Part shown: positions 1 through 64,000 of the stretch, piece by piece
Layout: each line of letters begins with the position of its first letter
How positions within the stretch are numbered: the stretch's first letter is position 1
Assembly: GCA_947561715.1 (NCBI GenBank)
Contig: OX387203.1
Span: 18,476,001-18,540,000, forward strand
Source: Ascidia mentula
Taxonomy: Eukaryota; Chordata; Ascidiacea; Phlebobranchia; Ascidiidae
Length of the DNA: 64,000 nucleotides
Direction: 5' to 3'
The notes under the pieces: generated by a model
Told to the model about the DNA's origin: nothing
The model's database searches: none
What the model saw: the letters and a program-made list of their open reading frames with translations, nothing else
Position numbers and translations under genes: made by a program

Positions 1-194
1 CATATGTTTTGTACGCGACCAGAAGCAGATATTCCCAATGACAACAGCAACAATAAGAACGGCATCAAGTGCCAAGGAGGCTATGTTCATGATTGCAGAA
101 TTTGGTATTGATTCATTTGTAGCAGAAGTTTGGAGATCAATTGCTCGTTGTTGCTGTTGTTGCTTTTTTGAATAACATTTATCACAATAAGAAA
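1..194 (-). CDS. Possible partial exon with a transmembrane helix, gene cut by window edge
   Basis: Reading the minus strand from a candidate acceptor (CAG at 195-197), the frame starting with two bases of a split codon stays open to the window edge, about 64 codons. It gives a short stretch with two cysteines, a glutamine run (QQQQQ), a polar Thr/Asn/Ser stretch and then a hydrophobic helix around residues 41-58 (core LALDAVLIVAVVIGN) followed by basic residues (WSRTK). That order fits an extracellular domain, one membrane span and a cytoplasmic tail. A candidate upstream exon (502-558, minus, ATG to a GTAAGT donor) is in phase 0 and would splice into a different frame that soon stops, so it does not support this reading. 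No family recognised. It could be a chance open frame. Confidence 0.3.
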
Positions 195-779
195 CTGATG
201 GTGCCTTTAGGTGAAATAAAGCTGAGCTGTCTGCATGAACTGTGTAAATTCACATAGAAATACATAGCAACCTGTCAGTTAATTATTTTGAAACAATGGG
301 TTTTCATGACAACAATATTTGAACAACGATGCCCACTTATAGTTGCTTGTTGCTGCATCCCGTTTAACGACCTCTCTTTAGCAAAATAGTCAACATAATG
401 TGGAAGTCTTCGCCTGGTTTTGCGGGCAAGTTATTCATCAGGCAGCAAGCTGAACGGATGAGAATTAAATTCCTCGCAACAGTGGCGTAACCGCAACTTA
501 CATCAATCATAATTGGTTCCAAGACAAGCATGGGAACGTATGTTTGATTTAAATCCATTCAAATAGTGACTGTGCTTTTCAAAGCGCAATATATTTGCCT
601 TTATTAGAAAGCTGACTGAATTAACATGTTGCAAAACGTTTCCATGTTTCTGTTATGATGAGACATAAGAGTTTATATTTATCATCTTGCTGCAATACAG
701 AAGTAATGCCATGCGCTCGCATAGCAAGGCAGGATCGCCCCACTACGCAGGCCCTTTATATTTGGCGATCACAGCTCTA
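195..779. other. Intergenic or intronic stretch, no supported gene
   Basis: There is no convincing coding signal apart from a possible 19-codon minus-strand exon at 502-558 that ends at a consensus GTAAGT donor. The stretch is not one of the blocks repeated around the other receptor copies. That repetition begins near 780. Confidence 0.5.
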
Positions 780-2379
780 ATATTCTTGGCGATCACAGCT
801 CTTGCTGTAATATTTACGTTTTGTTGTTACATTTGTTACTATTCCACATAAACATTACGCCAATAGATATTAACATTAATTAATTTTTTCAATGTTCGTC
901 ACAAAAATGTCTGACCACAAAGAATGGACGCAGCCAGACACATCGGCTACCTGAACCACACATAGTTTCATTAAAAGGATTCCGCAGGTTAAACATTAGG
1001 TCTTAAACTCGCTGTTTTTGTTCTTTATAAGAGATATTGTAGATTATATTGTTATTTTTCACCACAACTGGTCCCAATAATTTGTGGATTCCGATCCGGA
1101 AAAATTCTTTGGCGCCAATTTCGGCGGTTATCTTGGCCAACAATATCAATCAGGATATAGGTTGAGTTTTTAATAGATTTTAACAAGCTCATCAATTCCA
1201 CAACGGAATTCAATCAAATTTTATTTCTGCACAAAATGAACTGAACGCGTATAAACAATAATAATGCAAAACAAAATGGAATGAGGACCGATAACATGAT
1301 GAAGGAATCGAGTTGATATTCATTCCTTCCTTACCCTGAGGAAGCCATGTTGGATAACAGACGAAACGTCGGTCAATAAAGTAACGTTTTTATTGTGTCG
1401 GAGGAACAGACATTAAATTTGACAAAACGATTGTAATATGTATGTGAAAGTTTAAATATTTTTTAACGAAAACACTTTAAAGAGATAAAACTAACCGCTA
1501 GTTTGTTCCAAACGGTAGTTGATGGCAAGAAGAATTAACTTCAAACAAAAAATCTTGTTGCTGCTCGTTTGATGCCACGTTACGATAAACGCAATTCTTA
1601 TTGGTATTTAAACTGACAGTTTGTCCTGCCAAGAATTTTACAACAGCTTGTTTGCATTAAATCATACTTATCCATGTTATCCATGATACACAGTATTATG
1701 TACAAGGCATGTGAAAGGTGGTTTTCAACAATTTTCGGTGAAGTAGTTGGCAGAATATATTTCCCTCTACCGATAGTTTGTATTGGTTTCATGAAACATT
1801 TCCAACATAATAACATCATATTTACAAGTGAACGATCATCCAGCAACATGATAAGTTCATATCCGTCGTTAAACACACTGATTTCATCCCCATTATGTTC
1901 CAACTTTATCATATTTCATCTCATACGATGGATGAATGGTACTTTGCACGCCACAAATGCACTCAAATGTTTCTCCAATTCGATAGAAAACAAAATAAAG
2001 CGGGGAAGTCACTGGCAGCAAGGGGAATCAACGCATCATTGTAATATCTAAAATGATTCTACCCAAGTTGATGTCAAGCGTTCCACACTCACACATGATA
2101 ACAGTGTCCATGTGTTGGATGCCGAGTCCGACCAACTCATCACGTGACTCATACCATGCTACATAAAATGATCACTCACAAATTACAACTGAAAAGCATG
2201 ACCGCGCATTAATAGAGACAAGGAAACCAAAAATGTCATTTGAAATATCAATTTTGTGTTGGAATTATTCTGCAATCACAAACAAAATTCCACACACGGA
2301 AGATAAGCGTATGGAGTCGGTTCTGTCAGTTCTATGTCAGAAAAAGTACTTCATATTTTGCACAAAACTGAATGCAAGG
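780..2379. repeat. 3'-flank block of receptor A, repeated downstream of the other copies
   Basis: This non-coding block lies just 3' of receptor A. It recurs at about 32205-33816 and 41057-42668 (downstream of the C and D last exons), and its inner part at about 22690-23643 (downstream of B). It contains a short segment near 1325-1385 with a GAAACGTCGG motif and AATAAAG, which resembles the 3' tails of some non-LTR or Penelope-like retroelements (weak resemblance only). Apparent ORFs in both strands are not conserved as proteins between copies. Confidence 0.7.
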
Positions 2380-2385
2380 TTTATT
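2380..2385 (-). promoter_or_regulatory. AATAAA polyadenylation signal overlapping the receptor A stop codon
   Basis: On the minus strand the TAA stop (2387-2385) runs directly into AATAAA, sharing one base. The arrangement is the same in all four copies, implying a 3' UTR of only a few tens of bases. Confidence 0.65.
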
Positions 2386-5300
2386 TACAGAGCAGTTTCT
2401 GCTTCAACCACATGTAAGTTTTGTCGGTTAGCAACCACAACCACATTTTCCTGTTGCTCTTCCTGTGGTTGTCGGATGAAAACGGCACGTAGGCCATCCT
2501 GGACTTTACCATAAAGTAGTTTCGGTGCGTTGGAGTAGATGAGGGGATTTAGAGAGCTGTTGATTGGGAGTAGGATGATTGCTGACACAGCGTACATCAC
2601 TGGAGGCATCGGCACTCCACCGAAGTTTACAAATGCCATGATTGAAATTGGAAACCAGCAGAGAAAATCGGTGATTATCAGTCGGAGGATTTTCTTTTGC
2701 ATTTCTGCCGAAACAAACAGCATTAATGGAATAATATGTTTGCAAATACGAATGCGGTTACCTTTGTTTTGTCTTGCCGCCCTTCCATCTCTTGGTCTCT
2801 CGTTCACTTGCCTGACACTGGCAGTTGTTTTCTTGTATATCCAAAAATATGTAATTGCCACAAACAAGAAAGCCAGAAAGTTTAGAGTAATGATGGCGAT
2901 TGAATATCCCCATGCCTTGTCGTTGGTCGTTACATACAGTTTGCTAATGCAAACACTGCTGCTGCTGTAATATCTACACATAGATAATTTTGAGGTGATA
3001 AAATTGACGATTTTGCGAGTATAAAAACGAACCCCAAATATCCAGAAATATCAAATAGCTCAGTGTAATTGTAATCCTCAAGAATATCCATAAAATCCAT
3101 CCAGGAATTAGCATCATTCACTCGCATGATGGCAGTGTTGAGTACTTGGGAATCGTTGCTTGTGAAGTTGTGTTGGAAAGTTACAAATCGATCCAAGAAG
3201 TTATTCATGTCTGCAAACGCAGCGCTAGTGTCATTCGAAACTGGTTTCACCACCAACACATCTACGACAAAATCTTACTAGAAAAGTCGACTGCAACATT
3301 GTCAAAAAACGGATTCTCATTCATCCAAGCTTTGGTTTCAAACAAATGTTGAAGTTGAGTTGTGAGTGGAATAAAAGCAATTGCAAACGAGAATGCCCAG
3401 GAGAGGATAATGGAAAAGATGACAGTTTTCAATTCCGGTTTCAAGGATGCATCGAGCGGCTGAAACAAAAGAGAACATTCACGTGTTTTCATTAAAAACA
3501 ATTAGTTTGCAAGCTTAGTGGTTATTTCAAATCGAGGGATAAGGAACATAGTTGTCAGTTCTAATTCTATCGAACTGAATTTTGCTCCTTCTTGCTCTAC
3601 TCTGTAGTTCCCAAATTGGGCAAAACTGTGTCATTTTAACAATATTCGTTTTGATTTCGTTTCTCATGTCAGGCTTAGATTATAGCGATATCTGTAAGAG
3701 TGATAATAAATAGCTTTCCGAAGATGAAAGATTTCCAGAGAAAAAGTTGTCATAAAATTTTGGAAAGAGCAGTCAACGCTTCAACGAAGTTGGCAATAGC
3801 TGACTTAACCAAATACAATTGTTTCACTTACGTTTTTCACAGCATACAGTCGGAATATGGTCAACAGAACCATTGTAAACACCGATGTTTCGCTTGAAAG
3901 CAAAACCAATAAACCCATTGTGGTGCAACTTCCGCTTGATCTCCAAATAAGGTCATGGGCACAATAATTTCCGGAGTATGTGACACCAGCGGCTCCCACC
4001 ATGATCAGATAAACTCCCATGAGTAGGTCGGAAACGGATAGATTCAAAACGAGTAGATGGTTTGTGCGAAATGCAGCAGATTGTGATTCTGTCGTCGCTA
4101 ACGTTTTACCTTCCATCACCATGACAACCTTAAAACAAATTAAAGGAATATAACACGTGTTCTTATTGTGCAACCAAGACTAAACAAACTTAGTTTAATT
4201 TACCAAATTTCCGGCAATGGCGAGCATCCCCATTATCCACACAATGGCTCGTAGAAATGGATTTGCAATTAACTCGTATCGTGATGAAAATATGTTTTCG
4301 TTGATCACTTTTGTATTTGTTGGGCACTCGTCTGACCAATCAGAGCATTCGCCGACTCCATTGAATTTCTATGTGGAGTAAATTAAAGAAAACTATGTAG
4401 TTAAGTTGGTCATATTGGCGTCTGTAAACAGCACAATGCGAAATTACTCTTTTGTATGTAATTGGTGAACAACGGAACTATGGAAATTAGACAAAAAATG
4501 TGTACTGCAATATACATGTGTAGTTTTGTGTACGTGGAAGGCGTGTGACGCGCTAATTGGCCAGAAATCTGGCGACAAAAATTAGAAGTAATTGGTAGAC
4601 TGGCAGTTCTCATCTAGTGGCAAACGTTGAGGTGTGCTTGTGTGGTTAAGTGCAAAGAACATGATTTGTGCAGTGGGTCGCACTTTATTTTTTGATATTC
4701 GTCCTTTTTACATTGGGCGCTTTTAAAGTTTCTTTCATATTGACGTCATTTTGTTTAATTATGAAAGTATCCGCCTCTGTAGTTCGGCTCTCAACTTTTG
4801 TTTTGATGGTGAGCCGTTAGTGCAGGGTGAACTGAGCGTTTACCATAGTTTGGGTTGAGAAATTAAGCGCTAAAAAACGGAGAAAAGGTCTTTCTTAATG
4901 GGTCCTAAAACTTTCCATACCCGCCCCCCCAATAAGTTTAGTGCGAATTCGGGTTCGCTGAATTAATTTCGGTCACAATAGTAACACGCACAATCAAAAC
5001 ATCTTTGCCACAGGACAAAAATATTGTCAACATGTGTTTACCTTCTCTTTCTTAACGAACAATGGATCTTTGTTTTCGCAATAAAACCTCCCGTCCTTTG
5101 TGCAGTTTATTTCGTCACTTTGATCATCGCAGTTAATTGTGAGGTCACAAACATCCGATTCGTTGACAGAAATCTGTCACAAGAATGTGGGAAATACTTA
5201 AACCGTCTTTGTGGTTAACTGTGTGCGAAAGATTCAACAAAGGGCATTATGACAAACAATACTGAACAACAGACACCGATACCTATTTGCCATTTATAGT

Positions 5301-8300
5301 TAAAATACAGTTTTGAAGTGATTTTGCTCTAACTCTTGCAATTAAGGTGTCATTAATTTTTTGTGGTTTTGTTGACATGAAATAACTTTACTTTGGCTCC
5401 GTTTAACGTTGGACAGTAGAATCTTCCTTCCTTTGTGCACAATTCTTCTGGATATTCGTCACTTTTATCCTTGCAATTGATGAAACCGTCGCATACTTTG
5501 GACATAGGAATATTGAGAAGTCCGTCTTTTGCGTCGCAGTGTTTCCGATGTTTGCAAATTTGAGGATCTTCATCGTTTTCGAAGTATCGATATGTGTCAT
5601 AAGTATCGATATGACCAGCATTGAAGATCCAACCAACGCAATCCCGCCTCCCATCGCACAGAAGTTTGTTGTTGAGCTTCCACCACAACCCATACTATGT
5701 AAAACACATCACGTGGTTCCTGGTATGTTTTTGTGCGAACGATTTGTTGCTCATGATGAAAGGAATATTTTGGTTGTTATTTTAAATGAATCTTTAATTA
5801 GTTATTGTAAGGCTTGTCAGGATTTCGTGGCTGTTACAGGAGGTTTTACCATTAGTAAGTTTTGAAACAGATTTCTCTGCCACAAATCTGTGAATCCGGT
5901 GGCGACAATTCAGCAGTGACCTTAAATTTTTGCTTGTGTGGCGTAAAAGGCACATGACACACAGCACTAATTCTTGTCTTTATGCTATTTTTGTTCACCT
6001 GCGTTGTTTATTTAAATCACTGTTCATTACATATATGCTCACATCACATCGCACTTTTGTTTATGTTTTCATCTTTTCTCACACTTTATTTTCACACTTT
6101 ATTTGTTTTTCTATGTTTGCCACGTGATCCCGTAACGCCCCGTTGATTTCATGAAAAACTGATTGGTTAATTTACCGGTGCGAGGAGGTGCTTTGGGTAC
6201 GATCGAGTTAGTTTCGAGATGGGTGTCGTGCTGTACTGAGAGTGAGTGCGGAAAAACGAAAAGAGTATCGATGGTATTGGTTTTTACTGAGTATATGTTC
6301 ATTAAAGAGAAGCCCATTTATCGAACCAGCGTGAGAGACTTTGGCTTCAGTGGTGATCCGTTACTGCAGGGTCCGGGCCGAGGTAGGAAATTAATCCGTG
6401 ACAACTTGCAAACTCAATTTGTCAGGTAATAGTGCCCATGTGGGACACCTAGAAACGTCCAACAAAACACTGACAGCAACAAACGTCATGACAGCAAACT
6501 TGTTCGGGATTTTTTTACCTGAGAATGTGATCACTATGTGATTGTCATGCATTACAAGATGTTTATTTCTCAAAAGTTTTGTTATAGTTTCTACATCAAT
6601 CAGGTAAAAAACAAAGAAAATAGCAAAATAAGCTTGACGAACAAATACAATTTGTGACCAAAGCGAAAATTAACTCTTAAACGTGTGGAATGTGACGACG
6701 AAATTGACTTTTCAAGCGACTCCTCTTTCAAACTCTCGCCGTGGTCGAAGTACTTAAATAACCGCAAAAGTGTGCCTCTTATTTTTGTGGCAATTGTTAA
6801 ACATTCAGGTATCACAAATCAGTACTACATGCCGTGGTTTAGTGCAACACAAATACCACATAAATTCCACGCATGTCAACTTTGCACAATAAATGTCTGT
6901 GGAAGCACGAGTTCTAACTGTTAACGACCTTGAAGGTATTTCTTTAGTAATGTTATAGGAATTAACGTAATAGAATTTTGTAAATAATTATTATCACGTA
7001 TTGAAGTCTTGTTCGAATTTTAGCAAAATAAAACTTTGGAATTTTTTTTCAATGTTTCAGATAAGCAATCTTGCATGCGAAGCTAGTTTTACTCCCCACT
7101 ACATCCCATAGTTGATTTTGAGCAATGGGATGGAATTCCAAACTCTGAGGTTTTGAAATTTAAGTACATTACAAACAGTTAACAAATGTACAAAGTGTCA
7201 AAGAGAGCGAACAATTTTCCATGATGATACGGAATTTGGTTGTAAATATGTAAGATGTTTTAACTCGCGATAAAAGTATTCAAACTTATAACTCGCTTCA
7301 TGTCTCTGATTGTTGGTTTGTTCCACTGTAGTTTAGAAAACTACAAGAACCAAACCATGAAGGTAAAAAATATTCATTGCGTTCGACTGCGTAAACATTG
7401 TTGCAAACGTTTGTTTAAACTGGAGATTGTCCAGCAAGTGAGTAAGTACAATGTGTTGGTAAGAACCTACAAATGTACGTAAACAACTAAACCATTTTCA
7501 TTAAGTCTGGTGAACTGACTTCCGACTAAAAATAAGTTATGTATTCTCACTTACCGCACACCACCACTCCCCCTGTATGTAGTTGGTTGTTGTTGTTGAG
7601 CAGTCGTTCTTCACTTCCTCATCCACACTGAAAATATTTGACTGTTTCGCGTTTATTTTATAATTAAAAATTCAAATTGAATGCAGATGATATTTACTTG
7701 TGACTTCTGTAGTAATTAAACAAACGTCTTTAAAACCCATACATGGGAATACAGCTCAGAACTGACCTAAAATTACGAAAAGAATTTATCCTCCAAACAC
7801 CTGCTGCACTCCACTGAAGCAAAAATGCCTCACACTGGATTTGTTCTCTTGTGATAACATTAATAGTATGCCAAGAAATATAAACAATAACAAACATTCG
7901 TTTGATCCTAATTGGTTTTAAAACACGGTAGCTGAAGAACCCAAACATATTGAAACCACTTTAACCCAACAAATAAAACTGGCAACTTGGTACAAAGCAA
8001 ATTTCCCATGCTTGGTTGCCCATTATTGAAACACTGTTACGTCACAAAGGTTGGTGGCTTGTAGTGCCGAGATATGCGATGACTTGCATTTAAAGTCTTT
8101 TTCGACTACAATACTTTGTAATCAAGGCCCAAAACATCTTTATGATGTCATAACAGTAAAGGCCCGTTTACACTACAGACGACTCCGTGTTTGTTTTATT
8201 ATGCGCGCGTGCTGAGTTGTGCTGGGATGGGATGTGCCGGTCTGTGCTAGGATGTGCTCGCTTTTGCTCGATGAGCATAAATTCGGGCACAGTTGGGAAC

Positions 8301-11300
8301 TGTAACGTTTATGCTGTGACGTAATGAGAATGACTTGCAGTTTTGTACCGCCCAGGTAAATACCACAGTTCTTGGAACGACACAGGAGAATCGCTCGTAA
8401 GATGCAATTATCGATATCGTGGTCTCACGCGAACGCATAATTCAAGTGTGTATAAATTCCGTAGTCTTGTGGTCTGAAATTATTCTGCATTGGGCTTTGG
8501 CCTAGTGTAGTTTCACTAATCTGTTCTACATTTTGGCGTGCTTGTGGGACCAAAAACGTCTGATTCCCACATATCTGCGTTGTGTCTTGGTGTATTCTGA
8601 ATAAAACAAACTAACCCAAGTTTGGTTTATCTGGAGTCTGGAGTCAGAAGTCGGGAAACAAATTCATTTGCAGCTGAACACGTAATCAACAAACAAAACA
8701 AACCCCAATTTCTACAATTTGGTGACCCCCTAACTGCAAAGTTTCCTGCAAAATTCGAAGAAAGAAGATTGAAGATAATTCTTCCAAGACGAACGACAAT
8801 CTTGACCGTGAGTACCAAACCAGTTGTACTTTTGGTCGTAATTCTTTCATCATCTAACTGCCACGAGGATTCTATTGATAATCTTTCATTAAAATTGCAA
8901 TCTGGTTGAATATTTATCAAGCTATATTCGAGCAATAATCTCGGCGTTCATTTCGCTGTTTCTTGGATTGCGCACAGTTGCAAATTGACGCGCAAATCTC
9001 TCAAATCTTGCTGAGATTTTCAAGGTTCCTCGCTTTCCATTGTTGGACCGTTGCTACTACCATCTCTCTTGTATTCATCAACCGTTCTTCCACATTTTTA
9101 TCCTTGAATGCTTTCCTGAGGATTCGTCAACTCCAGCCCTGTGTTTTAATCGAGCTCATTGGAGATTGTTTTTCGCGTACGCACGGATTTCATCGTTACC
9201 CCTACAACGTTGGATATTATTCGTGAATGTTCGTTTCACCCTGCACAATTTCCGTCTCGTTGTTTTGGCCAGGGCGGTCGGCGGGCGTTGGCGTGTCGCT
9301 GCGGGAAATCACACCGTCAATTCCGGCGGACCATCACACTGTGTTGGACCGATGCCAACAGGCAAGAATGAAACCCGACAAAGTCTGTTGCGCGAGGGAA
9401 GGTGGATTTCATTTTCAAGAACTTTACAGTCGAACCTATGGAATGCTGTTGGACTATACAATTTCGCTGTCAACGGTCATGGATTATTAAAGGCAATGAA
9501 CTAAATTTTTACCTGCCATTGCAAACATCAAGGATACTTCAAGAAATCTTGGCTACAAACGTCAGAACATTGTCGCAAATTACCCGGTAATGTGCATACT
9601 ACTTTTGTTTCTACTCTTTTAAGCAATGCCTAGCCCTCAGTGGTTATGTAATACTAATCCCCTTATGTTCACTTTCTGTAAAAGGGTTTTTAAACTTTGT
9701 TAAGTCTTATTGTCACCGAAACGTTAGTTAATTTTATTCCCTGCGTAATTGACGTCTGTTAAATGTGAAATGTGGATTCAACCCTTATAACGTGTCTGCA
9801 TCAAAGTTAGCACGGGGCCTGACACCTTTATACTACATGGCGCGAAATTAAGCAAGGTCGCCGGATATGCCTCCTCACTCATCATGTCTGAAACCCCAAT
9901 AGGAAAAATCCTTGGTCTAGTTTTGTTTTGGTTTGATGAAGCACGTAACTGCTGATTGACATATTTTACGCATGGTTTTGTTGTTTGGCCATTGTTTTGT
10001 GACATTTACTTTGACAAAGCTAAAATATCACTTTTCTTCTTATTCTCTTTTTCTCTTTCATATCGTTCTTTTGCCTGTTATGTAAAACACTTTTTGGGGC
10101 GTGGCTTGTGTAACGTTTATGCTGTGACGTAATGAGAATGACTTGCAGTTTTGTACCGCCCAGGTAAATACCACAGTTCTTGGAACGACACAGGAGAATC
10201 GCTCGTAAGATGCAATTATCGATATCGTGGTCTCACTCGAACGCATAATTCAAGTGTGTATAAATTCCGTAGTCTTGTGGTCTGAAATTATTCTAAATTG
10301 GGCTTTGGCGTAGTGTAGTTTCACCAATCTGTTCTACATTTTGGCGTGCTTGTGGGACCAAAAACGTCTGATTCCCACATATCTGTGTTGTGTCTTGGTG
10401 TATTCTGAATAAAACAAACTAAACCAAGTTTGGTTTATCTGGAGTCTGGAGTCAGAAGTCGGGAAACAAATTCAATTGCAGCTGAACACGTAATCAACAA
10501 ACAAAACAAACCCCAATTTCCACAGAACATTTCAGCACACATTGATGCGAAAGTGCAAGGCGACTGCTTCAAAGAAGAGGACGTATATTATTTTGGTTTG
10601 TGGTTGTGTGATGTGACCGCGTTTGGCATGTGAGCGATTGTTTTGAGCGCACGAAATGGCGAAATAACTGAATTACAAAGCAGTGTGTGGAACGGCGTCT
10701 CAGCGGGATGCTGCTGTGGAAAACCATTGTCCTGGTTCAATTATACCATCTTTGTTTTCATTATCTGTAGTGCTACCTTGCGTCGTAAAAAATATCTAAA
10801 ACAGTAACTGCCTTAAGTATGTAACACAGTACATGCCTTAAGTATGTAACACAGTACATGCCTTTTGTTGAAGAATATGTACAGCCAATAGCAACAACTT
10901 CAATTTGAACCTATAATATCGCTGGCGGGGCCGAGAAATGCAAGGCAAGAGTCCTTACAAATTATCAACGTAACTTGTCACTTGCACTTGTCGGTTTAGT
11001 GTTCGATTATTCCAGTAGTGTAAACACCGTGTGTGCCAGACTGTGCTATGTCGTGCCAAACTGTGTTCGTGTGTAAACGGGCCTTTAAGGAATGGGTATT
11101 TTTCCTGCAGCAGCGAAACACATCCTTAACACCTGCATTAGTTGATGAGTCGTGCCAATGAAAACAAGTCATGTAGTATTTACAGACACTTAACACATAT
11201 TACACTATTGCAAGTCATAGATTCCTAGTTACGCAATGGATGTCAGTGATTTCAATCCAAAGAACAAACTAATGCTTTATCACTTACTAATGAAATTTGC

Positions 11301-14300
11301 CACAATCTTTGGTTTTCCGACTTTGACAAAAACATTCATCACTTTTATCGGGACAGTCGGTGACGTCATCACACACATTTGACCTTGAGATGATCATTGG
11401 GTCATTTGTGCATTGAAAACATGAACGATGATTAAATGTCTGAGAACTTCGAATGTCACTGCAAATGAAGTCCATTCTTTTTGAATAAAAACTGATGATG
11501 TTTTTAGTAAAACATTTTTTCTTTACAATAAACTGCGTTTGACACGAGGTTATTTATATTCTAACATTACAAGTTCATTCTGTCTTATCTTAACGGGAAG
11601 ATACTTTCAACCAACCACAACATTTCATCAGTACCTGGCGTCTCCATTCTCCGAGGTGTAACACAAATCAGATTTATCATCACAATCGGCAATGCCGTCC
11701 CATAGAAACATCTGCGGAAGATTGCAATTCCTGCCATTCCGAACACATTTGAATCCATGTCCATTATTCCAGTGTTGGAAAGCTGGGCAGTCATTGCAAG
11801 GATCGCCATCACAAACAGTCGAACGTTTCCAACAAGCTGAATTCGGACACTGGAAGTGGGAGGGGCAGAGGTACTCACATGGGGAATTCCCCAAACAATA
11901 AGCGAGCTTGTCGCAGATTTCATTTTTTGAGTTACAGGAAATGTTGGTCTGATAAATTTTGTTGTAACAGACTCCATTATTGCCGAAACAATTGCAACGT
12001 GGTTTAGAACTAAATAAACATGATAGTTTATTTGCATCAACGAAATAAAGTTCTTTTCAAACCTACCCAAAATACACTTTCGTGTTCTTGATGCATTGCT
12101 TATGGAATTTTCCATTACAACCGCATTCATCACTCATATCAGGGCAATCTATGACGTCATCACAAACACTTGACCTTGAGATGATCATTGAGTCATTTTT
12201 ACATTGGAAACACAATCCTTCTTTCATGGACGATGTATTACGAATATCTCTGCAATAACAAATTTGTTTACAGAAGCAATATTTTACCACAAGCAAGCAG
12301 TTATTGTCATTCTTTGTAAACATTTATAGCCATAAAACCACTAAGCTCATTTGACTAAAACTATGTTCATCTTTGCAAATGTTTCAGTTTTTTCGTTTTC
12401 ACTGCAATAGGAAGAGTGACGCCGAATAATCGTAAGATGATCAGGAGCACAGAGGTAGAGGTTAGTCTGGAGCAGTGCTGGCAAGTACGCATATGCAAAA
12501 TGCAATCAAAAACGAAATACCTGACATCTCCATTCTCCGAGGTGTAACACAAATCAGATTTATCATCACAATCGGCAATGCCGTCCCATAGAAACATCTG
12601 CGGAAGATTGCAATTCCTGCCATTCCGAACACATTTGAATCCATGTCCATTATTCCAGTGTTGGAAAGCTGGGCAGTCGTTGCAAGGATCGCCATCACAA
12701 ACAGTCGAACGTTTCCAACAAGAAGAATTCGGACACTGGAAGTGGGAGGTGCAGATGTCACACAGCGTTTTTCCAACACATTGGATCATTCCTTTGCAAA
12801 ACTCCATCACTCTTAGGGCGCATACTTTGTTTGCATGGAAAAAGTCCAACTTATTGTCGCAACTGTAACAAAAGCAATGTATTACGTCATATAACAATAG
12901 TTTCGGGAGATTTGTGTTTGTAAAGAATCGTCATGGCTGATAATCTGCAAATGTTAGGTTTGGTTTTAAATAAACTAAATTAATGCCAACTAATCATGCA
13001 CGATTGTGTATGCAGATGTGTGAATAACAATACACAATCTTCGACTTCACAATAATTTCGCGTAACATCTGCTGAAAAAAAAATAACAGAAAGCAAATTG
13101 GAGCCAAATTTATAAATTTTGTGAGCTGTAAACAGTTGACCACTGTTTCGTACTATAAGGTCTCATCAGTGTAGCTTGGTGCGACTGTTGTAAACGATCA
13201 TGCCGACCATCCGGTCAGGCAAATACTTCTACATTGTGGTGACTATACAGCCACCGTCATCCGTTGGACTATAGGGCACCAAACTAGGTGCATCTATACG
13301 GAGAAAACAAGGTGGAAGAAAACAATTGGAATCAGGTTATTATTCGTGTCTAGAACTCTGCCAAGCAATAGCAAATGTATCAAGTCTCTCGCGAAGTAGT
13401 GAGGTTTTCTGTTTTTCGCGTAACTTTTCCGATTTATCGTTTGATGAGCTGTTCAGATGTTCTGATACACTTAATGAAGCCACTCTATTAAATCCAGTAC
13501 AGCCCTTGTCTGTGCTGCTGTTGTTTTGAGAGGAGAGTTGAGATGCCAGTGGCCAGCCCGTGTGCTATTTGAGTCGTACAAGAAACCACGTACTCAACTA
13601 CATAAAGGCAGTTTTCCAGCTTAGTGTTTCGACCAGTGGTGTGAAAAAGGTTGGTCGGTTTGCAACGGACGACAACCTTGACGTTCAAGCCCGCTTTATC
13701 CATGAGCTATAAAACGAACTTTTTAAATTCATGAAAGTATCTCAGATGACCATAATGTGTACGGTGGCAAGAGATTGGTGATAATGCAAGCATAAGTACT
13801 CGCCCCAAACTCTATTCCCGAGCGCTTGCTTGTTGGAAAAAAAACAATACAGTTGAGGTGATGCAAGAAGGGAAACGACAGACGCCCGACTCGTATCCCA
13901 TCCTGGGTTCTAATTCCTGAAGCATCAACGCAATCAGTTGCCACATCCACCCCAAAGTCAACTATGCGGGACGACGGCATTACCGAAATGCGGTCTCGCA
14001 AACGGAAGAAAACATCGTACTGCCAAACTACATACGCAACATCAGGCAAGCATCCTAAATGTCTATGTGGCAAAGCTCATTCAAAATATCGCTGTGACGA
14101 CTGGGCTCCGGATGAAGCCCATCTCGTTGCAACAACACAAACTGCCTTTGTTTATTGATTAGTTGAACATGTGGCACATGTTATATTCTAATGCCCGATG
14201 ATAAGGTTGTGTGTAATATATGCGGCAATAATACTAAATGAATTCAACACAACCTGTTTTTAATCAGCCAATATCTTGCACTTTTGTTGTTGTTTTTGAC

Positions 14301-17300
14301 AATGGCGCCTCCTTCGTAGATACGTGTGTGCATTGAGAACTTCTGGTCCAATCCTCTTAAACTCGGTGCCTCTACAGGGATTGGTTGTTACGGCGCGGTC
14401 AACATCCCCCTCTTTGTTGACCTCTCACTTCTCTCTCCTTTAAAACATTATTGCAAACCCCGCATACTGGAAACCCCCAACTTTCCCTTATTGAATACAC
14501 TCTTGGAATGCCCATAGCTAAAATACTCGACTTTGGAATCAGACCCTCACTGTCATTTCTGCTCAACCACACTTTAAATCTTTAAACATCTTTTTCACGA
14601 CTGCCCATCCATCCAGCTCTTACTAACTCTGGTAAACAAAAACCCTCAACGCACTTCTCCTTAACTTTCCCAAAACTCCCACAACCTATAACACAACCTA
14701 CGCCACAACCCTTGTGGCCCTTCTGAACACCTCTATGTTGCTATATCATTAGGAAACCCTTAACTGAATCTGTTATGACCCCCGTCCTTTGAATGAGATC
14801 CCCCAACACCTCATCCAGTCCCTTAAACATTCCATAAACTTTAAGCTAGCAATCCAGCGGAACAGAGACAACACCTTTTCTGAATCCGTCCTATAGCCGA
14901 TGTCAACATTCTATAAATATAAATTAATCAACGTTCTCTTCACCCCATTCTTACATCCGCAAAACTTAATCCTGTACCATTACTTAATATGTTCTTAAAT
15001 TTAATTATTGTTTTTTACTTTTTACGTTTGACATAACTTCCTCTTTCTGGCGTTTCCGTTTCTTCCCTCTTTTCTCTTCTCCCATATTTTTCTTTTCATG
15101 TAATATTATGTAACATGTGTTTTCCGCATTTTGCCATCGTTTATATGGTTTCTGTTTAGATTGCTTTGTCTAAGTTTTTGTGATATTCGTGGTGGCGGAT
15201 TAGTTTTCCCGTACATAAAAAGAAAAGAAACAGTGGCTATCTGTCTGCTATCACAGAATTCATATTATTGTATCCACTTAGCTTGCATGCAAGATAAGCC
15301 AATCCTGCTAAAATTATCGACAAGAAACTTTTTCAAATTTGCCATCATTCCAAGCAACCATTTCACGTTTCTGGTTTTACTCCCGCCATTAAAAACTCTT
15401 TTTTTACCACGACGGGATTCGAACCCTGGATATCCCGGCCACGATCAGACCTACTTCTTGGTATGGAGGAATGGCCAACTTGTCAGCGAATGCAATCGAG
15501 CTTCTGAATAATCGACTTACAGGCGACGGGAATATTCAAAAAGGTATGGGTCAAAGTTCGAGTTAATCAGAAAATCTACGTGGGTTTCTGCGACGTCGCA
15601 TTTAAGGTAGTTTGCGTAGTTGTGTTGGATTACCGAAGAATTAAAGTGCGCATTTCACAAGCAAAAGCTTTCACGTCGGTGCGTGCGCCAGGTACTGAAT
15701 TTATAAGAAAGTTAATCAGAATAACATTAAATACGTGCCTGTTGTAAGTGGGTACACACTTTTCGTGCGCTATAATAGTCAATTACTTAACACAAAGTTT
15801 TGGAAGTAAATGCGTTGTGAATGTAACGTATTTATACCACCTACAATATCCAAAATTGTATTTTATAATGTTTTTTTATTTTTATTCTTTTTATTTATTT
15901 ATTTTCTTTACCGTGCACAGTGCCCTTAATTGTTTTTATCTATCACTACCACAGGCAACTCCGTTCGACTCCATTATCAACAATTGCGCTTATTTAATTC
16001 CCCGCCTTTTTCTATAACCTCCCAACTTCACCGTACCATTTTTGCCGATCCGCCTTCATTTGTATTGATAATGGTTGTAGAAACAATCGAAACGTTTACA
16101 TGAAGTTTTCGAGCACTGTATTGGCTATTCTGTTCATATTAAATATCCAAAATATTTTGACTTTCGTTCAGCGCCAAAAATGTTTTTCTGAGGAAACTAA
16201 TAATAAAGGCACAGAATTTGACTTCTTCGTATTGCCGGATAATACCACATGTGTGGTAATAATGGCACGTGTTAAGTAACAATGTGCTACGTGTTTGGTA
16301 ACAATGCCCAATTTAAAAACAATGTGTTAAACTGGCGAACCTAAAACTTTCACTTTTCTCGGTAAATTCAGCAAAAAGATTGACGATTACGTTTATTTAA
16401 AATTTTGTAAAGTCAACGCAAACTGTGATGCGATCGGCGTGTTGGCCACCCCTGATATAAACCTTTACTTATCTTAGATTAACTCTTTGCGCCACCCACT
16501 GGCCACTTCTTACCTCAACAACATTATTGTTACGTGGAAGTGTTTCGCAATCAATAATTCCCTTAAAATATTAAAGTAAACACACTTCCGAACGCGTGGG
16601 GTTTTGAAACTGTGTTATTTGACCCGACTTTATAACAAACTGTTTAAAATTGGTTATTTCAAGTAAGTCAAACCCTGATAACATCGTCTATTGGTTGGTC
16701 AACACTAATACAACGAATGTAGGGAACATATTTAAGTGCTTTCACCTCATGTAAGGACTGGTTGGGTTTTCAGGATAAGTGGGAAAGTTGGCCGGTTTCT
16801 CATCACTTCCGTCACTGCAACCGCCATTTGCACCATTACAAAACCACGCAGCCCCCACCAACCTCCCATCATCGCAAGTGAACTCTGCACAAAACACATG
16901 AACGTAAATCGATTTGAAATCCAAAATCTGGAAAACTAACAAATAGATTAAATTAATTGAGAGTTTATGATTTGTAACAAAATACTTACTATCGCCATAT
17001 TTATACCCTGCTGAAGCAATTGTGATGAAGGAGAGCAGGTTTCCAATCACTTTCAACCAATACCTGATAAAAACACAAAGAGTTTATATCTCACAATGAT
17101 ATATTTCTCTAACTCATGGGAATGACCGCATGATGGATTTTAGTAGAGTTTTACAAACTTTATGCTCAGTATTTATTCACTGCAAGGTTACTTAATCTAA
17201 ATGGTGGCTTTTTGTACAAACTGTCGTCACTTCTTTGTTTTTTGTTTTTCTCATCCGCTTGTTGCTCAAACGCTTAGAATAAATATTCAGTAGTTTTCGC

Positions 17301-18500
17301 CAAATCTCGACAATCATTCATATTTTTGGTAAACCAAAAGTTTAATCACCACACTGGTTCAACCGTATATCTGATATAAATACTTTAAACCACGCTTAAT
17401 TAACTCCAGCCGATCCGTCGGGTTTCCAGCGCATACAAAGGCCTGGCAAATATTATAAGCAACCGTTTATAACCAGATGTCAGATTGTGACCTGGTATAA
17501 TTTTTTGCGCGATATGAACGGAACGAAATTTCGTCCCGTACTCACAGTGCGACTGGCGAAGCGTGAGACACCGGGCAAGTTTATGAGACAAATTAAATAT
17601 TCACTTTGATTCACATTCTAGGCGGAGTTTAACCTAAATTAACAAACCCTAGTCTCAGCCATGATAAGACTTTGTAGAGAAATAACAACATTGAATAGTT
17701 AAAAATTTCCCCGCTTGGTTTGACCCTGGAGAATATTTATTTTCCTTATTATCGCGTAAAATGTGGCTATTTATTAACTTGGAGATAATTTAAATAGCTT
17801 ACAAACCTTGCTCCCATTTTTGGTCTGCGGTCAACACGACTGATCCCGCCCCGATCCGTCTTAAATCCACTCTTTGACCATCCAACGACTTCTGCAAAGC
17901 CAACGACTTTATGACATAATGTTTGTTGACATAGATTCATTGCAGCCAAACTACCCATACCTGTATAAGTTTGAAAAGTTCGTTTGCAAATAAGCTGGCC
18001 CAAATCACAGCAAAATATCCTAACTCTGTAACAAAAATATTTGCAGACGTTATATAGAAACGGAAATCAAAATGTATATATTTATTTCACTGAAGAGAGA
18101 AGCCTACTTTTTATTTAAGCAACGTTACTACTTCCTATAGGTTTAAATCTGCACACCATAAGCGGCAATCAAACATATCCACATATTGCCGCACTAATAT
18201 GTGGATTTTACGCTTTCTTCCTTTATATTCTGACATTTAAAACTGACAGTTTCTAATCCACTGTCTTTCACACGTCTCAAAATCATCCTTTGAAACAAAC
18301 GTCATCGTGTGAAATTAAAAAATCCAAATTATGACAAACGTTGAAAAGGATTTCCTCGATTCATGCAGTCTACCATTGCACTCGCTTGTTCTGGGGTTGT
18401 AATACTGATGTGTTGAGACGCACGCAACCACCATTGACACAAATATTTGTGTTCCAACAAACACTTCGTGAAGATTAGTAATAAGAACTATTCTTATCAT
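2385..18500 (-). CDS. Receptor A: LDLa-repeat 7TM receptor, LGR/RXFP/GRL101-like
   Basis: Likely a cell-surface peptide or protein receptor. Sixteen exons join with matching phases (minus strand, 5' to 3'): 18374-18500, 17807-17960, 16990-17063, 16746-16884, 12521-12862, 12067-12249, 11635-12009, 11288-11458, 7555-7627, 5392-5694, 5042-5173, 4204-4368, 3832-4128, 3279-3459, 3033-3240, 2385-2973; total 3513 nt, 1170 codons plus stop. Residues about 1-25 are a hydrophobic leader; 26-118 are conserved but unassigned; 119-740 hold about 11 LDLa modules (CDG..DC, CxDxSDEC); TM1 carries GN, TM2 NLSVSDLL, TM3 end FRL in place of DRY, TM6 CWFP, TM7 NPLIY. ECL2 is unusually long, over 100 residues. 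No leucine-rich repeats seen. The tail ends ETAL, a class I PDZ-type ligand. The model needs a 38-nt intron in ECL2; without it the frame has TAG and a 2-nt shift. Family naming is inference from motifs. Confidence 0.82.
3241..3278 (-). other. 38-nt ultrashort intron in receptor A (ECL2)
   Basis: It runs from GTAAGA to CCAG on the minus strand. Reading through gives an in-frame TAG followed by a frame change; removing it restores the frame exactly to that of copies B and D. The equivalents there are 36 nt. Confidence 0.55.
5695..7554 (-). other. Intron of receptor A between LDLa exons 9 and 10
   Basis: This intron is non-coding. It is collinear with introns in B (26934-29343), C and D (45973-48399), but it lacks a segment of about 550 bp present in those copies that carries a gypsy-like pol remnant. 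I see no gene in it. Confidence 0.7.
7555..7627 (-). CDS. Short exon 9 of receptor A with a threonine run
   Basis: This 73-nt exon (acceptor TTTTCAG, donor GTAAGTG) encodes VDEEVKNDC, a Thr run from ACA repeats, and a segment ending WWCA that provides the first cysteine of the next LDLa module. Homologues: 29344-29419 (B, 76 nt, two more Thr), 38196-38271 (C) and 48400-48472 (D, 73 nt). Length differences are multiples of three and the phases fit both neighbours. Confidence 0.8.
8301..8716 (+). repeat. 5' LTR
   Basis: This 416-bp direct repeat matches 10109-10524 with only a few substitutions. It has a TATAAA-like box near 8451 and AATAAA near 8601. Confidence 0.85.
10109..10524 (+). repeat. 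3' LTR
   Basis: This 416-bp partner of the 5' LTR is followed by the GAAC target duplication at 10525-10528. Confidence 0.85.
10814..10863 (+). repeat. 25-bp minisatellite, 2 copies (receptor A intron)
   Basis: The unit is approximately CTTAAGTATGTAACACAGTACATGC. Written in parts: CTTAAGTATGTAAC then ACAGTACATGC. The same locus has about 12 copies in B and C and 3 in D. Confidence 0.85.
11288..12862 (-). CDS. LDLa exon cluster of receptor A (exons 5-8), with an internal exon-pair duplication
   Basis: Four exons: 12521-12862, 12067-12249, 11635-12009, 11288-11458. Exons 5 and 7 each end with two LDLa modules of nearly identical sequence (STVCDGDPCNDC, then LWDGIADCDDKSDLC); exons 6 and 8 each carry one LDLa module (SVCDDVxDCPDxSDEC). 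The pattern is a duplicated pair, exon 5+6 and exon 7+8, also present in D but single in B and C. Conserved aspartates in CxDxSDEC are the usual LDLa calcium ligands. This entry details part of receptor A. Confidence 0.8.
15405..15530 (-). mobile_element. tRNA-derived SINE fragment
   Basis: On the minus strand a good box B (GGTTCGAATCC, about 15415-15425) lies downstream of a weaker box A-like stretch (GCTGACAAGTTGG near 15475-15487), followed by a short A-rich tail. It cannot fold into an intact tRNA. The same copy sits in the paralogous intron of receptor D at about 60450-60560, so insertion predates that duplication. Confidence 0.6.
16235..16345. repeat. Interspersed repeat with CACGTG/GTAACAATG motifs
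   Basis: Related sequence occurs at about 61015-61095 (paralogous intron) and, inverted, at about 22230-22310 in the intergenic region. I see no coding capacity. It is probably a piece of a small transposon. Confidence 0.5.
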
Positions 18501-19230
18501 AATTAACTGGCTCGTATACGCCTTTCCTTAAATTTTAACTGGCTCGTATACGCCTTTCCTTAAATTCCTTACAGAAAAACAGAAAAACCTGCACTTCTTC
18601 TGCTTCTAATGAAATTCAAACTTAAATATCCTTGAGGTTGGCTGTCAAACTGACGGTTGGTTGTTCGGTGAAACACGTGTACCACGGTGGTCTAACAGGA
18701 ATTTCTTACGTTTAGCGAACGATGCAAAAGTGCTTCTCGGAAAGACAATTTAACTTATAGCCTATGTGCATTTAGCCCGGCAGCGTTGTGTGTTAAGCTT
18801 TGGCCCATTACCCACCCATTGAACAGGGTTGACTAATAGAAGGTATGCATTCATTTTAGTTTTTGTGTGACTGAATTATGTATTATTACATATATTTATT
18901 CTATGTTATAAACTTGGATTTTGCAGAGACAACGTTTAATTATCTTGTTGATATTTGTTGGTACAGCAGCTCTCATTGATGAGTTAAGCTGTAATCGCAC
19001 AAGATATTGTGTATATTTGATTGAATAAATCTCTTTTACAGTCAACGGACATCTGTTTAAATCAACGCAGGCTGAACACGAGCCAATGCAAACTATTTGA
19101 CATCTATAGAATTCCTCCCGTCCCTGGAAAAACAAAACGTGGATGTGCAAAATATATATATTTACACACTAATATATCCCAACCGCTTCAAACCTTACCC
19201 TTTTTTGCTCCGGTGTTATGACATTTAAAA
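18501..19230. other. Conserved 5' flank of receptor A
   Basis: It is collinear with 63248-64000 upstream of receptor D and so probably includes the promoter and 5' UTR. There is a 33-bp tandem duplication at about 18508-18573 (unit begins TTAACTGGCTCGTATACGCC). A cysteine-rich minus-strand frame at about 18960-19127 looks exon-like, but the D homologue carries TGA at a cysteine position, so I do not call it coding. Confidence 0.5.
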
Positions 19231-22200
19231 TACTAAGACGAAACAAGCAAGATAATATTATAAAAGTTAATAAAGAATATTCACTGGATAGGCGAATTGG
19301 TTTGTGGTGGCGCGGATTAAAAGTGAATGTTGTAAAATAACTGTGTTGACTTCGAAACATGCGTCGCATAAAGTTAAAGAATATGGGCAGTGTATAATTT
19401 CAACCCAGGGGAAGATCTTACCTTGCTTCCCGCAGATTTTTATTTTAACACTCGGTATTCCTCTTCCACAGCGTGACAACTGATTTCCTGCTCAGCAATC
19501 AGATATTTCGCTCAGTGTTCCTCTGCGTGACAACTGATTTCCTGTTCAGCATTGAAATATTTCCATAATCATGACGTTGCAACCATGGTTGCAAGTTGAT
19601 TGACAGCTTCTTGCTCTGCGCTTCTCGCGTGTTAATAAATTAATAACACGTTGTCTTGGAATTTTTATTTATTCGCAGACATCGAATGGGAAAACACAGC
19701 CTTATTACCGCCCAGTCATCGACATGTTGGGTGTATATTGCCCACATCCTAACAAACGAACAGAAGGTAATTAACAAAGATATGCATGCATTTTTGGCCC
19801 TTGTGGGATTGAACTTGGGGATAGAATTCATGTTTATTTCCCTGCGGTTTAAACTTGGATTTTGCCGCGACAATTAGATTTATTCCGTAAATGGTTTCAT
19901 GGAACCATGACATTTTATGTTTCGTATTTGTTGTTCATTGGCGTAGTTAACGTGCAAATTAAAAATGATTTCATTTGTAAGCATTTCGTGATGATTTCAT
20001 GATTCAGTTACATGACTTGATTCACTTTCATGATTCAGTTAAAATATAATCGTGCAGGATATTGTGTATATTTGACAAAATATATCGCTTTCAATAACAA
20101 TGGACATATGTTTAACTCAACGTACGCTGATAAACAGCATCCAAATTATTTGACGACGATCAAATGTATGCCATATTTTGCACCCATTTTACTGGTCACG
20201 CTTAAAAAACGTCCTGGCATTAAAACGTCGTTGTGTCAAACGAATGCATATACGTGGAAGCGACATAGGAGTTAACTGTGCTGGTGACCGAACAAGAATA
20301 TTGAACACACCCGGTTTCTGACTACAAATACTAAGTTGATTTTGCTTTGCAGATGGAAGCAAAGTCTGACAAATCAGCCATTGCAAAAAAAGTGCAGACC
20401 TTACAGGTCGTAACAGTGTGTACACCTGTCTGCAGCTATCAAAACAGTGTAATTCGATAGCATTGGCCTATACACTATTTCACTCACAGTTCGCCAAGCA
20501 TCAACACAAATTACACTGAGCAAAGCAGTGCAAAGTGGTTTTGAAATTAATGAAAACCAAACGGAAGGCATGAGTTGTTGCTGCCTTTCAGATGAATAAT
20601 ACGTTTCAAGTTTATTAATGTTTCAAAGTAGTGTTCTTGATGTAAACACTCAAAAAACTTGGACGTAAGGCATAGGAATGTTACTAAAGGGAGGCGTGAT
20701 AGAAATTTGTACAGAACTTATTAATGTAGAGCAAATATTGCCGTACATTTTGCCATTTATGTTTTGTGATCGAACAACTCCTGGGTTTCCATCAAAAAAC
20801 AGCAATCTGTGAAGCAAACTTCGGTAAAAACTGACATACAGTGATCTCTAAATTATTCATAATATATTAACAGACGATCATTTTTAAAATATTCAACAAC
20901 AACAACTGCCGTCAAACCGCGGCAAAATGTCGAATCTGACAAAGAACAATTGCTTGAAATCCAGATGTCATAATTAGTCTTGTTTCATTCACGCTTGTAC
21001 TCCAATACATACTGTAACCACGTACACTGCGCTGGAACATACAAAGATCCCCGCCATGAGGGTTTCGCACTTCACCAAAACTCACACTTTGAACGGACAT
21101 TCAAAGATTTGGGAGGCGCAGGGGTCAAATTGATCTAAAGTCAGTGGTTCCCTGCCTATGATACGCGAAAGACATCCAGGCGGAACAGGAAAACATTTAA
21201 CGAATATTGTTTGGCGCTAACAATTTAGCTTGTACATTTAACGGTTGAAATGACTTAGAAACCATTAACTCTTCCACGACAAAAATGTTTAACGATGACA
21301 CTTTCCTATAATGTGCCAGAGATTATTTTTCTTTGTTTAAATGTAGGGCGACTGTGCAGGATTTTGAAATGGTACGCAAAGTAACTCAGCAGGTTGGGAA
21401 CCACTGGTCTAAGCGGTCGAATATGCGAAGGACCTTCCAGCTTACATTGTTTAAGTTCGTTTTCGTTTAAGTTCGTTTGAACGATATCAAAATTACAAAT
21501 TTTAAACCGTGTCAAAAGTTAAAGCATGGAAATCAAACATTAAGTAGATTCGCTAAACCCGTTACAAATACGACGAGTTACATGGTGCGGACGGACGCAC
21601 GTAATAGCTACTCTCTTTTTAAATAGTTGATTCCGCTGCAAAATAAATACAACCATCCATTGCTTTAGTTATTGGTAGGGTGTCGATTTATGCATTTTTC
21701 GCCATTCTAAGTGTTCGAAATGCGACCCCACTGTTCGACACGGGCAGCGCAAGTGTAATGTTAGTTAACGGAATGCAGTGCCACGAAGAGACCAACGCTA
21801 TTGTTATCTACAAAAGTCCATAAATTGAATTGCTATAATAACTTAATTAAGCCTAACATATTAGCCATTTATTTTCTAGAAGATTGGACGCTAACGATTC
21901 TCCTATAACATGTAGGCCAGTTGTCAATTGTTTTGCCGCACATGCTGGTGGCAAAATTGGTTCGAAGACGTTGGTGCCAGTATAAGTCGTTTTATTTCAA
22001 CCGCAAACTATTGGGGAGAAATTTGTGTTTCGAGTCTCTATCCAACAACAGCATTTAACTGGGACGGTTACGTAGCGTTGAAAACTTAATGACATCATCG
22101 TTCGGTATCCCCCACCCCAAATAAATTAAACAACTAAATAAACGCAACCGCAATAAATTATTGGACAAAATCCATGCAAAAACCAGCCAGCACTTGCTTT

Positions 22201-22690
22201 AACCTTCAGCGAATAAGCGAGTTAAACTAACCATTGTTTCCAAACATGGACTATTGTTACCGAACACGTGCCATTATTACGCAACATGTTGCATTGTTAT
22301 GAAACAAGTACCATTTTTCGCTCAATCGGATCTCAAAAGAGACATAGCAGCCTACAACATGCAAGGTTTAAATTGTTTTGTCGTTATTTTAACGTGTTTT
22401 CTAAACTTATGTAACGTGTTTTCTAAACTTACAACACGCAATAAAAAATCGACGCCCTGGTTATTAGCATTAGATGCATTCGGTGCATGTAAAATTTCAC
22501 TGAAAAACATAAAGCAGAAGAAATGAACATTCATATGTGCACTTTCATGCTGATCACAGGTTAGTGGCAAGAGCACATCACCCAAATCTTTTGTAAACAT
22601 TTTCAAACAATCCTCGGTAAAACTTAAGTATTTACCTTTGATTTCTGTGTCCTCCTTGGGAAGTTTTCGAACACAAGGTTTTCAGTCTTC
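19231..22690. other. Intergenic region between receptor A and receptor B
   Basis: No supported gene. A degenerate second copy of the 18990-19110 flank lies near 20035-20165. There is a small tandem duplication near 19470-19550 (unit around GCGTGACAACTGATTTCCTG). A hAT-like MITE lies at 21142-21406, and an inverted copy of the interspersed repeat near 22230-22310. Confidence 0.5.
21142..21406. mobile_element. Small hAT-like MITE (tentative)
   Basis: Imperfect inverted ends CAGTGGTTCCC and GGGAACCACTG enclose 265 bp with no coding capacity. CAGTGGTTC-type ends are typical of hAT elements. The flanks share TCTAA, compatible with a decayed 8-bp duplication. Confidence 0.45.
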
Positions 22691-23643
22691 TGATTGATAA
22701 CAACAACAAGTAGTACAAAATATTCGCAATCAGTAAACATTCAACAAAACGATTAAATTTTAGTGAAAGTTTAAATTAGCCGCGAACGAACCAGTTGATA
22801 TTGAATGCAAACAGTAATTGATTGTCAGAAAAAGAAACTTCCAACGAAAAATCTTGCTGCTGGACATTTAATGCAAAGTTAACGATAGTATGTGAATTGA
22901 ATTATGATGCGATTTACACAGAGAGTTTGTCCTGCCAAGAATTCTACGACATCGTGTTTGCAGTAAAATGTCAATGATATACAGAATACAAAGGGCGAAG
23001 TTTATGTACAAAGGGCGTGAGAGGGGGTTTTGAGGGGGCGTTCGATAGTTTGTATTCCATGAGTTGATTGCATGGAATGTTTCCAACATCATATTTACAA
23101 GTAAACGATCATCCAGCGACATGATAAGTTTATTTTCGTCGTTAAACACACTGATTTCATCCTCATTATGTTCCAACTTCATCATATTTCATCTCATACG
23201 ATGGTTGGTAATTTGCACGCCACAAATAAATGTTTCTCCAATTCGACAGAAAACAAAATAAAGTGGGGAAGTCACTGGAAGCAAGGGGAATCCCGCATCA
23301 TTGTAATGTCCCAAATGATTCTACCCAAGATGATGTCAAGCGTTCCAACACTCACACATAACAAGAATGTCCATGTGTTGCATGACGAGTGCACCCAACT
23401 CATCACGTGACTCAAACCATGGTATAAAAAATGAATACTCACAAAATACAACTAAAAAGCATGACCGGTCATTAACAGAGACAAGAAAAACAAAAATGTC
23501 ATTTGAAATATCAATTTTGTGTTGGAATTACTCTGCCATCACAAAAAGAATTCCACACATGGAAGGTAAGCGTATGGAGTCGGTTCTGTCAATTCGATGT
23601 CAGAAAAAAGTACTTCATATTTTGCACAAAACCAAACCCAAGG
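22690..23643. repeat. 3'-flank block of receptor B
   Basis: A diverged counterpart of about 1440-2379, 32870-33816 and 41720-42668. Non-coding. Confidence 0.6.
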
Positions 23644-23649
23644 TTTATT
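23644..23649 (-). promoter_or_regulatory. AATAAA overlapping the receptor B stop codon
   Basis: Same one-base overlap of stop codon and polyadenylation hexamer as in copy A. Confidence 0.6.
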
Positions 23650-24498
23650 TACAGAGCGGTTTCTGCTTCAACCACATGTAAGTTTTGTCGGTTAGCAACC
23701 ACAACCACATTTTCCTGTTCCTGTGGTTGAGGCCTGAAAACGGCACGTAGGCCATCCCGGACTCTATCATAAAGCAGTTTCGGTGCGTTGGAGTAGATGA
23801 GGGGATTTAGAGAGCTGTTGATGGGGAGTAGGATGATTGCTGACACAGCGTACATCACTGGAGGCATAGGGATTCCACCGAAGTTTACAAATGCCATGAT
23901 TGAAATTGGAAACCAGCAGAGAAAATCGGTAGTTATCAGTCGGAGGATTTTCTTTTGCATTTCTGCCGAAACAAACAGCATTTCTGGAATAATATGTTTG
24001 CAAAAAGGATTTCGGCTACCTTTGTTTTGTCTTGCCGCCCTTCCATCTCTTGATCTCTCGTTCACTTTCCTGGCACTGGCAGTTGTCTTTTTGTAAATCC
24101 ACAAATATGTAATTGCCACGAACATGAAGGCCAGGTAGTTAAGAGTAATAATGGCAATGGAATATCCCCATACCTTGTCGTTGGTCGTTACATACAGTTT
24201 GCTAATGCAAACGCTGCTGCTGCTGTAATATCTACACACAGATATTTTTGGGGCGACAAAATTGAAGATTTTGCGATTATAAAAACGTACCCCAAATATC
24301 CAGAAATATCAAATGGCTCAGTGTAATTGTAATCCTCAAGAATATCCATAAAATCCATCCAGGAATTAGCATCATTCACTCGCATGAGGGCAGTGTTGTG
24401 TACTTGGGAATCGTTGCTTGTGAAGTTGTGTTGGAAAGTTACAAATCGATCCATGAAGTTATTCATGCCTGTATACGCAGCGCTAGTGTCATTCGAAA

Positions 24499-24534
24499 CT
24501 GGTTTCACCACCAACATTAACGACAATTTCTTAC
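24499..24534 (-). other. 36-nt ultrashort intron candidate in receptor B
   Basis: GTAAGA to CCAG. In B this stretch is open (TTA where A and D have TAG) and a multiple of three, so it can be read through or spliced without changing frame. Confidence 0.45.
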
Positions 24535-27500
24535 TAGAGAAGTCGACTGCAACATTGTCAAAAAACGGATTCTCATTCATCCAAGCTTTGGTTTCGAACA
24601 AATGTTGAAGTTGAGTTGTGAGTGGAATAAAAGCAATTGTCAACGAGAATGCCCAGGAGAGGATAATGGAAAGGATGACTGTTTTCAATTCCGGTTTCAA
24701 GGATGCATCGAGTGGCTGAAACAAAAGAAAACATTGACGTGTTTTCATTAAAAGTAATATGTTTGCAAGCTCGGCGTTCGTTTCAAATCGAGGGATGTGC
24801 ACAGTTGTCAGTTCGAATCCCATCGGACTGGAAATTGCTCCTTCTTTCTCTACCCTGTAGTTCCCAAATTGGGCAAAACTGCGTCATTTTAACAATATTC
24901 CTTTTAGTTTCGTTTCTCATGTCAGTCTTAGATTCTAGCGATATCTGTGAGTGTGAAAATAAATAGGTTTCTGGAGACAAAAGATTTCCAGAGAGAAAGT
25001 TGTCGTAAAATTTTGGAAAGGGTCGTCACCGGTTCAACGAAGTTGGCAATAGCTGACTTAACCAAATACAATTGTTTCACTTACGTTTTTCACAGCATAA
25101 AGTCGGAATATGGTCAACAGAACCATTGTAAACACCGATGTTTCGCTTGAAAGCAAAACCAATACCCCCATTGTGGTGCAACTTCCGCTTGATCTCCAAA
25201 TAAGGTCATTGGCACAATAATTTCCGGAGTATCTGACACCAGCGGCGCCCAGCATGATCAGATAAACTCCCATGAGTAGATCGGAAACGGATAGATTCAA
25301 AACAAGCAGATGGTTTGTGCGAAATGCAGCAGATTGTGATTCTGTCGTCGCCAACGTTTTACCTTCCATCGCCATGACAACCTTGAAACATATTAAAGGA
25401 ATATAACACGTGTTCTTATTGTGCAACCAAGACTAAACAAACTTTGTTTATTTTTCCAAATTTCCGGCAATTGCGAGCATCCCCATTATCCACACAATGG
25501 CTCGTAGAAATGGGTTTGCAATCAACTCGTATCGTGATGAAAATATGTTTTCATTGATCACTTTTGTATTTGTTGGACACTCGTCTGACCAATCAGAGCA
25601 GTCGCCGACTCCATTGAATTTCTATGTGGAGTAAATTAAAGAAAACTTTGTAGTTAAGTTGGTCATATTGGCGTCTGTAAACAGCACAATGCGAAATTAC
25701 TGTTTTGTATGTAATTGGTGAACAACGGAACTATGGAAATTAGACAAAAAATGTGTACTGCAATGTACATGTGTAGTTTTGTATACGTGGGAGGCGTGTG
25801 ACGCGTTAATTGGCCAGAAAGGTGGCGAGAAAAATAAGAACTAATTGGTAGACTGACAGTTCTCATCTGGTGGCAAACGTTGAGGTGTGCTTGTGTGGTT
25901 AAGTCTAAAGAACATGATTTGTGCAGTGGGTCGCACTTTATTCTTTGGTATTCGTCTTTTTAACATTGGGCGCTTTTAAAGTCTCTTTCATATTGACGTA
26001 ACTTTATTTAATTATGAAATCCGCATCTGTAGTGCGGCTCCCAACTTTTGTGTTGACGGTAAGTCGTTAGTACAGGGTGAACTGAGCGTTTACCGTAGTT
26101 GAGGTTGGGAAATTAGGCGCTAGAAACGGAGAAAAGGTCTTTCCAAATTTCAAAACCTAGAACTTCCATACCCGCCCTCCCAATAACTTTAGTCCGAATT
26201 CGGGTTCGCTGAATTAATTTCGGTCACAATAATAACATGCACGGAATCAAAACATCTTTGCAACAGGACACAAAACTTAAATATTGTCAACATGTGTTTA
26301 CCTTCTCTTTCTTAACAAACAATGGATGTTTGTTTTCGCAATAAAACCTCCCGTCCTTTGTGCAGTTTATTTCGTCACTTTGATTATCGCAGTTAATTGT
26401 GAGGTCACAAACATCCGATGCGTTGACAGAAATCTGTCACAGAAATCTGGGAAATACTTAAACCGTCTTTGTGGTTAACTGTGTGCGAAAGATTCAACAA
26501 AGGACATTATGACAAACAATACTGAACAACAGACACCGTTACCTATTTGACTTTTAAAGTTAAAATACAGTTTTGAAGCGATTTTTCTCTAATTCTTGCA
26601 ATTAATGTGTCTTGAATTTTTTGTGGTTTTGTTGACAAAAAATAACTTTACTTTGGCTCCATTTAACGTTGGACAGTAGAATCTTCCTTCCTTTGTGCAC
26701 AATTCTTCTGGATATTCGTCACTTTCATCCTTGCAATCAATGAAACCGTCGCATACTTTGGACATAGGAATACTGATAAGTCCGTCTTTTGTGCCGCAGT
26801 GTTTCCGATGTTTGCAAAGTTGAGGATCTTCATCGTGGTCGAAGAATCGACGTGTGTCATATTTGTAGATCTCATAACCACAATCCTGCTTCCCATCGCA
26901 CAGAAGTTTGTTGTCGAGCAAATTCCACCCATCCTGTGCAAAACACATCACGTGGTTTCTGGTATGTTTTTGAGCGAACAATTTGTTGCTCATGTTGGAA
27001 GGAATATTTTTGTTATTATTTTGAACGAAAGGTTTGTCAGGATTTCGTGGCAGTTACATGAGGTTTTATCATTAGTAAGTTTTGAAACAGATATCTCTGC
27101 CACAAATCTGTAAATCCGGTGGCGACAATTCAGCAGTGACCTTAAACTTTTTGCTTGTGTGTCGTAAAAGACACATGACACACAGCACTAATTCTTGTCT
27201 TTATGTTTTTTTTGTTCACCTGCGTTGTTTATTTGAATCTCTGTTCATTACATATATGCTCACATCACATCGCACTTTTGTTTATGTTTTCATCTTTTCT
27301 CCCACTTTATTTTTACACTTTATTTGTTTTTCTATGTTTGCCACGTGATCCCGTAACGCCCCATTGATTTAATGAAAAACCGTTGATTGGTTAATTTATC
27401 GGTGCGAGGAGGTGCTTTGGGTACGATCGAGTTAGTTTCGAATGGGCGTGGTGCTGTACTGAGAGTGAGTGTGGAAAAACGAAAAGTGTATCGATGGTAT

Positions 27501-28527
27501 TGGTTTTTACTGAGTATATGCACGTTTTACTGTCGTTTTAGCCTGTTCATTAAAGAGAAGCCCATTTAGCGAACCAGCGTGAGAGACTTTGACTTTATTG
27601 GTGATCCGTTACTGCAGGGTCCGGGCCGAGGTAGGAAATAAGTCCATGACACTTGCAAACTCAATTTGTCAGGTAACAGTGCCCATGTGGGACACCTGGA
27701 AACGTCCAACAAAGCACCGACAGCAACAAACGTCATTATAACAAACTTGTTTGAGATTTTATACCTGGGAATGTGATCACTATGTGATTGTCATGCATTA
27801 CAAGATGTTTATTTCTCAAAAGTTTTGTTATAGTTTTTACATCAACCAGGTAAAAACAAAGAAAATAGCAAAATAAGCTTGACGAACAAATACAATTTGT
27901 GACGAAAGCGAGAATTAACTCTTAAACGTGTGGAATGTGACGACGAAATTGACTTTTCAGGCGAATCCTCTTTCAAACTCTTGCCGTGGTCGCAGTATTT
28001 TAATTACCCACATAAGTCTGCCTCTTATTTTTGTGGCAATTGTTAAAATGTAGGTATCACAAATCAGTACTACATGCCGTTTAGTGCAACCCAAATACCA
28101 CATAAATTCCACGCATGTCAACTTTGCACAATAATTGTCTGTGGAAACTCGGTACAAGCATGAGTTGTAACTGTTAACGACCTTGAAGTTATTTCTTTAG
28201 TAATGTAATAGGAATTTGTAAATAATTATTATCACGTATTGAAGTCTTGTTCGAATTTTTGTAAAATAAAACTTTGGAATTTTTTTTCAATGTTTCAGAT
28301 AAGCAATCTTGCATGCGAAGCTAGTTTTACTCCCCACTACATCCCATAGTTGGTTTTGAGCAATGGGATGGTATTCCAAACTCTGAGCTTTTGGAATTTA
28401 AGTACATTACAAACAGTTAACAAATGTACAAAGTGTCAAAGAAAGCGAACAATTTTCCATGATGATACGGAATTTGGTTATAAATATATAAGATGTTTTA
28501 ACTCGCGATAAAAGTATTCAAACTTAT

Positions 28528-28700
28528 CCGTAACGATAGTACTGGGATGTTTGTCGGCTACGACGGTGAAGTTCGGTATTACGAAGTGACTCAACCTCAT
28601 GAGACACCGGGTTCGTACATCGTCCGTGAAGATAATGGCAAAGTGAGATGAGGCGGAACTCATATCCACCACAGAGCAGCCGAATGCAACGCGCTTTGGT
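28528..28700 (+). pseudogene. Remnant of a gypsy-like pol C-terminus in the receptor B intron
   Basis: Plus-strand translation from about 28541 gives VRYYEVTQPHETPGSYIVR followed by EDNGKVR and then a stop. This resembles the end of Ty3/gypsy integrase regions, where a PRSYxV...GxxxRRN pattern is common. Copies: 37380-37552 (C) and about 47582-47750 (D). A lacks the segment. Only a decayed fragment remains. Confidence 0.4.
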
Positions 28701-29956
28701 GGAATTAGTTGAACCATGTGTTTTATAGCAACGAAGTAGGTGTAGTGCGGTTATTGTGATGATGTCACTGAAGGTTGCCCAATAGTATATAACAACATGT
28801 GTACAACGTAATCTTTTTGCATGCAACAGTGTTTGAAGTGATCGCGATGGCGCCACAGACAGAGACATTAATAATTGGGATAAATGGATGATCTCGGTAC
28901 TGTGACGTTGTCGTATCTAACACAAACATCTTCGAGACACAGGTATTCATGTAATTGCGCAGTGTGACGCTCTTTGATCATATAAGAATGAAGTATTAAA
29001 AAATCTTTTCATTGTGCTTCGTGGATTAGTTCGCTTTGAAACGAACAATTTTAATTGCAAAACCACAACATTGGTTGTAACTCGGTTCATGTCTCTGATT
29101 GTTGGTTTGTTCCACTGTAGTTTAGAAAACTACAGGAACCAAACCATGAAGGTAAAAAATATTCATTGCGTTCGACTGCGAGAACATTGTTGCAAACGTT
29201 TGTTTAAACTGGAGTTTGTCCAGCAAGTAAGTAAGTATATTGTGTTGGTAAAAATCTGCAAATGTACGTAAACATCTAAACCATTTTCATTAAGTCTGGT
29301 AAACGTATTTCCAACTAAAAAGAAGCTATGTATTCTCACTTACCCAACACCACCACCTCTGTTTGTAGTTGGTTGTTGTTGTTGTTGTTGAGCAGTCGTT
29401 CTTCACTTCCTCATCAACACTGAAAATACTTGACTGTTTCGTGTTTATTTTATATTTAAAATCTCAAATTGAGTGCAGATGATATTTACTTGCGACTTCT
29501 GAAGTAATTAAACAAACGTTTTTGAAACCCATCCATGGGAATTCTCCTCAAAACTGACCGAAAATTACGAAAAGATGTTTAACCTCCAAACACCTGCTGC
29601 ACTCCACTGAAGCAAAAATGCCTCACACTGAATTTGTTCTCTTGTGATAACATCAATAGTATGCCAAGAAATATAAACAATAACAAAGAATCGCTTTATC
29701 ATAATTGGTTTTGAAACACGGCAGCTGAAGGACACAAAGTTATTGAAACCACTTTAACCCAACAAATAAAACTATTAACTTAACTTGGTACAAAGCAAAT
29801 TTCCCATGCTTGGTTGCCCATTATTGAAACACTGTTACGTCGCAAAGGTTGGTGGCTTGTAGTGCTTAGATATGCGATGACTTGCATTTAAAGTCTTTTT
29901 CGACTACAATACTTTGTAATCAAGGCCCAAAACTTCTTTATGATGTCATAACAGTA

Positions 29957-30872
29957 AAGGCCCGTTTACACTACAGACGATTCCGTGTTTGTTTTATTGT
30001 GCGCGCGTGCTGGGTTGTGCTGGGATGGAATGTGCCGGTCTGTGCTTGGATGTGCTCGCTATTGCTCGATGAGCATAAATTCGGGCACAGTTGGGCACAT
30101 TTCAGCACACATTGATGCGACAGTGCAAGGCGACTGCTTAAAACGAGATGACATATATTATTTTGGTTTGTGGTTGTGTGATGTGACCGCGTTTCACGTG
30201 TGAGCGATTGTTTTGAGCGCACGAAATGGTGCCGTAACTGAAATACAAAGTGGTGTGTGGAACGGCATCTCAGCGGGATGTTGCTGTGGAAAATCATTGT
30301 CCTGGTTCAATTATACCATCTTTGTTTTATATGTAAAACAGTAACTGCCTTAAGTATGTAACACAGTACATGCCTTAAGTATGTAACACAGTACATGCCT
30401 TAAGTATGAAACACAGTACATGCCTTAAGTATGTAACACAGTACATGCCTTAAGTATGAAACACAATACATGGCTTAAGTATGTAACACAGTACATGCCT
30501 CAAGTATGTAACACAGTACATGCCTCAAGTATGTAACACAGTACATGCCTTAAGTATGAAACACAGTACATGCCTTAAGTATGTAACACAGTACATGCCT
30601 TAAGTATGTAACACAGCGCATGCCTCAAGTATGTAACACAGTACATGCCTTTTGTTGAAAAATATGTACAGCCAATAGCAACAACTTCAATTTGTACCAA
30701 TAATATCGCTGGCGGGGCCGAGAAATGCAAGACAAGAGTCCTTAAAAATTATCAACGTAACTTGTCACTTGCATTTGTCGGTTTCGTGTTCGATTATTCC
30801 AGTAGTGTAAACGCCGTGTGAGCCAGAATGTGCTGTGCCGTGCCAAACTGTGTTTGTGTGTAAACGGGCCAT
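29957..30872. mobile_element. TA-flanked inverted-repeat element (MITE-like) in receptor B intron
   Basis: The 916-bp intact form of the element at 8159-11085, with inverted ends AAGGCCCGTTTACAC and GTGTAAACGGGCC. It contains the 25-bp minisatellite and shows the empty target sites for the LTR element and for the 7.5-kb transposon. Confidence 0.7.
30345..30653 (+). repeat. 25-bp minisatellite, about 12 copies (receptor B intron)
   Basis: About 12 units with variants GTATGAAAC and CTCAAGTATG interspersed. It lies inside the MITE-like element. Confidence 0.9.
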
Positions 30873-31763
30873 TAAGGAATGGGTATTTTTCCTGCAGCGG
30901 CGAAACACATCCTTAACACCTGCATTAGTTTATGAGTCGTGCCAATGAAAACAAGTCATGTAGTATTTACAGACACTTAACACATCTTACACTATTGCAA
31001 GTCATATGTTTCTGGTGACGCATTGGATGTCCGTGGTTTCAATCCAAAGAATAAACTAATGCTTTATCACTTACTAATGAAACTTGCCACAATCTTTGGT
31101 TTTCCCACTTTGACAAAAACATTCATCACTTTTATCAGGACAGTCGGTGACGTCATCACACACACTTGACCTTGAGATGATCATGGGGTCATTTGTACAT
31201 TGGAAACATGAACGATGATTAAATTTCTGAGAACTTCGAATGTCTCTGCAAACCAAGTCGGTTCTTTTTGAATTAGAACTGATGATGCTTTTAGCGAAAC
31301 ATGTTTTTTTTGCAATAAACTTCGTTTGAAACGAGGTTATTTATATTGTAATATTACAAGTCCATTCGGTCTTATCTTAACCGGAAGATACTTTCAACCA
31401 ACCACAACGTTTCATCAGTACCTGGCATCTCCATTCTCCGAGGTGTAACACAAATCAGATTTATCATCACAATCGGCAATGTCGTCCCACAGAAACATCT
31501 GCGGAAGATTGCAATTCCTGCCATTCCGAACACATTTGAATCCATGTCCATTATTCCAGTGTTGGAAAGATGGACAGTCATTGCAAGGATCGCCATCACA
31601 AACAGTCGAACGTTTCCTACAAGCTGAATTCGGACATTGGAAGTGGGTGGGGCAGATGTCACAAGTTTTTTTTCCAACACATTGGATGATTCCTTTGCAA
31701 AACTCCTTCACTCTTAGGGCGCATACTTTGTTTGTTTTGAAGACGTCAAACTTATTGTCGCAA

Positions 31764-33816
31764 CTGTAACAAAAGTAATGTATTACGTCATATAACAATA
31801 GTTTCGGGAGATTTGTGTTTGTAAATGTTAAACATGAAAAGTCATCATGGCTGATAATCTGTAAATGTTAGGTTTGGTTTTAAATAAACTAGATTAACGC
31901 CTAGTCATGCACGATAGTGTATACAGATGTGTGAATAACAATACACAATCTATGACTTCACAATAATTTCGCGTAGCATCTGCTGAAAAAAACTAATAGA
32001 AATCAAATTGAAGCCAATATTATAAATTATGTGAGCTGTAAACAGTTGACCACTATTCCTTACTATAAGGTCTCATCCACCCCAAAGTCAACCATGCGGG
32101 ACGACGGCATTACCGAATATATGCAGTCCCACAAAGAAGAAAACATCGTACTGCCACACTACATACGCAACATCAGGCAAGCATCTTAAATGTCTATGTG
32201 GTAATATTCTTGGCGGTCACAATTTTTGCTGCAATTTTTACGTTTTGTTGTTACATTTGTTACTATTCCACATAAACATTACGCCAAGAGATGTTAACCT
32301 TAATTGCTCAAAAATATTTTCAATGTTCTTCACAAAAATGTCTGACCACAAAGAATGGACGCAGCCAGACACATTGGCTACCTTAACCACACATAGTTTC
32401 ATTAAACTAGGATTCCACAGGTTAAATATTAGGTCTTAAACTCACTGTTTTTTGTTTATTTATAAGAGATATTCTAGATTATATTGTTATTTTTCACCAC
32501 AACGGGTTTCAATAATTCGTGGATTCCGATCCGAAAAAATTCTTTGGCGCGAATTTTGGTGGTTATCTTAGCCAATAATGTCAATCAGGATATAGGTTGA
32601 GTTCTTAGTAGATTTTAACAAGCTCATCAATTCCACAACGGAATTCAATTAAATTTTATTTCTGCGCAAATAGAACTGAACGCGTATGAACAGTAATAAT
32701 GCAAAACAAAATGGAATGAGGACCGATAACATCATGAGGGAATCGAGATGATATTCATTCCTTCCTTACCCTGAGGAAGCCATGTTGGATAACAGGCGAA
32801 ACGTCGGTAAATAAAGTAACGTTTTTATTGTGTCAGAGGAACAGACATTAAATTTGACAAAACGATTGTAACATGTCTGTGAAATTTGAAATATTTTTTA
32901 ACGAAAACACTTTAAAGGGACAAAACTAACCGCTAGTTTGTACCAAACTGTAGTTGATGGCAAGAAGAATTAACTTCAAACAAAATATCTTGTTGCTGCT
33001 CGTTTGATGCCACGTTACGATAAACGCAATTCTTATTGGAATTTACACTGACAGTTTGTCCTGCCAAGAATTTTACAACATCTTGTTTGCATTAAATCAT
33101 ACTTATCCATGTTATCCATGATATACATGATTATGTACAAGGCATGTGAAAGGTGGTTTTCAACATTTTTCGGTGAAGTTTTGTGGTTGGCAGAATATAT
33201 TTCCCTCTACCGATAGTTTGTATTGGTTTCATGAAACATTTCCAACATCATAACATTATATTTACAAGTGAACGATCATCCAGCAACATGATAAGCTCAT
33301 ATCCGTCGTTAAACACACTGATTTCATCCCCATTATGTTCCAACTTTATCATATTTCATCTCATACGATGGTTGGTACTTTGCACGCCACAAATGCACTC
33401 AAATGTTTCTCCAATTCGATAGAAAACAAAATAAAGCGGGGAAGTCACTGGCAGCAAGGGGAATCAACGCATCATTGTAATATCTAAAATGATTCTACCC
33501 AAGTTGATGTCAAGCGTTCCAACACTCACACATGATAACAATGTCCATGTGTTGGATGCCGAGTCCAACCAACTCATCACGTGACTCATACCATGCTACA
33601 TAAAATGATTACTCACAAATTAAAACTGAAAAGCATGACCGGGCATTAATAGAGACAAGGAAACCAAAAATGTCATTTGAAATATCAATTTTGTGTTGGA
33701 ATTATTCTGCAATCACAAACAAAATTCCACACATGGAAGGTAAGCGTATGGAGTCGGTTCTGTCAGTTCTATGTCAGAAAAAGTACTTCATATTTTGCAC
33801 AAAACTGAATGCAAGG
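31764..33816. other. Junction between the receptor B 5' side and the next 3'-flank block
   Basis: About 31764-32080 matches the A intron near 12900-13170; 32085-32200 matches 13960-14075; 32205 onward matches 780-2379. This is where the first four receptor exons would be expected and are absent, consistent with unequal recombination inside the array. No gene seen. Confidence 0.65.
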
Positions 33817-33822
33817 TTTATT
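33817..33822 (-). promoter_or_regulatory. AATAAA overlapping the stop codon of the orphan TM5-7 exon
   Basis: Same arrangement as in the other copies. Confidence 0.55.
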
Positions 33823-36800
33823 TACAGAGCAGTTTCTGCTTCAACCACATGTAAGTTTTGTCGGTTAGCAACCACAACCACATTTTCCTGTTTCTCTTCC
33901 TGTGGTTGAGGCCTGAAAACGGTACGTAGGCCATCCCGGACTCTATCATAAAGGAGTTTCGGTGCGTTGGAGTAGATGAGGGGATTTAGAGAGCTGTTGA
34001 TTGGGAGTAGGATGATTGCTGACACAGCGTACATCACTGGAGGCATAGCGACTCCACCGAAGTTGACAAATGCCATGATTGAAATTGGAACCCAGCAGAG
34101 AAAATCGGTAATTATCAGTCGGAGGATTTTCTTTTGCATTTCTGCCGAAACAAACAGCATTATTGGAATAAGATGTTTGCAAATACGAATGCGGTTACCT
34201 TTGTTTTGTTTTGCCGCTCTTCCATCTCTTGATCTCTCGTTCACTTGCCTGGCACTGGCAGTTGTCTTCTTGTAAATCCACAAATACGTAATTGCCACGA
34301 ACATGAAGGCCAGGTAGTTAAGAGTAATAATGGCAATGGAATATCCCCATGCCTTGTCGTTGGCCGTTACATACAGTTTGCTAATGCAAACGCTGCTGCT
34401 GCTGTAATATCTACACACAGATTGTTGGACACTCGTCTGACCAATCAGAGCAGTCGCCGACTCCATTGAATTTCTATGTGGAGTAAATTAAAGAAAACTT
34501 TGTAGTTAAGTTGGTCATATTGGCGTCTGTAAACAGCACAATGCGAAATTACTGTTTTGTATGTAATTGGTGAACAACGGAACTATGGAAATTAGACAAA
34601 AAATGTGTACTGCAATGTACATGTGTAGTTTTGTATACGTGGGAGGCGTGTGACGCGTTAATTGGCCAGAAAGGTGGCGAGAAAAATAAGAACTAATTGG
34701 TAGACTGACAGTTCTCATCTGGTGGCAAACGTTGAGGTGTGCTTGTGTGGTTAAGTCTAAAGAACATGATTTGTGCAGTGGGTCGCACTTTATTCTTTGG
34801 TATTCGTCTTTTTAACATTGGGCGCTTTTAAAGTCTCTTTCATATTGACGTAACTTTATTTAATTATGAAATCCGCATCTGTAGTGCGGCTCCCAACTTT
34901 TGTGTTGACGGTAAGTCGTTAGTACAGGGTGAACTGAGCGTTTACCGTAGTTGAGGTTGGGAAATTAGGCGCTAGAAACGGAGAAAAGGTCTTTCCAAAT
35001 TTCAAAACCTAGAACTTCCATACCCGCCCTCCCAATAACTTTAGTCCGAATTCGGGTTCGCTGAATTAATTTCGGTCACAATAATAACATGCACGGAATC
35101 AAAACATCTTTGCAACAGGACACAAAACTTAAATATTGTCAACATGTGTTTACCTTCTCTTTCTTAACAAACAATGGATGTTTGTTTTCGCAATAAAACC
35201 TCCCGTCCTTTGTGCAGTTTATTTCGTCACTTTGATTATCGCAGTTAATTGTGAGGTCACAAACATCCGATGCGTTGACAGAAATCTGTCACAGAAATCT
35301 GGGAAATACTTAAACCGTCTTTGTGGTTAACTGTGTGCGAAAGATTCAACAAAGGACATTATGACAAACAATACTGAACAACAGACACCGTTACCTATTT
35401 GACTTTTAAAGTTAAAATACAGTTTTGAAGCGATTTTTCTCTAATTCTTGCAATTAATGTGTCTTGAATTTTTTGTGGTTTTGTTGACAAAAAATAACTT
35501 TACTTTGGCTCCATTTAACGTTGGACAGTAGAATCTTCCTTCCTTTGTGCACAATTCTTCTGGATATTCGTCACTTTCATCCTTGCAATCAATGAAACCG
35601 TCGCATACTTTGGACATAGGAATACTGATAAGTCCGTCTTTTGTGCCGCAGTGTTTCCGATGTTTGCAAAGTTGAGGATCTTCATCGTGGTCGAAGAATC
35701 GACGTGTGTCATATTTGTAGATCTCATAACCACAATCCTGCTTCCCATCGCACAGAAGTTTGTTGTCGAGCAAATTCCACCCATCCTGTGCAAAACACAT
35801 CACGTGGTTTCTGGTATGTTTTTGAGCGAACAATTTGTTGCTCATGTTGGAAGGAATATTTTTGTTATTATTTTGAACGAAAGGTTTGTCAGGATTTCGT
35901 GGCAGTTACATGAGGTTTTATCATTAGTAAGTTTTGAAACAGATATCTCTGCCACAAATCTGTAAATCCGGTGGCGACAATTCAGCAGTGACCTTAAACT
36001 TTTTGCTTGTGTGTCGTAAAAGACACATGACACACAGCACTAATTCTTGTCTTTATGTTTTTTTTGTTCACCTGCGTTGTTTATTTGAATCTCTGTTCAT
36101 TACATATATGCTCACATCACATCGCACTTTTGTTTATGTTTTCATCTTTTCTCCCACTTTATTTTTACACTTTATTTGTTTTTCTATGTTTGCCACGTGA
36201 TCCCGTAACGCCCCATTGATTTAATGAAAAACCGTTGATTGGTTAATTTATCGGTGCGAGGAGGTGCTTTGGGTACGATCGAGTTAGTTTCGAATGGGCG
36301 TGGTGCTGTACTGAGAGTGAGTGTGGAAAAACGAAAAGTGTATCGATGGTATTGGTTTTTACTGAGTATATGCACGTTTTACTGTCGTTTTAGCCTGTTC
36401 ATTAAAGAGAAGCCCATTTAGCGAACCAGCGTGAGAGACTTTGACTTTATTGGTGATCCGTTACTGCAGGGTCCGGGCCGAGGTAGGAAATAAGTCCATG
36501 ACACTTGCAAACTCAATTTGTCAGGTAACAGTGCCCATGTGGGACACCTGGAAACGTCCAACAAAGCACCGACAGCAACAAACGTCATTATAACAAACTT
36601 GTTTGAGATTTTATACCTGGGAATGTGATCACTATGTGATTGTCATGCATTACAAGATGTTTATTTCTCAAAAGTTTTGTTATAGTTTTTACATCAACCA
36701 GGTAAAAACAAAGAAAATAGCAAAATAAGCTTGACGAACAAATACAATTTGTGACGAAAGCGAGAATTAACTCTTAAACGTGTGGAATGTGACGACGAAA

Positions 36801-38808
36801 TTGACTTTTCAGGCGAATCCTCTTTCAAACTCTTGCCGTGGTCGCAGTATTTTAATTACCCACATAAGTCTGCCTCTTATTTTTGTGGCAATTGTTAAAA
36901 TGTAGGTATCACAAATCAGTACTACATGCCGTTTAGTGCAACCCAAATACCACATAAATTCCACGCATGTCAACTTTGCACAATAATTGTCTGTGGAAAC
37001 TCGGTACAAGCATGAGTTGTAACTGTTAACGACCTTGAAGTTATTTCTTTAGTAATGTAATAGGAATTTGTAAATAATTATTATCACGTATTGAAGTCTT
37101 GTTCGAATTTTTGTAAAATAAAACTTTGGAATTTTTTTTCAATGTTTCAGATAAGCAATCTTGCATGCGAAGCTAGTTTTACTCCCCACTACATCCCATA
37201 GTTGGTTTTGAGCAATGGGATGGTATTCCAAACTCTGAGCTTTTGGAATTTAAGTACATTACAAACAGTTAACAAATGTACAAAGTGTCAAAGAAAGCGA
37301 ACAATTTTCCATGATGATACGGAATTTGGTTATAAATATATAAGATGTTTTAACTCGCGATAAAAGTATTCAAACTTATCCGTAACGATAGTACTGGGAT
37401 GTTTGTCGGCTACGACGGTGAAGTTCGGTATTACGAAGTGACTCAACCTCATGAGACACCGGGTTCGTACATCGTCCGTGAAGATAATGGCAAAGTGAGA
37501 TGAGGCGGAACTCATATCCACCACAGAGCAGCCGAATGCAACGCGCTTTGGTGGAATTAGTTGAACCATGTGTTTTATAGCAACGAAGTAGGTGTAGTGC
37601 GGTTATTGTGATGATGTCACTGAAGGTTGCCCAATAGTATATAACAACATGTGTACAACGTAATCTTTTTGCATGCAACAGTGTTTGAAGTGATCGCGAT
37701 GGCGCCACAGACAGAGACATTAATAATTGGGATAAATGGATGATCTCGGTACTGTGACGTTGTCGTATCTAACACAAACATCTTCGAGACACAGGTATTC
37801 ATGTAATTGCGCAGTGTGACGCTCTTTGATCATATAAGAATGAAGTATTAAAAAATCTTTTCATTGTGCTTCGTGGATTAGTTCGCTTTGAAACGAACAA
37901 TTTTAATTGCAAAACCACAACATTGGTTGTAACTCGGTTCATGTCTCTGATTGTTGGTTTGTTCCACTGTAGTTTAGAAAACTACAGGAACCAAACCATG
38001 AAGGTAAAAAATATTCATTGCGTTCGACTGCGAGAACATTGTTGCAAACGTTTGTTTAAACTGGAGTTTGTCCAGCAAGTAAGTAAGTATATTGTGTTGG
38101 TAAAAATCTGCAAATGTACGTAAACATCTAAACCATTTTCATTAAGTCTGGTAAACGTATTTCCAACTAAAAAGAAGCTATGTATTCTCACTTACCCAAC
38201 ACCACCACCTCTGTTTGTAGTTGGTTGTTGTTGTTGTTGTTGAGCAGTCGTTCTTCACTTCCTCATCAACACTGAAAATACTTGACTGTTTCGTGTTTAT
38301 TTTATATTTAAAATCTCAAATTGAGTGCAGATGATATTTACTTGCGACTTCTGAAGTAATTAAACAAACGTTTTTGAAACCCATCCATGGGAATTCTCCT
38401 CAAAACTGACCGAAAATTACGAAAAGATGTTTAACCTCCAAACACCTGCTGCACTCCACTGAAGCAAAAATGCCTCACACTGAATTTGTTCTCTTGTGAT
38501 AACATCAATAGTATGCCAAGAAATATAAACAATAACAAAGAATCGCTTTATCATAATTGGTTTTGAAACACGGCAGCTGAAGGACACAAAGTTATTGAAA
38601 CCACTTTAACCCAACAAATAAAACTATTAACTTAACTTGGTACAAAGCAAATTTCCCATGCTTGGTTGCCCATTATTGAAACACTGTTACGTCGCAAAGG
38701 TTGGTGGCTTGTAGTGCTTAGATATGCGATGACTTGCATTTAAAGTCTTTTTCGACTACAATACTTTGTAATCAAGGCCCAAAACTTCTTTATGATGTCA
38801 TAACAGTA

Positions 38809-39724
38809 AAGGCCCGTTTACACTACAGACGATTCCGTGTTTGTTTTATTGTGCGCGCGTGCTGGGTTGTGCTGGGATGGAATGTGCCGGTCTGTGCTTG
38901 GATGTGCTCGCTATTGCTCGATGAGCATAAATTCGGGCACAGTTGGGCACATTTCAGCACACATTGATGCGACAGTGCAAGGCGACTGCTTAAAACGAGA
39001 TGACATATATTATTTTGGTTTGTGGTTGTGTGATGTGACCGCGTTTCACGTGTGAGCGATTGTTTTGAGCGCACGAAATGGTGCCGTAACTGAAATACAA
39101 AGTGGTGTGTGGAACGGCATCTCAGCGGGATGTTGCTGTGGAAAATCATTGTCCTGGTTCAATTATACCATCTTTGTTTTATATGTAAAACAGTAACTGC
39201 CTTAAGTATGTAACACAGTACATGCCTTAAGTATGTAACACAGTACATGCCTTAAGTATGAAACACAGTACATGCCTTAAGTATGTAACACAGTACATGC
39301 CTTAAGTATGAAACACAATACATGGCTTAAGTATGTAACACAGTACATGCCTCAAGTATGTAACACAGTACATGCCTCAAGTATGTAACACAGTACATGC
39401 CTTAAGTATGAAACACAGTACATGCCTTAAGTATGTAACACAGTACATGCCTTAAGTATGTAACACAGCGCATGCCTCAAGTATGTAACACAGTACATGC
39501 CTTTTGTTGAAAAATATGTACAGCCAATAGCAACAACTTCAATTTGTACCAATAATATCGCTGGCGGGGCCGAGAAATGCAAGACAAGAGTCCTTAAAAA
39601 TTATCAACGTAACTTGTCACTTGCATTTGTCGGTTTCGTGTTCGATTATTCCAGTAGTGTAAACGCCGTGTGAGCCAGAATGTGCTGTGCCGTGCCAAAC
39701 TGTGTTTGTGTGTAAACGGGCCAT
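38809..39724. mobile_element. TA-flanked inverted-repeat element (second duplication copy)
   Basis: Same as 29957-30872, shifted by 8852 bases, including the minisatellite at 39197-39505. Confidence 0.7.
39197..39505 (+). repeat. 25-bp minisatellite, about 12 copies (receptor C intron)
   Basis: It has the same unit order and variants as 30345-30653, which argues that the two duplication copies separated very recently or are artefactual. Confidence 0.9.
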
Positions 39725-40615
39725 TAAGGAATGGGTATTTTTCCTGCAGCGGCGAAACACATCCTTAACACCTGCATTAGTTTATGAGTCGTGCCAATGA
39801 AAACAAGTCATGTAGTATTTACAGACACTTAACACATCTTACACTATTGCAAGTCATATGTTTCTGGTGACGCATTGGATGTCCGTGGTTTCAATCCAAA
39901 GAATAAACTAATGCTTTATCACTTACTAATGAAACTTGCCACAATCTTTGGTTTTCCCACTTTGACAAAAACATTCATCACTTTTATCAGGACAGTCGGT
40001 GACGTCATCACACACACTTGACCTTGAGATGATCATGGGGTCATTTGTACATTGGAAACATGAACGATGATTAAATTTCTGAGAACTTCGAATGTCTCTG
40101 CAAACCAAGTCGGTTCTTTTTGAATTAGAACTGATGATGCTTTTAGCGAAACATGTTTTTTTTGCAATAAACTTCGTTTGAAACGAGGTTATTTATATTG
40201 TAATATTACAAGTCCATTCGGTCTTATCTTAACCGGAAGATACTTTCAACCAACCACAACGTTTCATCAGTACCTGGCATCTCCATTCTCCGAGGTGTAA
40301 CACAAATCAGATTTATCATCACAATCGGCAATGTCGTCCCACAGAAACATCTGCGGAAGATTGCAATTCCTGCCATTCCGAACACATTTGAATCCATGTC
40401 CATTATTCCAGTGTTGGAAAGATGGACAGTCATTGCAAGGATCGCCATCACAAACAGTCGAACGTTTCCTACAAGCTGAATTCGGACATTGGAAGTGGGT
40501 GGGGCAGATGTCACAAGTTTTTTTTCCAACACATTGGATGATTCCTTTGCAAAACTCCTTCACTCTTAGGGCGCATACTTTGTTTGTTTTGAAGACGTCA
40601 AACTTATTGTCGCAA

Positions 40616-42668
40616 CTGTAACAAAAGTAATGTATTACGTCATATAACAATAGTTTCGGGAGATTTGTGTTTGTAAATGTTAAACATGAAAAGTCATCAT
40701 GGCTGATAATCTGTAAATGTTAGGTTTGGTTTTAAATAAACTAGATTAACGCCTAGTCATGCACGATAGTGTATACAGATGTGTGAATAACAATACACAA
40801 TCTATGACTTCACAATAATTTCGCGTAGCATCTGCTGAAAAAAACTAATAGAAATCAAATTGAAGCCAATATTATAAATTATGTGAGCTGTAAACAGTTG
40901 ACCACTATTCCTTACTATAAGGTCTCATCCACCCCAAAGTCAACCATGCGGGACGACGGCATTACCGAATATATGCAGTCCCACAAAGAAGAAAACATCG
41001 TACTGCCACACTACATACGCAACATCAGGCAAGCATCTTAAATGTCTATGTGGTAATATTCTTGGCGGTCACAATTTTTGCTGCAATTTTTACGTTTTGT
41101 TGTTACATTTGTTACTATTCCACATAAACATTACGCCAAGAGATGTTAACCTTAATTGCTCAAAAATATTTTCAATGTTCTTCACAAAAATGTCTGACCA
41201 CAAAGAATGGACGCAGCCAGACACATTGGCTACCTTAACCACACATAGTTTCATTAAACTAGGATTCCACAGGTTAAATATTAGGTCTTAAACTCACTGT
41301 TTTTTGTTTATTTATAAGAGATATTCTAGATTATATTGTTATTTTTCACCACAACGGGTTTCAATAATTCGTGGATTCCGATCCGAAAAAATTCTTTGGC
41401 GCGAATTTTGGTGGTTATCTTAGCCAATAATGTCAATCAGGATATAGGTTGAGTTCTTAGTAGATTTTAACAAGCTCATCAATTCCACAACGGAATTCAA
41501 TTAAATTTTATTTCTGCGCAAATAGAACTGAACGCGTATGAACAGTAATAATGCAAAACAAAATGGAATGAGGACCGATAACATCATGAGGGAATCGAGA
41601 TGATATTCATTCCTTCCTTACCCTGAGGAAGCCATGTTGGATAACAGGCGAAACGTCGGTAAATAAAGTAACGTTTTTATTGTGTCAGAGGAACAGACAT
41701 TAAATTTGACAAAACGATTGTAACATGTCTGTGAAATTTGAAATATTTTTTAACGAAAACACTTTAAAGGGACAAAACTAACCGCTAGTTTGTACCAAAC
41801 TGTAGTTGATGGCAAGAAGAATTAACTTCAAACAAAATATCTTGTTGCTGCTCGTTTGATGCCACGTTACGATAAACGCAATTCTTATTGGAATTTACAC
41901 TGACAGTTTGTCCTGCCAAGAATTTTACAACATCTTGTTTGCATTAAATCATACTTATCCATGTTATCCATGATATACATGATTATGTACAAGGCATGTG
42001 AAAGGTGGTTTTCAACATTTTTCGGTGAAGTTTTGTGGTTGGCAGAATATATTTCCCTCTACCGATAGTTTGTATTGGTTTCATGAAACATTTCCAACAT
42101 CATAACATTATATTTACAAGTGAACGATCATCCAGCAACATGATAAGCTCATATCCGTCGTTAAACACACTGATTTCATCCCCATTATGTTCCAACTTTA
42201 TCATATTTCATCTCATACGATGGTTGGTACTTTGCACGCCACAAATGCACTCAAATGTTTCTCCAATTCGATAGAAAACAAAATAAAGCGGGGAAGTCAC
42301 TGGCAGCAAGGGGAATCAACGCATCATTGTAATATCTAAAATGATTCTACCCAAGTTGATGTCAAGCGTTCCAACACTCACACATGATAACAATGTCCAT
42401 GTGTTGGATGCCGAGTCCAACCAACTCATCACGTGACTCATACCATGCTACATAAAATGATTACTCACAAATTAAAACTGAAAAGCATGACCGGGCATTA
42501 ATAGAGACAAGGAAACCAAAAATGTCATTTGAAATATCAATTTTGTGTTGGAATTATTCTGCAATCACAAACAAAATTCCACACATGGAAGGTAAGCGTA
42601 TGGAGTCGGTTCTGTCAGTTCTATGTCAGAAAAAGTACTTCATATTTTGCACAAAACTGAATGCAAGG
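40616..42668. other. Repeat of the B-side junction and 3'-flank block
   Basis: Second-copy equivalent of 31764-33816. No gene. Confidence 0.65.
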
Positions 42669-42674
42669 TTTATT
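42669..42674 (-). promoter_or_regulatory. AATAAA overlapping the receptor D stop codon
   Basis: Same one-base overlap as in the other copies. Confidence 0.65.
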
Positions 42675-45600
42675 TACAGAGCAGTTTCTGCTTCAACCAC
42701 ATGTAAGTTTTGTCGGTTAGCAACCACAACCACATTTTCCTGTTTCTCTTCCTGTGGTTGAGGCCTGAAAACGGTACGTAGGCCATCCCGGACTCTATCA
42801 TAAAGGAGTTTCGGTGCGTTGGAGTAGATGAGGGGATTTAGAGAGCTGTTGATTGGGAGTAGGATGATTGCTGACACAGCGTACATCACTGGAGGCATAG
42901 CGACTCCACCGAAGTTGACAAATGCCATGATTGAAATTGGAACCCAGCAGAGAAAATCGGTAATTATCAGTCGGAGGATTTTCTTTTGCATTTCTGCCGA
43001 AACAAACAGCATTATTGGAATAAGATGTTTGCAAATACGAATGCGGTTACCTTTGTTTTGTTTTGCCGCTCTTCCATCTCTTGATCTCTCGTTCACTTGC
43101 CTGGCACTGGCAGTTGTCTTCTTGTAAATCCACAAATACGTAATTGCCACGAACATGAAGGCCAGGTAGTTAAGAGTAATAATGGCAATGGAATATCCCC
43201 ATGCCTTGTCGTTGGCCGTTACATACAGTTTGCTAATGCAAACGCTGCTGCTGCTGTAATATCTACACACAGATATTTTTGGGGTGATAAAATTGAAGAT
43301 TTTGCGAGTATAAAAACGAACCCCAAATATCCAGAAATATCAAATAGCTCAGTGTAATTGTAATCCTCAAGAATATCCATAAAATCCATCCAGGAATTAG
43401 CATCATTCACTCGCATGATGGCAGTGTTGAGTACTTGGGAATCGTTGCTTGTGAAGTTGTGTTGGAAAGTTACAAATCGATCCATGAAGTTATTCATGCC
43501 TGTATACGCAGCGCTAGTGTCATTCGAAACTGGTTTCACCACCAACATCTACGACAATATCTTACTAGAGAAGTCGACTGCAACATTTTCAAAAAACGGA
43601 TTCTCATTCATCAAAGCTTTAGTTTCAAACAAATGTTGAAGTTGAGTCGTGAGTGGAATAAAAGCAATTGTAAACGAGAATGCCCAGGAGAGGATAATGG
43701 AAAGGATGACAGTTTTCAATTCCGGTTTCAAGGATGCATCGAGTGGCTGAAACAAAAGAAAACATTGACGTGTTTTCATTAAAAGTAATAAGTTTGCAAG
43801 CTCGGCGTTTGTTTCAAATTGAGGGATGTGCACAGTTGTTAGTTCGAATCCCATCGGACTGGAAATTGCTCCTTCTTTCTCTTCTCTGCAGTTCCCAAAT
43901 TGGGCAAAACTGCGTCATTTTAACAATATTCCTTTTAGTTTCGTTTCTCATGTCAGTCTTAGATTCTAGCGATATCTGTGAGTGTGAAAATAAATAGGTT
44001 TCTGGAGATAAAAGATTTCCAGAGAGAAAGTTGTCGTAAAATTTTGGAAAGGGTCGTCACCGGTTCAACGAAGTTGGCAATAGCTGACTTACCCCAATAA
44101 AATTGTTTCACTTACGTTTTTCACAGCATACAGTCGGAATATGGTCAACAGAACCATTGTAAACACCGATGTTTCGCTTGAAAGCAAAACCAATACCCCC
44201 ATTGTGGTGCAACTTCCGCTTGATCTCCATATAAGGTCATTGGCACAATAATTTCCGGAGTATCTGACACCAGCGGCGCCCAGCATGATCAGATAAACTC
44301 CCATTAGTAGATCGGAAACGGATAGATTCAAAACAAGCAGATGGTTTGTACGAAATGCAGCAGATTGTGATTCTGTCGTCGCCAACGTTTTACCTTCCAT
44401 CACCATGACAACCTTGAAACATATTAAAGGAATATAACACGTGTTCTTATTGTGCAACAAAGACTAAACAAACTTTGTTTATTTTACCAAATTTCCGGCA
44501 ATGGCGAGCATCCCCATTATCCACACAATGGCTCGTAGAAATGGGTTTGCAATCAACTCGTATCGTGATGAAAATATGTTTTCATTGATCACTTTTGTAT
44601 TTGTTGGACACTCGTCTGACCAATCAGAGCAGTCGCCGACTCCATTGAATTTCTATGTGGAGTAAATTAAAGAAAACTTTGTAGTTAAGTTGGTCATATT
44701 GGCGTCTGTAAACAGCACAATGCGAAATTACTGTTTTGTATGTAATTGGTGAACAACGGAACTACGGAAATTAGACAAAAAATGTGTACTGCAATGTACA
44801 TGTGTAGTTTTGTATACGTGGAAGGCGTGTGACGCGTTAATTGGCCAGAAAGGTGGCGAGAAAAATAAGAACTAATTGGTAGACTGACAGTTCTCATCTG
44901 GTGGCAAACGTTGAGGTGTGCATGTGTGGTTAAGTCTAAAGAACATGATTTGTGCAGTGGGTCGCACTTTATTCTTTGGTATTCGTCCTTTTAACATTGG
45001 GCGCTTTTAAAGTTTCTTTCATATTGACGTAACTTTATTTAATTATGAAAGAAGCCGCCTCTGTAGTTCGACTCCCAACTTTTGTTTTGACGGTGAGTCG
45101 TTAGTGCAGGGTGAACTGAGAGTTTACCATAGTTGGGGTTGGGAAATTAAACGCTAAAATACGGAGAAAAGGTCTTTCCAAATTTCAAAACCTAGAACTT
45201 CCATACCCGCCCTCCCAATAACTTTACTCCGAATTCGGGATCGCTGAATTAATTTCGGTCACAATAGTAACATGCACGGAATCAAAACATCTCTGCTATA
45301 GGACACTAAACTTTAAATATTGTTCACATGCGTTTACCTTCTCCTTCTTAACGAACAATGGATCTTTCTTTTCGCAATAAAACCTTCCGTCTTTTGTGCA
45401 GTTTATTTCGTCACTTTGATCATCGCAGTTAATTGTGAAGTCACAAACATCCGATTTGTTGACAGAAATCTGTCACAAGAATGTATAAAATACTTAAACA
45501 TTCTTTGTAGTTAACTGTGTGCGAAAGATTCTACAAAGGGCATTATGACAAATAATACTGAACAACAGACACCGATGCATATTTGACTTTTGTAGTTAAA

Positions 45601-48600
45601 ATACAGCTTTGAAGTGATTTTACTCTATCTCTTGCAATTAAGGTGTCATTAATTCTTTGTGGTTTTGTTGACAAGAAATAACTTTACTTTGGCTCCATTT
45701 AACGTTGGACAGTAGAATCTTCCTTCCTTTGTGCACAATTCTTCTGGATATTCGTCACTTTCATCCTTGCAATCGATGAAACCGTCGCATACTTTGGACA
45801 TAGGAATACTGATAAGTCCGTCTTTTGTGTGGCAGTATTTTCGGTGTTTGCAAAGTTGAGGATCTTCATCGTCGGCGAAGTATCGAAGTGTGTCAGGATT
45901 GATCATCCGATTAATGCAATCCCGCCTCCCATCGCACAGTTGTTTGTTGTCGAGCCTCCTCCACCCCAAAACCTGTGCAAAACACATCACATGGTTTCTG
46001 TTATGTTTTTGTGCGAACAATTTGTTGCTCATACTGGAAGGAATATTTTGGTTATTATTTTAAACGAATCTTTTATTAGTTATTGTTAGGCTTGTCGAGA
46101 TTTCGTGGCGGTTACATGAGGTTTTATCATTAGTAAGTTTTGAAACAGATTTCTCTGCCACAAAATCTGTAAATCCGGTGGCGACAATTCAGCAGTGACC
46201 TTAAACTTTTTGCTTGTGTGGCGTAAAAGACACCTGACACACAGCACTAATTCTTGTCTTTATGTTATTTTTTGTTCACCTGCGTTGTTTATTTAAATCA
46301 ATGTTCATTGCATATATGCGCACATCACATCGCACTTTTGTTTATGTTTCCATTTTTTCTCACACTTTATTTTCACACTTTATTTGTTTTTCTATGTTTG
46401 CCATGTCGTCCCGTAACGCCCCATTGATTTCATGAAAAACCGTTGATTGGTTAATTTACCGGTGCGAGGAGGTGCTTTGGATACGATCGAGTTAGTTTCG
46501 AGATGGGGGTCGTGCTGTACTGATAGTGAGTGTGGAAAAACGAAAGGAGTGTCGATGGTATTGGTTTTTACTGAGTATATGCACGTTTTACCGTCGTTTT
46601 AGCCTGTTTATTAAAGAAAAGCCTATTTGGCGAACCAGCGTGAGAGACTTTGGATTCAGTGGTGAACCATTACTGCAGGGTCCGGGCCGAGGTAGGAAGT
46701 AAATCCGTGACAACTTGCGAACTCAATTTGTCAGGTAACAGTGCCCATGTGGGACACCTGGAAACGTCCACCAAAACACTGACAGCAACAAACGTCGTGA
46801 TAGCAAACTTGTTCGAGATTTTTATACCTGGGAATGTGATCACTATGTGATTGTCATGCATTACAACATGTTTATTTCTCAAAAGTTTGGCTAAAGTTTT
46901 TGCATCAACCTGGTAAAAAACAAAGAAAATAGCAAAATAAGCTTGACGAACAAATACAATTTGTGACAAAAGCGAGAATTAAATCTTAAACGTGTGGAAT
47001 GTGACAACGAAATTGACTTTTCACGCGACTCCTCTTTCAAACTCTCGCCGTGGTCGCAGTACTTTAAGTACCCACAAAAGTCTGCCTCTTATTTTTGTGG
47101 CAATTGTTAAACATGTAGGTATCACAAATCAGTACTAAATGCCGTATTGGGTGGTTTAGTGCAACCCAAATACCACATAAATTCCACGCATGTCAACGTT
47201 GCACAGAAAACGTCTGGGGAACTCGGTACAAGCACGAGTTCCAACTGTTAACGACCTTGAAGGTATTTGTTTAAGTAATTATTATCACGTGTAATTGAAG
47301 TCTTGTTCCAATTTTTCCAAAATAAAAGTGGGATTTTTCTTGAATGTTTCAGAATAAGCAATCTTGCATGCGAAGCTAGTTTTACTCGCCACCACATCCC
47401 ATAGTTAATTTTAAACAATGGGGTGGAATTCCAAACTCCCAGCTTTTGAGATTAAGGTACATTACAAACAGTTAACAAATGTGCAAGGTGTCAAAGAGAG
47501 CGAACAATCTTTCATGATGATAAGGAATCTGATTGAAAATATCTAAGAGGTTATAACTCGCGATAAAAGTAATCAAACGAATCCGTAACGATATTACGGG
47601 GAAGTTTGTCGGCTACGACAGTGAAGTTCGTTATTACGAAGTGGCTCAACCTCATGAGACACCGGGTTCGTACATAGTCCGCGAAGATAACGGCAAAGTG
47701 AGAAGCAGCGGAAGTCATGTCCACCCTGGAGCAGCCGAATGCAACGCGCTTTGGAGGCATTAGTTGAACCATGTGTTTTATAGCAACGAAGCAGGTGTAG
47801 TATGGCTTTTGTGATGATGTCACTGAATGTTGCCTACCGGTATATAACAACGTCTGTACAACGTAATCTTTCTACATGCAACAGTGTTTGAAGTGGTCGC
47901 GATGGCGCCATAGACAGAAACATTTAGAATTGGAATAAATGGATGATCCCGGTGCTGTGACAATCTCGTATCTAACAAACATCTTCGAAACACAAGTATT
48001 CATGTGACGTTCTTTGATCATAGAATGAAGCATCAACCAATGTTGTGGTTTTGCAATTTCACTTGTTCGTTTCAAAAAATCATTTCATTGTTTGTCGTGA
48101 ATTAATTCGCTTTGAAACGAACAAGTGAAATTGCAAAACCACTACATTGGTTGTAACTCGGTTCATGTCTCTGAGTGTTGGTTTGTTCCACAGTAGTTTA
48201 GAAAACTACAGAAACCAAACCATGAAGGTAAAAAATATTCATTGCGTTCGACTGCGTAAACATTGTTGCAAACGTTTGTTTAAACTGGAGTTTGTCCAGC
48301 AAGTGAGTAAGTACATTGTGTTGGTAAGAACCTACAAATGTACGTAAACATCTAAACCACTTATTTCCGACTAAAAATAAGTTATGCATTCTCACTTACC
48401 GTACACAACCACTCCCCCTGTATGTAGTTGGTTGTTGTTGTTGAGCAGTCGTTCTTCACTTCGTCATCAACACTGAAAATATTTGACTGTTTTGTGTTTA
48501 TTTTATGATTAAAAATTCAAATTGAATGCAGATGATATTTACTTGCGACTCCTGAAGCAATTAAACAAACGTCTTTAAAACCCATGCATGGGAATTCAGC

Positions 48601-51600
48601 TCAAAACTGTCCCAAAATTACGAAAGGACGTTTACCCTCCAAACACTTGCATTTAAAGTCTTTTTCGACTACAATACTTTGTAATCAAGGTCAAAAACGT
48701 CTTTATGATGTCATAACAGTAAAGGCCCGTTTACACTACAGACGATTCCGTGTTTGTTTTATTGTGCGCGCGTGTTGAGTTGTGCTGAGTTGGGAACTAT
48801 GACGTATATGCTGTGACGTAATGAGAATGACTTGCAGTTTTGTACCGCCCAGGTAAATACCACAGTTCTTGGAACGACACAGGAGAATCGCTCGTAAGAT
48901 GCAATTATCGATATCGTGGTCTCACGCGAACGCATAATTCAAGTGTGTATAAATTCCGTAGTCTTGTGGTCTGAAATTATTCTGCATTGGGCTTTGGCCT
49001 AGTGTAGTTTCACCAATCTGTTCTACATTTTGGCGTGCTTGTAGGACCAAAAACGTCTGATTCCCACATATCTGTGTTTTGTCTTGGTGTATTCTGAATA
49101 AAACAAACTAACCCAAGTTTGGTTTATCTGGAGTCTGGAGTTAGGAAACAAATTCAATTGCAGCTGAACACGTAATCAACAAACAAAACAAACCCCAATT
49201 TCTACAGAACATTTCAGCACACATTGATGCGAAAGTGCAAGGCGACTGCTTCAAAGGAGAGGACATATATTATTTTAGTTTGTGGTTGTGTGATGTGACC
49301 GCGTTTGACATGTGAGCGATTGTTTTGAGTGCACGAAATGGCGCCGTAACTAAATTACAAAGCGGTGTGTGGAATGGCATCTCAGCGGGATGCTGCTGTG
49401 GAAAACCATTGTCCTGGTTCAATTATACCATCTTTGTTTTCATTATCTGTAGTGCTACCTTGCGTCGTAAAAAAATATGTAAAACAGTAACTACCTTAAG
49501 TATGTAACACAGCTCATGCCTTAAGTATGTAACACAGTACATGCCTTAAGTATGTAACACAGTACATGCCTTTTGTTGAAGAATATGTACAGCCAATAAC
49601 CACAACTTCAATTTGTACCTATAATAACGCTGGCGGGGCAGAGAAATGCAAGGCAAGAGTCCTTAAAAATTATCATTGTAACTTGTCACTTGCACTTGTC
49701 GGTTTCGTGTTCGATTATTCCAGTCGTGTAAACAACCAGAGGGATGTTAGTTGACAAAAAAAAATCGCCAGTTGACAAAAGTTTAAACGAACGTGACTCG
49801 GCCGCCTTACGAGGTAGCGACTTACTTTTTTCACACAAAGATAGATCACAGGCTGAACTTTCCAACAAAAGAAAAATCAAAAAAAAATTTGCATTAATAT
49901 TCGAATATGAATATGATATGTTTGCTATGCCATAACTATAAGTAAACATCGATTTCCGTTGACATCCTTGAAGGTAGATATTCTTTGGCGTCCATACTAT
50001 CTAAAAATATCAAACTTTTTCGCGAGGAAAAACGGAAAGCTTCTCAAATTTGAAGAATATTAACCATAACCCCCTATACTTTTCCACGTTTTGCGCCCGC
50101 CGCGAAAGGTAACAAAAAAATTCCCAGTTAACAAAACTTTGGCCGCGTGTAACTCTGCCATCTTATAAGCCAGCGACTTACTTTTTTCACACAAAGATAG
50201 ATCACAGGCTGAACTTTCCAACAAAAGAAAAATCAAAAAAAAATTTGCATTAATATTCGAATATGAATATGATATGTTTGCTATGCCATAACTATAAGTA
50301 AACATCGATTTCCGTTGACATCCTTGAGGGTAGATATTCTTTGGCGTCCATACTATCTAAAAATATCAAACTTTTTCGCGAGGAAAAACGGAAAGCTTCT
50401 CAAATTTGAAGAATATCAACCATAACCCCCTATACTTTTCCACGTTTTGCGCCCGCCGCGAAAGGTAACAAAAAAATTCCCAGTTAACAAAACTTTGGCC
50501 GCGTGTAACTCTGCCATCTTATAAGCCAGCGACTTACTTTTTTCACACAAAGATAGATCACAGGCTGAACTTTCCAACAAAAGAAAAATCAAAAAAAAAT
50601 TTGCATTAATATTCGAATATGAATATGATATGTTTGCTATGCCATAACTATAAGTAAACATCGATTTCCGTTGACATCCTTGAAGGTAGATATTCTTTGG
50701 CGTCCATACTATCTAAAAATATCAAACTTTTTCGCGAGGAAAAACGGAAAGCTTCTCAAATTTGAAGAATATCAACCATAACCCCCTTGTGCCCTTGAAC
50801 GCTATAGACATTATTCATACAACTAATTCATTATTTTTTACAGAAAATAATATTATTTTGATGAGGTTTTACGTTTTAGAGTTGTTTGCCACAAAGGAAT
50901 GTTACTTATCAGTTGTTTTCGCAACATTATTTTTACGCTGGACCCTATTAGGCGGGGGGGTATCTGATAAGTCAGTGAGCCGAGTGATCGGAATCAGCGA
51001 GGCTCAAGGCCGCGCGGCGGGCAGAGAGATCGGGGGCTACGAGGCTCAAGATCGGGCGGCGTGTTTTCTGATCGGCACAAATTGGGTAATTATGGATTCT
51101 TCAATATAAGCAAACACAAACAGAAAGTCATTCATTCTCATTGAGAAACCAATTGCAAACGGCGAAGCTACGACATACATTGTTACGAAACAAGCTATGG
51201 AGAAGTCGATTATTCAAAACTGGTTGAATGTTTGTACCCAGCCAAAGGTAAGAACTCTTTTTCGAGCATTGTTTATTGTTAATGTGTATAAATTTAACAT
51301 CGTTTACTTTTTTTGCAGCCATCAAGAGTGGAGAAGTACGGCCTTGGGATATCTGGGAAGCAGACAATGTGGCGGGTTCCCGTCAAAAGCAGCCGGAAAC
51401 GGTTGCTGTACATTTCCGACAGCAATGCTCGGAAATACGTTTCGCCTTACGAGGTGAAACCATCTAATTCTTTTTCTTTTGATTTTGCAGCTTTAAGCAT
51501 GCCTGGTGGTACCATCTGGCATGCAATACAGGAACTTTCTTCATCTCCCATCTTGGAAGGCGTCGAAGTTGTGGTCATAGGGTTTGGCACCAATGATGTT

Positions 51601-54600
51601 CTCGCAATGAAAGGTGACAACCCTATGAATGGTGGCATTAGCGGAATTGTTGGCCGTATGAAAGGTCTTGTCCGATTGGTACGGACACTATACCCATTCG
51701 CCAAGGTATGTAGAAATACCATACATTACTTCGTTAATGCTCGTCAAATACCGTGTGTTCTAAGTATTAAATCGCTATTTCATGTTGCAGATTTTTCACA
51801 CTGGAATATTGCCTTTAACCAAGAAGTCACGTTTGGTTACAACGCTCAACAAAGAGTTGAGTAAGTCAGCAGAAGAAGTGGAACTTCAGTTTATTGAGGG
51901 TGGCATCCCATCGCAGTTACTTAGTAACGATGGGATCCATCTATCAGATGAAGGGCTACGACTCCTGCTCACACATGTGGAAAGGGCTGTCCAATCACGG
52001 GAGGTGGCGGTCAAGGCTATCCAGGATTTTCCCGAATTAAGTGCGGGAACAAAGATGGCGCCGAGTCCACTGTCGGTGAGTACAAATGTTTTTGCCAACA
52101 AAACTATTATGTCGGTGCCAACAAAACTAACAACAATATTTTGCACTAGAAATTCATTGAACAGATGGAACCGGTGAAAACAAAGCCAACATTTCTCGAT
52201 GTTGTTCAGGAAAGGGCGCAGCAGGTAAAATATTAATCTATTATATTATAACTCGCTGTATCTCAGTATAACTTGCATTTGTATTTGCTAGGTAGCTAAA
52301 CAAACTGCATTTGTATTTGCTAGGTTGACAAACCGTCATATGTACGGCTAGCTCCATTACAGCGATCGGCTCCAGAGTACGATTGGCTTCAGAGACCTTC
52401 CCAGATATGGGGAGGAGGAGGAGGAGTACTGGATTCCAACCTGCAGTCGTCCACCAAACTGCGCACCAGACGACAACGGAAAGTGACGGAAGCATCGGAG
52501 TCCGGATGGAAGGTTGTAACAGGACGAGGAGGAAGAACGTCGGGATACTCGAGCAGCGAGGTGTTTCAGCACAGCCCAAAATCTGAGGACACCGAGATGA
52601 CCATCCAAACACCTGAGGACGCCATCACCCCGCTGAAGAAGTGTACGAAGAGGAAGCGGAAGAAGAGTCCCAACGCCAAGAAGACCGCATCACCACGGAT
52701 GAAGTTCACACGGAAGGAAATTCCCGATGCCAAGAACGCCAACTCCCCATCCAAGTCGAGGAAGTGCGAGGGTTCGAGGAGGGAAAGCCTCGATGATGAA
52801 AAGGTCGTGTCGCCGTCGAGAGAGTACGAGAGTTCGAGAAGATACCCCGCTCCACTTTCGAAGTGCGCAAAAGGACAAGCTCGAGGTAACCTAACGGTAG
52901 ACATGTTTGTGTCAGCATTATCCACGTACACTTCATTTGACCCTCACACCCCCTCGTCATGGCATGTATTGATAAAGCATTTTTTTTCCGAAGTCATGTC
53001 TAAAAAAAACGCGATAACACGATTCGAAAACTAAAATACTTCTGGGCAAAACATAAAGAACAAATAAAATATTGTCGCGATTTGTTCGGCGACTGTAATG
53101 TTGATGGTAAAACCGAAAACAATATTAAAGGCGAAGTAATATCTGACGAAATATTTAAACATCAATCCAATGTTGAGCGTAGTCTTGTCGACATAAATCC
53201 CCCCTGTGTAAGCGACGAGGGTGAAAGAGGTGAAGATAACGTGGATAATGCTGATGTTTGTTTTGCGAATCGCGAATGTTCGGAACCGGTGGAATCTGAG
53301 GGGGAACAGGTAACAGGTTTGACTGATGTGCGCGATGATAGCGACGGATGCGATGTTGATGAGTTTTCTAGTTTAAAACGCGAAGCGCATTGGTCTCCAA
53401 GCACTTTCGCACAAAGTGCAAGTTTTACTTTAACTACGGACGAGTTCGATCATATTAGTAAAGGTATTAAAGGTAGATATTGTACAGGAAAGGAATGGCC
53501 GGAAATCATTCGACGCGCATTGAAGGACAGTAATCCGTACTGTTCTTTCGCGGCAAAGGAGCAAAGATGGTATGTCAAGCAAAAAACGGGCCGCTTTTTT
53601 CACAGCAAATTTCGGTGCACATTTGGGACTTGTCACTGTGTGGCATCTATCGACTTGGTTTGTTTGGATAAAAAATATTTTACAGTAAACTATTCATCAA
53701 TTCCTGTTCATCCAACAGGAACAACAAAATCCACCCATTTAAAAGGTTTAAGATTGGAAAAAGTTAAACAACTTGTAACGAATAGTTGCCCCCGCTTAAC
53801 GTACCTTGGTATGCTCGAAAAAATTGAACCTGGCGTCTTAGAATCAGGAAATAGGGATGACGCGCCATCCAAGGAGGTGTTAAAAAAGGCTCGAAACGCT
53901 GCGATCAGGATAGGCGTCCCGTCCAAACAGGAATTAGAAGCGCTTGCGATTATGCAGAATGAACAAAAGGTCGACGGCGTTGCGGTGAAAGGAAAGTTGG
54001 GCGGAACGTTGCAGCATGTCACTTCGACTCCCAGTATCATGCTGTGGTCGCAAGAGACGTTAGAGATTTTCCACGAACGCACTAAACGTGATATAATGTA
54101 CATAGACGCAACCGGCAGCGTGATTAAAAACCGAGGTAACGATGCGCATTTTTACGATTACGAAATAGTTGTTAGAAACCCCAACAAAGGAGAAGCGCCG
54201 TTAGCTGTGGCAACGTACGTCACAAACCGCCATAATATCGCATCAATTTCGCAATTTTTAAAACTCTATAAAAGCGACGAAAATAAATACATCGGTAAAA
54301 CGAACGCAAAACTTATAATGTGCGATAGTTCAATGGCGCTTATTCGTTCAATTTTAGTCGAGTATATGGTCGAGGACTTCCACGCTTATATAGAACGGTG
54401 TTACGCGGTCGTATCGGGAGAAGCAAGTGACAGGCAGTTAAATCAGAAGCCGTTCCTACATTTATGTAACAGTCATATAATGAAAAATTTGAAGCAATTA
54501 TGCGGATTAGTAAAAAAGCGTCGCGCCGAATCGATGTTTATCGTTGGTTTGTTGGTAGCCGCAGAGGGTATGAAGGAAATTGAAGAAATTTTGTTCCACA

Positions 54601-57600
54601 TGACTTTGCTTTATAATTCAAAAGACGCAAATCAAGCTAAAACCAATTGGGATTTGTTAAATGATAAAATAAAGCGCAAAAATGTTGACCCAACAATTAA
54701 TTCAACTGGAACTGTAGAAGACATTGACGATACCTTTTCCACAACCACCACAGATAATCTTTTTAAAGACCATTTTGGACGAGTGATTAACCGGGCTAAT
54801 TTAAATGTCACCCATTCCTTTTCAATTAAAAATGATTTTTATTGTCCCGAATTTATGACCAAATTTTCCGAAAATTTCCTTCCGAAAATACCTCTGTGGA
54901 GCGCTTTACTGTTGGGGGATCTAGGTCGTCACGGAAGTAGTGAACCGTACCGCTCGTATTCTAAATACGTTCAAAAAGTCCAACAACGCGGAGTTGGACA
55001 AACGTTGCTCGCCGATAATCGCACGCAGGGAATCATGGAAAAGAGTCAACAGGAATTAAAGCGGACTCGGATCAACGGCAGAAAGCTTAACGGCCTGCAC
55101 GAATTTGCGAAAATGTACGACGATAAACATAAAGCGCTTATAGTTGAGTTTATGGACAGTGGGTACCGCCGAAAACCCAAGCGCAAACGCGTTAGACAGG
55201 AAGCTGAGGTCGAGGAGAAATGGGGGAAGAAGGCAAAGGTTGTTGGGACGGACAAAAGTATAGGAAGATACTTTCAAAGCGAAATGGATAGGGTACCGAC
55301 GTACACCCCACAAAAGAAGTTTATCCAAATAATTAATGTTAACAGTAGCCATTGGGTAACACTTTCAAATATTTTCGCATTAAATAACCATACCATTCAA
55401 GTATATGACAGTCAGCCGGACAAGTATCATTCGGAAGAAAAATTCGTTATTTCTAAGTTGCTAAATTTAACAAATGCCAAATACATAAATCTGGAATTCC
55501 CAAATGTGCAAAAGCAATTTGGTTCAGGTAACTGTGGGGTGTACGCCATTGCGTTTGCGGTCGCTTTATGTTATAATCACCATCCAGAACATCTAAATTT
55601 TAACGAACCATCGCTGCGAACTGATATAGAAAAAATGTTGCGCAAAAAAGAATTTGAGCCTCTTTTTAAGATGAAGAAGCTTATCGTAAACAGAAGAAAG
55701 AACAGCGAGACGGTTGCGATTCATTGTAATTGTAGACTTGCAGAAAATATGCAACAATATTTTATTGAGTGTAGTAAGTGTAAAGAATGGTTTCATCCGG
55801 AATGTTTAGAGCGCGCCATACCGGATGAAGCTAAAATCAAGGGCGTGCATTGGTTTTGCGGAAAATGTTAACGTATCCAGCGGGATATTGTAGTATATGC
55901 TAAGTGTAGGCTTGTCAATGTAACAAATGTGTAACATTTTTTTAAAGTATTTTTCAGGTTGGTCGCTGGGTTGTTTGTGGCCTATTTGGCTCAAACACCA
56001 AGTCATCTGTGTACCTCCTCGTGGTGCGACTGGAAGCAGCTTCGGCTGACCAAACACAGAGGCGAATTTGACAAAGAGTGTGTATCAGGTTGTTTGATTG
56101 ACGGGATTTCAGCGGTTATTGTTTGTGCAACGTTGCATGGCCGAAACCTGTTCGCGGCGGGCGCAAAACGTGGAAAAGTATAGGGGGTTATGGTTAATAT
56201 TCTTCAAATTTGAGAAGCTTTCCGTTTTTCCTCGCGAAAAAGTTTGATATTTTTAGATAGTATGGACGCCAAAGAATATCTACCCTCAAGGATGTCAACG
56301 GAAATCGATGTTTACTTATAGTTATGGCATAGCAAACATATCATATTCATATTCGAATATTAATGCAAATTTTTTTTTGATTTTTCTTTTGTTGGAAAGT
56401 TCAGCCTGTGATCTATCTTTGTGTGAAAAAAGTAAGTCGCTGGCTTATAAGATGGCAGAGTTACACGCGGCCAAAGTTTTGTTAACTGGGAATTTTTTTG
56501 TTACCTTTCGCGGCGGGCGCGAAACGTGGAAAAGTATAGGGGGTTATGGTTGATATTCTTCAAATTTGAGAAGCTTTCCGTTTTTCCTCGCGAAAAAGTT
56601 TGATATTTTTAGATAGTATGGACGCCAAAGAATATCTACCCTCAAGGATGTCAACGGAAATCGATGTTTACTTATAGTTATGGCATAGCAAACATATCAT
56701 ATTCATATTCGAATATTAATGCAAATTTTTTTTTGATTTTTCTTTTGTTGGAAAGTTCAGCCTGTGATCTATCTTTGTGTGAAAAAAGTAAGTCGCTGGC
56801 TTATAAGATGGCAGAGTTACACGCGGCCAAAGTTTTGTTAACTGGGAATTTTTTTGTTACCTTTCGCGGCGGGCGCAAAACGTGGAAAAGTATAGGGGGT
56901 TATGGTTGATATTCTTCAAATTTGAGAAGCTTTCCGTTTTTCCTCGCGAAAAAGTTTGATATTTTTAGATAGTATGGACGCCAAAGAATATCTACCTTCA
57001 AGGATGTCAACGGAAATCGATGTTTACTTATAGTTATGGCATAGCAAACATATCATATTCATATTCGAATATTAATGCAAATTTTTTTTTGATTTTTCTT
57101 TCGTTGAAAAGTTCAGCCTGTGATCTATCTTTGTGTGAAAAAAGTAAGTCGCTACCTCGTAAGGCGGCCGAGTCACGTCCGTTTAAACTTTTGTTAACTG
57201 GCGATTTTTTTTTGTCAACTAACATCCCTCTGGTGTGTAAACACCGTGTGAGCCAGACTGTGCTGTGCCGTGCCAAACTGTGTTCGTGTGTTAACGGGCC
57301 TTTAGGAATGGGTATTTTTCCTGCAGCGGCGAAACACATCCTTAACACCTGCATTAGTTTATGAGTCGTGCCAATGAAAACAAGTCATGTAGTATTTACA
57401 GACACTTAACACATCTTACACCAATGCAAGTCATAGATTCCTAGTTACGCAATGGATGTCAGTGGTTTCAATCCAAAGAATAAACTAATGCTTTATCACT
57501 TACTAATGAAATTTGCCACAATCTTTGGTTTTCCCACTTTGACAAAAACATTCATCACTTTTATCGGGACAGTCGGTGACGTCATCACACACATTTGACC

Positions 57601-60600
57601 TTGAGATGATCTTAGGGTCATTTGTACATTGGAAACATGAACGATGATTAAATGTCTGAGAACTTCGAATGTCTCTGCAAATGAAGTCCATTCTTTTTCA
57701 ATAAGAACTGATGATGCTTTTAGCGAAACATGTTTTCTTTACAATAAACTGCGTTTGACACGAGGTTATTTATATTGTAACATTACAAGTCCATTCTGTC
57801 TTATCTTAACCGGAAGATACTTTCAACCAATCACAACATTTTATCAGTACCTGGCGTCTCCATTCTCCGAGGTGTAACACAAATCAGATTTATCATCACA
57901 ATCGGCAATGCCGTCCCATAGAAACATTTGCGGAAGATTGCAATTCCTGCCATTCCGAACACATTTGAATCCATGTCCATTATTCCAGTGTTGGAAAGCT
58001 GGGCAGTCATTGCAAGGATCGCCATCACAAACAGTCGAACGTTTCCAACACGCTGAATTCGGACACTGGAAGTGGGAGGGGCAGAGGTGCTCACATGGGG
58101 AATTCCCCAAACAATGAGCGAGATTGTCGCAGATTTCATTTTTTGAGTTACAGGAAATGTTGGCTTGATAAATTTTGTTGTAACAGACTCCATAATTGTC
58201 GAAACAATCACAACGTGGTTTTGAACTAAATAAACATGATAGTTTATTTGCATCAACGAAATAAAAGTTTTTTTCAAACCTACACAAAATTCACTTTCTT
58301 GTTCTTAATGCATTGGTCATGGAATTTTCCAATACAACCGCATTCATCACTCATATCAGGACAATCTATGACGTCATTACAAACACTTGACCTTGAGATG
58401 ATCATTGAGTCATTTTTACATTGGAAACACAATCCTTTTTTCATGGATGAAGAATAACGAATATCTCTGCAATCAGAAACTTGTTTACAGAAACAACATT
58501 TTACCACAAGCAAAGCAGTTATCGCCGTTCTTTTTAACATTTATTGCCATAAAACAACTATGCTCATTGGACTAAAACTATATTCGTCTTTGCAAATATT
58601 TCAGTTTTTTCTGTTTTCACATGGAGCACAGAGGAAGAGGTTAGTGTGGAGCAGTGCTGAAAATTACGCATATACAAAACACAATCAAAAACGAAATACC
58701 TGACATCTCCATTCTCCGAGGTGTAACACAAATCAGATTTATCATCACAATCAGCAATGCCGTCCCATAGAAACATCTGCGGAAGATTGCAATTCCTGCC
58801 ATTCCGAACACATTTGAATCCATGTCCATTATTCCAGTGTTGGAAAGCTGGGCAGTCATTGCAAGGATCGCCATCACAAACAGTCGAACGGGACTGGAAG
58901 TGGGTGGGGCAGATGTCACACAGCGTTTTCCCAACACATTGGATTATTCCTTTGCAAAACTCCTTCACTCTTAGGGCGCATACTTTGTTTGCATTGAAGT
59001 CCAACTTGTTGTCGCAACTGTAACAAGAGTAATGTATTACGTCATATATCAATAGTTTCGGGAGATTTTTGTTTGTAAATGTTAAACATGAAAAGTCGTC
59101 ATGGCTGATAATCTGTTAATGTTGGGTTTGGTTTTAAATAAACTCTTAATGCCAACTAGTCATGCACGATGGTGTATGCAGATGTGTGAATAACAATACA
59201 CAATCTACGATTTTACAATAATTTTGCGTAACATCTGCTGAAAAAAACTAATAGAAAGCAAATTAGTGCCAATATTATAAGTTCTGTGAGCTGTAAATTG
59301 TTCACCACTGTTTCGTACTATAAGGTCTCATCAGTGCAACTTGGTGCGACTGTTGTAAACGATCATGCCGACCATCGGGCAGGCAAATCATTCTACTTTG
59401 TGGTGACTATACAGCCACCGTCATCCGTTGGGCACCAAACTAGGTGCATCCATGCGGAGGAAACAAGGTGGAAGAAAACAATTGGAATCAGGTAATTATT
59501 CGTGTCTAGAACTCTGCCAAGCAATAGCAAATTTATCAAGTTCCTCGCGAAGTAGTAAAATTTTCTATTTTTCGTGTAACTTTTCCGCTTTCTCGTTTAA
59601 TGATCTGTTCTGATACACTTACTGATTCCACTCTGTCCAAAGCCAGTCCAGCCCTTGTCTGTGCTGCTGTTGTTTTGGAGGAGAGTTGAGATGCCAGTGG
59701 CCAGCCCGTGCGCTATTTGAGTCGTACAAGAAACTGCGTAATCAACTACATGAAGGTAGTTTTCCACCTTAGTGTTTCGGTAGGTGGTGTGAAAGAGGTT
59801 GATGCGTTTGCAACGGACGACAACCATGACGTTGAAGCCCGCTTTAACCCTGAGCTATAAAAACTTTTTCAACTGATGAAAGAACTTAAGATGACCGTAA
59901 TGTGCACGGTGGCAAGAAATTGGTGATAATACACCTTTCCTTAATGCGTCCTGGTCGATGTCAAACATTTTATAAATATAAATTAATTAACCTTCTCTCC
60001 TCCCCATTCTTACATCCGCAAAACCTAATCCTGTACCATTATTTAATTGGTTTTTGCTCTTCACGTTTAACATAAATTTCTCTTTCTGGCGTGTTTTTCC
60101 CATCCTCTCTACTCGTCTCCCACATATTTCTTTCCATTTAATATTATGTAACATGTATTTTCCGTTTTCTGCCATCGTTTATATTATTTCCGTTTAGATT
60201 GCTTTGTGTAAATTTTTGTATGATATTCGTGGGGGCGGATTAGTTTCCCTCATAAAAAAAATGAAAAGAAACAGTGGCCATCTGTCTGCAGCTCACAGAA
60301 TTCATATTATTGGCTCCACTTCGCTTGTATGCAAGTTAAGCAAATCATTCCAAAATTATCAACAAGAAAAGTTTTACAAATTTGCAATCAATCCAAACAA
60401 CCATTTCACGTTTCTGGTTTTACTCCCACCATTGAAAACTTCTTTTTTCCACGACGGGATTCGAACCCAGGATATCCCGGCCACGATCAGACCTTCTCCT
60501 TGGTATCGAGGGGTGGCCAACTTGTCAGCGAAAGCAATCGAGCTTCTGAATAAGCGACTCACATGCGACGGGAATATTTGAAAGGTGGTCGAATTTTGGG

Positions 60601-63247
60601 GAAGTTTCCTGTATATTTTCGCAGAACCATGTTTGCTGCTTGAGTTCGAGTTGGGCAGAAAACCTACATGGGGTTTTGCGGCGTCGCATTTAAGGTAGTT
60701 TGCGTAGTTGTGTTGGATTACCGAAGAAATAAAGTGCGCATTTTACAAATAAAAGCTTTTACGTCGGTGAATTTCCAAGAAAGTAAATCAGAATGACATT
60801 AAATACGTGCCTGTTGTAAGTGGGTTACACACTTTTCGTGCGCTATAATAGTCAATTACTCAACAAAAGGTTTTAGAAGTATATGCATTATGATTGTAAC
60901 GTATTTATACCACCTACAATATCCAAAATATTTTAACTTTCGTTCTGCGACAAAAATGTTTCAATGAGGAAACTAGTAATAAAGGCACAGAATGTTGCTT
61001 CTTCGTATTGCCGAATAATACCACATGTGTGGTAATAATGCCACGCGTTACGAAACACTGCGCCACGTGTTTGGAAAATAGCTCAGTTTAAAAACAATGT
61101 GTTAAACTGGCAAACATGAAACTTTCAGTTTTCTCGGTAAATTATGCAAAAAGATTGACGATTACGTTTGTTTAAAATTTTGTAAAGTCAACGCAAACTG
61201 TGATGCGATCGACGTGTTGGCCACCCCTGATATAAACCTTTTCTTATCTTAGATTAACTCTTTGCGCCACCCAATGGCCACTTTTTACCTCAACAACATT
61301 GTTGTTACGTGTGAGTGTTTAGCAATCAATAATTTCCTTGAAATATTAAAGTAAAAACACTTTTCAACGCGTTGGGTTTTGAAATTCTTTTATTTGACCC
61401 GACTTTAATATAAACTGTTCAAAATTGGTTATTTGAAACATATTTAAGTGCTTTCACCTCATGTAAGGACTGGTGAGGTTTTCGGGATAAGTGGGAAAGT
61501 TGACCGGTTTCTCATCACTTCCGTCACTGCAATCGGGGCCACGAGAATAATCATTACAAAACAACGCAGCCCACACCTCCCTCCCATCATCGCAAGTGAA
61601 CTCTGCACAAAACACATCAACGTAAATCGATTTGAAATCCATCAAAATCCGCAAAACTAACCAATATATTAAATTAATTGAGAGTTTATGATTTGTAACA
61701 AAATACTTACTATCGCCATATTTATACTGTGCTGAAGCAATTGTGACGAAGGAGAGCAGGATTCCAACCACCTTCAACCAATACCTGATAAAACACCAAG
61801 AGTTTATATCTTGCAATGATATATTTCACTTACTCAGGGGAATGACGTAATCATTGATTTTATTGGACTTTTACAAACTTTATGTCCAAGAAACACTGCA
61901 AGGTTATTTAAGTTAACTGGTAACCCCCAAATGGCTTTTATATAAACTTTTTCTGATTGTCTTTATTCTCATCCGCTTGTTGCTCAAACGCTTACAATAA
62001 ATATTCAGTAGTTTTCGCCAAAACACACTGAACCATTCATATTTTTTTATGAAACTTACATTAAAAGGGTTTTATTGTCATTTTTGGCAAAACAAAAGTT
62101 TAATCACCACACTGGTTCAACCATATGTCTGATATAAATACTTTAAACCACGTTCAGTTTACTCCAGCACATAAAAAGGTCCGGCAAATATTGTAAGCAA
62201 CCGTTTATAACCAGATGTCAGATTGTGACCTGGTATAATTTTTGCGCGATATGAACGGAACAAAATTTCGTCCCGCACTCACAGTGCGACTGGCGAAGCG
62301 TGAGGCACCGGGCAAGTTTATGAGACAAATTGATTATTCACTTTGATTCACATGCTAGGCCGAGTAAAACCTAACTCAACAAACCTTAGTCTCAGCCATG
62401 ATAAGACTTTGCAGAGAAATAACAACATTAAATAGTTAAAAATATCCGCGCTTGGTTTGACCCAGGAGAATATTTATTTTCCTTATTATCGCGCAAAATG
62501 TAGCTTATTTATGGTTTTTCCGAGAAAAATACGATTATTTATTAACTTGAATATAATTTAAATAGCTTACAAACCTTGCTCCCATTTTTGGTCTGCGGTC
62601 AACACGACTGATCCCGCCCCGATCCGTCTTAAATCCACTCTTTGACCAACCAACGACTTCGGCAAAGTCAACGACTTTATGATATAATGTTTGTTGACAT
62701 AGATTTATTGCAGCCAAACTACCCATACCTGTACGAGATTGAAAAGTTTGTTTGCAAATAAGCTGGCCTAAATCACAGTAAACTCTGAAACAAAAATATT
62801 TGCAGACGTTTTATAGAAACGGAAATCAAAATGAATATATTTATTTCACTGAAGAGAGAAGCCTAGTTTCCATTTAAGCAACCTTTCTACTTCCTATACG
62901 TTTCAAATCGCACCCTATAGCCGGCAAATAAACACATCCACATATTGCCGCACTAATATATGGATTTTTCGCATTCTTCCTTTATATTCTGACATTTTAA
63001 ACTGACAGTTTCTAATCCACTGCCTGTCACACGTCTCAAAGACATCCTGTGAAACAAACGTCATTGTGTGAAATTAAAAAATCCAAATAATGACAAACGT
63101 TGAAAAGGATTTCCTCGATTCATGCAGTCTACCATTGCACTCGTTTGTTCCGGGGTTGTAATACTGATGTGTTGAGACGCACGCAAGCACCATTTGTGTT
63201 CCTACAAACACTTCGTGAAGATTAGTAATAAGAACAATACCTATCAT
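42674..63247 (-). CDS. Receptor D: LDLa-repeat 7TM receptor, LGR/RXFP/GRL101-like
   Basis: Sixteen phase-matched exons (5' to 3'): 63133-63247, 62575-62728, 61711-61784, 61458-61602, 58700-59017, 58284-58466, 57851-58225, 57504-57674, 48400-48472, 45688-45972, 45338-45469, 44488-44652, 44116-44412, 43566-43746, 43322-43529, 42674-43262; total 3465 nt, 1154 codons plus stop. Domain order as in receptor A: leader, conserved unassigned region, LDLa array, TM1 with GN, TM2 NLSVSDLL, FRL after TM3, long ECL2, CWVP in TM6, NPLIY in TM7, tail ending ETAL. Exon 5 has an 8-codon in-frame deletion that removes two cysteines of one LDLa module. The 36-nt ECL2 intron must be removed to avoid TAG. The intron between 48472 and 57504 holds nested transposons, 9 kb in all. 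Probably functional. Confidence 0.8.
43530..43565 (-). other. 36-nt ultrashort intron in receptor D (ECL2)
   Basis: GTAAGA to CCAG on the minus strand, containing an in-frame TAG. Removal keeps the frame. Confidence 0.55.
47582..47750 (+). pseudogene. Gypsy-like pol C-terminal remnant in receptor D intron
   Basis: Homologous to 28528-28700. It encodes VRYYEVAQPHETPGSYIVR and continues a little further before stopping. Confidence 0.4.
48034..48153. repeat. 43-bp inverted repeat (hairpin) in receptor D intron
   Basis: Arms 48034-48076 and 48111-48153 are inverted copies with one mismatch. Copies B and C have only the right arm. Confidence 0.85.
48798..49206 (+). mobile_element. Solo LTR
   Basis: A 409-bp single LTR homologous to 8301-8716, flanked by GAAC on both sides (48794-48797, 49207-49210). 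It occupies the same site as the full element in receptor A, so the interior was lost here by LTR-LTR recombination. Confidence 0.85.
49494..49569 (+). repeat. 25-bp minisatellite, 3 copies (receptor D intron)
   Basis: Same unit as at 30345-30653, with three copies. Confidence 0.85.
49726..49734. repeat. 9-bp target site duplication, left (GTGTAAACA)
   Basis: Matches 57235-57243. Removing the element and one copy gives the empty site seen at 11018-11032 and, with one change, at 30803-30817. Confidence 0.9.
49735..50786 (+). repeat. Left terminal inverted repeat, 1052 bp, with 356-bp tandem units
   Basis: An inverted copy lies at 56183-57234. Equivalent points recur at 49949, 50305 and 50661, giving a 356-bp period and nearly three units. 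The outermost unit differs near the end (GGCCGCCTTACGAGG in place of CTGCCATCTTATAAG), and this difference is mirrored in the right TIR. Confidence 0.9.
51110..51247 (+). CDS. Possible 5' exon of the transposon SGNH gene
   Basis: Open from a weak acceptor (ATAAG at 51105-51109) through ATG at 51197 (MEKSIIQNWLNVCTQPK) to a good donor GTAAGA at 51248, phase 0 with the next exon. Whether translation starts here or further upstream is unclear. Confidence 0.45.
51319..53034 (+). CDS. SGNH/GDSL-like hydrolase ORF of the transposon (spliced), zero-frame product
   Basis: Exons 51319-51705, 51791-52075, 52150-52224 and 52324 onward all join in phase 0. The SGNH blocks are in order: LLYISDSNARKY (serine in DSN), MPGGT (block II glycine), GFGTNDVL (block III asparagine) and NDGIHLSDEG (block V Asp-x-x-His). 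SGNH folds are typically esterases or deacetylases; the substrate here is unknown. The last exon continues as a basic Lys/Arg/Ser/Pro-rich, probably disordered linker with repeats of SPNAKK and SPSKSRK type, and stops at TAA 53032-53034. Just before the stop is the heptamer A AAA AAC (53004-53010) in the correct frame for -1 slippage into the transposase ORF, so this may be the N-terminal part of a longer fusion. A frameshift mutation or sequence error is the alternative. Confidence 0.75.
53004..53010 (+). promoter_or_regulatory. Candidate -1 ribosomal frameshift site, A AAA AAC
   Basis: The zero-frame codons are TCT AAA AAA AAC, exactly the X XXY YYZ layout. Slipping back one base enters the open frame that runs from 53010 to 55871. 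The zero-frame stop follows 22 bases later. I could not establish a downstream pseudoknot by eye. Confidence 0.45.
53004..55871 (+). CDS. Transposase: WRKY/GCM-like zinc finger, DD(C2H)E core, Ulp1/C48 peptidase, PHD finger
   Basis: Long open frame; residues numbered from codon 53082. An acidic N-terminal region is followed by a zinc-finger-like stretch about 160-205 (FRCTFGTCHC then PVHP), resembling the WRKY/GCM1/FLYWCH DNA-binding folds found in Mutator-like transposases. The catalytic core shows IDATG (Asp342), MCDSS (Asp415), a CxxH motif (Cys462, His465) and a glutamate in GIMEKSQ (Glu653) after a long insertion. A basic segment near 703-730 could be a nuclear signal. The C48/Ulp1 domain has SHWVT (His757), VYDSQ (Asp776), Gln812 and GNCGVYA (Cys818): a complete triad plus oxyanion glutamine. 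Residues about 883-929 are a C4HC3 PHD finger. No ATG was found at a clear start; the frame opens at 53004, supporting expression by frameshifting from the SGNH ORF. All key residues are intact, so the element may be active. Confidence 0.85.
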   Translation, partial: KKRDNTIRKLKYFWAKHKEQIKYCRDLFGDCNVDGKTENNIKGEVISDEIFKHQSNVERSLVDINPPCVSDEGERGEDNVDNADVCFANRECSEPVESEGEQVTGLTDVRDDSDGCDVDEFSSLKREAHWSPSTFAQSASFTLTTDEFDHISKGIKGRYCTGKEWPEIIRRALKDSNPYCSFAAKEQRWYVKQKTGRFFHSKFRCTFGTCHCVASIDLVCLDKKYFTVNYSSIPVHPTGTTKSTHLKGLRLEKVKQLVTNSCPRLTYLGMLEKIEPGVLESGNRDDAPSKEVLKKARNAAIRIGVPSKQELEALAIMQNEQKVDGVAVKGKLGGTLQHVTSTPSIMLWSQETLEIFHERTKRDIMYIDATGSVIKNRGNDAHFYDYEIVVRNPNKGEAPLAVATYVTNRHNIASISQFLKLYKSDENKYIGKTNAKLIMCDSSMALIRSILVEYMVEDFHAYIERCYAVVSGEASDRQLNQKPFLHLCNSHIMKNLKQLCGLVKKRRAESMFIVGLLVAAEGMKEIEEILFHMTLLYNSKDANQAKTNWDLLNDKIKRKNVDPTINSTGTVEDIDDTFSTTTTDNLFKDHFGRVINRANLNVTHSFSIKNDFYCPEFMTKFSENFLPKIPLWSALLLGDLGRHGSSEPYRSYSKYVQKVQQRGVGQTLLADNRTQGIMEKSQQELKRTRINGRKLNGLHEFAKMYDDKHKALIVEFMDSGYRRKPKRKRVRQEAEVEEKWGKKAKVVGTDKSIGRYFQSEMDRVPTYTPQKKFIQIINVNSSHWVTLSNIFALNNHTIQVYDSQPDKYHSEEKFVISKLLNLTNAKYINLEFPNVQKQFGSGNCGVYAIAFAVALCYNHHPEHLNFNEPSLRTDIEKMLRKKEFEPLFKMKKLIVNRRKNSETVAIHCNCRLAENMQQYFIECSKCKEWFHPECLERAIPDEAKIKGVHWFCGKC
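55872..56182 (+). other. Transposon 3' non-coding segment before the right TIR
   Basis: About 310 bp with no supported gene. An AG near 55957 follows a T-rich tract, but I see no coding continuation with family signal. The last 25 bases before the TIR (56157-56182) match the tandem unit. Confidence 0.5.
56183..57234 (-). repeat. Right terminal inverted repeat, 1052 bp, with 356-bp tandem units
   Basis: Equivalent points at 56308, 56664 and 57020 give the 356-bp period. Inverted partner of 49735-50786. Confidence 0.9.
57235..57243. repeat. 9-bp target site duplication, right (GTGTAAACA)
   Basis: Exact match to 49726-49734. Confidence 0.9.
57504..59017 (-). CDS. LDLa exon cluster of receptor D (exons 5-8)
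   Basis: Exons 58700-59017, 58284-58466, 57851-58225, 57504-57674, collinear with 11288-12862 of A and with the same exon-pair duplication. Exon 5 reads HFQSRSTVCDGD where the other copies read HFQCPNSxCxKRSTVCDGD, losing two disulfide cysteines without changing frame. This entry details part of receptor D. Confidence 0.8.
59018..61457 (-). other. Large intron of receptor D with SINE and interspersed repeats
   Basis: Collinear with the 12863-16745 intron of A but shorter, lacking about 1.1 kb. No gene seen. Confidence 0.65.
60450..60560 (-). mobile_element. tRNA-derived SINE fragment (paralogous copy)
   Basis: Same element and position as 15405-15530. Box B (GGTTCGAATCC) is intact on the minus strand. 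Confidence 0.6.
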
Positions 63248-64000
63248 AATTAACTGGCTCGTATACGCCAATTCCTTGCAGAAAAACCTGCACTTCTTCT
63301 AGAAAAACCTGCACCGCTTCTAATGAAATTCAAACTTAAATATCCTTGAGGTTGGCTGTCAAACTAATCGTTGGCTGTTCAATGAAACACGTGTACCAAG
63401 GTGGCCTAACAGGAATTTCTTACGTTTAGCGAACGATGCAAAAGTACTGCTCGGAAAGACAATTTAACTTAGCCTATGTGCATTTGGCCTGACAGCGTTG
63501 TGTGTTAAGCTTTGTTCCATTACCCACCCATTGAACAGGGTTGACTAATAAAAGGTATGCATTCATTTTGGTCTTTGTGTGACTGAATTCTGTATTATTG
63601 CATATATTTATTCTATGTTATAAACTTGGATTTTGCAGTGACAACGTTTAATTATATTGTTGATATTTGTTGGTACAGCAGCTCTCATTAATCAGTTAAG
63701 TTGTAATCGCACAAGATATTGTGTGTATATAATTGAATAAATCTCTTTTACAGTAAACGGGCATCTGTTTAAATCAACGCAGGCTGATCAAGAGCCAATG
63801 CAAACTATTTGACATCTATAGAATTCCTCCCGTCCCTGGGAAAACAAAACGTGGATGTGTAAAATGAATATGTTTATACACTATAATATCCCAACCGCTA
63901 CAAACCTTACCCTTTTTTGCTCCGGTGTTATGACATTTAATATACTAAGACGAAACAAGCAATAACTTAAAACATGTGTGTTTTTTCCAACTTTGATTTT
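63248..64000. other. 5' flank of receptor D
   Basis: Collinear with 18501-19230 upstream of A, so likely promoter and 5' UTR. I could not place a defined promoter motif with confidence. Confidence 0.5.

What the first reader, a model, noticed from the sequence alone, without database searches (positions are those of the whole stretch)
49735..57234. Mutator-like transposon combining SGNH hydrolase, DD(C2H)E transposase, Ulp1/C48 peptidase and PHD finger
Seen: exact ends, perfect 9-bp duplication, an empty site in paralogous introns, intact catalytic residues for transposase (D342, D415, C462/H465, E653), C48 (H757, D776, Q812, C818) and PHD, plus all four SGNH blocks. Known: C48-type peptidases occur in some plant Mutator-like and in KDZ/Zisupton elements, and SGNH esterases occur in some LINEs. 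The four-way combination in one animal DNA transposon is not one I recognise. The SGNH, C48 and PHD parts may act on chromatin or SUMO-like modifiers or envelope-like substrates (inference).
Basis: partly seen in the sequence, partly recalled or inferred. Interest (0 to 1): 0.9.

Follow-up and report, generated by a model that had tools for sequence, protein, structure and literature searches.

The report
Mutator-like transposon carrying an esterase
This is a real, repeatedly copied animal jumping gene whose transposase gene appears joined to a lipase-like esterase, a SUMO-type protease and a chromatin-reading finger; only the esterase is an unusual addition, and it appears to have been kept for a long time.

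Summary
The observation mostly holds. A 7,500-bp DNA transposon (49735-57234) lies between 9-bp duplications, with 1,053-bp inverted ends (99.2% alike) made of 356-bp tandem repeats. Three paralogous stretches show the clean empty site, and the genome holds 254 exact element ends (control 0). All named residues are present. Corrections: in 16 copies the duplication is 9 bp in 5, 8 bp in 9, absent in 2. The window copy is damaged: its frame breaks near 53,000 and it lacks 89 codons ahead of the C48 catalytic half. Transposase + C48 + PHD in animal Mutators is already in print. The transposase folds like IS256-type ISCth4. PHD, tandem-repeat ends and duplications resemble Rehavkus (membership untestable). 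The SGNH esterase is the new part: spliced exons of a sister copy pass the Pfam cut-off and read in frame into the transposase, with dN/dS about 0.18 in exon 2. It recurs in a ~58%-identical family. In a deeper family, 9 of 13 giant PHD-transposase frames (1,953-2,596 codons) have an SGNH frame upstream. None of 35 external relatives shows it. Verdict: new variant of a known kind; the esterase's role is inference.

The parts
49726..49734 (.). target-site duplication, left (GTGTAAACA)
49735..50787 (+). left terminal inverted repeat, 1,053 bp, begins ACCAGAGGG, 2.7 tandem units of 356 bp
   Evidence: 99.24% to the right arm; 254 exact ends in the genome
51197..51247 (+). predicted exon 1 (17 codons, start ATG)
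   Evidence: length a multiple of 3, followed by GT
51319..51705 (+). predicted exon 2: SGNH esterase blocks I (SDSN) and III (GTND)
   Evidence: splice signals kept in other copies
51791..52075 (+). predicted exon 3: SGNH esterase block V (DGIH)
52165..52224 (+). predicted exon 4 (20 codons)
52324..53031 (+). predicted exon 5, first part: basic linker and start of the 'TFDP..W' repeat; the frame breaks at its end in this copy
   Evidence: sister copies read on
53082..55871 (+). 929-aa frame: WRKY-type domain, DD(C2H)E transposase, C48 peptidase (N-terminal part missing), PHD finger
55276..55282 (+). site at which a 267-bp in-frame segment (ahead of the C48 catalytic half) present in other copies is absent
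55326..55637 (+). C48 (Ulp1) catalytic half, H757/D776/Q812/C818
   Evidence: (E 2.3e-5, residues 749-852)
55725..55868 (+). PHD finger
   Evidence: E 1.3e-6; PHF2-type best by profile of relatives
56182..57234 (-). right terminal inverted repeat
57235..57243 (.). target-site duplication, right (GTGTAAACA)

Best explanation
A cut-and-paste DNA transposon of the Mutator/IS256 type, most like the poorly known Rehavkus branch, that has taken an SGNH (GDSL-like) esterase into the 5' exons of its transposase gene. Shown: the mobile unit, its ends, empty site and copies; the domains; the esterase beside the transposase in several families. Inferred from sequence: one spliced gene encodes esterase - basic linker - one or two helical repeats - WRKY-type DNA-binding domain - DDE nuclease - Ulp1-type peptidase - PHD finger. 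Inferred mechanism: the WRKY domain (perhaps with the helical repeats) binds the repeated ends, the DDE core cuts and inserts with an 8-9-bp stagger, the peptidase trims a SUMO/ubiquitin-like modifier from the transposase or a host factor, and the PHD finger reads a histone tail at the target. The esterase most likely removes an acyl group or holds the protein at a membrane such as the nuclear envelope, as proposed for the esterase of LINE ORF1 proteins (PMC3905857, passages); I give that role about 1 in 3. The window copy is probably no longer autonomous and would need help in trans.
Against: No transcript was available, so splicing into one protein is unproved; exon 5 could be read from its own start. 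No single undamaged copy with all parts was read. Exon 3 (dN/dS about 0.47) and C48-PHD (about 0.42) look less constrained. Some transposase-bearing copies lack the SGNH part (L010, L070, L071); 6 of 30 SGNH loci show no transposase or ends within 1.5 kb, and 13 of the 35 further SGNH sites have neither PHD nor transposase listed downstream. The esterase's role rests on analogy only. Pfam's MULE model does not match this transposase.
Confidence: 0.8

Rival explanations
1. The SGNH exons are passenger host sequence captured once by the transposon (as in Pack-MULEs or texim-Helitrons) and carried without function.
For: Capture of an SGNH gene by a DNA transposon is on record: texim in fish Helitrons (PMC4021074, passages). 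Copies without SGNH exist. None of the 35 outside relatives shows it.
Against: SGNH blocks are kept in families A, B and C although exon 2 of A and C differs at about 40% of amino acids; dN/dS 0.18 A-B in exon 2; SGNH sits upstream of 9 of 13 transposases of the far more distant family E as well.
Confidence: 0.12
2. The SGNH exons form a separate protein (an ORF1 in the manner of LINEs), not fused to the transposase; the two are only co-carried.
For: Exon 5 holds internal ATG/GTG codons. In family E the SGNH frame lies 3.8-5.7 kb before the transposase match, with the PHD match between, and the join was not seen.
Against: In L069 and L043 phase-0 splice signals join the SGNH exons to the frame that runs on towards or into the transposase.
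Confidence: 0.25
3. The element is a KDZ/Zisupton or Ginger transposon rather than a Mutator, since these also pair a DDE core with Ulp1 and (one Ginger family) PHD.
For: Ginger1 families carry Ulp1 and one Ulp1+PHD (PMC2836005 Table 1); 8-bp duplications occur in 9 of 16 copies.
Against: No KDZ or retroviral-integrase Pfam domain is reported at E<=10 (filters drop most matches above about 0.1); fold nearest to an IS256-type transposase; C-x2-H between the second D and E.
Confidence: 0.05

Closest known systems
Rehavkus (MuDR group; Rehavkus-1_TC, Rehavkus-1_HR)
   Same: [quoted passage not shown] A Helobdella robusta protein is a distant relative (P0024); that the _HR family comes from this leech is recalled.
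   Different: SGNH and C48 do not occur in the PMC6446971 text by the term search; its table gives ends of 26-400 bp, here 1,053 bp (about 200 bp in the relatives L069-L071); duplications here are more often 8 than 9 bp. Repbase sequences could not be compared.
Animal Mutators with Ulp1 (hydra, lancelet) and relatives P0001-P0035, mostly fish and tunicate
   Same: Same transposase family for P0001-P0035 (29-48% identity); C48 and/or PHD at the C-terminus in a number of them.
   Different: No SGNH in any of the 35; upstream exons of those genes were not available. Two cichlid relatives carry a Macro domain.
Foldback-type Mutators (Tm1, FB)
   Same: Composite inverted ends of tandem repeats; in Tm1 8-10-bp duplications (PMC3169594, passages).
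   Different: Repeat unit 356 bp instead of 13-15 bp in Tm1; the Tm1 transposase is described as Phantom-like; PHD does not occur in that text, C48 and esterase were not looked for in it.
SGNH esterases of CR1/L2/RTEX LINEs, rotifer retroelements and texim-Helitrons
   Same: An SGNH hydrolase carried by or beside a mobile element (PMC3905857, PMC5408684, PMC4021074, passages). [quoted passage not shown]
   Different: Those are retroelements or rolling-circle elements; here the esterase is linked to a cut-and-paste DDE transposase.

Membership tests
Mutator/MULE superfamily | DDE core with C-x2-H between second D and E | tested here: met
   D342, D415, C462-x2-H465, E653; C, H and E invariant in 6 rows and nearly so in 24. 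That this is a Mutator mark is recalled
Mutator/MULE superfamily | IS256-like fold | tested here: met
   [not shown]
Mutator/MULE superfamily | WRKY/GCM1-type DNA-binding domain ahead of the core (recalled as typical) | tested here: inconclusive
   [not shown]
Mutator/MULE superfamily | Match to Pfam PF10551 above cut-off | tested here: not met
   No match for this protein; 2 of 24 rows match weakly, best 0.0014, under the cut-off. A mark of the Pfam model's reach rather than of the superfamily
Mutator/MULE superfamily | 8-11-bp, mostly 9-bp, target duplication | tested here: met
   9 bp in 5, 8 bp in 9, none in 2 of 16
Rehavkus | PHD finger in the transposase protein | tested here: met
Rehavkus | 9-bp duplication | tested here: inconclusive
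   5 of 16 copies 9 bp, 9 of 16 8 bp
Rehavkus | Tandem repeats/minisatellite in or next to the inverted ends | tested here: met
   356-bp units; ~204-bp subterminal units in L069-L071 read from the repeated frames
Rehavkus | Inverted ends of 26-400 bp (PMC6446971 Table 1) | tested here: inconclusive
   1,053 bp in the window copy; about 200 bp match in L069-L071
Rehavkus | Transposase clusters with Repbase Rehavkus sequences | not testable with these tools
   Repbase not held; Helobdella protein P0024 is a distant relative on a long branch
Rehavkus | Host an arthropod or annelid | not tested
   Genome unnamed; host not identified
Ginger1 | Gypsy-type integrase core | tested here: not met
   No integrase Pfam match at E<=10 (weak matches can be lost to the filters)
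KDZ/Zisupton | KDZ transposase domain | tested here: not met
   No KDZ Pfam match at E<=10; that Pfam holds such a model is recalled
SGNH (GDSL-like) hydrolase | Catalytic Ser, Gly, Asn, His blocks and family match | tested here: met
   PF13472 34.2 bits (cut-off 32.9) for spliced L069; blocks SDSN, GTN, DGIH in families A-C; PDB PAF-acetylhydrolase E 0.0025

The most novel reading that the evidence does not exclude
The esterase is not an accident of one family but a core part of an undescribed, deep lineage of Mutator-like transposons. In one genome it accompanies transposases in families A-C (order SGNH - transposase - C48 - PHD) and in a far more distant family E, where in 9 of 13 cases an SGNH frame precedes a single open frame of 1,953-2,596 codons holding PHD then transposase. 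Such elements would give a DNA transposon the esterase so far known mainly from LINEs and rotifer retroelements, making a shared membrane or deacylation step in transposition testable.
Probability: 0.4. Interest if true: 0.75.

Novelty: new variant of a known kind. Interest (0 to 1): 0.62.

Why it matters
Esterases of the SGNH type recur in unrelated retroelements and their purpose is unsettled (PMC3905857, PMC5408684, passages). Finding one maintained with a cut-and-paste transposase weakens explanations tied to reverse transcription or RNA particles, and points to a step that both classes may share, such as membrane contact, nuclear entry or removal of an acyl mark. With two apparent domain orders in one genome, it also gives a natural comparison of which parts are needed.

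Tried and rejected
Rejected: 'not a real feature' (254 ends, control 0; clean empty site). A link of the low-identity SGNH frames to LINEs: by eye against the 150 best reverse-transcriptase matches (1,254 first-look candidates) the nearest is 7.9 kb downstream on the same strand, at C73:14718376, for one SGNH site that has no listed PHD or transposase; not computed for all, so not excluded. Most of them instead pair with PHD (22 of 35) and some with the transposase (9 of 35). Relatives in viral contigs: 54 pattern matches, none confirmed. SGNH in proteins of fusion length elsewhere: 1,648 candidates, none at E<=10; SGNH profile against the 35 relatives, best E 0.11. These searches rest on shared short words or on gene models and do not exclude unannotated exons. 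The first structure model with 6 rows was poor (pLDDT 50.6) and was not searched. One dN/dS pair (transposase A vs L074) used unmatched frames, gave 29% nucleotide identity, and is dropped; dS for A-C pairs could not be estimated (returned as saturated). The helical repeats match nothing in Pfam above noise. Family D (L073) is a transposase fragment with no SGNH found in 8.5 kb. No C48 near family E: 0 of 13 within 8 kb using 56 of the 87 C48 sites in the script; the other 31, many of them partial C1 matches, were compared by eye. pdb_via listed no KDZ or Ginger relative, which excludes nothing. Literature searches: Rehavkus, SGNH+transposase+Ulp1 (18), foldback/NOF (19), six-term SGNH/PHD/Ulp1 (26), Ulp1/PHD/Mutator (27; 25 of 30 listed), SGNH+DNA transposon (50), esterase/CR1 (80), GDSL+DNA transposon (85), esterase domain+Mutator-like (86; 15 of 104 listed): no cut-and-paste transposon with SGNH seen in the listings or passages. 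No paper was read whole; subscription papers and Repbase are not held.
Full report
What is there. The element at 49735-57234 is a DNA transposon inserted in a stretch that is repeated along the window. Its ends read ACCAGAGGG...CCCTCTGGT and it is flanked by GTGTAAACA on both sides. The flanks joined without the element and the second duplication align across the junction to three paralogous stretches; in the two junctions printed, 151 of 161 columns agree and the junction itself has no gap. The inverted ends are 1,053 bp, 99.24% identical, with 2.7 tandem units of 356 bp.

Copies. The 16-base end occurs 254 times exactly in the 196-Mb genome (128 and 126 on the two strands), with no match of the reversed control pattern, about 127 copies if each had two such ends. 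Where both ends were read in 16 copies, 5 have a 9-bp duplication, 9 an 8-bp duplication and 2 none (for 15, for the sixteenth). A number of copies are under 2.5 kb and can hold little but ends.

The gene. In the relatives L069 and L043, the 5' exons carry an SGNH hydrolase and exon 5 runs open from the esterase tail through a basic linker and one (L043) or two (L069) repeats of the form TFDP..W towards the transposase. L043 shows only the start of the transposase frame within the fetched stretch, and the L069 frame ends within the transposase core. In L011/L070 one frame of over 1,200 codons holds the repeats, transposase, a C48 with its N-terminal part and the PHD finger, but no SGNH was found in the 8.5 kb fetched of that copy. 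No single undamaged copy with all parts was read. The window copy and the locus at C72:4.51M carry pieces of all four; the locus at C67:9.34M carries SGNH, transposase and C48 but no listed PHD. Thirteen of 14 readable exon 2/3 junctions have GT...AG, with introns of 71-344 bp; L051 has lost the acceptor. Splicing is inferred, not observed.

State of the window copy. The frame breaks in an A run near 53,000. At about 55,278 a 267-bp in-frame stretch is absent; it encodes the segment ahead of the C48 catalytic half and is found, wholly or in part, in 24 fetched loci, several of them overlapping views of the same copy. So the catalytic letters of all parts are present while the gene as a whole is damaged.

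C48 and PHD. Both pass Pfam cut-offs. The profile of relatives finds PHF2-type PHD fingers best in the PDB (E 8e-12). This pairing with a DDE transposase is known: the Ginger paper's legend to Figure 1e aligns Ulp1 and PHD domains of Ginger1 and Mutator transposases and the text cites hydra and lancelet Mutators with Ulp1 (PMC2836005, passages). Of 49 PF10551 sites in this genome, 27 have a C48 (56 of the 87 sites were used) and 24 a PHD within 4 kb downstream, and none has one of the 35 transcribed SGNH sites within 10 kb.

SGNH. The spliced L069 domain scores 34.2 bits against the Lipase_GDSL_2 cut-off of 32.9; a composite of two family-C exons scores 33.1. The blocks SDSN, GTN and DGIH are kept in families A, B and C (one family-C copy, L067, reads GTK in place of GTN, and L066 has a stop in exon 2). 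Window against L041: exon 2 dN 0.020, dS 0.117; exon 3 0.082 and 0.174; A to C exon 2: dN about 0.34, dS saturated. Of the 30 best SGNH loci, 24 show transposase, linker or ends within 1.5 kb; the other six are all of the diverged C type. Two other C-type loci do show transposase pieces nearby (L058, L065), and L074 has SGNH, repeats and transposase in the same order.

A deeper family. Searching with the tunicate relative P0001 found, among 49 matches, 13 at 28-30% identity inside open frames of 1,953-2,596 codons with no stop in the match. Nine of the 13 lie 3.8-5.7 kb downstream, same strand, of an SGNH frame. All 13 have upstream of them a PHD match that reports the same frame length, 12 of 13 within 3 kb, so PHD and transposase very probably share one frame, PHD first. 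Conversely, of 35 SGNH sites transcribed from the 121 (all 33 at 32-38% identity, one at 47%, one at 56%), 22 have a PHD downstream within 8 kb, against none on the other strand or upstream; 13 have neither PHD nor transposase listed. Two of these SGNH sites pass the Pfam cut-off when neighbouring frames are added. Their sequences could not be fetched, so ends, splicing and C48 are unknown; no C48 was found near the 13. These searches score only their best candidates, so the counts are lower bounds.

Outside this genome. Two protein searches, each scoring only the 7,997 candidates sharing most words, gave 35 relatives, mostly fish, with tunicates, environmental sequences and Helobdella robusta. 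A tree of 20 rows, 16 of them relatives, puts A-D together with Styela and three environmental sequences, apart from fish, Phallusia and Helobdella (support 98/96; several long branches, midpoint root for drawing only). None of the 35 shows SGNH, and a search for SGNH in fusion-length proteins gave none. Either the esterase was gained on this branch or its exons are missed in gene models.

How it works, by likelihood. Cut-and-paste by the DDE core on tandem-repeat ends is strongly supported by the empty site and the duplications. SUMO/ubiquitin-type cleavage by C48 and histone reading by PHD follow from family knowledge and are inferred. For the esterase, the best precedent is the LINE ORF1 esterase, which hydrolyses esters and binds negatively charged lipids (PMC3905857, passages); a membrane or deacylation role is the leading guess at about 1 in 3. 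Silent cargo is disfavoured by conservation.

Placing. It works like a Mutator and meets the core Mutator features tested, bar the Pfam match. It shares PHD, tandem-repeat ends and (in part of the copies) the 9-bp duplication with Rehavkus, but its ends are longer than the 26-400 bp tabulated (PMC6446971, PMC10218199, passages), and sequence membership could not be tested. Novelty lies in the SGNH part alone.

Noticed in passing
G000 C2:8735077-8741429, C73:9087716-9094068, C72:4750492-4756094 and others: Giant open frames of 1,953-2,596 codons with PHD and a distant Mutator-type transposase, in 9 of 13 cases preceded by SGNH frames; sequences not read.
   Followed up: partly
P0007, P0008: Cichlid relatives of the transposase carry a Macro domain between transposase and PHD.
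   Followed up: no
L069, L070, L071: A related element group with ends about 80% alike has a subterminal tandem repeat of about 204 bp.
   Followed up: partly
L043, L069, L074, P0004, P0028: One or two helical 'TFDP..W...IR.L...W.K'-like repeats ahead of the WRKY-type domain, without a Pfam name; possibly DNA-binding.
   Followed up: partly
G000, 49 sites: A separate canonical PF10551 Mutator group in the same genome, about half with C48 and PHD downstream and none with a listed low-identity SGNH within 10 kb.
   Followed up: partly
L022:684-1304: Several in-frame 20-codon repeats (SREYESSRRESLDDEKVVSP) in the basic linker of one copy.
   Followed up: no
G000 C69:15.13-15.29 Mb: Several near-identical transposase fragments (L073 type) at spaced positions, apparently multiplied with surrounding repeated genes.
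   Followed up: no
P0018: A fish gene model (Pogonophryne) among the relatives also matches TNP-like_GBD and DDE_Tnp_4, which may be a chimeric model.
   Followed up: no
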